Below the pieces are notes generated by a model. It made no database searches. It was not told where the DNA came from and saw only the letters and a program-made list of their open reading frames with translations. Source: Candidatus Paceibacter sp. (GTDB lineage Bacteria; Patescibacteriota; Minisyncoccia; UBA6257; JAGOQP01). From it: DNA of 54,581 bases. The position numbers were made by a program, and so were the translations under genes. The stretch is taken from assembly GCA_020724905.1 (NCBI GenBank), contig DYGB01000005.1, positions 1-54,581 on the forward strand, read 5' to 3'. Below, piece after piece: positions 1 through 54,581 of the stretch (the first letter of the stretch is position 1; the number at the start of each line of letters is the position of its first letter).

Positions 1-84
1 GGAATTGAGCTTCGCTCACCGATTGATATGGTTCCAAGGTCTTGAACTTATTACACCCCTGTGTAGAGGGGTTGATGAGGGAAG

Positions 85-1113
85 TTATTTAGCAGCTTCT
101 TCTTTTTGTTTTTCTTTTATAACCTTGAGAACTTCCTTTTCTATTTCCTTGAGAAGTTTTGAGTCATCTTCAAGTGTTTTTCGGGAAGCTTCTTGTCCTA
201 CCCCTATCTTTGTATCTCCAAAAGAAAATGTATTTCCAGATCGCTTCACAACTCCTTGTTTCAAAGCAACATTGAGAACATCTCCTTCATATGAGATTCC
301 TTTCCCATACATAATATCAAACTCAGTGAGTTTAAATGGGGGAGCTACTTTGTTTTTAGCTACCTTTGCCTTTGTCCTACTCCCAATGATTTCATCTCCT
401 TTCTTTATCTGAGCAATTCTTCGTATATCGATACGAACCGAGGCGTAGAATTTAAGAGCACGTCCCCCCGATGTTGTTTCAGGATTACCCCAGGTCATCG
501 TACCAATCTGTGAACGAATCTGGTTGATAAAGATAATGGTGGTATTTGATTTTGATGCAAGGGCTGCAAGTTTTCGGAGTGCCTGAGACATGAGTCGAGC
601 TTGGAGTCCAATTTGTTGATCACCAATCTCACCTTCAATCTCTGCTCGAGGAGTAAGGGCAGCAACAGAATCAACAACAGCAACATCGATAAGGCTTGAG
701 CGCACAAGGTTTTCAAGAATTTGAAGCGCTTCTTCTCCACTATTTGGTTGAGAGATAAGAAGTTCTTGTATTTTTACACCAATCTTGTGTGCATATTCAG
801 GATCAAGTGCATGTTCAGCATCGATAAAAGCACACTTTCCTCCTCTCTTTTGGGATTGAGCAATGACAGAAAGTGCGAGTGTTGTTTTTCCAGATGATTC
901 TGGACCATAGATTTCAATAATACGTCCTCGAGGAACACCACCAACACCAAGGGCCATATCAAGAGAAAATGAACCAGTTGGAATAGCTTCAACGTGGGCT
1001 ATCTTTTGTTGCCCTAACTTCATAATTGATCCGTCTCCAAATTTACTCTGGAGTTCTTCTATAAGTGAATCAAGATCACTTTTTTGGGTAGGTGTTTTCT
1101 TTGGTTTTTTCAT
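85..1113 (-). CDS. recA: Recombinase RecA
   Basis: Walker [13 protein letters not shown], '[13 protein letters not shown]', '[39 protein letters not shown]'. Confidence 0.98.
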
Positions 1114-1171
1114 ACAAAAAGAATCTTACTATACCTGTAGTGTAGCATGTTTTATTACCCTGCGCACTTAG

Positions 1172-1906
1172 TTAAAACGTAGGGATATCTTCAAGAGAGG
1201 AAGATGGTTGAGGGGTCTGCTGGCTAGGAGAAGGACTTGGAGAAGGAAGAGGAGAGGTACTTGTTGCCTGTGAGGAAAGAAAAATAGTTCGGGTAATTGT
1301 GGTTGTATTTCCCAAAAAGCGCGTAACAGAAATGTTAAATGTATTTGCTCCCTCTGAGAGAGGAACTTCCATACGAAATGATCCATCTTCTTGAACAGGA
1401 ATATCAGTACCATTGATTGAGATGATATCAGATGAACGTCCCGTGCTTCCTTCAATGCTATAGGTATTATCAGAAACAACAAGTGTTTCTTGTGATGGAG
1501 AGCTTACGTAGAGTGAGGGTGTTCCAAAGAAATCTGATAACTGAGGGATAATAACAAATGCAAGAATTAAAAGGACAACCCCTCCAAGGATAAGAGAAAT
1601 TCTTTTTTTATGTTCAACGGCAAATCTATTAGAAGGGAGAATGTCTTCTGCTCCTGACTGAACTACATCATGTTCACGTTTATAGTGAAGCCATAGAGAA
1701 TTAAAGTCAGTATCAAGAGCATGTGCAATTGATTTAATATATCCTCGAATATAGGGACGAGGAGGGAGTTCATCGAGGTTATCGTCAATCAGCGCTTGAA
1801 TATATTTGTGTGATACAGCAGTGCTGTCAGCAAGTTTCTGTATCGACATATTCTTTGACCTGATAAGATCGTGAAGATGTTGTCCAAATGGCTTTAATTC
1901 ATTCAT
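1172..1906 (-). CDS. RodZ-like protein: N-terminal HTH, one TM helix, extracytoplasmic domain
   Basis: N-terminal HTH (SIQKLADSTAVSHKYIQALIDDNLDELPPRPYIRGYIKSIAHAL), TM segment, Ser/Pro-rich tail. Confidence 0.75.
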   Translation of the reverse strand: MNELKPFGQHLHDLIRSKNMSIQKLADSTAVSHKYIQALIDDNLDELPPRPYIRGYIKSIAHALDTDFNSLWLHYKREHDVVQSGAEDILPSNRFAVEHKKRISLILGGVVLLILAFVIIPQLSDFFGTPSLYVSSPSQETLVVSDNTYSIEGSTGRSSDIISINGTDIPVQEDGSFRMEVPLSEGANTFNISVTRFLGNTTTITRTIFLSSQATSTSPLPSPSPSPSQQTPQPSSSLEDIPTF

Positions 1907-1918
1907 ATATATAGTCTA

Positions 1919-4051
1919 CTACTCTTCTAAGAATTTTTCATCACTTTCTTTCCCAATATACACTTCACGAGGTTTTGAGCCTTCTCCTGGTCCAATATGA
2001 CCCTTATTTTCGAGAAGATCAAGGAGACGTGCTGCGCGAGCATATCCTATCTTCAAATGTCTCTGAAGGAATGTTGCAGAAGCCTTGCCCGTCTCTCGTA
2101 CAAGTTCGGTTGCCTCTGGGAGAAGATCATCTTCTTCTGTACTTTCTTCAAATGCTTCAAACATACTATCAGAAGATTCTTCTTGAGAATCATTTCCAAA
2201 ATGTACGTCGTGATCAGGAAGCTCATTATTTTTCTTTATAAATGAGGTAATTTCTTGTATCTCTTCCTCGCTAATAAAGGCTCCTTGGAGTCGCTTTGGC
2301 TTTGAGAGCTGAGCATTCATAAAGAGAAGATCTCCACCTCCCAAAAGTTTTTCAGCACCAGCAGTATCAAGGATAGTACGTGAGTCAATTTGACTTGCTA
2401 CTTGGAGAGCGATACGAGCGGTGATGTTTGCTTTAATAAGGCCAGTAATAACTTCAACTGAAGGTCGTTGTGTTGAGAGAATAAGATGAATACCCGTTGC
2501 ACGAGCCATCTGTGCAAGGCGTACAATAGCATTTTCAATATCACGTCCATACGAAGACATAAGATCAGCCATTTCATCAACAACGATAACAATAAAAGGA
2601 AGTTTCTCCTTTGCTTTTTTATTGTAACTTTGAATATCTCGGGCACCAGCCTTCATCAGTGTTTCATACCGGCGATCCATTTCACTAATAGCCCATCTAA
2701 ATACTGCAAGAGATTTTTTTCCTTCAGTAACTACCGGAGAAATAAGATGAGGGAGTCCGTTATACGCACTGAGTTCAACACGTTTTGGATCGATAAGAAT
2801 GAATCGAAGTGTTTCAGGGGAATTCTTGTACAACAGTGAGATTAATACAGAGTGAAGGGTAATTGATTTCCCCGATCCTGTTGCTCCGGCGATAAGAAGG
2901 TGAGGCATCTTTTCTATATTTGCAAAGAGAGGCTCCCCAGTGACGTCTCGTCCAAGACAGAATCCAAGGGGTCCTGATGAACTAAACTCTGGATATGAGA
3001 TAAGATTTCCAAGTCTCACTACAGCAGCTTTTTTGTTTGGCACTTCTATTCCTACGTATGGTTTTCCAGGGATAGGGGCTTCAATACGGATAGGGTGTGC
3101 AGACAGTGCGAGCGCAAGATCCTGGTTAAGTGCAATGATACGAGAAAGTTTTATTCCTTCTGCGGGACGAAGGGTAAAGCGAGTTACCTTTGGCCCAATG
3201 TTAATCTCTCCCATATCAACAGGAATTCCAAAACTCTCAAGTGTCCTTTTTATAATATTTGATTGTGCGCGTAAATCTCCTGCTGCAGGTTTTTCTGCTG
3301 ATGAGGTAAGAATGTTAAGAGGAGGAGGGGTATAGTTGGCAAAAGAAAAATGAGGAATCTTTGAAGGAGGAGTAAAGACCTCTTCTCGTTCTTGTATCTG
3401 GAGCTCTTCTTCTTTTTTAACTTCTTTTTTCACAGGAGCCTTTTCTTCTGTCTCGGTGGAATCCTTTTGAGCTGCAGCAATATAGGTTTCTTCTTTTTTG
3501 TTGAGGGTTGAAGGGGAAGGTATCTCTTCTTTCTTTGATGAAGAGAAGAAAGATATAACTGCTCGAAGGAAGGAAGAAAAAGAAGTAACAGAGGTGTCAA
3601 AAGCGATAACAGCTCCAATAATCATTGCAAAGAAAAGAATGATACCAGAGGCAAGAGATCCAAACCAATGATCGATATATCCTACGCCTCGTCCAATAAT
3701 TCCTCCAGCGTTATAGGAGAGTACATCAATAAACCCAAGACCAGAGAGAAAGAAAACAACACTTCCAAGGATAATTGGTCCAGAGAGTGTTTTTTCTTCT
3801 TTGCTAGTAAGAAGGAGTATAGCGATACTAAGAAATACAATTGGAAGCAGAAGGTATCCCCACCCAAAGAGGGTTGAGAGAAATGAAAAGAGTCCTTCTC
3901 CAGCACTTCCTGCCTTATCGATACTTGCGAGCCCAAGGATGAGCGCAATCACAATAAAAAAGAGTGCCCAAATACTTCGTTTTGTTTCTGATGAAAGTGA
4001 TAATGAGGGACGGTATGTCTTTAATCGTCCTATTTTCTTTTTACGAGCCAT
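1919..4051 (-). CDS. ftsK: DNA translocase FtsK/SpoIIIE (start trimmed from ORF end 4234 to Met at 4051)
   Basis: N-terminal TM helices, GATGSGKS Walker A, 'VDEMADLM', 'RPSVEVITGLIKANITARIALQVASQIDSRTILD', gamma winged-helix C-terminus. Confidence 0.96.
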   Translation of the reverse strand: MARKKKIGRLKTYRPSLSLSSETKRSIWALFFIVIALILGLASIDKAGSAGEGLFSFLSTLFGWGYLLLPIVFLSIAILLLTSKEEKTLSGPIILGSVVFFLSGLGFIDVLSYNAGGIIGRGVGYIDHWFGSLASGIILFFAMIIGAVIAFDTSVTSFSSFLRAVISFFSSSKKEEIPSPSTLNKKEETYIAAAQKDSTETEEKAPVKKEVKKEEELQIQEREEVFTPPSKIPHFSFANYTPPPLNILTSSAEKPAAGDLRAQSNIIKRTLESFGIPVDMGEINIGPKVTRFTLRPAEGIKLSRIIALNQDLALALSAHPIRIEAPIPGKPYVGIEVPNKKAAVVRLGNLISYPEFSSSGPLGFCLGRDVTGEPLFANIEKMPHLLIAGATGSGKSITLHSVLISLLYKNSPETLRFILIDPKRVELSAYNGLPHLISPVVTEGKKSLAVFRWAISEMDRRYETLMKAGARDIQSYNKKAKEKLPFIVIVVDEMADLMSSYGRDIENAIVRLAQMARATGIHLILSTQRPSVEVITGLIKANITARIALQVASQIDSRTILDTAGAEKLLGGGDLLFMNAQLSKPKRLQGAFISEEEIQEITSFIKKNNELPDHDVHFGNDSQEESSDSMFEAFEESTEEDDLLPEATELVRETGKASATFLQRHLKIGYARAARLLDLLENKGHIGPGEGSKPREVYIGKESDEKFLEE

Positions 4052-4091
4052 ATGCACTATCTTAGCACCTTCTTTTCTTTGGAAAAAGGTT

Positions 4092-4121
4092 TTGACAAAT
4101 ATGTTTTTGAAGTGGTATGGT
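4092..4121 (+). promoter_or_regulatory. sigma70-type promoter candidate TTGACA-N18-TATGGT
   Basis: consensus -35 and near-consensus -10, just upstream of the CDS at 4130. Confidence 0.45.
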
Positions 4122-4129
4122 TCCCTCAC

Positions 4130-4612
4130 ATGAGTAGTGAGACACAATTCATACAAGCAGACGGAACGTCTATTCCTCTCAAGGCGGTACTTCAGGAGGT
4201 ATCTCAGTTTATGAGAGAGAAAAAGGATGCTCATTACAAGATTATTGTTGGATCTGATTCACTAGGAACGCTTGGACGACACAGTGATTTTGTTACCGCG
4301 ATTGTCGTGCAACGGGTAGGGAATGGAGGACGCTATTTTTGGAGACGAGTAGGTAGGCAAGAGGTCTTTGGACTTCGAGATCGTATTATAAAGGAGGTAC
4401 TCCTGTCTCTTGAAGTAGCCCAACAACTTACCGCACTTCTTTTAGAGATGAAAGAAACCTGTACGGTGGAGGTACATGTTGATGTAGGAACAGAAGGAAA
4501 GACAAATCCTTTAATCAAAGAAGTGGTAGGAATGATTCAAGGATATAACTTTTTGTACAAAACAAAACCAGATAGTTATGCAGCAAGTAGTGTTGCTGAC
4601 AGACATATATAA
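4130..4612 (+). CDS. RNase H-like YkuK/DUF458 family protein
   Basis: 'YKIIVGSDSLGTLGRHSDFVTAIVVQRVGNGGRYFW...HVDVGTEGKTNPLIKEVVGMIQGYNF...KPDSYAASSVADRHI'. Confidence 0.7.
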   Translation: MSSETQFIQADGTSIPLKAVLQEVSQFMREKKDAHYKIIVGSDSLGTLGRHSDFVTAIVVQRVGNGGRYFWRRVGRQEVFGLRDRIIKEVLLSLEVAQQLTALLLEMKETCTVEVHVDVGTEGKTNPLIKEVVGMIQGYNFLYKTKPDSYAASSVADRHI

Positions 4613-4613
4613 T

Positions 4614-5180
4614 ATGAAAAAAGATACTATTGTTCTTGATATTGAAACAAAAAATACCTTCGTTGATGTTGGGAGGAATAATTTTAATGACCTACAGATA
4701 TCACTTGTTGGTGTCTATTCATATAACACTGACTCATACAGGGCGTATGAAGAACATGAGCTTGCTCTTTTAGGGGAGGTACTTAAGAATTCAGAACTTC
4801 TTGTGGGATTTAGCTCAAAACGATTTGACCTTCCAGTAATGGCAAAGCACTATGACTTTGACTTATTTGCTATCCCTCATATTGACCTTCTTGAGGAAAT
4901 AGAAAAATCAGCAGGAAAGAGAATTAGTCTTGATCTACTCGCACAGGAAAATCTTGGGTACGGGAAATCAGGCCATGGGAGTGATGCACCACTTCTCTAT
5001 GAAGATGGGAAAATTGAAGAATTGAAAAAATATTGTATTCAAGATGTACGAGTTACAAAAGAACTCTATGACCTTGCAAAAAAACAGGGATTTCTTCTTG
5101 TCCCACAGAGGAATAATAAAGAGTCTATTAGAGCTACCTTTGATTGGAACGAAAAACTTCTCTACAACAGACTTTTTTGA
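4614..5180 (+). CDS. 3'-5' exonuclease / RNase H-like (DEDD fold) protein
   Basis: 'IVLDIETKNTF', 'LVGFSSKRFDLPVM', 'YCIQDVRVTKELYDLA'. Confidence 0.65.
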   Translation: MKKDTIVLDIETKNTFVDVGRNNFNDLQISLVGVYSYNTDSYRAYEEHELALLGEVLKNSELLVGFSSKRFDLPVMAKHYDFDLFAIPHIDLLEEIEKSAGKRISLDLLAQENLGYGKSGHGSDAPLLYEDGKIEELKKYCIQDVRVTKELYDLAKKQGFLLVPQRNNKESIRATFDWNEKLLYNRLF

Positions 5181-5195
5181 TACACTTATACACAT

Positions 5196-6473
5196 ATGAA
5201 CAAGAAGTTTTCAGATACAGCCTCCTTTACTCTGGTTGAGTTGCTCGTTGTCATCGGTATTCTTGCCATCCTTACCGCTACCGTTGTTATTATATTAAAT
5301 CCCGCAGAACTTCTTAGGCAAGCCAGAGACTCTAACAGAATGACTGATCTTGCCACCATCGACAAAGCAATCTCTCTTCTTCTCACCCAACAACCAGATA
5401 CTAATCTGGGAACAGCTCAGACTGTGTACGTGTCACTTCCTGACACCTCTTCGACCTGTACTAGTCATACTCTTCCCTCACTTCCCGCAGGATATCAATA
5501 CAATTGTGTCACCGAAGCAAATCTTCAAAATATCAATGGAACAGGTTGGATTCCTGTGGATTTTACCACCACCCCCATCCAATCCCTTCCGGTTCTTCCT
5601 GTTGATCCTAACAATACTGCCACCAACTACTACACCTACACCATGGGAGGTTCGTGGCATCTCCTTACTCTCTTAGAATCAAACAAACACCGTGTTGATG
5701 CAGCAACTGATGGAGGACTCTCCCCAGCTGCCTATGAAACAGGTTCAAATCTCACTCTCTATCCTCCGACCTTCCCCGCATACTGGATCAGAGTCCCTGG
5801 AAGCTCTACCCATGGAACCTCAGACTTTTACGTTATGCAGTATGAAGCAAAGAATGTATCAGGTGTTCCTACTTCTCAACCTTCCCTTACCCCCTGGGTC
5901 TCTATTTCTCAAACCAATGCTATCGCTGAGTGTCAATCCATTGATGCAGATCTTATCACCAACGCTCAATGGCAAACCATCGCATACGACATTCAACAAC
6001 AACCACAAAACTGGTCAGGAGGATCAGTGGGATCAGGCTCTATTCACCGAGGAAACTCAAATACTTCAGCAGCTATGGATGGAACAGACCCTCTCTCAGG
6101 AGTCAACAAGAGAACACACGTCCTTTCCACTGGAGCTGAGATATGGGATATTGCAGGAAATGTATGGGATTGGAACAAAGACACCATTATTGGAACTGAC
6201 AAACCAGTGGGAGGAGGAGCTGCCTGGGTTGAATGGACTACTGTCCTTGATTACGGCTCATTAGATGAAGAAGATGTAAAACCATTTAATACTTCATGGA
6301 ATTCCTCTCAAGGAATTGGTCGTTATTACCAAGGAACTGCAGATGGTACTACGTATGCCTTTCTACGCGGCGGGGGTTGGGCCGATGGCACGGTTGCGGG
6401 GGTTGAGGCGTTGGCTCTGGCCCATATTCCTTCCAGCACGTACAGCTACATTGGGTTCCGTTGTGCCCGGTAG
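5196..6473 (+). CDS. DGR variable (target) protein: prepilin-like N-terminus plus FGE-sulfatase/C-type-lectin domain
   Basis: N-terminal 'FTLVELLVVIGILAILTATVVIILNPAELLRQARDSNR' (type IV prepilin/pseudopilin motif); 'IWDIAGNVWDW' FGE-sulfatase motif; C-terminus 'FLRGGGWADG...IGFRCAR' lies in the VR. Confidence 0.93.
   Translation: MNKKFSDTASFTLVELLVVIGILAILTATVVIILNPAELLRQARDSNRMTDLATIDKAISLLLTQQPDTNLGTAQTVYVSLPDTSSTCTSHTLPSLPAGYQYNCVTEANLQNINGTGWIPVDFTTTPIQSLPVLPVDPNNTATNYYTYTMGGSWHLLTLLESNKHRVDAATDGGLSPAAYETGSNLTLYPPTFPAYWIRVPGSSTHGTSDFYVMQYEAKNVSGVPTSQPSLTPWVSISQTNAIAECQSIDADLITNAQWQTIAYDIQQQPQNWSGGSVGSGSIHRGNSNTSAAMDGTDPLSGVNKRTHVLSTGAEIWDIAGNVWDWNKDTIIGTDKPVGGGAAWVEWTTVLDYGSLDEEDVKPFNTSWNSSQGIGRYYQGTADGTTYAFLRGGGWADGTVAGVEALALAHIPSSTYSYIGFRCAR
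6357..6472 (+). repeat. DGR variable repeat (VR)
   Basis: 116 bp, no indels against TR 6928-7043; 18 mismatches, all at TR adenines; invariant 3' segment attgggttccgttgtgcccggta (IMH). Confidence 0.97.
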
Positions 6474-6516
6474 ACCCGTAGCAATCTAGTTATCTAATAA
6501 TCTTCAAACAATCGAT

Positions 6517-6897
6517 ATGTCTATAAAAGATCTGGTATTATTTCAAAAAACGTATGAGTATTTTTTGTGGATCTTCCCACTCATCAATAAATTTCCTAAA
6601 AATCAACGATTTGTACTCGGACAAGAAATGGAAAGAGAAATTCTTTCTCTTATAAAACTGATCCACTATTTTCAAAAAACATCTGAGAAAAGACAATATA
6701 TTCTTGAACGTATTTCACTTCACATCGACATGATGGCAATTCACATTCGTTTAGCAAAAGATCTTCATTTTATCTCAATACGACACTATGGAATGGGATG
6801 TGACAAAATCAATGAACTGGGACGATTGGTGACAGGATTGAAAAAATATATACATACTTCTCATACCTCAAAAACAAAGGAACAAGTAATGGTGTGA
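6517..6897 (+). CDS. avd: DGR accessory variability determinant (Avd-like four-helix bundle)
   Basis: 126-aa helical protein between VR and TR; 'LVLFQKTYEYFLWIFPLINKFPKNQRFVLGQEMEREILSLIKLI' resembles Avd / 23S-IVS protein family. Confidence 0.87.
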   Translation: MSIKDLVLFQKTYEYFLWIFPLINKFPKNQRFVLGQEMEREILSLIKLIHYFQKTSEKRQYILERISLHIDMMAIHIRLAKDLHFISIRHYGMGCDKINELGRLVTGLKKYIHTSHTSKTKEQVMV

Positions 6898-6927
6898 GAA
6901 GTAGTATGAATCGTCTATAAAGCGGAA

Positions 6928-7043
6928 GCCTTTCTACGCGGCGGGAATTGGAACAATGGCACGAATGCAGGAGTTGAGACGTTGAATCTGAACAATATTC
7001 CTTCCAACACGAACAGCAACATTGGGTTCCGTTGTGCCCGGTA
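6928..7043 (+). repeat. DGR template repeat (TR)
   Basis: AAY-rich template aatTGGaacaatGGC...; matches VR except at 18 of its 31 adenines, 0 changes at 85 non-A positions. Confidence 0.97.
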
Positions 7044-7188
7044 TACATATAGGGAAAAAGTTTGTGGCCCGAATATGAAAAATATATTTTTTTATATCTG
7101 CGCCATCATGTCTACTGATTCATATTATCCCCCCACAAAGAGGGGAACACCGTGCGTGAATACTGTATATGCCATGTGTATACACAGC

Positions 7189-7215
7189 CCTCCCACACAG
7201 GTGTTGTGTGGGAGG
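7189..7215 (+). other. Perfect 11-bp hairpin in the TR-RT spacer
   Basis: CCTCCCACACA-GGTGT-TGTGTGGGAGG. Confidence 0.8.
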
Positions 7216-7232
7216 AAAACACGCTATTTTCT

Positions 7233-8267
7233 ATGGGAATGTATGAGGACATTTATGCATTTGAAAATATCTATACTGCGTACCAGAAGGCACGAAAAGG
7301 AAGAAGGTACAAGAAAGATATTGTGCTATTTGAAAGACATCTTGAGTCACAGTTAAGTAAAATTTCTTTTGTATTAAGAAAAGAACGATATCGTCACGGT
7401 TCATATCGAGAATTTATTGTAAATGATTCGAAAAAGAGGACGATAAGTGCAACATCGTTTCAAGATCGTATTGTACACCATGCAGTATATGCATATATAG
7501 AACCTCTCTTTGAAAAACAATTTATTTATGATTCGTATGTGTGTAGAAAGGGAAAGGGATCTCATCGTGCAGTGAAACGATTAAGACGACACATGTATGG
7601 AGTCAGTGGTGGATATAGAAAAGAGGCATGGTATTTAAAAATGGACGTTGCACAGTATTTCAAAAGCATTGATCATAGAATTCTCAAAGAATTAATATGG
7701 TGTACTATCCATGACTCTCGTACGTTAAAACTTCTTTCTATCATTATTAATAGTCGATGGGATAGAGAGTATAAAGGAAGAAAAACAGGCATTCCGATAG
7801 GAAATCTTACCAGTCAATTATTTGCAAATATATATCTCAATCCCCTTGATCACTATATAAAAGAACAATTGAAGTGTAGATACTATGTACGATATATGGA
7901 TGATATTGTTATTTGTCATTCCGACAGGGCATTTCTTCAAATAGTACACAAAGAAATAGAACGGTATGCAGAAAATACACTTCGTCTCACATTCCATCCT
8001 AATAAAGTTATAATAAAACCAATCCATAAAGGGGTTCCCTTTCTTGGATATATTCTCTATCCACACTACACACGGTTAAGACAATCAACAGTAAAAAGAT
8101 GTAAGTTGAGAATTAAAAAATACAACAAAAGAAACAGTTCCCCAAAAACAATGGAGAGCTCATATATGGCATGGAAAGGGTATGCTTCATATGCAAATGC
8201 ATGGAGAAAAACAGAAATACTATGGAGGCATGTTTACTCATCTAAGTCGGTAACATATAGTAAAACT
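7233..8267 (+). CDS. DGR reverse transcriptase (open to 9404; no stop before the NifS-like domain)
   Basis: 'YLKMDVAQYFKSIDHRIL', 'GIPIGNLTSQLFANIYLNPLDHYIKE' (DGR-type GNLTSQ), catalytic 'YYVRYMDDIVI', 'FHPNKVIIKPIHKGVPFLGYIL'. Confidence 0.95.
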
Positions 8268-9404
8268 ATGAAACAAATATATTTGGATTATGCTGCTACA
8301 ACACCTCCTTCCAAGAGAGTGGTGCAAAGCATGAAAAAAGCACTATCTATATGGGGGAATCCTTCATCCCTTCATCACTATGGACAGGAAGCTTTTAACC
8401 TTCTTGAGAAATCTCGTAGTGCAATTGCAACATCCTTAGGGGTAGAAGAAAATAATGTCATCTTTTGCTCTTCAGCAACTGAATGTTCAAACCTCTATCT
8501 ACGGTCTATAGCACAAGAATATAAAAAGGAAAAAGGACATATTCCTCATATTGTTATCTCAGATCTTGAACATGCTGGGGTATATGAAACTGCTTACGCA
8601 CTTGAAAAAGAGGGGAAGGTAACACTGTCTCTTGTTTCTTCTCATAATGGGAGAGTGCGCCTTGAGGATGTGGATCGTGCTCTTACTCCACATACTGCAT
8701 TAGTTGCAGTGATTGCGGTTCAAAATGAAATTGGAACAGTGCAACCATACAATGAGATAGCCGAAATGATTCAAAAGAAGCGAGGGGAAGGTAGGTTTCC
8801 TCTTTTTTATACGGATGCAGTACAGGCGATAGGGCTTGGGGATCTAAAAAATATAGCCGCTGATGCATATTCTTTTTCAGGACATAAGATATATGGTCCT
8901 AAAGGAGTAGGAGTTTTGGTGATAAAAAATACTACTACATTGCACCCTCTCATTACAGGAGGTGGTCAAGAAAGAGGAGTGCGCTCAGGGACAGAAAACA
9001 TTCTTGCAATTGTTGGGTGCGCTCAAGCCCTCAAAGAGATAGAAGAAAAAAGAAAGCAGGCATCTATACAAACCCAATCCCTACAAACATATTTGAAAGA
9101 AAAAATAAAAAAAATAAAAGACATACATATCCTTGGAGATGAGAGTGCTCTTTCTCCACATATTTTAACAGTGTGGAGCCCAGCATTTCCTCCACACGTT
9201 GCACATGCCCTGGACAGCAAAGGGATTGCTGTATCTTCAGGGTCAGCGTGTGCTCAACGAGGACATAAAAAATCACGTATTCTTTCTTCTCTTGGGATAG
9301 GAGAGGAAGAAACTACAAAAACGATACGCATTAGTATTGGAAGAGAAACAAAAAAAGCTGATATTGACCGTCTCATCAAAACGCTTATAATACTAGTACA
9401 GTAA
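8268..9404 (+). CDS. Cysteine desulfurase, NifS/IscS family (in frame with the upstream RT)
   Basis: 'IYLDYAATTPPS', 'HAGVYETAYAL', 'YSFSGHKIYGPKGVG', 'SSGSACAQRGHKKSRIL'; candidate internal ATG at 8268. Confidence 0.93.
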   Translation: MKQIYLDYAATTPPSKRVVQSMKKALSIWGNPSSLHHYGQEAFNLLEKSRSAIATSLGVEENNVIFCSSATECSNLYLRSIAQEYKKEKGHIPHIVISDLEHAGVYETAYALEKEGKVTLSLVSSHNGRVRLEDVDRALTPHTALVAVIAVQNEIGTVQPYNEIAEMIQKKRGEGRFPLFYTDAVQAIGLGDLKNIAADAYSFSGHKIYGPKGVGVLVIKNTTTLHPLITGGGQERGVRSGTENILAIVGCAQALKEIEEKRKQASIQTQSLQTYLKEKIKKIKDIHILGDESALSPHILTVWSPAFPPHVAHALDSKGIAVSSGSACAQRGHKKSRILSSLGIGEEETTKTIRISIGRETKKADIDRLIKTLIILVQ

Positions 9405-9418
9405 GGTATCTTTCGTAT

Positions 9419-10639
9419 ATGACTCGTATACAAACATTCGCACAACGATACAGGGTGCATATTGTGATAGCCATTATTGGTTTTGTCGTAGGGCTTGGAC
9501 TTTCTTTTCTTTCTCCTCAGGAGGTAGTATCTCCTCCTATCCAAGACCAACCATCTCAGGAGTATAGAGCTCCAGAAGGATATGAACAGGCAATTGTGAG
9601 TGCAGTGCAAAAGGCATCTCCCGCAGTGGTTTCAATTATCGTGAGTAAGGATGTTCCTATCATCGAACAATGTCCTTCTAATCCTTTTTCAAACACTCCT
9701 CGGGGGTTTGAAGATTTCTTTGGATTTGGGAATGACTTTTTTCAATTCTATGAACCATGCCAGAAAGGAACTGAGAAAAGAGAAATCGGAGGGGGAAGTG
9801 GTTTTATCGTATCTTCTGATGGGCTTATTGTGACAAACAAACATGTCGTAGAAGATGATGAGGCACAGTACAGTGTTTTTAGTAATGATGGAACAGAATA
9901 CAAGGCAACAATAGAAGCAGTACATCCAACCCTTGATATCGCAATTATTCGTATTGAAGGAGAAAACCTTCCAACAGTGACACTGGGAAATTCAAATGAG
10001 GTGGTATTGGGGCAGACAACAATCGCAATTGGAAATGCGCTTGGAGAATTCAGAAATACCGTATCGGTAGGTGTTGTGTCTGGACTTGCTCGGAATGTTG
10101 CTGCTACTTCAGCACGGGGAGGGACAGAAATTATCGAAGGAGTGATACAGACTGATGCTGCTATTAATCCAGGAAATTCAGGAGGACCACTTCTTAATAC
10201 AAAGGGGGAAGTTATTGGAATTAATACCGCTATGGTTGCAGGAGCACAAGGAATTGGATTTGCGCTCCCTATTAATGCAGCGAAACAATCAATTCAATCA
10301 GTTGAAACGTATGGTGAGATTCAGGTGGCATATTTGGGAGTACGGTATGTCATGCTTACCCCAGAACGTGCAGAACAATACAATGTCCCACAAAAAGAAG
10401 GAGCTCTTATCAAAGGGTTAGAAGAAGGACTTGCTGTTGAGGTAGGATCCCCTGCATATCAAGCTGGTCTTCGGGAAGGGGATGTTATTATGGAAGTTGA
10501 TGGGGTAAAAATTGACAGAGACACCTCTCTTGCGTATGGTATCTCACAGAAAAACCCAGGAGACACAGTACGTCTGAAAATTGCACGGGGTGAGGAAGAG
10601 TTTGAAATTGATGTTATACTTACTAAACGATCAGAATAA
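9419..10639 (+). CDS. HtrA/DegQ-type serine protease with PDZ domain
   Basis: 'SDGLIVTNKHVV', 'LDIAIIRIEG', 'TDAAINPGNSGGPLLN', C-terminal PDZ. Confidence 0.95.
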   Translation: MTRIQTFAQRYRVHIVIAIIGFVVGLGLSFLSPQEVVSPPIQDQPSQEYRAPEGYEQAIVSAVQKASPAVVSIIVSKDVPIIEQCPSNPFSNTPRGFEDFFGFGNDFFQFYEPCQKGTEKREIGGGSGFIVSSDGLIVTNKHVVEDDEAQYSVFSNDGTEYKATIEAVHPTLDIAIIRIEGENLPTVTLGNSNEVVLGQTTIAIGNALGEFRNTVSVGVVSGLARNVAATSARGGTEIIEGVIQTDAAINPGNSGGPLLNTKGEVIGINTAMVAGAQGIGFALPINAAKQSIQSVETYGEIQVAYLGVRYVMLTPERAEQYNVPQKEGALIKGLEEGLAVEVGSPAYQAGLREGDVIMEVDGVKIDRDTSLAYGISQKNPGDTVRLKIARGEEEFEIDVILTKRSE

Positions 10640-10642
10640 TAC

Positions 10643-13288
10643 ATGAATAATTTTAATAAATTTACTATAAAGGCTCAGGAAGCATTGCAGACAGCCCAAG
10701 AAATAGCAGGTCAATATAATCATGGAGAATTAAAAGCACTCCACCTATTACTTGCCCTCATTCAAGACAAACAATCACTTGTCTATCCTATGCTCATACA
10801 TGCAGGAGTACATCTTGATGAGCTTGAGCGAGAACTAGAGATGCAGATTGAAAAACAACCAAAAATATTCTCATCACAAAAAGGATCATTTGGACAACTC
10901 TATCTATCGCATGAACTTCTTGGGGTTATTGATGGAGCTCAAAAGATAGCAACAGGAAAACAAGATGAGTTTATTTCATGTGAGCATCTCCTTATGGGGA
11001 TTGCACTTGCTCCCTCATCAGCAGCGGGTGTCCTGCATCGACTTGGATTTACTGAAGAGATAGCCCAAAGAACATTTGATGAGGTGCGAGGATCACATAG
11101 AGTTACCGATGATATGCCAGAAAACAAATTTAAAGCAATAGAAAAATATTCTCTCAATCTCACTCAGAAAGCTCGAGATGGGAAGCTAGATCCTGTAGTA
11201 GGACGAGATGAAGAATTGCGACGAGTTATTCAAGTTCTCTCTCGTCGAACAAAGAATAATCCTGTTCTCATTGGAGAACCAGGTGTGGGAAAGACTGCTG
11301 TTGTTGAAGGACTTGCACAACGCATTGTTTCAGAAGAGGTCCCTGAAAGTTTGATGGGGAAGGAAATTATGATGCTTGATTTAGGATCACTTCTTGCAGG
11401 AACGAAGTTTCGAGGAGATTTTGAGGATCGACTCAAAGCATTCATGAAAGAGGTTCAAGAAGCAGAAGGAAAGATTATCCTCTTTATTGATGAGATTCAT
11501 ACGATTGTAGGGGCAGGAGCTGCCGAGGGAGCGATAGATGCTTCAAACCTCTTAAAACCAGCACTAGCTCGAGGAGAACTTCGTGCTATTGGAGCAACAA
11601 CAACAAAGGAGTATCAGAAATATATAGAAAAAGATGCAGCACTTGAGAGACGGTTCCAACCAATTATGGTGGAAGAGCCTTCACTACATGATAGCATCGC
11701 TATCTTGCGGGGCTTAAAAGAGAAATATGAAGTCCACCATGGTATTCGTATTACCGATGAAGCGATTGTTGCTGCAGCAAATCTTTCGGCTCGCTACATT
11801 ACCGACCGATTCCTTCCTGATAAAGCCATTGACCTTATCGATGAAGCAGCAGCATCACAGCGCCTCGAGTCTGATAGTGTTCCTTCTGATATTGAACGAG
11901 TTCGTCGAGACTTAACTCGTTTTGAGATAGAAAAATCAGCACTTCTTGCAGAGAAGGGAGAAAAGAAAAAAGAGCGCCTTAGTGAAATAGAAAAAGAACT
12001 CCAGAAATATAAAAAAGAACATGATAAACTTTCAAAAGCATGGAAGAAAGAAAAAGATGCTCATGGAAAGATTCATGAATTGCAAAAAAAGATAGACGAG
12101 TTAAAGAGAGAAGCGGAAGCTGAAGAACGAGAAGGAGATTTGGATCGAGTTGCAAAGATAGTATATGGAGAACTTCCTGAACTTGAAAAAGAATTAAAAG
12201 GTCTTGAGAAAAAACAAAAGAGTAGAGGAAAGCGATCTCGTAGCTTTATCAAAGAAGAAATTGATGAAGAGGATATTGCACGAGTTGTTGCTCGGTGGAC
12301 AGGCGTACCAGTCTCAAAAATGATGGAATCTGAAAATGAAAAATTAACAAAGATTGATGAGATTTTAGGAGAACAGGTAATTGGACAGACGTATGCTGTT
12401 GATCAAGTATCTCGGGCTCTCAGGCGTGCACGAGCAGGACTTTCTGATGAAGATAGACCACTTGGTTCCTTTATGTTCCTTGGTCCTACAGGAGTAGGAA
12501 AAACAGAACTTGCACGAGCACTAGCTGAGTTCATGTTTAATGACAAAAAAGCACTTGTTCGTATTGATATGTCTGAATTTATGGAACGGCATGCTGTTGC
12601 AAAACTTATAGGATCTCCTCCAGGATATATTGGTCATGAAGAAGGAGGACACCTTACAGAAATTGTTCGTCATCGTCCTTACAGCCTTATCCTGTTTGAT
12701 GAAATAGAGAAAGCACACCCTGATGCATTTAATATTCTGCTTCAGGTACTTGATAATGGAAGACTAACAGATTCAAAAGGACGAGTGGTAAACTTCAAAA
12801 ATACAATTATCATTCTTACCTCAAATATAGGAAGTGATTTCTTTTATGAGTCAGGAGGACCTATTGGATTTAATGGGAAAGGATCCGAAAAAGAGAAAGA
12901 AGAGCATCGTATGGAGTCAATTCGAGAAAGAGTTATGGAAAGCTTGCGAGAAAACTTTCGTCCAGAGTTTATTAATCGACTTGATGATATTGTTATCTTT
13001 AATGCATTATCTCAAAAAGATATAGAAAAGATTGTTGATATTCAGATTCAAGAATTAGTAATCAATAAGATGGAGAAGAAAGGATTTTCAATCCAGGTTG
13101 ATACTTCAGCTCGAAAGTATATAGCACAAGAAGCATTTGACCCTCAGTTTGGTGCCCGACCAATTCGTCGATATATACAAAAACATGTTGTTGATGAGCT
13201 TGCTGAGAAAATAATAAAACAACGCATTAATGGAAAGAAAAAAATTAAAATTACTGCCAAAGGCAGGAGTGGTATCACTATTACTTAG
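10643..13288 (+). CDS. clpB: ATP-dependent chaperone ClpB-type (Clp N domain, two AAA+ domains, coiled-coil M domain)
   Basis: [37 protein letters not shown], long coiled-coil between the AAA domains. Confidence 0.92.
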
Positions 13289-13976
13289 TGGTCTTCTCTA
13301 TATCATAGGGCTTTTTCTCCTCTTTACCCAAGGGTCATGGTGGACGTGGTTGGTATATATTGGAATAAGTATCTATCTGTACAGAAAATTCTTTTACAAA
13401 ACGAAAGGATTTATATGGTTTGGAGTGGGAATTATTCTTGCGTCTCTATGGGCAGTTACTATTGTTTCTTCTCCAGCGCTTTCACTATTGATATCGATTG
13501 TTTTTGGAGTACTTCTTATGTTGTTATTGGGGCTGGAGATATCACTCTTTCATAAAGAGGAGTTTATCGTCAGTATTCTTTTCTACTCCCTCGTTTATAT
13601 TCTTCTCGCTCTGTTTTCTTTTTCTGTTACGATCCTTGGTCCATGGGGACAGATTGGTATGATTATTATATTGTTCTTGAGTATTGGGGTAATGCTTCGA
13701 GACGTTTCCTATCTTGTTCTTGATACCTCTTCAGATATTGTGATTCTTACCTATGCATTTATTGCCTCATTTCTCACCATGCAGATGGTGTGGATGAGTA
13801 GCTTGTTCTCATTTGGATTTTTGTATGGTGCGTCTCTGAGCACAGTCTTTTTGATTTTGTTTTCTGATACCTTCTTGCGGTACAAAACTGCACAACTAAC
13901 AAAGAATGCCATTCTCCAAAACAGTATATTTTTGGTACTATTCTCTGTGGGGATTGTCTTACTTTCATTGGTATGA
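13230..13976 (+). CDS. Multi-TM hypothetical membrane protein (start uncertain; overlaps clpB 3' end)
   Basis: long hydrophobic ORF, ATGA overlap with tsaE. Confidence 0.6.
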
Positions 13977-14428
13977 AATTGATATCACGGACTGAGGAAG
14001 AAACACAACAGATAGGGGAGAAGTGTGGGGTGTTTCTTGAAAAATACATTGCACAACACAAGACTCCTGTGCTAGTAACACTTCAGGGAGAATTAGGAAG
14101 CGGGAAGACAGTATTTAGCAGAGGAGTGCTCAAGGCGTTTGGGATTATCCCACATGGAGCAAGTCCAACATTTGTATTAATGAAACGATATACTCCACAG
14201 CATGAGAGTGTGGTTTCTCATATTATTCATATAGATGCGTACAGATTAGACAAAGAGACTAATATAGATGCTATTGGGTTTAATGACCTTACAAAAGAAG
14301 ATGCAATCATACTTATTGAATGGCCAGAACATATTTCATATACACCAGACATTCCTCATCTGATGGTTGTTTGTGAACACGGAGAAGATGAAACTATTCG
14401 ATATATAGATATAAGAAAACCCCAGTAA
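13973..14428 (+). CDS. tsaE: tRNA threonylcarbamoyladenosine biosynthesis ATPase TsaE
   Basis: 'TLQGELGSGKTVFSRGVLKAFGI', 'SPTFVLMKRYT', 'HIDAYRLD', 'IILIEWPEHI'. Confidence 0.93.
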   Translation: MKLISRTEEETQQIGEKCGVFLEKYIAQHKTPVLVTLQGELGSGKTVFSRGVLKAFGIIPHGASPTFVLMKRYTPQHESVVSHIIHIDAYRLDKETNIDAIGFNDLTKEDAIILIEWPEHISYTPDIPHLMVVCEHGEDETIRYIDIRKPQ

Positions 14429-14446
14429 ACTACACTGGGGTTTTTG
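14420..14446. terminator. Intrinsic terminator CCCCAGT...ACTGGGGTTTTT
   Basis: 7-bp stem plus T-tract overlapping the tsaE stop. Confidence 0.8.
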
Positions 14447-14448
14447 GT

Positions 14449-14814
14449 TTATCTAAATTCCCTCTCTTGTATTGTCCATTGATAGCTTTCATATGGGCGG
14501 GTGTAGAAAGAAAAAGTTTTCTCGGATATTTTTAGGACATTGTTTTGTGGCTGTATTGCCACAAACGTCACCCTCTTCGATCTGTTTGTATTCGCAAAGA
14601 TAGAAAAGAAATGATATCTCCCTATAGAATAACTTTCTCCAGGATCAAGTGTTGCGATTCTTTCCCCAAAAAGATGTATATGTGCAACTTGCATCGTGCC
14701 ATTCGTTATAGTAATGGCGGGTGGAGATGATACGAACGGTTGATTGTAGCATCCACTACCAAAAAAGCTAAAAACAATTAGGGTTAAGAGTAAAAGAATA
14801 TGACTCTTTTTCAT
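14449..14814 (-). CDS. Small putative lipoprotein
   Basis: signal peptide with lipobox-like 'FFGSGC'. Confidence 0.6.
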   Translation of the reverse strand: MKKSHILLLLTLIVFSFFGSGCYNQPFVSSPPAITITNGTMQVAHIHLFGERIATLDPGESYSIGRYHFFSIFANTNRSKRVTFVAIQPQNNVLKISEKTFSFYTRPYESYQWTIQEREFR

Positions 14815-14916
14815 GACTTCCTCCTGTTAATTTTCTAATTACATTATACATCTTTAGTATAAATATGTCAATGTTTTGGTTTCTTTTTCCTTGTTTTTCT
14901 CGTACAATAGACATAT

Positions 14917-16587
14917 ATGAAGGAAAACGAACTCCACGATCAACTGTCTCAAATGAGACGTGAAGCTGAAGAAAGAGATGCGCAACGACGTGCAGATTCA
15001 GCTGGGGTGAAGTATCTTCCAAAAGAAAAGTTGGCAGTGAATGTTGATGCGCTTGCATTAATAGAAGAACACGAAGCACATGAAGCACAATGTGCAATTG
15101 TTGAGGAAGAAGACAAACGAGTTGCACTCGTTACGCTTGATCCAGGATTTTCTAAAACAAAAAAAGTCATACAGACATTAAAAGAGAAGGGATATGATGT
15201 TGTCTTGTATGTTGTATCGCACAGTTCTCTTGAGTACGCCTATTCTTTTTATAAACACGTCACGTCACGTCGGAGTGCTGTTGTAGGGGCAGTAAAAATT
15301 GAAGAAGACAGCGAGGGGACAATCCAGGAACATGAGATAGAAACGCTAGAGAAAGTAAAAGAGTCACTGACCAAGTATAATTCTCCAGGATCAATATCTT
15401 TATTTATGCAGGCACTTCTTCTGGGGGCAATGTCTCTTCGTGCTTCTGATATTCATATAGAACCTCGAAATGAAAGTGTCATAGTACGATATCGTATTGA
15501 TGGTATTCTTCAGGACATCTTTGCTGGTATGACACAACATGTATATCGTGCCGTATTGTCACGAATAAAACTCCGTTCCGAGTTAAAAATAAATGTGAGA
15601 GATGAGGCGCAAGATGGACGATTCACCATTGATTTCACGGAAAAAAGGGATATTGAAGTACGTGTTGCAATTGCTCCCTCAGAGTTTGGAGAAGTTGTGG
15701 TAATGCGTCTTTTAGATCCAGAGACAATACAATTAGAGCTTTCTCAGTTAGGACTTCGAGAAGATGATCTAGCGATTATAGAAAAAGAATTGAAAAAACC
15801 TCATGGAATGATCCTTAATACTGGTCCAACAGGATCGGGAAAAACAACAACACTGTATGCGTTTTTGAAACGGAAACACTCTTCTGAGGTAAAGATTATT
15901 ACCATAGAAAACCCTATTGAATATCACATTGAAGGTATTGAACAAACACAAGTAGACCCCCAGGCAGGGTATACATTTTCTGATGGGCTCAAATCTCTGA
16001 TGAGACAAGACCCTGATATTATATTGGTTGGAGAAATTCGTGACAAAGAAACAGCAGAAATTGCAGTACAGGCATCTCTTACTGGGCATATGGTATTTTC
16101 TACCGTACACGCAAATGAATCCACCGGAGGAATACCTCGTCTTTTAGACTTGGGCGCAAAAGCAAACAGTCTTGCTCCAGCGCTTAACCTTATCATCGCA
16201 CAACGTTTGGTACGTCGTCTCTGTGATGCATGTAAAAAAGAAGTCCCTCTTGAGAACAAGGAGACTATTGAAACGTTTCTTTCCTCACTTCCCAAGAGAG
16301 TAGAAACGGAGAGTCTTAAAACGGTTGATCATGTATACGAACCGGTAGGATGTCCGGTCTGCAATGGAACTGGATTTAAGGGTCGTATTGGTATTTATGA
16401 ACTTCTTGAGATTAATGATCGTATTCAGGAGCTTATCTTAGAAGAAGCAGGGAGTCTCCGTATTAAAGAAGCTGCGCAGAAGAATTTATTCGTGTCTCTT
16501 CAACAAGACGGTGTGTTAAAAGTCTTACGCGGCATTACCACACTCACTGAAGTTGAGCGAGTAACAGGAGATATCCAATGGAAATAA
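14917..16587 (+). CDS. pilB: Type IV pilus assembly ATPase PilB/GspE
   Basis: 'GPTGSGKTTTLYAFL', 'MRQDPDIILVGEIRDKETAEIAVQASLTGHMVFSTVHAN', CxxC zinc motifs. Confidence 0.96.
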   Translation: MKENELHDQLSQMRREAEERDAQRRADSAGVKYLPKEKLAVNVDALALIEEHEAHEAQCAIVEEEDKRVALVTLDPGFSKTKKVIQTLKEKGYDVVLYVVSHSSLEYAYSFYKHVTSRRSAVVGAVKIEEDSEGTIQEHEIETLEKVKESLTKYNSPGSISLFMQALLLGAMSLRASDIHIEPRNESVIVRYRIDGILQDIFAGMTQHVYRAVLSRIKLRSELKINVRDEAQDGRFTIDFTEKRDIEVRVAIAPSEFGEVVVMRLLDPETIQLELSQLGLREDDLAIIEKELKKPHGMILNTGPTGSGKTTTLYAFLKRKHSSEVKIITIENPIEYHIEGIEQTQVDPQAGYTFSDGLKSLMRQDPDIILVGEIRDKETAEIAVQASLTGHMVFSTVHANESTGGIPRLLDLGAKANSLAPALNLIIAQRLVRRLCDACKKEVPLENKETIETFLSSLPKRVETESLKTVDHVYEPVGCPVCNGTGFKGRIGIYELLEINDRIQELILEEAGSLRIKEAAQKNLFVSLQQDGVLKVLRGITTLTEVERVTGDIQWK

Positions 16588-16752
16588 AAAAATCGCCTCG
16601 TACTGTGGACAACTGTGTGGAAACATTTCCAATATAAAAATGGAAATGAAAAGAATAATTCAGAGGTGGGTCCGAGCTTACACCAAGACCTCCTGAGCAT
16701 AGAGTTATTCCAAAAAAGTGTGCCCACAGAACGAGACGATTTTTAGAGTACA
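16586..16752 (-). ncRNA. Structured ncRNA with own promoter and terminator, minus strand
   Basis: minus-strand TTGACA-N17-TATATT (16759-16787); 5' ATCGtCTCGTtCTGTGG pairs with 3' CCACAGtACGAGgCGAT; ends in a 7-T run; internal hairpins CATTTCC/GGAAATG and GAATAA/TTATTC. Confidence 0.7.
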
Positions 16753-16758
16753 AAATAG

Positions 16759-16787
16759 AATATAGCATAAAGACATTTATTTGTCAA
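16759..16787 (-). promoter_or_regulatory. sigma70 promoter of the minus-strand ncRNA
   Basis: TTGACA-AATAAATGTCTTTATGC-TATATT on the minus strand, 17-nt spacer. Confidence 0.75.
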
Positions 16788-16846
16788 GTCTTTCTTTGTC
16801 TTAACGATATATGCCACAGTAAGCTATAATACTAAGTGTAAAATAT

Positions 16847-17836
16847 ATGTCAAGTAACCCTTCTAGAGAACAAGAGAATACAGAACAACCTCTTTCAGCA
16901 GAACAGGTGCTTCGTCCTAAGAACTTTGATGAGTATGTTGGACAAAAAAAGATAAAAGAGAATGTTCGTACAATGGTAACCGCTGCAAAACAGCGAGGAG
17001 AACCTGTTGATCATATGCTTTTTTATGGACAAGCAGGACTTGGAAAAACAACACTTGCAATGATTGTTGCTGATGCAATGGGATCATCACTACATACAAC
17101 AACGGGGCCAGCGATTGAAAAGTCTGCTGACCTGGCCGCTCTCCTTTCAAGTCTTGAAGAAGGGGATGTACTCTTTATTGATGAGATACACAGACTACAT
17201 AAATCGGTTGAAGAAGTGCTCTACCCAGCAATGGAAACACGGACTCTCCATCTTGTGGTTGGGAAGGGACCAACTGCACGAATGCTTTCTATAGATCTTT
17301 CTCCCTTCACTCTTATTGGAGCAACGACACGTATCGATATGCTCACCTCACCACTTCGATCACGATTTGGTGCAGTGTTTCGTCTTGATTATTATACGCA
17401 CGAAGATATAGAAAAGATTGTAGAACGGTCAGCACGATTACTGAACATAGAGATAGAACAAAAGGCTCAACAGAGTATCGCTCGTGCATCACGCTTTACT
17501 CCACGAACAGCAAACAGACTCCTTAAAAGAGTACGAGATGTTTCTCAAGTACTAGGAGAACAAGTAATCACCCAAGAGAGTGCACTTCGTGCTCTTGAGA
17601 TGTTTGATATTGATTATCTTGGGCTTGAAGATCATGACAGAAAACTTCTCTCTATTATTGAACACAAATTTAAAGGAGGACCTGTGGGGATAGCAACACT
17701 ATCCGCTGCACTTGGGCAAGACAAAAAAACAATAGAGGAAATTTATGAACCATTTTTGTTAAAGGCAGGTCTTTTACAAAGAACGTCAGGAGGAAGAGTT
17801 ATCACTGATCTTGCTCGTAAACATATTGATGAGTAA
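16847..17836 (+). CDS. ruvB: Holliday junction helicase RuvB
   Basis: 'LRPKNFDEYVGQKKIKENV', 'GQAGLGKTTLA', 'LFIDEIHRL', 'TLIGATTR'. Confidence 0.97.
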   Translation: MSSNPSREQENTEQPLSAEQVLRPKNFDEYVGQKKIKENVRTMVTAAKQRGEPVDHMLFYGQAGLGKTTLAMIVADAMGSSLHTTTGPAIEKSADLAALLSSLEEGDVLFIDEIHRLHKSVEEVLYPAMETRTLHLVVGKGPTARMLSIDLSPFTLIGATTRIDMLTSPLRSRFGAVFRLDYYTHEDIEKIVERSARLLNIEIEQKAQQSIARASRFTPRTANRLLKRVRDVSQVLGEQVITQESALRALEMFDIDYLGLEDHDRKLLSIIEHKFKGGPVGIATLSAALGQDKKTIEEIYEPFLLKAGLLQRTSGGRVITDLARKHIDE

Positions 17837-17849
17837 ATAAACCCTATCC

Positions 17850-18341
17850 ATGTCTTTTATCTCACGCATGCTTCCAAATCCTCCTGGGTCTGATACAGAA
17901 GGTGAGTGGATTGAAGTATGTCTTGATATAGAGAGTCCTCTTTCACTCTATCTTTCTGATGAGTCAGGAGATAAGTCTCTTATCATAAGAAGAGAAACAG
18001 GAGAGTGTGAAAAACTATATAGAGGAGATACACATATCACACTGAATAATAATGGAGACAGTGTGTTTCTTGGTACACAAGAAACTATCCATGATGAGCG
18101 TTCATATGAATCAGTAAAAGAAGGAGAGATAGTTGTCTGTTCTGAAAGTAAAAGCAGTACAGAAAGCATACGGGAAGAGGCTCGTATTATCGGAGTAGAA
18201 GAACAAGTGTTGCAGGAAGGAACAACAACAAGTGACATCGTAATAACGGGCATATTTGTTGCTTGTTGCATGGTTGGTATTGTCCTTTTTTATCTCGTAA
18301 AAAACGGAGCTCTTTTGTTTTTAAAATCACTTGACAAATAA
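17850..18341 (+). CDS. Hypothetical protein with C-terminal TM segment
   Basis: ORF directly downstream of ruvB. Confidence 0.5.
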   Translation: MSFISRMLPNPPGSDTEGEWIEVCLDIESPLSLYLSDESGDKSLIIRRETGECEKLYRGDTHITLNNNGDSVFLGTQETIHDERSYESVKEGEIVVCSESKSSTESIREEARIIGVEEQVLQEGTTTSDIVITGIFVACCMVGIVLFYLVKNGALLFLKSLDK

Positions 18342-18360
18342 TATGAGGGTTGTGTATACT
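18331..18360 (+). promoter_or_regulatory. Strong sigma70-type promoter TTGACA-N18-TATACT upstream of the 23S rRNA
   Basis: consensus -35, near-consensus -10. Confidence 0.65.
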
Positions 18361-18366
18361 TCGTCC

Positions 18367-18457
18367 GTAATGATGTATAGAAAAGAATCTAAGACTATGT
18401 GCGGATGATACCCGATGTAGTATTCGTGTGTCCCGTCCGCCATGTGCGGATTTTTTA
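18367..18457 (+). ncRNA. Short leader RNA / sRNA ending in a terminator upstream of the 23S rRNA
   Basis: terminator TCCGC-catgt-GCGGA-TTTTTT at 18436-18456; ATGTGCGGA repeated at 18397 and 18442 allows alternative pairing. Confidence 0.4.
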
Positions 18458-19133
18458 TTTCTGAAACGCCGAAACGAAAGAACATTACAAATATCATATA
18501 GTCTATTGCGGCCCAATAGAGTGTATGCATTATAACCATTGCATCACATACTCTATCTCCCACTCACAACACTTCTAAAAAGTGGAGATAGATGTATACA
18601 AGAAAATAAATTTTATAAGGGCGTAGGACGGATGCCTTGACACTGTATGGCGATGAAGGACGTGGCGTAGCTGCGAAAAGCCTCGGGGAGATGCGTAGCA
18701 ATCTTTGATCCGGGGATATCCGAATGGGGAAACCTAACATAGCAAACCTATGTTGTTCTGACACATAAGAGGTCAGAATGCGAACCTGCTGAAGTGAAAC
18801 ATCTCAGTAAGCAGAGGAAAAGAGAACGAAGTTATTTCCTGAGTAGCGGCGAGCGAAAAGGAAAGAGCCCAAACCATCTCTAATTTATTAGAGGTGGGGT
18901 TGTAAGATATATGCGTTTCTTGTCTATTGCTCAGTTTTCTGAGCAATGTGCAAGAAGAAAAGTTACAAATTTTTTTGTTAGCTGAACTTTGTGGAAACAA
19001 AGACCAGAGAGGGCGAACGTCCCGTAGGCGAAAACAAAAAAACTTTTAGTGTATATTCTTGAGTACTTCGAGGAATGCAACCCTCGGAGGAATCATCCCG
19101 TACTATCGGGAAAGGCTAAATACATACAGTGAT

Positions 19134-19172
<39 letters not shown>

Positions 19173-19895
19173 GGCCGGTGAGGCCGATGAAATAGAACCT
19201 GAAATCCTACGCTTACAAGGAGCGAGAGCCCGTTACTCTATTATTTCGGTAATAGAGGGGGTGATCGTGTGCCTATTGAAGAATGAGCCAACGAGTTTAT
19301 GTATATCCCTGTCTAAGCTTTACGGAGCGGAGGCAGAGCGAAAGCGAGTCTTAAAAGGGCGACTATGGGGGTATGCATAAGACCCGAAGCCAGGTGAGCT
19401 TGCCTTGGGCAGGGTGAAGTTTCGAGAAATCGAAATGGAGGCCCGAACCGGTTGATTGTGCAAAATCTTCGGATGACCTGAGGTAAGGAGTGAAAAGCTA
19501 ATCGAACCTGGTAATAGCTGGTTCTCTCCGAAATAGCTTTAGGGCTAGCGTCGTAGAAAAACATAATGGGGGTAGAGCAACTGGTTGAGAAGTAAAGGGG
19601 GAAACCTCGCCTTCTCAGTCAAACTCCGAATACCGTTATGATCGCTACGGCAGTCAGAACGTGGGGGCTAAGCTCCATGTTCGCGAGGGGAACAGCCCAG
19701 ATCGTAGTCTAAGGTCCCTAAATATATGCTAAGTGTGAAAGGTGGTAATCTGCCCCAGACAGGTAGGAGGTTGGCTTAGAGGTAGCCATCCTTTAAAGAG
19801 TGTGTAACAACCCACTACTAGATGGCAGATTGCGCCGAAAATTTATCGGGGCTAAGCATATTACCGAAGACACGGATACATAGACTTCATAGAGG

Positions 19896-20157
19896 AAGTC
19901 GCACATTAATACAAAATTGCGAGGGAGATTCTGTATTTCAGAAATACAGAAGAAGAAAGTACGTCTTTCATCCCTCGCCCGAAATTGCAGGGTGGAGAAA
20001 TTGGTTATCTCACAAGATCAAGTACATAAAGGATGGAAATACTATTCAATATAATGGCTGGTAGTCATATTTGATTTTGAGAATGGAGGTTCGAACCCTT
20101 CCCCTGCAACGAAGTGCTACAAGCACTCACAATTCTGGCGAAGAATTTTCTTCGCCT
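19896..20157 (+). other. 23S intervening sequence at helix-45 position, closed by a perfect 18-bp helix
   Basis: ACATAGACTTCATAGAGG (19878-19895) pairs with CCTCTATGAAGTCTATGT (20158-20175); replaces the short helix-45 loop of standard 23S. Confidence 0.85.
19986..20109 (+). other. tRNA-like fold inside the 23S intervening sequence
   Basis: acceptor TGCAGGG/CCCTGCA (7/7), U8, D-arm GAGA-AATTGGTTA-TCTC, anticodon stem CAAGA/TTTTG enclosing 57 nt, T-arm GGAGG-TTCGAAC-CCTTC, discriminator A. Confidence 0.75.
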
Positions 20158-39446: not shown

Positions 39447-40244
39447 ATGACAACACAAGCATTCACTAAACAGCTGTACTCATTCTTTAAAGAAAATAAA
39501 CGGGAATTCCCATGGAGAAAAACATCAGACCCATACCATATCATGGTGTCAGAATACATGCTGCAACAAACACAGGTATCTCGTGTAACAGAAAAATATC
39601 CACTATTCCTGAAAACATTCCCTACTATAGAATCTCTTAGTTCTGCTTCTAAAAAAGAAGTACTTCATGCATGGCAAGGATTAGGATATAACAGAAGAGT
39701 ACTCTATCTGCATACTGCAGCAAATAAGATTGTACAAGAGTGGAAGGGGACTGTCCCCAAAGATCCATCTATACTACAAACCCTTCCAGGAATAGGAAAA
39801 AATACTGCTGGATCTATTTGTGCGTTTGCATTTAATCTCCCTGTTATTTTCATTGAAACAAATATACGAAGTGTGTTTATTCATACCTTCTTTAAAAAAA
39901 GAAAAAATGTTAATGATGCAGAGATTATTCCTCTTATAGGAAAGATGATAGATAAGAAGAATCCTAAGAAATGGTATTCAGCCCTTATGGACTATGGAAC
40001 ACATCTTAAAAAAGAACAGAAAAACCCATCTCGAAAGAGTATACATCATATAAAACAGAGTTCTTTTAAAGGATCAATACGAGAAGTGCGAGGGCATATT
40101 ATAAAACAAAGTCTTTTAAAATCCCTTCCTATAAAAGAAATAGAGAAAGAATACGGGAAAACAAAAACTCAAAAGGCTATTGATAGCCTTACAAAAGAAG
40201 GCGTTATCAAGAAGAAAGGATTGAAAGTATATATAATAGAATAA
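39447..40244 (+). CDS. mutY: MutY-like HhH-GPD adenine glycosylase lacking the C-terminal Fe-S cysteines
   Basis: 'FPWRKTSDPYHIMVSEYMLQQTQVSRV', 'HAWQGLGYNRR', 'LQTLPGIGKNTAGSICAFAFN'; no C-x6-C-x2-C-x5-C loop. Confidence 0.82.
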   Translation: MTTQAFTKQLYSFFKENKREFPWRKTSDPYHIMVSEYMLQQTQVSRVTEKYPLFLKTFPTIESLSSASKKEVLHAWQGLGYNRRVLYLHTAANKIVQEWKGTVPKDPSILQTLPGIGKNTAGSICAFAFNLPVIFIETNIRSVFIHTFFKKRKNVNDAEIIPLIGKMIDKKNPKKWYSALMDYGTHLKKEQKNPSRKSIHHIKQSSFKGSIREVRGHIIKQSLLKSLPIKEIEKEYGKTKTQKAIDSLTKEGVIKKKGLKVYIIE

Positions 40245-40286
40245 GTTGATTTATTATCTAAAAATGCGTATGATGCGGAGGTAAAT

Positions 40287-40376
40287 GGAGGGGTGCCAGA
40301 GCGGTTATTGGAGCGGTTTGCTAAACCGTGGCCTTCTAATCAGGGCCCGTGGGTTCAAATCCCACCCCCTCCGCCA
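40287..40376 (+). tRNA. tRNA-Ser(GCT), CCA encoded
   Basis: GGAGGGG...CCCCTCC G CCA, loop TTGCTAA, long variable arm. Confidence 0.95.
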
Positions 40377-40397
40377 AGTTTTTCTTCTTGTGAAAGT

Positions 40398-40694
40398 ATG
40401 AAAATAAATATGTTCAACAAAAATATAATTCGTATTATAGGTATTGTGCTATGTCTTTTATTACTACCTTTAATAGCCATGCAATTTACTGATGAAGTAA
40501 ATTGGAATGTAGCTGATTTTATTATCGCCGGTATCCTTTTGTTATTTGCAGGATATATCTATAAGTATGTAATAAAAAAGATAGAACATAAGAACTATCG
40601 ATTTTTTATCACCATTATCTCTATCATACTTTTTCTTCTTGTCTGGGGAGAGCTTGCGGTAGGTATATTTGGGACACCGTGGGCAGGATCCTAG
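40398..40694 (+). CDS. Small membrane protein
   Basis: three predicted TM segments; start trimmed out of the tRNA. Confidence 0.5.
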   Translation: MKINMFNKNIIRIIGIVLCLLLLPLIAMQFTDEVNWNVADFIIAGILLLFAGYIYKYVIKKIEHKNYRFFITIISIILFLLVWGELAVGIFGTPWAGS

Positions 40695-40695
40695 A

Positions 40696-41835
40696 CTAGG
40701 TACGAATAGTTTTCATTCTAAAAAGATGTGTGGTCCATCGCCATGCAATGGAACATTTTTTTCTAAAAAGCGGCATACGGAAAAGATAGATGGTTCTCCA
40801 TAACCACCAAGCAATAAAGCCGTAAATACGTATTCCATATAATTCCCCAACAGCTTTTCCTGGTCCTAAAGAAAGGAGCACCGCTTTATGTTTGTATCGA
40901 AACGGAGGAGGCAACTTTTTTTGTAATGAGGCTCGTATAGATCGTGCAACATAGGAAGCTTCTTCAACAGCGCTTTGGGCAAGGGAAGGAACGCATCTCG
41001 AATGTTTGTGAGGAACACAGGCAACATCTCCAAATACAAAGAACGAAGTGTTTTCAGAGATGTGAAGATGGGAAGATGTTCGTATACGTTTTTCTCCATT
41101 AAAAGGAGAGGGGGCTTGAGGGACAACACCAGCTGCCCATACAATACTTTCAGCAGGCATATGTCCTGTTGATGTTTCTATTCCTTTTCGGTCAACGGTA
41201 AGGGCTTTCGTATTAAGGTGAAGATGGACATGTCTCTTTTTTAAAGCCCTAAGAGCTTTTTTTTGAATGTAGGAAGAAAGGGAAGGGAGTATAGAGGGGG
41301 TAGAAGAAAGAAGGTGAAGTGATACTTCTGAAGGGGTGTGTCCCAACTTCTTGTACAGAAGATAAGAGAGCTCACATACGGTCTCTACTCCTGTTGCTCC
41401 TGCCCCAACTACTACAATAGACTGGGGAAGATTCTTTTGAACATCATCTAATAGTGTTACAGAAGATTTTACATCATAGATATGAGGATGAGGAGAAAGA
41501 GGAAGAGGGGTTCTTGATCCTGTGGCAAGTATAAGAAAATCAAATGAATGAGATGAGGAGGTAATGATGGTGTTTGTGTGTTGGTCAATACGCTCTACAT
41601 GTTCATGTTTGAATGTGAAATGATATTTCTTTGAAAGAAGGGAGAAGGGAATTGAAACAAGATCAAAAGGAAGGTTCCCTGCAAATACCTCATGAAGAAG
41701 AGGGGTAAATACAAAGGACTCCTTTGTATCAAAAAGAGTTATAGAAAGTTGTTTTTCTGTATAGAAACGGCGGAGGTAGATTGCTGTATAAAGACCAGCA
41801 AATCCTCCGCCGACAATGCCGACACGTGGTTTCAT
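40696..41835 (-). CDS. NDH-2-type FAD/NAD(P) oxidoreductase
   Basis: 'VGIVGGGFAGLYTAIYLRR', 'IVVVGAGATGVETVCELSYLL', 'FFVFGDVACVPHK'. Confidence 0.9.
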   Translation of the reverse strand: MKPRVGIVGGGFAGLYTAIYLRRFYTEKQLSITLFDTKESFVFTPLLHEVFAGNLPFDLVSIPFSLLSKKYHFTFKHEHVERIDQHTNTIITSSSHSFDFLILATGSRTPLPLSPHPHIYDVKSSVTLLDDVQKNLPQSIVVVGAGATGVETVCELSYLLYKKLGHTPSEVSLHLLSSTPSILPSLSSYIQKKALRALKKRHVHLHLNTKALTVDRKGIETSTGHMPAESIVWAAGVVPQAPSPFNGEKRIRTSSHLHISENTSFFVFGDVACVPHKHSRCVPSLAQSAVEEASYVARSIRASLQKKLPPPFRYKHKAVLLSLGPGKAVGELYGIRIYGFIAWWLWRTIYLFRMPLFRKKCSIAWRWTTHLFRMKTIRT

Positions 41836-42228
41836 TTATTCGTGGTTGTAGAATGTTCTCTCAAGGCTGTACTTTCCAGGTCCTGAAAATGAAATCCCAA
41901 GAGCGGTAAGAAGAAGGAGAAGTTCAAATTCTCCACTAAATCCATTCTTGAACTTAAGAAGGAAAAGAGCGCCAAGCATAATAAGGGCAAGACCAACTCC
42001 AGACCAACGAGTAAATATTCCAAGAATCATTGAAATACCTCCAAGGAGTTCTCCAATAGCAACGACATATGCAATAAGAGGGTCAAACCCAAGTTGAGAG
42101 AAGAAGGCGATTGTTCCCTCCATGTTTGCAAGCTTACTCCACCCATGAGAAAGAAATATTCCTCCAACTCCAAGTCGGATAAGAAGCATTCCTATACTCA
42201 CGTTCAGATGTGATATGTGTTTTTTCAT
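41836..42228 (-). CDS. DoxX family membrane protein
   Basis: 'LLIRLGVGGIFLSHGWSKLA...YVVAIGELLGGISMILGIFTRWSGVGLALIMLGA'. Confidence 0.88.
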   Translation of the reverse strand: MKKHISHLNVSIGMLLIRLGVGGIFLSHGWSKLANMEGTIAFFSQLGFDPLIAYVVAIGELLGGISMILGIFTRWSGVGLALIMLGALFLLKFKNGFSGEFELLLLLTALGISFSGPGKYSLERTFYNHE

Positions 42229-42303
42229 ATACGTTATATATTAGTGATATATCTAGTATAGCATAGGAATAATTGATATTTTAAGGGTTTTTGGCTATGC
42301 TGT

Positions 42304-43743
42304 GTGGGTATGACTACATCTGATACATCAAAAAAACAGCCACGACCACCAATAGTTGTTGTTATGGGCCATGTCGATCATGGGAAAACAACACTGCTTG
42401 ACTATATCCGAGAGACAAAAACTGCTGAAAGAGAAGCGGGAGGAATCACACAATCTGTTGGTGCTTATGAAGTAGAGAAGAATGGCAAGAAAATAACCTT
42501 TATTGATACCCCAGGACATGAGGCGTTTAACCATATGCGCCAAAGAGGTGCATCAATTGCTGATGTTGCGGTACTTGTTGTTGCTGCTGATGATGGAGTC
42601 AAGCCACAAACCAAAGAAGCCATTAACATTCTCAAAGAAACGAATACTCCTTTTGTTGTTGCGATAAACAAGATTGATAAAAACAATGCAGATCCAGAGA
42701 GAACAAAACAAGATCTTCTTGCTCATGAGGTGTATCTTGAAAAACTAGGAGGAGATGTGTCATGGGTAGAGATATCAGCAAAAACAGGGGAGTGTGTTGA
42801 AAGTCTTTTGGAGCATATTCTGTTGATGTGGGAGATTGATCCTCCACTTGCTGATGCTTCTGCTCCAGGAGAAGGTATTGTACTTGAATCATCACGAGGG
42901 AATCAGAGAGGTATTGTGGCAACTGTTATTGTTCGAAATGGAACAATTAAAAAAGGAGACAGTATTGCTACAGAACGAGTAGAAGGAAAAGTTCGTATCA
43001 TGGAAGACTTTTTAGGAAAGCAAATTGATGTGTGTCTTCCTTCTCAACCTGCAGTTATCGTTGGATTTTCCGATATTCCTCATGCAGGAGAAACAGTGCT
43101 GGTAGGAGGAGTTCCTCAAAAAGATGTTAAAGAAAATACTATTGAACAAAAAGAAGAAGATGAAGAAAAAGAAGTCATTGCCCTTATTGTAAAAGCAGAT
43201 GTATCAGGATCATTACAGGCACTTGTACAGATACTTCGTGCTATGAGTACTGATGAAGTAATCGTAAAAATTATTTCCCAAGAAGTGGGGGATATTACTG
43301 ATGGAGATGTAAAACATGCTGTTTCTACCGGAGCCTATATTGTGGGGTTTAATGTGAAAGCAAATAAAGCTGCTGAAAATGTTTCACAAGCACAAGATGT
43401 TACTATCATCACCTCAAATATTATCTATAACATTGTTGAGCAGTTTGAAAAACTCAGAGAAAAAGCACAAAAACCAGCACATCAAGGTATTCTTGAAGTA
43501 CTTGCAGTCTTTTCTCAGAAAAATGAGAAACAAGTTATTGGAGGAAAAATTGTTGAAGGATACATTTCAGAAAAAGATGTCTTTGTGTGCCAAAGAGATG
43601 GAGAAGATATAGGAAAGGGACGCATCAAAAACCTTCAACAAGATAAAGTTGATTGTAGGGAAGTACAAGAAGGGGAGTGTGGTCTTATGGTTGAATGTAA
43701 GGAACCTATTAAACCAGGAGATCATCTGGTAGTAGAAGCATAG
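42304..43743 (+). CDS. infB: Translation initiation factor IF-2, short form without N-terminal domain
   Basis: '[40 protein letters not shown]', '[18 protein letters not shown]'. Confidence 0.96.
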
Positions 43744-43746
43744 AGT

Positions 43747-44049
43747 ATGTATAGAAAAGAAAGAATGGAGCATATTATACAAGAACGTCTTGCGCTCCAT
43801 ATCTCACGAGAAGTAGAAGATGAAATTTCAGCCCTTATCACTGTTACGCGTGTTGAAATTGATAATAACAATGAATATGCAATTGTGTATGTTTCAGTAC
43901 TCCCTGAAGGAAAAGAGAAACAAACACTTACACTACTAGAAAAGAAAAAAGGATACCTTGCATTCAAGGTATTAAAAGAAATGAAGGTACGCATATTACC
44001 ACTCATTTCATTTAGAGTTGATTCTGAGGCTAAGAAACTTCATAATTGA
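43747..44049 (+). CDS. rbfA: Ribosome-binding factor A
   Basis: 'RKERMEHIIQERLALHISREVEDEISALITVTRVEI...RILPLISFRVD'; directly after infB. Confidence 0.85.
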   Translation: MYRKERMEHIIQERLALHISREVEDEISALITVTRVEIDNNNEYAIVYVSVLPEGKEKQTLTLLEKKKGYLAFKVLKEMKVRILPLISFRVDSEAKKLHN

Positions 44050-44055
44050 GCTGTA

Positions 44056-44127
44056 GGCCTGGTAGCCAAGTGGTAAGGCAGGAGTCTGCAAAACTCCTAT
44101 GCGCGGGTTCAATTCCCGCCCAGGCCT
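44056..44127 (+). tRNA. tRNA-Cys(GCA)
   Basis: GGCCTGG...CCAGGCC, loop CTGCAAA. Confidence 0.95.
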
Positions 44128-44139
44128 CAAGGGTACTAT

Positions 44140-44228
44140 GCCCGGGTGGTGGAATTTGGTAGACACGAGAGACTTAAAATCTCTTGCTGTATAATAACGG
44201 CGTGCCGGTTCAAGTCCGGCCCCGGGCA
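44140..44228 (+). tRNA. tRNA-Leu(TAA)
   Basis: GCCCGGG...CCCGGGC, loop CTTAAAA, long variable arm. Confidence 0.95.
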
Positions 44229-44251
44229 CAAAAAGTAATAGAAAAAAATAT

Positions 44252-44458
44252 ATGACAAAAAAATTATACAGATCACAAAACAATAAGATTCTCACTGGTC
44301 TTTTAGGAGGACTCGCTGAATATTTTGATTTAGATGCATCACTTATTAGATTAGGATTTATTGTTCTTGTTGTGTTAACAGGTATTGTTCCATTTGTACT
44401 TGCATATATCATTGGAGCACTTGTTGTTGCTCTTGATCCTCACGTGAGTGAAAAATAG
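44252..44458 (+). CDS. PspC domain protein
   Basis: 'KKLYRSQNNKILTGLLGGLAEYFDLDASLIRLGFIVLVVLTG'. Confidence 0.92.
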   Translation: MTKKLYRSQNNKILTGLLGGLAEYFDLDASLIRLGFIVLVVLTGIVPFVLAYIIGALVVALDPHVSEK

Positions 44459-44506
44459 GAAACTATTGATTATTTACCCCATTTTTCGTACTATGGGGTG
44501 TGTGTT

Positions 44507-44580
44507 GGCCCCATCGTCTAGCCTGGTCAGGACGCAAGGTTTTCATCCTTGAAACACGGGTTCAAATCCCGTTGGGGTCA
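44507..44580 (+). tRNA. tRNA-Glu(TTC)
   Basis: GGCCCCA...TGGGGTC A, loop TTTTCAT; 3' tail repeated downstream three times. Confidence 0.95.
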
Positions 44581-44679
44581 CAAAGAGGGAAATATATACA
44601 GTACTTGACTTTTCTATAAATATATGTAACAATATATACATAGTTATTTTATAATTTCATACAACAAAAAGGTGAAGAA

Positions 44680-44904
44680 ATGAAAAAAACATCAAGTTTT
44701 TTAGTAGACGAACATAATCCCCCAACTTCCCAAAACACTGTTAAGCATGAGAAATCTCCGTTTGATGACCCAGAGATTAGGGAACTTTGGGATATGGTTT
44801 TTAACGATAAGGATAGGATAGAACGTGAAAAGAAAGAAATGGAACATGAAATGGACCTATTATTAGAAAAAGGACAGGGACGTGGTACCGGTAGTTGGTT
44901 ATGA
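44680..44904 (+). CDS. Cassette A small ORF (74 aa, charged)
   Basis: own TTGACT promoter region, RBS aaaggtgaag, followed by terminator 44937-44967. Confidence 0.65.
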   Translation: MKKTSSFLVDEHNPPTSQNTVKHEKSPFDDPEIRELWDMVFNDKDRIEREKKEMEHEMDLLLEKGQGRGTGSWL

Positions 44905-44970
44905 AAGAAAAAACAAGGTGTTATTGATTTATTTTAATCCTCTCTTTTATTAAAAGAGGGGATTTTTTAT

Positions 44971-45029
44971 CCAAATACCACTAAGCTCTCACATGCCCGG
45001 TTCCAAAGTTGTCCCGTTGGGGTCACAAG
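44971..45029 (+). repeat. tRNA-Glu 3'-tail repeat R1
   Basis: ...ggttccaaagttgtcccgttggggtcacaa; last 17 nt (tcccgttggggtcacaa) identical to the tRNA-Glu 3' end and flank. Confidence 0.88.
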
Positions 45030-45115
45030 ATTAATATTGACTTATAATTAATAACTATGTATAATAGATACATAGCTCTTTTAAATATTTAAAAACAAAC
45101 ATAGAGAGGAATCTC

Positions 45116-45763
45116 ATGGAACTATCTATAATATGTATCGCTATCGGTATAGGGTTGGTTGTCTCTCTGCTTATATATAGAAGCAGTAAAAAGAAAGCCA
45201 AAGAAGAGGAACTACTAGTGCCCTTTAGAGTGTTCTGGAATGATCAAATAGAAATACTTTTAAACAACCATTTTCCTTTAGCTGTTATCAAACAACTCCA
45301 GCTGAAGAGAGAAAAGATCCTTGCAATAGCAAAGGAATTAGATGTTCCGGAAGGTCACACGCCATTTATTCTTATTATCCCTAAAAAATACTGGGATAAA
45401 GAATATCCAAAACGCACAGGGGTTGATGTTAATAACATTGAAAACATAGTAGATACCCCCTCAGAGCCATATGCGATATTTGATATCGAGGATGGTTCAA
45501 AACATCGTGGATATTCACCTAGGGAAGCACAAAAAATATTAGAAGAAGAAGGTAGATCACCTCTTACTGCAGAAGAATGTATTATGTTTGCGCAGTACGT
45601 GCCTGTACTAAAAGACCATCATCTTAACTGTACCGGATCCCGCTGTCGGGGTGACGTCCCCGGTGTCTACCTGTCTGGCGGTGAGATGCCCAGGCTCAAC
45701 TGGCGCAGCCTCGAGTTTGGCGGTGTCGGGTGGGGGTCTCCCTCGTGCCGCAGTCGGCACTAG
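45116..45763 (+). CDS. Cassette B: membrane-anchored protein with candidate hypervariable C-terminus
   Basis: N-terminal TM; AT-rich body; last ~45 codons GC-rich, A-poor and mostly NNC/NNT. Confidence 0.75.
   Translation: MELSIICIAIGIGLVVSLLIYRSSKKKAKEEELLVPFRVFWNDQIEILLNNHFPLAVIKQLQLKREKILAIAKELDVPEGHTPFILIIPKKYWDKEYPKRTGVDVNNIENIVDTPSEPYAIFDIEDGSKHRGYSPREAQKILEEEGRSPLTAEECIMFAQYVPVLKDHHLNCTGSRCRGDVPGVYLSGGEMPRLNWRSLEFGGVGWGSPSCRSRH
45632..45763 (+). other. Candidate DGR variable region with no TR in this window
   Basis: about 13 A in 132 nt, 31 of 44 codons end in C/T; perfect hairpin GTGCCG-CAGT-CGGCAC (45745-45760) at the 3' end, directly before the stop. Confidence 0.5.
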
Positions 45764-45790
45764 GTCCCTTTGCCCTCGGTTTGTATCATA

Positions 45791-45822
45791 GACGGTTATA
45801 TTACATATGACCGTCTTTTTTT
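45791..45822 (+). terminator. Cassette B terminator GACGGT...ACCGTC-TTTTTTT
   Basis: stem-loop plus T-run. Confidence 0.8.
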
Positions 45823-45833
45823 ATCCAAACACT

Positions 45834-45882
45834 ACTAAATTGGCATACAAATGGTTCCAAAGTTGTCCCGTTGGGGTCACAA
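45834..45882 (+). repeat. tRNA-Glu 3'-tail repeat R2
   Basis: 49 nt identical to R3 (46244-46292): actaaattggcatacaaatggttccaaagttgtcccgttggggtcacaa. Confidence 0.93.
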
Positions 45883-45986
45883 AGAGAGGGGATACATACC
45901 ATATCTTGACTTTTATATAAATATATGTAATAATATATATGGAAAATTTACATATTTTTTATAACAAAAACAATAAGAGGTAAAAA

Positions 45987-46184
45987 ATGAAAAAGCATCA
46001 AGTTTCTTTGGAAGATGAATTTTTTAACAAAAAAATTATCTTAGCGCCAGACGACTTCGAAGATGATGGAATTGAAGAAGAAATACTCACTCCTATTATA
46101 GAATATGATGTTGCGGAACGTGAAATTGGTCGTTCCCTTCAGGAAAAATATTCTAGGGAAAACTGGATGTATGAAAAATGGTGA
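45987..46184 (+). CDS. Cassette C small acidic ORF (65 aa)
   Basis: promoter region near-identical to cassette A; RBS; terminator 46205-46232. Confidence 0.65.
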   Translation: MKKHQVSLEDEFFNKKIILAPDDFEDDGIEEEILTPIIEYDVAEREIGRSLQEKYSRENWMYEKW

Positions 46185-46204
46185 TATTTTGCCTTATACC
46201 TTTG

Positions 46205-46232
46205 CCCCCACTTACTTGTGGGGGATTTTTTT
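46205..46232 (+). terminator. Cassette C terminator CCCCCAC-ttactt-GTGGGGG-ATTTTTTT
   Basis: perfect 7-bp stem plus T-run. Confidence 0.85.
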
Positions 46233-46243
46233 ATTTAAAAACC

Positions 46244-46292
46244 ACTAAATTGGCATACAAATGGTTCCAAAGTTGTCCCGTTGGGGTCACAA
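46244..46292 (+). repeat. tRNA-Glu 3'-tail repeat R3
   Basis: identical to R2. Confidence 0.93.
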
Positions 46293-46364
46293 GAATAATG
46301 TTGACTTCATTTAGTAAGCTGTATATAACAGATATAGTTTCTTTAGAGAAAGGAGGTGATAGAA

Positions 46365-46457
46365 ATGAAGCGTTGGAATATTCCAGCTGTGAGACATTGT
46401 AATGAAGGTTGTTGTATATGCCCTGATATTTTTTTATATCAGGGCTTTTTAGTATGA
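46365..46457 (+). CDS. Cassette D micro-ORF, Cys-rich 30 aa MKRWNIPAVRHCNEGCCICPDIFLYQGFLV
   Basis: not in the ORF track; very strong SD aaaggaggtgat 5 nt before ATG; TTGACT-N17-TATAAC promoter; terminator overlaps its 3' end. Confidence 0.45.
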   Translation: MKRWNIPAVRHCNEGCCICPDIFLYQGFLV

Positions 46458-46526
46458 AAAAGACTAAATCTTTATCTATCTATACATTTAGGGTAGTATA
46501 AAGGAACAGTAACGTATATATCTACT

Positions 46527-47159
46527 ATGGAAAAAGACATTACCATATCAAAAGCGCTTTTCTGGGGGTGGGAGTCATTTAAAAAACACTGGCAGATTCT
46601 TGTTGGAATGACACTCTTTGTATTTGCGATAAGTGCTATTGTCGGTTTTATTGCAGGAGATGGAGCTTCAGGGGTTGAAGGGGGAGCAGGATCGTTTCTT
46701 CTTAATATTTTTGTACATACATTTATAGGTATTGGACTTATTACCATAGGATTAGAGGTATACGCAGAAAAAACTCCAGTATTTAAAGATTTCTTTGTAA
46801 AAATGGAGCATTTTCTTAACTATCTTATTGGGATGCTTCTCTACAGTATTATCGTTATCATTGGATTCTTCCTTGTGTTCTTTCCAGGTGTTATTTGGGC
46901 ACTTAAGTATCAATTCTTTGGATATCTAATTGTTGAAAAAGGAATGAGTCCTATGGATGCATTGCGTCAAAGTGGAAAGATGACCTATGGAAAGAAATGG
47001 TTTTTACTATTATTCTGGATAGTTCTTTTCTTCTTCAATATTCTTGGAGCTATCGTTATTGGTATTGGACTTTTTGTAACGATTCCCGTTTCTCTCCTTG
47101 CAACAGTATATATTTACAAAAAACTTTCAAAGGACGCTACTACTAATCAAGAGCTGTAA
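46527..47159 (+). CDS. Multi-TM membrane protein, glycerophosphoryl-diester/YciC-like
   Basis: hydrophobic; 'VFFPGVIWALKYQFFGYLIVEKGMSPMDALRQSGKMTYGKKWFLLL'. Confidence 0.65.
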   Translation: MEKDITISKALFWGWESFKKHWQILVGMTLFVFAISAIVGFIAGDGASGVEGGAGSFLLNIFVHTFIGIGLITIGLEVYAEKTPVFKDFFVKMEHFLNYLIGMLLYSIIVIIGFFLVFFPGVIWALKYQFFGYLIVEKGMSPMDALRQSGKMTYGKKWFLLLFWIVLFFFNILGAIVIGIGLFVTIPVSLLATVYIYKKLSKDATTNQEL

Positions 47160-47860
47160 TGGAAAATAATCAAGAAAAAACATCACCATTTATTATTGGG
47201 GGATCTATTGTGCTTGCAGGACTTATTATCGCAGGGGCAATTTTGTATGTATCTGGTGCTTTGGAGAGTGGAAAGAATATAGTTCCACAACAAGACACCA
47301 CAACACCTGACCAAGCTCAGCAATTGTACCGTCCTGTTGATGAAACTGATCATATTAGAGGAAATAAAGATGCAGAGGTAGTGTTAATAGAATACTCAGA
47401 TACAGAATGTCCATTTTGTATTTCATTTCATAAAACACTCAAGCAGGTGATGAGTACATATGGGGAACAAGTAGCATGGGTATATCGTCATGTACCGCTT
47501 AAAAATCAATCACAACAAGAAGTGGTAGCTCTAGAGTGTGCGTATGATCAAGGAGGGGACAATGCGTTTTGGGCATACCTTGATCGACTCATGAGCATTT
47601 CTCCTGGGAATGATCAATTTGATCTCTCGCTACTTCCTGATATTGCTACACGAATAGGACTTGAAACAAATACATTCCAAGGATGTCTCCAAACAAAAGA
47701 TGTTTCATCACGTGTTATGCGTGATACTAATGATGCCTTTAGTGCAGGACTTAAGGGGACTCCATTTACACTCGTTGTGGGGAAAAAGGCAACGTTTAGT
47801 ATTGATGGAGCACAACCATTCTCTGTCGTTTCTTCATTTATTGAGCAAGCACTACAGTAA
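47159..47860 (+). CDS. DsbA-like thioredoxin-fold oxidoreductase
   Basis: 'VVLIEYSDTECPFCISFHKTLKQVMSTYGEQVAWVYRHVPL'. Confidence 0.92.
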   Translation: MENNQEKTSPFIIGGSIVLAGLIIAGAILYVSGALESGKNIVPQQDTTTPDQAQQLYRPVDETDHIRGNKDAEVVLIEYSDTECPFCISFHKTLKQVMSTYGEQVAWVYRHVPLKNQSQQEVVALECAYDQGGDNAFWAYLDRLMSISPGNDQFDLSLLPDIATRIGLETNTFQGCLQTKDVSSRVMRDTNDAFSAGLKGTPFTLVVGKKATFSIDGAQPFSVVSSFIEQALQ

Positions 47861-47862
47861 AT

Positions 47863-48405
47863 ATGATTCAGACATATTTCAACGCGCTGAAACGTGTTTT
47901 TTCAACGGGTACCTATAATCTAGTGGGTATACTTATAGCAGTACTATTTTTTCTTCTGTTTTTAGGAGTTTCTCAGATAACTATTATTGGTGAGGTAGCT
48001 TCCATTGAAAGTACGTTCTTTGAGAAAATTTCACTTATGTGGACAATTCTCTATACGTCCTTTACTCAGATGAGTGGGGGAGGTATGGTATACCTGATTC
48101 TCCTCTCACTTCTCGCAGGATTACAAGGAACACTACTGGTGTTTATTATACGACAAAGAGCGAGTGCATCAGGAGCACTTTCACGAGGAATATGGGGTAT
48201 GATACTTGGAATGGTAGGGATTGGATGTTCTGCCTGTGGGAGTGTATTATTTGTTACTATTCTCTCACTATTTATAGGGACAGGTAATGCACTTGCACTC
48301 TTTACTCAATGGGGATTGGTGATAGGGATAGGGGGGATAGGAGTGCTTTTGTATGCAATTTCCTACACCCTTCGTGTGATAGAAAAACCAGCAGTATGCA
48401 TGTAA
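47863..48405 (+). CDS. Hypothetical multi-TM membrane protein
   Basis: five or six hydrophobic segments, 'GMVGIGCSACGSVLFVTILSLF'. Confidence 0.6.
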   Translation: MIQTYFNALKRVFSTGTYNLVGILIAVLFFLLFLGVSQITIIGEVASIESTFFEKISLMWTILYTSFTQMSGGGMVYLILLSLLAGLQGTLLVFIIRQRASASGALSRGIWGMILGMVGIGCSACGSVLFVTILSLFIGTGNALALFTQWGLVIGIGGIGVLLYAISYTLRVIEKPAVCM

Positions 48406-49916
48406 GAAAAGATACAACAGTGTATAGAGCAATGGAGATATTTCCTGCAGTTCTTTCATGGGGAACCTTTGTGCTCTTTATTATTCTTTCCTTCTTTCTT
48501 CCTCTTTGGGTAGCTATTTTTATCATTCTCTTTGATGTGTATTGGTTTTTTAAAACAATGCACTTTTCTTTGTATCTTCGAAATAGTTACAAAAAGTTAC
48601 GCAAAAACATGAGAACTTCATGGTTGCGAAAACTACAGACAGATCCACAAACAAAAGATCTATGGGAAGACATATATCACCTTGTTATCCTTCCAATGTA
48701 TAAAGAGGATGAGGGGGTAGTACGAGGGGCACTAGAAAAGCTTGCACAGATACGCTACCCACAAGAAAAACTCATCGTCGTTCTTGGTCTTGAGGAAAGG
48801 GCAGGGGAGAAGGTACAAGAAATGGGAAAGCGTATGGAGAAAATGTTTGAAGGAGTGTTTTATGATTTCCTTGTTACTTCACATCCAAAAGATATCCCAG
48901 GAGAAGCTCCAGGGAAAGGATCAAATGAGGCATGGGCAGCCAAAGAAGCAAAAGAAAAAATTATCGATACAAAGGGAATTGACTACGCATCAGTGATGGT
49001 ATCTGTATTTGATATTGATACGCAAGTCTATCCACAATACTTTGCAATTCTTACCTATACCTTCCTTACCACTCCCGACAGGTTTCATGCCAGCTATCAG
49101 CCTGTTCCATTTTTTTTGAACAATGTTTTTGAAGCCCCAGCACTCTCTCGTATTATTGGATTTTCAGGAACATTTTGGCACCTCATGCAACAGATGGTAC
49201 CAGAAAAGCTTGTTACCTTCTCATCTCATTCCATGCCATTCCAAGCCGTTATCGATATAGGGTATTGGCAACGAGACATTGTATCAGAAGATTCACGTGT
49301 ATTTTTCCAATGTCTTCTTCACTACAATGGAAACTGGAGGACAGTACCTCTCTTTTATCCTGTTTCAATGGATGCCAATGTTGCACATTCTTTTTTTCAA
49401 ACACTGGTAAATATATACAAACAACAGAGACGATGGGGGTGGGGATCAGAAAACATCGCGTTTATCGCTCAGGGGTTTAGAGAAAATAAACATATTCCTA
49501 CGTATAAAAAGATATACTGGCTATTCCAGCAAATAGAAGGATTTCATTCATGGGCGACAAATGCAGTTATTATCTTCTCTTTAGGGTGGCTCCCTATATT
49601 TCTTGGTCCAGAATCATTCCGGGTTACACTTCTCGCATATAACCTTCCTTCTATTACGCAGTGGATTATGTTGGGAGCATCAGTGGGTATTATTACCACT
49701 GCAGTGCTTAGTATTGCGCTTCTTCCCCCAAAACCTCCTACATTTCGATGGTATCATTATCTTTGGTATCTTCTTTCCTGGGCGCTTATGCCATTTTCTC
49801 TTATCATCTTTGGATCTCTTCCAGCTCTTGAGGCTCAGACACGACTCGCACTTTCAGGGAAGTGGAGACTTGATTTTTGGGTCACTCCAAAGCATAGAAA
49901 AGAGAAAGGAAATTAA
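48396..49916 (+). CDS. Membrane glycosyltransferase (GT2-like)
   Basis: 'HLVILPMYKEDEGVVRGALEKLAQIRYP', 'VSVFDIDTQVYPQYFAILTY', 'VSEDSRVFFQC', 'QQRRWGWGSENI'. Confidence 0.82.
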   Translation: MHVRKDTTVYRAMEIFPAVLSWGTFVLFIILSFFLPLWVAIFIILFDVYWFFKTMHFSLYLRNSYKKLRKNMRTSWLRKLQTDPQTKDLWEDIYHLVILPMYKEDEGVVRGALEKLAQIRYPQEKLIVVLGLEERAGEKVQEMGKRMEKMFEGVFYDFLVTSHPKDIPGEAPGKGSNEAWAAKEAKEKIIDTKGIDYASVMVSVFDIDTQVYPQYFAILTYTFLTTPDRFHASYQPVPFFLNNVFEAPALSRIIGFSGTFWHLMQQMVPEKLVTFSSHSMPFQAVIDIGYWQRDIVSEDSRVFFQCLLHYNGNWRTVPLFYPVSMDANVAHSFFQTLVNIYKQQRRWGWGSENIAFIAQGFRENKHIPTYKKIYWLFQQIEGFHSWATNAVIIFSLGWLPIFLGPESFRVTLLAYNLPSITQWIMLGASVGIITTAVLSIALLPPKPPTFRWYHYLWYLLSWALMPFSLIIFGSLPALEAQTRLALSGKWRLDFWVTPKHRKEKGN

Positions 49917-50004
49917 AGGCTATTTTCCTTGCGTTTTTTTTATCGTGTATGATACACTTATAGAAAGGTCGTAGGTACACTACTAATCGACACATTTCAT
50001 AGCT

Positions 50005-50280
50005 ATGAAAAAACAAGATTTAATTGAGGTTGTCATGAACGCAGGTGGTATCGAAGTAAAGAAAGATGCTACCGCAGCAGTTGATGCTGTGTTCGATGCA
50101 ATCACAAGTTCTCTCTCAAAAGGAGAAGAGGTGTCAATTGCTGGATTTGGAACATTTCGTGTTACCAAGTCAGCAGCCCGTGAAGGGGTAAACCCTCGAA
50201 CTGGTGAAAAGATCCACATTGCTGCTTCAGTACGACCAAAATTCCGTGCTGCAAAGGCATTGAAAGATGCAGTGAAATAA
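50005..50280 (+). CDS. hup: HU/IHF family DNA-binding protein
   Basis: 'MKKQDLIEVVMNAGG...GEEVSIAGFGTFRVTKSAAREGVNPRTGEKIHIAASVRPKFRAAKALKDAV'. Confidence 0.95.
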   Translation: MKKQDLIEVVMNAGGIEVKKDATAAVDAVFDAITSSLSKGEEVSIAGFGTFRVTKSAAREGVNPRTGEKIHIAASVRPKFRAAKALKDAVK

Positions 50281-50304
50281 GAGACTCTTATACACAAACA
50301 TCAA

Positions 50305-50330
50305 AAACCCCCTCATATAAGGGGGTTTTA
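50305..50330 (+). terminator. Terminator AAACCCCCT...AGGGGGTTTTA
   Basis: stem-loop downstream of hup. Confidence 0.75.
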
Positions 50331-50349
50331 TTATATATAACAAGAAGGG

Positions 50350-51267
50350 TTAGTTAAGGTATTCTCGTACCAGGAGGCTCATCTGGAGGAATATATCATA
50401 TGTGTTTTGGACAGATTGAGCTGACTGACGAATGATGGAACGAAGATATCCTTCAATATCATCTGAGCTAATATCTGAAACGGTAAAGATAGTATAAGGA
50501 GGAGCTGTTTGTCGTAGCTGTTCATTTCGTTCCTGAACGATGGTCTTTTTTAGACTTTCTCTGAATTGAAGTGTTGATGTTGAGGTATCTGTATAGAGGT
50601 GGAGAACAATTTGTTTTGCGGTATTAAGATATTCGTGTGATTGGGAAAGAGAGAATGAAGCGTCGTTGAAAAGGTCTCGTAAATCATTATCTTTAACAAG
50701 TTTTTGAGAATATATTTTTTCAATATCATTTTTTATTTTATCTCGTCTATCATTTCCGAGCATTAAGATACCATCCATACTTAAGATGTTCATGACAGTA
50801 GTAACTCGTCTAACATGAGGATCAATTTCTTCTGTTTTCTTCTTCTCTATATCTTTTGCAACTTCTTTTAATACTTCAACACTTGTTGCAGAACTAAGAG
50901 CCGTTTTCTGTGTTTCATAGTATGAGAGGAATGATGTGTTGTTTTCAACAAGGTATTCTTGTACATTTTTCCATTCTTCAGAATCAGGAAAGGTAACAGA
51001 ATCAAGTTGTGTTGCGATATCTTGGAGTTGGCTTTGGGCAATAGTAAGAACATTTCCAAGGATTGTTTTTCTGAGTTCAATTTCTTGTCCTACTTTCTCT
51101 GCTGCGGGGAGTGTGGTACTGTCTTTTAACTGTGCGAGTTCTTGTAGTTGCTGTTTTGTTTCTCCAAGCTTTTTTTCCATTTCTGGGCTTTGTGCGTATG
51201 CAAAAACAGGGGAGAGTGCGATCCCACTGATGAGTCCAAAGATACTTACGAGTAGTAGTTTTTTCAT
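50350..51267 (-). CDS. Secreted helical hypothetical protein
   Basis: signal peptide, coiled coil. Confidence 0.6.
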   Translation of the reverse strand: MKKLLLVSIFGLISGIALSPVFAYAQSPEMEKKLGETKQQLQELAQLKDSTTLPAAEKVGQEIELRKTILGNVLTIAQSQLQDIATQLDSVTFPDSEEWKNVQEYLVENNTSFLSYYETQKTALSSATSVEVLKEVAKDIEKKKTEEIDPHVRRVTTVMNILSMDGILMLGNDRRDKIKNDIEKIYSQKLVKDNDLRDLFNDASFSLSQSHEYLNTAKQIVLHLYTDTSTSTLQFRESLKKTIVQERNEQLRQTAPPYTIFTVSDISSDDIEGYLRSIIRQSAQSVQNTYDIFLQMSLLVREYLN

Positions 51268-51270
51268 AAA

Positions 51271-51789
51271 TTATTCACTGAGAGCCTTGAGTACATCATT
51301 AAGTTCAATAACGGTTGTTGTAGCGTGAGCATCAGTGCTTCCTTCTATTTGAGATGTTTCTTGTTGAATGATAGGTGTATTCAAGTGATCAAGACTATTT
51401 TCAGACACTTGTTGTAGTACTGCATTACTTTCTTGTGAGGTATTTTCAAAATAATTAAGTTGAGATAGTTGAACATCAATACGAGACTCTACCATTTCAG
51501 CTTCAGCAGTAATGCTTTTTTCGTTTAATCCAGGGAGAAAGAGAGGGGAGAGTTGCTGTGTCGCATAATAGACTCCAACGATAAGGAGCATTCCCACAAG
51601 AGCAAATGAAACTGAATTAAAGGAAGATCGTAGAAGCAAAGATGATGGTGAGGCGATAAGTTCCGGGGTATATACTTCCTGAGAAGAAGACAAAATACGC
51701 TCTTTTGAAAGGCGGGTGTATTCTTCTCTGGGCTCTATACGTCTGAGCTGAGAAAGAAGCTCTATAATATTGTAGCTATGCTTCTTCAT
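51271..51789 (-). CDS. Membrane protein, putative anti-sigma partner
   Basis: single TM, overlaps the ECF sigma factor gene end. Confidence 0.55.
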   Translation of the reverse strand: MKKHSYNIIELLSQLRRIEPREEYTRLSKERILSSSQEVYTPELIASPSSLLLRSSFNSVSFALVGMLLIVGVYYATQQLSPLFLPGLNEKSITAEAEMVESRIDVQLSQLNYFENTSQESNAVLQQVSENSLDHLNTPIIQQETSQIEGSTDAHATTTVIELNDVLKALSE

Positions 51790-52348
51790 GATGGGTTTCT
51801 TTTTCTATAATAGTTTGTAATTTTTTAAGCGCTCTATGATGAAGAACTCGAATAGTACCTTCTTTTCTTCCTAGTGACTGAGCTATCTCTGTATAGGAAA
51901 GATCTTCAATGTAGCGGAGAATGATAAGTGACTGATAATCATCAGAGAGTTCTTTAAGGGCTCTCATAACTTTTTCAAGTTGCATCTTCTTTTCTACATC
52001 AAGATCAGAAAATGAGTCTTCATCTTCTAGGACTCCTTCTGGAGTTTCATCGATACTGAACGTTGATTTTCGTGTACGATAGAAATCGATTACATGATTT
52101 CGCGCAATACGATACAGCCAGCTTGAGAGGGGGAGACCCTGATCTTTGAACTGAGGTATACTCCTCCAGGCTTTTAAAAATACCTGATGGGTAAGGTCCT
52201 CCGCTTCCTCACGGTGGCTTACTTTGAGGTATATAAACCGATATAATTTCGGCTGATAATGATCATATAAGTCGCCAAAAGCAGAGGCCTCACCCTCCAT
52301 GGCTTTCTGTATCAGCGTATTCTCATCTTGTAAATCGTTCTCTACCAT
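51776..52348 (-). CDS. ECF-family RNA polymerase sigma factor
   Basis: 'FGDLYDHYQPKLYRFIYLKVSHREEAEDLTHQVFLKAWRSIPQF', 'LIILRYIEDLSYTEIAQSLGRKEGTIRVLHHRALKKL'. Confidence 0.95.
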   Translation of the reverse strand: MVENDLQDENTLIQKAMEGEASAFGDLYDHYQPKLYRFIYLKVSHREEAEDLTHQVFLKAWRSIPQFKDQGLPLSSWLYRIARNHVIDFYRTRKSTFSIDETPEGVLEDEDSFSDLDVEKKMQLEKVMRALKELSDDYQSLIILRYIEDLSYTEIAQSLGRKEGTIRVLHHRALKKLQTIIEKETHHEEA

Positions 52349-52457
52349 ATATAACGAATAAGTTCACGTTCTGTTACATGACATATCAAATAATCTGTCA
52401 ATGCGTGTGAGCAGTATCTGTGTGTTAGTATCGTAATGATGGCATGTTTTTTGTCAT

Positions 52458-53204
52458 TTGTCACCTTATACAACTATGAAACTATATAACATTTTTCTTT
52501 TTCTTGGTGTGTTCTGTATTGTTGCAGGAATGTTTATCGTGGTGAGAAATGTATTCTGGGACCAGTCAGATGTTCAAACTGTGTTTCCTTCATATACTTC
52601 TTCCTATACCCCTCCTCCCATCGCAGATCCAGTACTTTGTGTTTCTTCCCCATATCCAGCGATACAGTATCTTGTAGGAGAAATTGGAAAAGGAAGAGTT
52701 AGTACTTCCTGTGAAGATGCAGATCTTCCTGTGGTTACACTTTCTGGCGATGCTCTTAGGGCGATTGTTCTAGAAAAAAGAAAAGAGGATGATGCAATTA
52801 CACAACAGCTTCAACGAACCCTTAACACACAGAGTGGATTTTTTTGGTTCTCCCTTAATGACCTTGGATACACCACTTCATATCTTGCGCAACAATTAGC
52901 ACAAGCTGATCCAGATGGAGCTCGATACTATGTCGATAACATATATCGTCTCGAGTATGATATAGAAACATTCCTCCAAGAGACAAAGTCACGTGCAAAA
53001 AAAATGACAATACGGGCACATGAGTCATGGGCACCACTCATATATGAATTTCGAGGGTATCTGAGTTGGGAAAAAGATAACACCCTTGAAGTAAAAACCA
53101 TTATTCTAGAAGGAGTAGAGCTTGTCCTAGATCCGTTTGGAGAAACAGGAGTATATAGTGGGTATATTGATTTTTTACGTGCACATGTGGCACACTTAGA
53201 GTAG
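52458..53204 (+). CDS. Secreted/membrane hypothetical protein (start may be 52476)
   Basis: N-terminal TM. Confidence 0.55.
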   Translation: MSPYTTMKLYNIFLFLGVFCIVAGMFIVVRNVFWDQSDVQTVFPSYTSSYTPPPIADPVLCVSSPYPAIQYLVGEIGKGRVSTSCEDADLPVVTLSGDALRAIVLEKRKEDDAITQQLQRTLNTQSGFFWFSLNDLGYTTSYLAQQLAQADPDGARYYVDNIYRLEYDIETFLQETKSRAKKMTIRAHESWAPLIYEFRGYLSWEKDNTLEVKTIILEGVELVLDPFGETGVYSGYIDFLRAHVAHLE

Positions 53205-53216
53205 GTAGGAGAGTGA

Positions 53217-53525
53217 ATGAAAGACACGTTTTATATGGATACACATACACCTACAGACTCACCCATACATACCCCAACACAAAAGAAAAAGACTCGTTTT
53301 CTTGTTGCCCTTCTCATTATTCTTATATGTGCTACTATAGGGGTAGTCTTCTTTTTCAACCCCTTCCAAGAAGAACAAGAGAAGGTTGAAGAACTACGAG
53401 GATTGGGGAGGGATGAGCAAGAAGCACAGAATGTGACATCAGGAATTAATCAGTACCTCCAGGAGGAGGAAGCGCTTCAGGATATAGATCAGGCGCTTGA
53501 ACAGTTTCAAAACACAAGTAACTAA
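53217..53525 (+). CDS. Small membrane-anchored hypothetical protein
   Basis: single TM, acidic tail. Confidence 0.5.
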   Translation: MKDTFYMDTHTPTDSPIHTPTQKKKTRFLVALLIILICATIGVVFFFNPFQEEQEKVEELRGLGRDEQEAQNVTSGINQYLQEEEALQDIDQALEQFQNTSN

Positions 53526-53530
53526 TACCT

Positions 53531-54259
53531 ATGAATAAAGACATTCCATTACCGATTCGGTATGGTCTTTGTATACTAATTGGTGGACTTATTTTCTCAG
53601 CACACGGTGTGGCTGCACAAGAAGCACTGCAAGAAAAAAACCTTGCAGAAGCGTATGCCCGTTTTTATGAACGTGCCCTTATCGTAAAGAAAGATACCTC
53701 GCTTGATGCACAACGAGCATTTCTTGATTCTGTTGTGAATCTTTTGCAGGTACGATACGAACAACTTGAAACACGTATACAAAAACATCCAGTACTCTCA
53801 GACGAAAAGAAAGAGGAGCTTTCAGATGCAATTGGTAAATATACACAAGAGCTTAGTTCTATTGGAACGAGTCTTAAAAAAACACGGAGCTCATATGAGA
53901 TAAATCAGGTTGGAAAACGTCTTGCTGAATTACGATCAACATATAAACAAACAACACAGCCCTACATCCTTAAAACCTATCTATCTGCATTTGAAGAAAA
54001 GGTTATCCCATCCCTTAGTGAGAGTGCGTCTCATCTACGAGGAGCGGTAGCTCAAAAAATACAAGCACATATCAGTGAGATAGAAACTATCCTTGATTCT
54101 ATCTATACCATCCTTGATAGCGATCAAATAGACATGAAAGAAGTAGGAGTTTCAATTTATACTATTGATGCTGTCTTAAAAGATGTGTATGGACTCTTTA
54201 GAGAATTAAGTATACGAGTAGCAGAAGAGAATATTGGTCTTGGATCTCTTATTGAATAA
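53531..54259 (+). CDS. Secreted helical hypothetical protein
   Basis: signal peptide (AHGVAAQEA), coiled coil. Confidence 0.55.
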   Translation: MNKDIPLPIRYGLCILIGGLIFSAHGVAAQEALQEKNLAEAYARFYERALIVKKDTSLDAQRAFLDSVVNLLQVRYEQLETRIQKHPVLSDEKKEELSDAIGKYTQELSSIGTSLKKTRSSYEINQVGKRLAELRSTYKQTTQPYILKTYLSAFEEKVIPSLSESASHLRGAVAQKIQAHISEIETILDSIYTILDSDQIDMKEVGVSIYTIDAVLKDVYGLFRELSIRVAEENIGLGSLIE

Positions 54260-54275
54260 GATTACAGAATACTAA

Positions 54276-54305
54276 AAAAAGACCCTCATGTGAGGGTCTT
54301 TTTTG
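54276..54305. terminator. Terminator AAAAAAAGACCCTCATGTGAGGGTCTTTTTT
   Basis: near-perfect palindrome with A/T tracts, bidirectional. Confidence 0.85.
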
Positions 54306-54309
54306 TCTG

Positions 54310-54380
54310 AGCGAGTGACGGGAATCGAACCCGCGTATCCTGCTTGGAAGGCAGGTGTACTACCACTGTACTACACTCGC
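54310..54380 (-). tRNA. tRNA-Gly(TCC)
   Basis: GCGAGTG...CACTCGC, loop CTTCCAA. Confidence 0.95.
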
Positions 54381-54386
54381 ACCTAG

Positions 54387-54459
54387 TCCACCCACTAGGA
54401 CTTGAACCTAGAACCGTTTGCTTAAGAGGCAACTGCTCTACCAATTGAGCTATGGGTGG
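54387..54459 (-). tRNA. tRNA-Lys(CTT)
   Basis: CCACCCA...TGGGTGG A, loop CTCTTAA. Confidence 0.94.
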
Positions 54460-54581
54460 AATATGTAAATGGTACCGGTGTATTGTGCCACGAGGAGGTT
54501 CTTTTTTCAAGAAGAGGGGGAAGAGTGATGTTTTAGGTACAGACATTTGGCGGATTAGGTGGTTGAATAATCGGTCAAAAA

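Follow-up and report, generated by a model that had tools for sequence, protein, structure and literature searches.

Behind its tRNA-Glu(TTC) gene, the window (the whole stretch of DNA analysed, 54.6 kb) carries an array of small units separated by copies of the tRNA tail. We consider it probable, at roughly 0.55, that these are gene cassettes stacked by successive site-specific insertion at the 3′ end of the tRNA gene. The window's own genome (G000) alone represents its genus and was compared within a set of 13 genomes of its family, while a survey with a covariance model covered 243 genomes from 172 genera of the order. G000 and the relatives are metagenome-assembled genomes, whose size and gene content suggest that the lineage belongs to the Patescibacteria.

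Units behind tRNA-Glu(TTC)

The features of the array, together with a dispersed repeat at the start of the window, are as follows (window coordinates).

1-55, minus strand: repeat X, which shares ATGGTTCCAA with R2 and R3
44507-44581, plus strand: tRNA-Glu(TTC), the proposed docking tRNA (ARAGORN, Rfam RF00005); tail at 44567-44583
44604-44638, plus strand: promoter region of unit A, repeat family D7; 94% identical to that of unit C
44680-44904, plus strand: ORF A, 74 aa, from the ORF list; sole match DUF6576, sub-threshold
44937-44969, plus strand: terminator of unit A, hairpin and T run, from the sequence; the hairpin folds
44999-45028, plus strand: R1, left arm GGTTCCAAAGTTG and tRNA-Glu tail, from repeat comparison
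45037-45065, plus strand: promoter of unit B, TTGACT-17-TATAAT; its start ATTAATATTGACT is common to units of the tRNA-Asn array
45116-45763, plus strand: ORF B, 215 aa, DUF5701-related; GC-rich 3′ end, 65% GC
45790-45822, plus strand: terminator of unit B, from the sequence
45834-45882, plus strand: R2, 49 nt identical to R3
45905-45939, plus strand: promoter region of unit C, repeat family D7
45987-46184, plus strand: ORF C, 65 aa, from the ORF list and family searches
46204-46233, plus strand: terminator of unit C, from the sequence
46244-46292, plus strand: R3, 49 nt identical to R2
46301-46329, plus strand: promoter-like sequence of unit D, TTGACT-17-TATAAC, from the sequence
46365-46457, plus strand: ORF D, 30 aa, ATG at 46365; runs into its own terminator

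The tRNA tail, TCCCGTTGGGGTCACAA, starts at 44567, 45012, 45866 and 46276 and is the sole 17-mer with four occurrences in the window; 14 different 17-mers are present at least three times, every one of them part of the tail repeat. The three displaced tails (45012-45028 in R1, 45866-45882 in R2 and 46276-46292 in R3) belong to a 30-nt sequence, GGTTCCAAAGTTGTCCCGTTGGGGTCACAA, that is invariant among R1, R2 and R3. The spacing from copy to copy is 445 nt for unit A, 854 nt for unit B and 410 nt for unit C. Exact tail copies far exceed chance expectation. A search of the whole genome finds TCCCGTTGGGGTCACAA outside the array only once, at the end of tRNA-Glu(CTC) (C4:71434). R1–R3 were also considered as strong hairpins, and this was ruled out by their weak folds.

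The initial annotation described a stack of cassettes parted by tRNA-Glu tail copies, and most of its particulars stand: the fourfold tail, the identity of R2 and R3 over 49 nt (45834-45882 and 46244-46292), ORFs of 74, 215, 65 and 30 aa, near-identical promoters of A and C (94% over 35 nt), and units free of integrase, the ORF list and family searches giving no recombinase or integrase among the ORFs of the window units. R1, which it ended at 45029, ends at 45028. The promoter, ORF and terminator it gave to every unit are found in A, B and C, each closed by a repeat, but D has no closing repeat, so the array comprises three closed units and material after R3. ORF D is doubtful as a gene.

Searches of the cassette ORFs with PADLOC, PHROGs, Pfam and NCBIfam assign no family except DUF5701 for ORF B. 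The latter has a paralogue in G000 (C7:86897-87520, 46%) and few distant relatives within the order; scans of viral contigs and GTDB contigs yield none. Its 3′ end is a stretch of 65% GC (45620-45770, window average 39% GC) encoding CTGSRCRGDVPGVYLSGGEMPRLNWRSLEFGGVGWGSPSCRSRH, and this GC-rich end is also kept in the C7 paralogue. The promoters and start-codon regions of A and C are related; past those the two proteins are unalignable, and mutual comparison of ORFs A, B, C and D gives no full-length similarity. A duplication of the whole block (A and B giving C and D) was rejected, the likeness being confined to promoters and start regions. Elsewhere in the window, a 124-nt tandem-like repeat occupies 6352-6475 and 6923-7046 (83% identity).

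A second array and dispersed repeats in the same genome

The second array consists of one-gene units behind tRNA-Asn(GTT) on the minus strand of contig C5, from about 49.5 to 43 kb. The tRNA gene (49514-49832; L057:8514-8832) carries in its anticodon loop a group I intron of 245 nt without an ORF (RF00028, E 5.8e-20), which intron-aware ARAGORN confirms. Its tail, GTCCTACCACCGGAGCA, is followed immediately by CTAATATTGACT, the promoter of a 435-aa ORF, and then by more one-gene units. Two inner sites of this array read CCAACTTCGTCCAACAACCAGRGCACTAATATTGACT, a degenerate tail with an identical unit start. The array sites, CCAACTTCGTCCAACAACCAGAGCACTAATATTGAC, are similar to the tRNA end, GTTCGAGTCCTACCACCGGAGCACTAATATTGAC, and being degenerate would not base-pair in an acceptor stem. 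The sequence TTCCAANNTNGTCC is common to the left sides of the tRNA-Glu and tRNA-Asn array sites. Another shared element, TAATATTGAC, has seven matches on both strands of 186 kb of G000, all seven at starts of array-type units, one of which is unit B of the window. The promoter regions of unit B and of the unit at the C5 end are 74% identical over 97 nt. A scan of 36 G000 tRNAs gave tail copies at no other tRNA.

The second glutamate tRNA gene, tRNA-Glu(CTC), is followed by a unit-type start, GACTAATAT, and then by the dispersed repeat X, where the assembly breaks. Repeat X (55 nt) is present at both ends of C1, at the C4 end behind this tRNA and at the start of C6; it is uncertain as a member of the cassette system. 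Repeat Y (55 nt) occurs at the starts of C3 and C7 and at the end of C5, and is followed by TTGAC promoters. The cores of X and Y are inverted, CCTTGGAACCA and TGGTTCCAAGG, and an intact palindromic relative lies at C5:43236-43268. As a lead, X and Y might be the two ends of one G000 hairpin whose middle is unassembled. A separate repeat family, GCCATATGTNTNTGCACATTA, is located directly upstream of TTGAC promoters at the ends of C2 and C7, at C7:87700 and at C3:5145; one copy precedes the ORF B paralogue. Contig C8 (L061, 5.4 kb) carries ParB-like, AbrB-like and nuclease-like genes and is perhaps a plasmid or a fragment of an element. Viral contigs containing the 17-mer or the X/Y core were set aside, as the matches are unrelated phage tRNA sites or coding sequence.

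Tail-bounded units and hairpins in relatives

Copies of a tRNA's own tail (at most one mismatch in 15, 30–400 nt downstream) are found behind 14 of 42 tRNAs in relative G005, 9 of 39 in G003, two of five in G009 and one of three in G004; none lies behind the 22 tRNAs of G011, and the 400 nt upstream of the surveyed tRNAs contain no own-tail copy. When the tails of other tRNAs served as a control (G003 and G005), 12 of 3,286 trials matched. Relatives thus place units behind many tRNA species. At tRNA-Glu(TTC) itself, G005 has two units. The first carries a promoter, a 218-aa ORF and a terminator and ends in an exact tail copy at +995; the second is short and gene-free, and the copy that bounds it at +1174 has one mismatch. 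In G006, the flanks of this locus are collinear with those of G005 (77–81% identity), but 295 nt rather than 1,258 nt lie between them; the 218-aa gene is missing and short remnants are kept.

Most units in the relatives are gene-free hairpins of about 115 nt. The left arm of the hairpin, just after the tRNA terminator, is the reverse complement of the T-loop and T-stem of the host tRNA, and the right end is a copy of the 3′ strand of the T-stem and of the acceptor strand. In 26 of 28 units, the left end fits the unit's own T-arm better than those of other tRNAs (Wilcoxon p 3e-6, an indicative value given that the units are related to each other). A side case is a minus-strand stretch of G126 C1 (L264:3151-3617), where three hairpin units stand in tandem behind tRNA-Arg(TCT), two of the three closed by exact tail copies.

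A common fold for all units together was sought with MAFFT and abandoned: the units split into classes. Alignment A1, made by sequence before folding, contains ten units (three genomes, nine tRNA types) and gives a three-way junction of 34 pairs, 26 of which show changes on both sides. The covariance model built from this alignment (model R1, E up to 1e-3) matches 60 of the 243 genomes and 37 of the 172 genera of the order. Among its 30 best loci, 27 are behind a same-strand tRNA, and 21 of those 27 end in a tail copy. Twenty further loci, which are tRNA-rich, were picked for neighbouring matches; 38 of their 43 matches lie within 500 nt behind a same-strand tRNA (random expectation 14%), 24 matches have a tail copy within two mismatches, and 23 tRNA species are represented. 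A second hairpin class (model R2) is present in 25 of 41 relatives. Rfam 15, run against nine loci including hairpins, returns tRNA and chance-level matches and nothing else. A DNA-pattern search of GTDB contigs for one hairpin type recovers the known relatives and one further genome; its other matches, in unrelated bacteria, were discarded.

Hairpin units are also associated with genes. Model R2, trained with the short G005 tRNA-Glu unit included and the gene-bearing unit left out, finds the end of the latter, the 218-aa-gene unit (L018:2638-2761, E 4.4e-8). The tRNA-Asn locus of G005 has a hairpin unit (L211:482-599) with a tail copy, directly followed by TTGACTT and then one ORF and a terminator, much as at the beginning of the G000 tRNA-Asn array; the ORF is listed at 131 aa and measures 112 aa from the ATG that follows a Shine-Dalgarno site. 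The two cases together indicate that units occur both empty and loaded. G000 itself has no match to either model, so its arrays are joined to the hairpins of relatives by layout and not by homology of the sites; what links them is the tail-bounded layout that they have in common, together with the loaded units of G005.

Some units have changed places. In G005, the sequence past the Pro(TGG) tail copy is 91% identical to that right behind tRNA-Pro(CGG), the reciprocal comparison gives 97%, and the tails of the two tRNAs are identical. At Ser(CGA) of the same genome, the copy matches Ser(GCT) in tail and terminator (94%), and at Arg(TCT) of G003, 35 of 35 nt past the copy are identical to the sequence downstream of Arg(CCT). 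These swapped sequences indicate that units have been passed between loci with like tails, and either site-specific or homologous recombination would fit such exchange.

Proposed insertion, rival explanations and implications

The only PF00589 match in G000 is a 302-aa chromosomal Xer (C7:170317), which makes it the sole tyrosine recombinase available there. It falls below the cut-offs of the NCBIfam XerC and XerD models and just above that of an XerA-type model; its closest relative in the PDB is E. coli XerD. Against the integron integrase model it scores 104.9 bits (cut-off 265), and the genome has no intI integrase. Eleven of the 13 family genomes, G000 among them, have one PF00589 match, G008 has two and G002 none. 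As with Xer-mobilised modules, a host Xer is present in the genome and no recombinase in the module. Xer may take part in moving the units, or may do no more than resolve chromosome dimers.

Three kinds of known systems resemble the present one in part. The present arrays resemble integron cassettes and CALINs (attC arrays without an integrase; reviews include PMC8618304 and PMC8876359) in that small units, most of them with a single gene of unknown function, follow one another and end in a recombination site, here a putative one. In the relatives studied here the putative site is a conserved hairpin, and in both systems an array may lack an integrase. Unlike integrons, the present arrays begin at tRNA genes and not at attI, in a genome without intI, and every unit of the window array was found to have its own promoter or, in D, a promoter-like sequence. 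The hairpin differs from attC in being a three-way junction with a stem of host T-arm sequence; by eye, its ends are T-arm sequence and not RYYYAAC/GTTRRRY, and R1–R3 of the window fold weakly. Genomic islands and satellites that target tRNA genes (Islander, PMC4383910; hitcher elements, PMC11389934), among which elements moved by others are known, share with the present units the 3′-end insertion proposed here, restoration of the tRNA and a displaced tail copy at the far end. In the window and in relatives alike, the tRNA is intact and such a copy closes the unit, but the present units are 0.4–1 kb or about 150 nt long, integrase-free and in tandem, at many tRNA species per genome. The p-dif (dif) modules that XerC/D of the Acinetobacter host mobilises (PMC13141974, PMC12907356) and IMEX (review, PMC5357621) are small recombinase-free gene modules with short bordering sites that are thought to be moved in trans by host Xer; their sites are inverted and dif-like, whereas those described here are tRNA tails in direct order, with use of Xer as a proposal. 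The whole looks like an undescribed system of integrase-free cassettes that dock at tRNA ends. Searches of open PMC papers on cassettes, tRNA sites, Xer and the lineage brought up no such system, a weak sign of novelty.

In this reading, every unit combines its promoter, single short gene and terminator with a terminal attachment site, the last formed by a unit-specific left arm joined to the copy of the tRNA tail (about nt 60–73 plus CACAA). Since the tail would travel with the unit, the tRNA would be intact after every insertion. Lacking a recombinase gene, the units would be moved in trans, with the chromosomal Xer, the one tyrosine recombinase of G000, as the candidate for an enzymatic, site-specific reaction. 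The hairpins of the relatives, with their basal stem of host T-arm sequence, may be the attC-like site of the same kind of system, perhaps acting as folded single-stranded DNA, and the G000 units may descend from hairpin-bearing ones. One integrase with one site does not easily explain why tails are exact at upwards of 20 tRNA species; that would require tRNA-specific units or tails acquired otherwise. Serial insertion of trans-mobilised units, as the initial annotation had it, is partly supported by the second array, the units of relatives, the loaded unit, the covariance hits and the recombinase counts; tail-bounded units and exchange between loci likewise favour insertion at the tRNA end, and a recombinase acting in trans stays a proposal. 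The second array and the structured hairpins of relatives had escaped the initial annotation.

The rival that survives best, itself rather unlikely, is a duplication independent of recombination: replication would slip or switch template at tRNA hairpins and so copy tail, terminator and hairpin in tandem, after which RecA would swap units between loci with like tails, and genes would be caught by chance. The same terminator follows both tRNA and copy at Ile, Ala and Met in G005 and at Gly and Ala in G003, as tandem duplication would equally produce; promoter and start-codon region are common to A and C, R3 repeats R2, and the loci between which units were exchanged have the same or nearly the same tails, a pattern that homologous recombination would give. 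In most other units, however, the sequence after the copy is unlike that after the tRNA, and ORFs A, B, C and D are mutually non-homologous over their length. Slippage also leaves unexplained a conserved unit body of uniform size that starts right behind the tRNA and keeps its fold in many genomes. A single local tandem duplication with the same cassette set everywhere, the outcome that the initial annotation had set against its own proposal, is at odds with the second array, the units at many tRNAs of relatives, content that varies among them and the exchange between loci.

There is a smaller probability that the units are decayed integrative elements (phages, satellites or plasmids) left with one cargo gene or none. 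The tRNA 3′ end is the classical target of tyrosine integrases, displaced tails mark such insertions (Islander, PMC4383910), and the cassette genes, ORF B with its DUF5701 apart, belong to no known families. Decay would hardly be expected to yield short uniform units behind as many as a third of a genome's tRNAs and spanning 23 tRNA species, nor a strongly conserved fold; the units examined contain no integrase relic, and nothing related turned up in the viral contigs scanned. A slim chance goes to the hairpin being a functional structured RNA or a retro-element targeting tRNA ends; the tail would then be a target-site duplication or primer copy, and the gene units passengers. The covarying three-way junction and the stem fitting each host tRNA would suit it, and a target-copying process is the simplest source of exact tails at many tRNA species, but a terminator usually separates tRNA and hairpin, folded single-stranded DNA accounts for the same facts, and the hairpin is absent from the G000 arrays. 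An assembly artefact or chance resemblance is highly improbable: G000 contig ends do carry repeats related to the array sites, but the array is internal to a contig with unique sequence on either side, the layout recurs in many independent genomes, and a threefold 30-nt repeat is beyond chance.

Stacking of cassettes by insertion at the tRNA end thus stays our preferred account of the window. More tentatively, and with less than even probability, the whole may represent a new kind of mobile unit, widespread in the order, with structured sites assembled from the T-arm and tail of the tRNA in front of them. Such units would occur behind upwards of 20 tRNA species, carry a gene in some cases and move between tRNA loci without a recombinase of their own; the window array would then descend from them as a loaded form poor in hairpins. 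The wider pattern in relatives adds interest beyond the single array. If true, it would explain gene gain and exchange in very small genomes nearly devoid of mobile-element machinery: cassettes would dock at tRNA ends, and a single household recombinase may serve them all. It would also yield many uncharacterised cassette genes and two structured element families outside Rfam, as far as checked, and a system of tRNA-derived hairpin sites beside integrons would make the origin of folded recombination sites testable.

Follow-up and report, generated by a model that had tools for sequence, protein, structure and literature searches.

What has made the last 44 codons of a small Patescibacteria gene so unlike the codons before them, and how could a tail of this kind be explained when its presumed template is nowhere to be seen? 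The window, by which we mean the whole 54.6-kb stretch of DNA analysed, is contig C6 of a 575-kb Patescibacteria assembly (9 contigs, 98.5% complete). The features at the 3′ end of the gene are as follows.

45116..45763, forward strand: DUF5701-family gene of 215 aa, putative target of a diversity-generating retroelement (DGR) (PF18959, E 6e-10; ORF list).
45629..45755, forward strand: VR1, the proposed variable region (VR) (84% copy on contig C7; codon signature; homologous confirmed VRs).
45730..45755, forward strand: GC-rich 3′ part of the VR, likely the IMH (initiation of mutagenic homing) (VR1/VR2 alignment).
45745..45760, forward strand: hairpin GTGCCG-CAGT-CGGCAC, spanning the VR 3′ end directly before the TAG (sequence scan, folding).

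The body of the gene is AT-rich, as the preliminary description had stated: its A content is 36%, and C is the last base in 24 of its 171 codons. The last 44 codons (45629–45760, followed by the TAG stop at 45761–45763) are GC-rich and contain 13 A; 21 of them end in C and 31 in C or T, the latter count agreeing with the one reported earlier. The A-poor, GC-rich character of the tail was thus described correctly, but its start had been placed at 45632, one codon late. No other 132-nt stretch of the 54.6-kb window reaches 88 G+C, and only one other has 13 A or fewer. VR1 is coding sequence and takes up the 3′-terminal part of the gene, which closes at 45763. The encoded protein scores 39.7 bits against PF18959 (DUF5701), above the curated cut-off of 27.4, and is therefore a member of this family. 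It is laid out as an N-terminal hydrophobic helix, then lysines, and the C-terminal VR, an order that suggests a membrane anchor with the remainder of the protein in the cytoplasm.

A search of the whole assembly with the VR1 tail region returned the tail itself and one second copy, on contig C7. This copy, VR2, is 84% identical over 159 nt and forms the 3′ end of another DUF5701 gene (47.2 bits), whose product lacks the hydrophobic N-terminal helix and is 46% identical to the VR1 protein overall. At the DNA level, the bodies of the two genes are 54–56% identical and the tails 83%. Where the two proteins share a residue, the same codon is used at 24/26 positions in the tail versus 30/68 in the body (p = 1.5e-5), and differences at codon positions 1, 2 and 3 number 10, 10 and 2 in the tail, compared to 91, 63 and 101 in the body. 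A conserved domain that evolves in the ordinary way yields the opposite of this pattern, which is the one given by copying from a template with errors at the adenines of AAY-type codons. The VR1/VR2 pair can thereby stand in for the missing VR/template pair, and the shared codons, together with the 20 of 22 tail differences at positions 1–2, make it probable that both tails were copied from one template, after the two genes had diverged. Silent divergence is nearly nil, which dates the last rewriting of the tails as recent compared to the age of the two paralogues.

The same signature is seen in a two-target DGR whose template is known (G327; 33/33 same codons; differences 5, 7 and 0), and homologue pairs of normal A content (G248–G367 and G463–G408) do not show it. 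About 16 of the 44 residues differ between VR1 and VR2, in a constant frame, GSR..VP...L...P.L.W...WGS.SC. The types of difference fit the DGR spectrum moderately only (overall p = 0.04), with three C/T differences versus 0.5 expected, a small excess that hints at a few ordinary mutations since rewriting. On contig C5, the genome's third DUF5701 gene ends in a tail of ordinary composition, with 45% GC and 26% A.

A profile built on the VR1-type tail and run against 392 class genomes retrieved relatives, some of them with a second, short A-rich copy near by. Five complete DUF5701 DGRs were read out, and 111 of the 115 mismatches over their six VR/template repeat (TR) pairs lie at template A.

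G327: two DUF5701 targets with a single TR and a single RT (reverse transcriptase); mismatches at template A 11/11 and 15/15.
G415: DUF5701 DGR; 24/24.
G017, Candidatus Harrisonbacteria JACROC01: DUF5701 DGR; 24/25.
G545: DUF5701 DGR, with the RT split into two frames; 22/23.
L122, IMG/VR contig: DUF5701 DGR; 15/17.

Like the VR1 locus, all five have the DUF5701 domain with its VR in the corresponding C-terminal position, and their tails are A-poor and GC-rich and share the frame residues. Unlike it, they have their own TR and RT within ~3 kb, neither of which occurs in the VR1 assembly, and it is only the VR1 gene that sits in a tRNA-Glu cassette array. On L122, positions 1–3789 hold an endolysin-like amidase along with the complete DGR (target, RT, bAvd and TR). 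The interpretation of the tail as a DGR variable region, made before any of these loci were compared, is borne out by homologous VRs that have an A-rich TR and an RT of their own, and by a second VR in the genome that looks like a product of the same template. Conserved, invariant C-termini, which would have spoken against it, were not what we saw: the DGR-linked homologues vary at template adenines. Profile scans of the genome contigs returned just the Harrisonbacteria locus for a four-row protein query and no match for a two-row one. A profile search of the PDB found no relative, and a model predicted from two sequences had a pLDDT of 35, which made it unusable for assigning a C-type lectin (CLec) fold.

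The 3′ limit of VR1 was placed by analogy with G415, in which TR/VR identity stops at a homologous ...GTAGTC. Over 45730–45755, VR1 and VR2 are identical save for one A/G at 45752, and this segment is likely to act as the IMH, judging from the alignment. The hairpin at the VR end keeps its stem in VR2, with a CGGT loop in place of CAGT; its folding z is −3.3, and the 54.6 kb contain one other hairpin with a 6-bp stem of at least five G-C pairs and a 4-nt loop. Near a VR 3′ end, the hairpin was seen in VR1 and VR2 only; we looked for it in the confirmed DUF5701 DGRs of relatives and did not find it, and rejected it as a hallmark of this DGR family. The perfect hairpin before the stop, as described earlier, is real; its proposed likeness to DGR hairpins is a weak detail.

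The genome encodes two RTs, each part of a DGR that has a different template. One of these DGRs lies in the window.

6357–6468: VR of the local DGR (TR/VR comparison).
6517–6897: bAvd gene of the local DGR.
6928..7039, forward strand: TR of the local DGR (18/18 mismatches at A; not the partner of VR1).
Within 7152–9404: RT of the local DGR.

The local DGR (6357–9404) resembles the VR1 system in belonging to the same genome, in its C-terminal VR and in its own adenine-only mismatches, but its target is an FGE-sulfatase (C-type-lectin-like) protein, it has its own TR, and its VR sequence is unrelated. Its RT is open in frame into a NifS/IscS cysteine desulfurase (7152–9404), as a fusion or as two genes with an internal start. 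The other DGR, on contig C4 (L006, G000:C4, 5460–7911), is complete, with its own VR, TR and RT and 16/18 mismatches at A; its target matches no Pfam family above cut-off.

Neither the window nor C4 holds a match to VR1 that could be its partner TR. The preliminary description had already set aside the local TR (given there as 6928–7043), in agreement with our genome searches, in which the tail returned itself and the C7 copy alone. It had also placed a second TR and RT elsewhere; no A-rich template or DUF5701-type RT turned up in the (not quite complete) assembly. No near-copy of VR1 with mismatches at adenines, and no DGR RT associated with the VR1 target, was found in the 98.5%-complete assembly, and neither of the two RTs is of the DUF5701 type. 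A phylogeny of 20 RTs puts the ones that accompany DUF5701 targets outside the well-supported group holding the C4 RT; the window RT sits on a long branch of unsure placement. A template inferred from VR1 and VR2 had no further match in the assembly or in 13 genomes of the family, and a slightly different version of it had none in 389 genomes of the phylum. The genomes sampled for comparison with the window number one per species. The IMH pattern gave a single match in the 392 class genomes (L030), which we rejected as a chance match in a membrane protein gene.

Taken together, we put the probability at about 0.9 that 45629–45755 is the VR of a DUF5701-family DGR target, rewritten by mutagenic retrohoming, as was its paralogue on C7. 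This process is established for DGRs (PMC8144416, PMC3240598), and we infer that it has run in this organism. A DGR RT would copy an A-rich template RNA and make errors at its adenines; the resulting cDNA would replace the 3′ end of the VR1 gene and of the diverged C7 paralogue, changing ~16 of 44 residues and retaining the frame. The rewritten DUF5701 tail would then serve as a diversified binding surface. The TR and RT may be hidden in an assembly gap or may have been lost recently, two possibilities that appear about equally likely; supply in trans appears less so.

Recent loss would make VR1 a fossil, a VR that a DGR once diversified and that is fixed now that the RT and TR have disappeared; this is the same object with a different present activity. 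We give this somewhat less than an even chance. It is consistent with the absence of both the TR and a third RT from a 98.5%-complete assembly, with the slight surplus of C/T differences between VR1 and VR2, and with relatives in which orphan tails and broken RTs indicate that DGR loss is common: four genomes (G295, G267, G265 and G373; 95–100% complete) have A-poor DUF5701 tails and zero RT matches, the RTs of G290 and G466 that come closest to the DUF5701 ones are split, in G298 a truncated RT adjoins its VR, and the RT of G545 is likewise broken. Against this, metagenome assemblies are often broken at DGR repeats, and VR1 and VR2 have just two third-position differences, so that any loss must have been recent compared to the age of the paralogues.

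Rewriting of both tails in trans, by the RT and TR of another replicon such as a phage, is unlikely, as is the broader idea that DUF5701 genes are mobile VR carriers diversified in trans by phage-like or other elements, with target and mutator partly in different genomes, which we consider doubtful to the same degree. Trans supply gains some support from the complete DUF5701 DGR on the amidase-bearing IMG/VR contig and from the position of VR1 in a tRNA-linked array, whose parts are listed here.

44507–44581: tRNA-Glu.
44999, 45853 and 46263: exact 29-bp repeats closing three units, their last 17 nt copying the tRNA 3′ end.
45028..45881, forward strand: cassette B, which holds the VR1 gene, one of three tandem units after the tRNA-Glu (repeats, tRNA).

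Across 44507–46291, the tandem units of 445, 854 and 410 bp carry one small gene each, and the 29-bp repeat occurs nowhere else in the genome; the array looks as if mini-cassettes had integrated repeatedly at the tRNA gene. A third point comes from G241, a genome of another family, in which one contig ends in a TR-like sequence (L033, G241:C14, 20–138). This sequence fits the orphan VRs of G290 and G373 with mismatches at its adenines in 16/16 and 15/15 cases, a fit that could reflect horizontal spread of templates or mis-binning. No VR matching it was present in the G241 pieces examined. Speaking against trans supply, exact-pattern searches for the VR1 template and IMH found nothing in viral contigs, no protein relatives were found in phages or plasmids, and the G241 sequence, lying at a contig end, may be mis-binned.

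That the tail is no VR but a conserved domain like any other, or GC-rich DNA gained by recombination, is very improbable: the tail does belong to DUF5701, and in many DGR-less members of the family the related tail has a normal A content, but ordinary descent or selection would leave mostly silent differences, the reverse of what VR1 and VR2 display, and acquisition alone leaves unexplained two copies that differ almost solely at amino-acid-changing sites.

On the rewritten-VR reading, two paralogues with an inverted silent/non-silent pattern are enough to identify a VR whose template is missing, and several near-complete Patescibacteria carry such VRs with no RT detected. As surveys that start from RTs would miss them, template-less VRs open the DGR life cycle to testing, from gain and use to loss and supply in trans. 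DGRs in Patescibacteria are already well known; DUF5701 is not mentioned in the literature searched, to which most subscription journals are external, and we found there no description of DUF5701 as a VR scaffold or of recurrent template-less VRs, a novelty that is partly checkable.

Among characterised systems, the target of the Bordetella phage BPP-1 DGR (Guo et al. 2011, PMC3240598) likewise has its VR at the gene 3′ end, along with a TAG stop and, close to where the VR ends, a GC-rich hairpin with a 4-nt loop. The phage DGR hairpins have 7–10-bp stems and GRNA loops and lie 4–34 bp past the VR (PMC3240598); that of VR1 and VR2 differs in its 6-bp stem, its CAGT or CGGT loop and its overlap with the inferred VR end. 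The clade 2 DGRs of Patescibacteria (PMC8144416) also resemble the VR1 system, being cell-encoded in CPR bacteria with a C-terminal VR. Their targets were reported by Roux et al. (2021) to be typically without a recognisable conserved domain (PMC8144416), whereas the DUF5701 targets described here match PF18959, giving CPR DGR targets a named domain family and a searchable VR scaffold.
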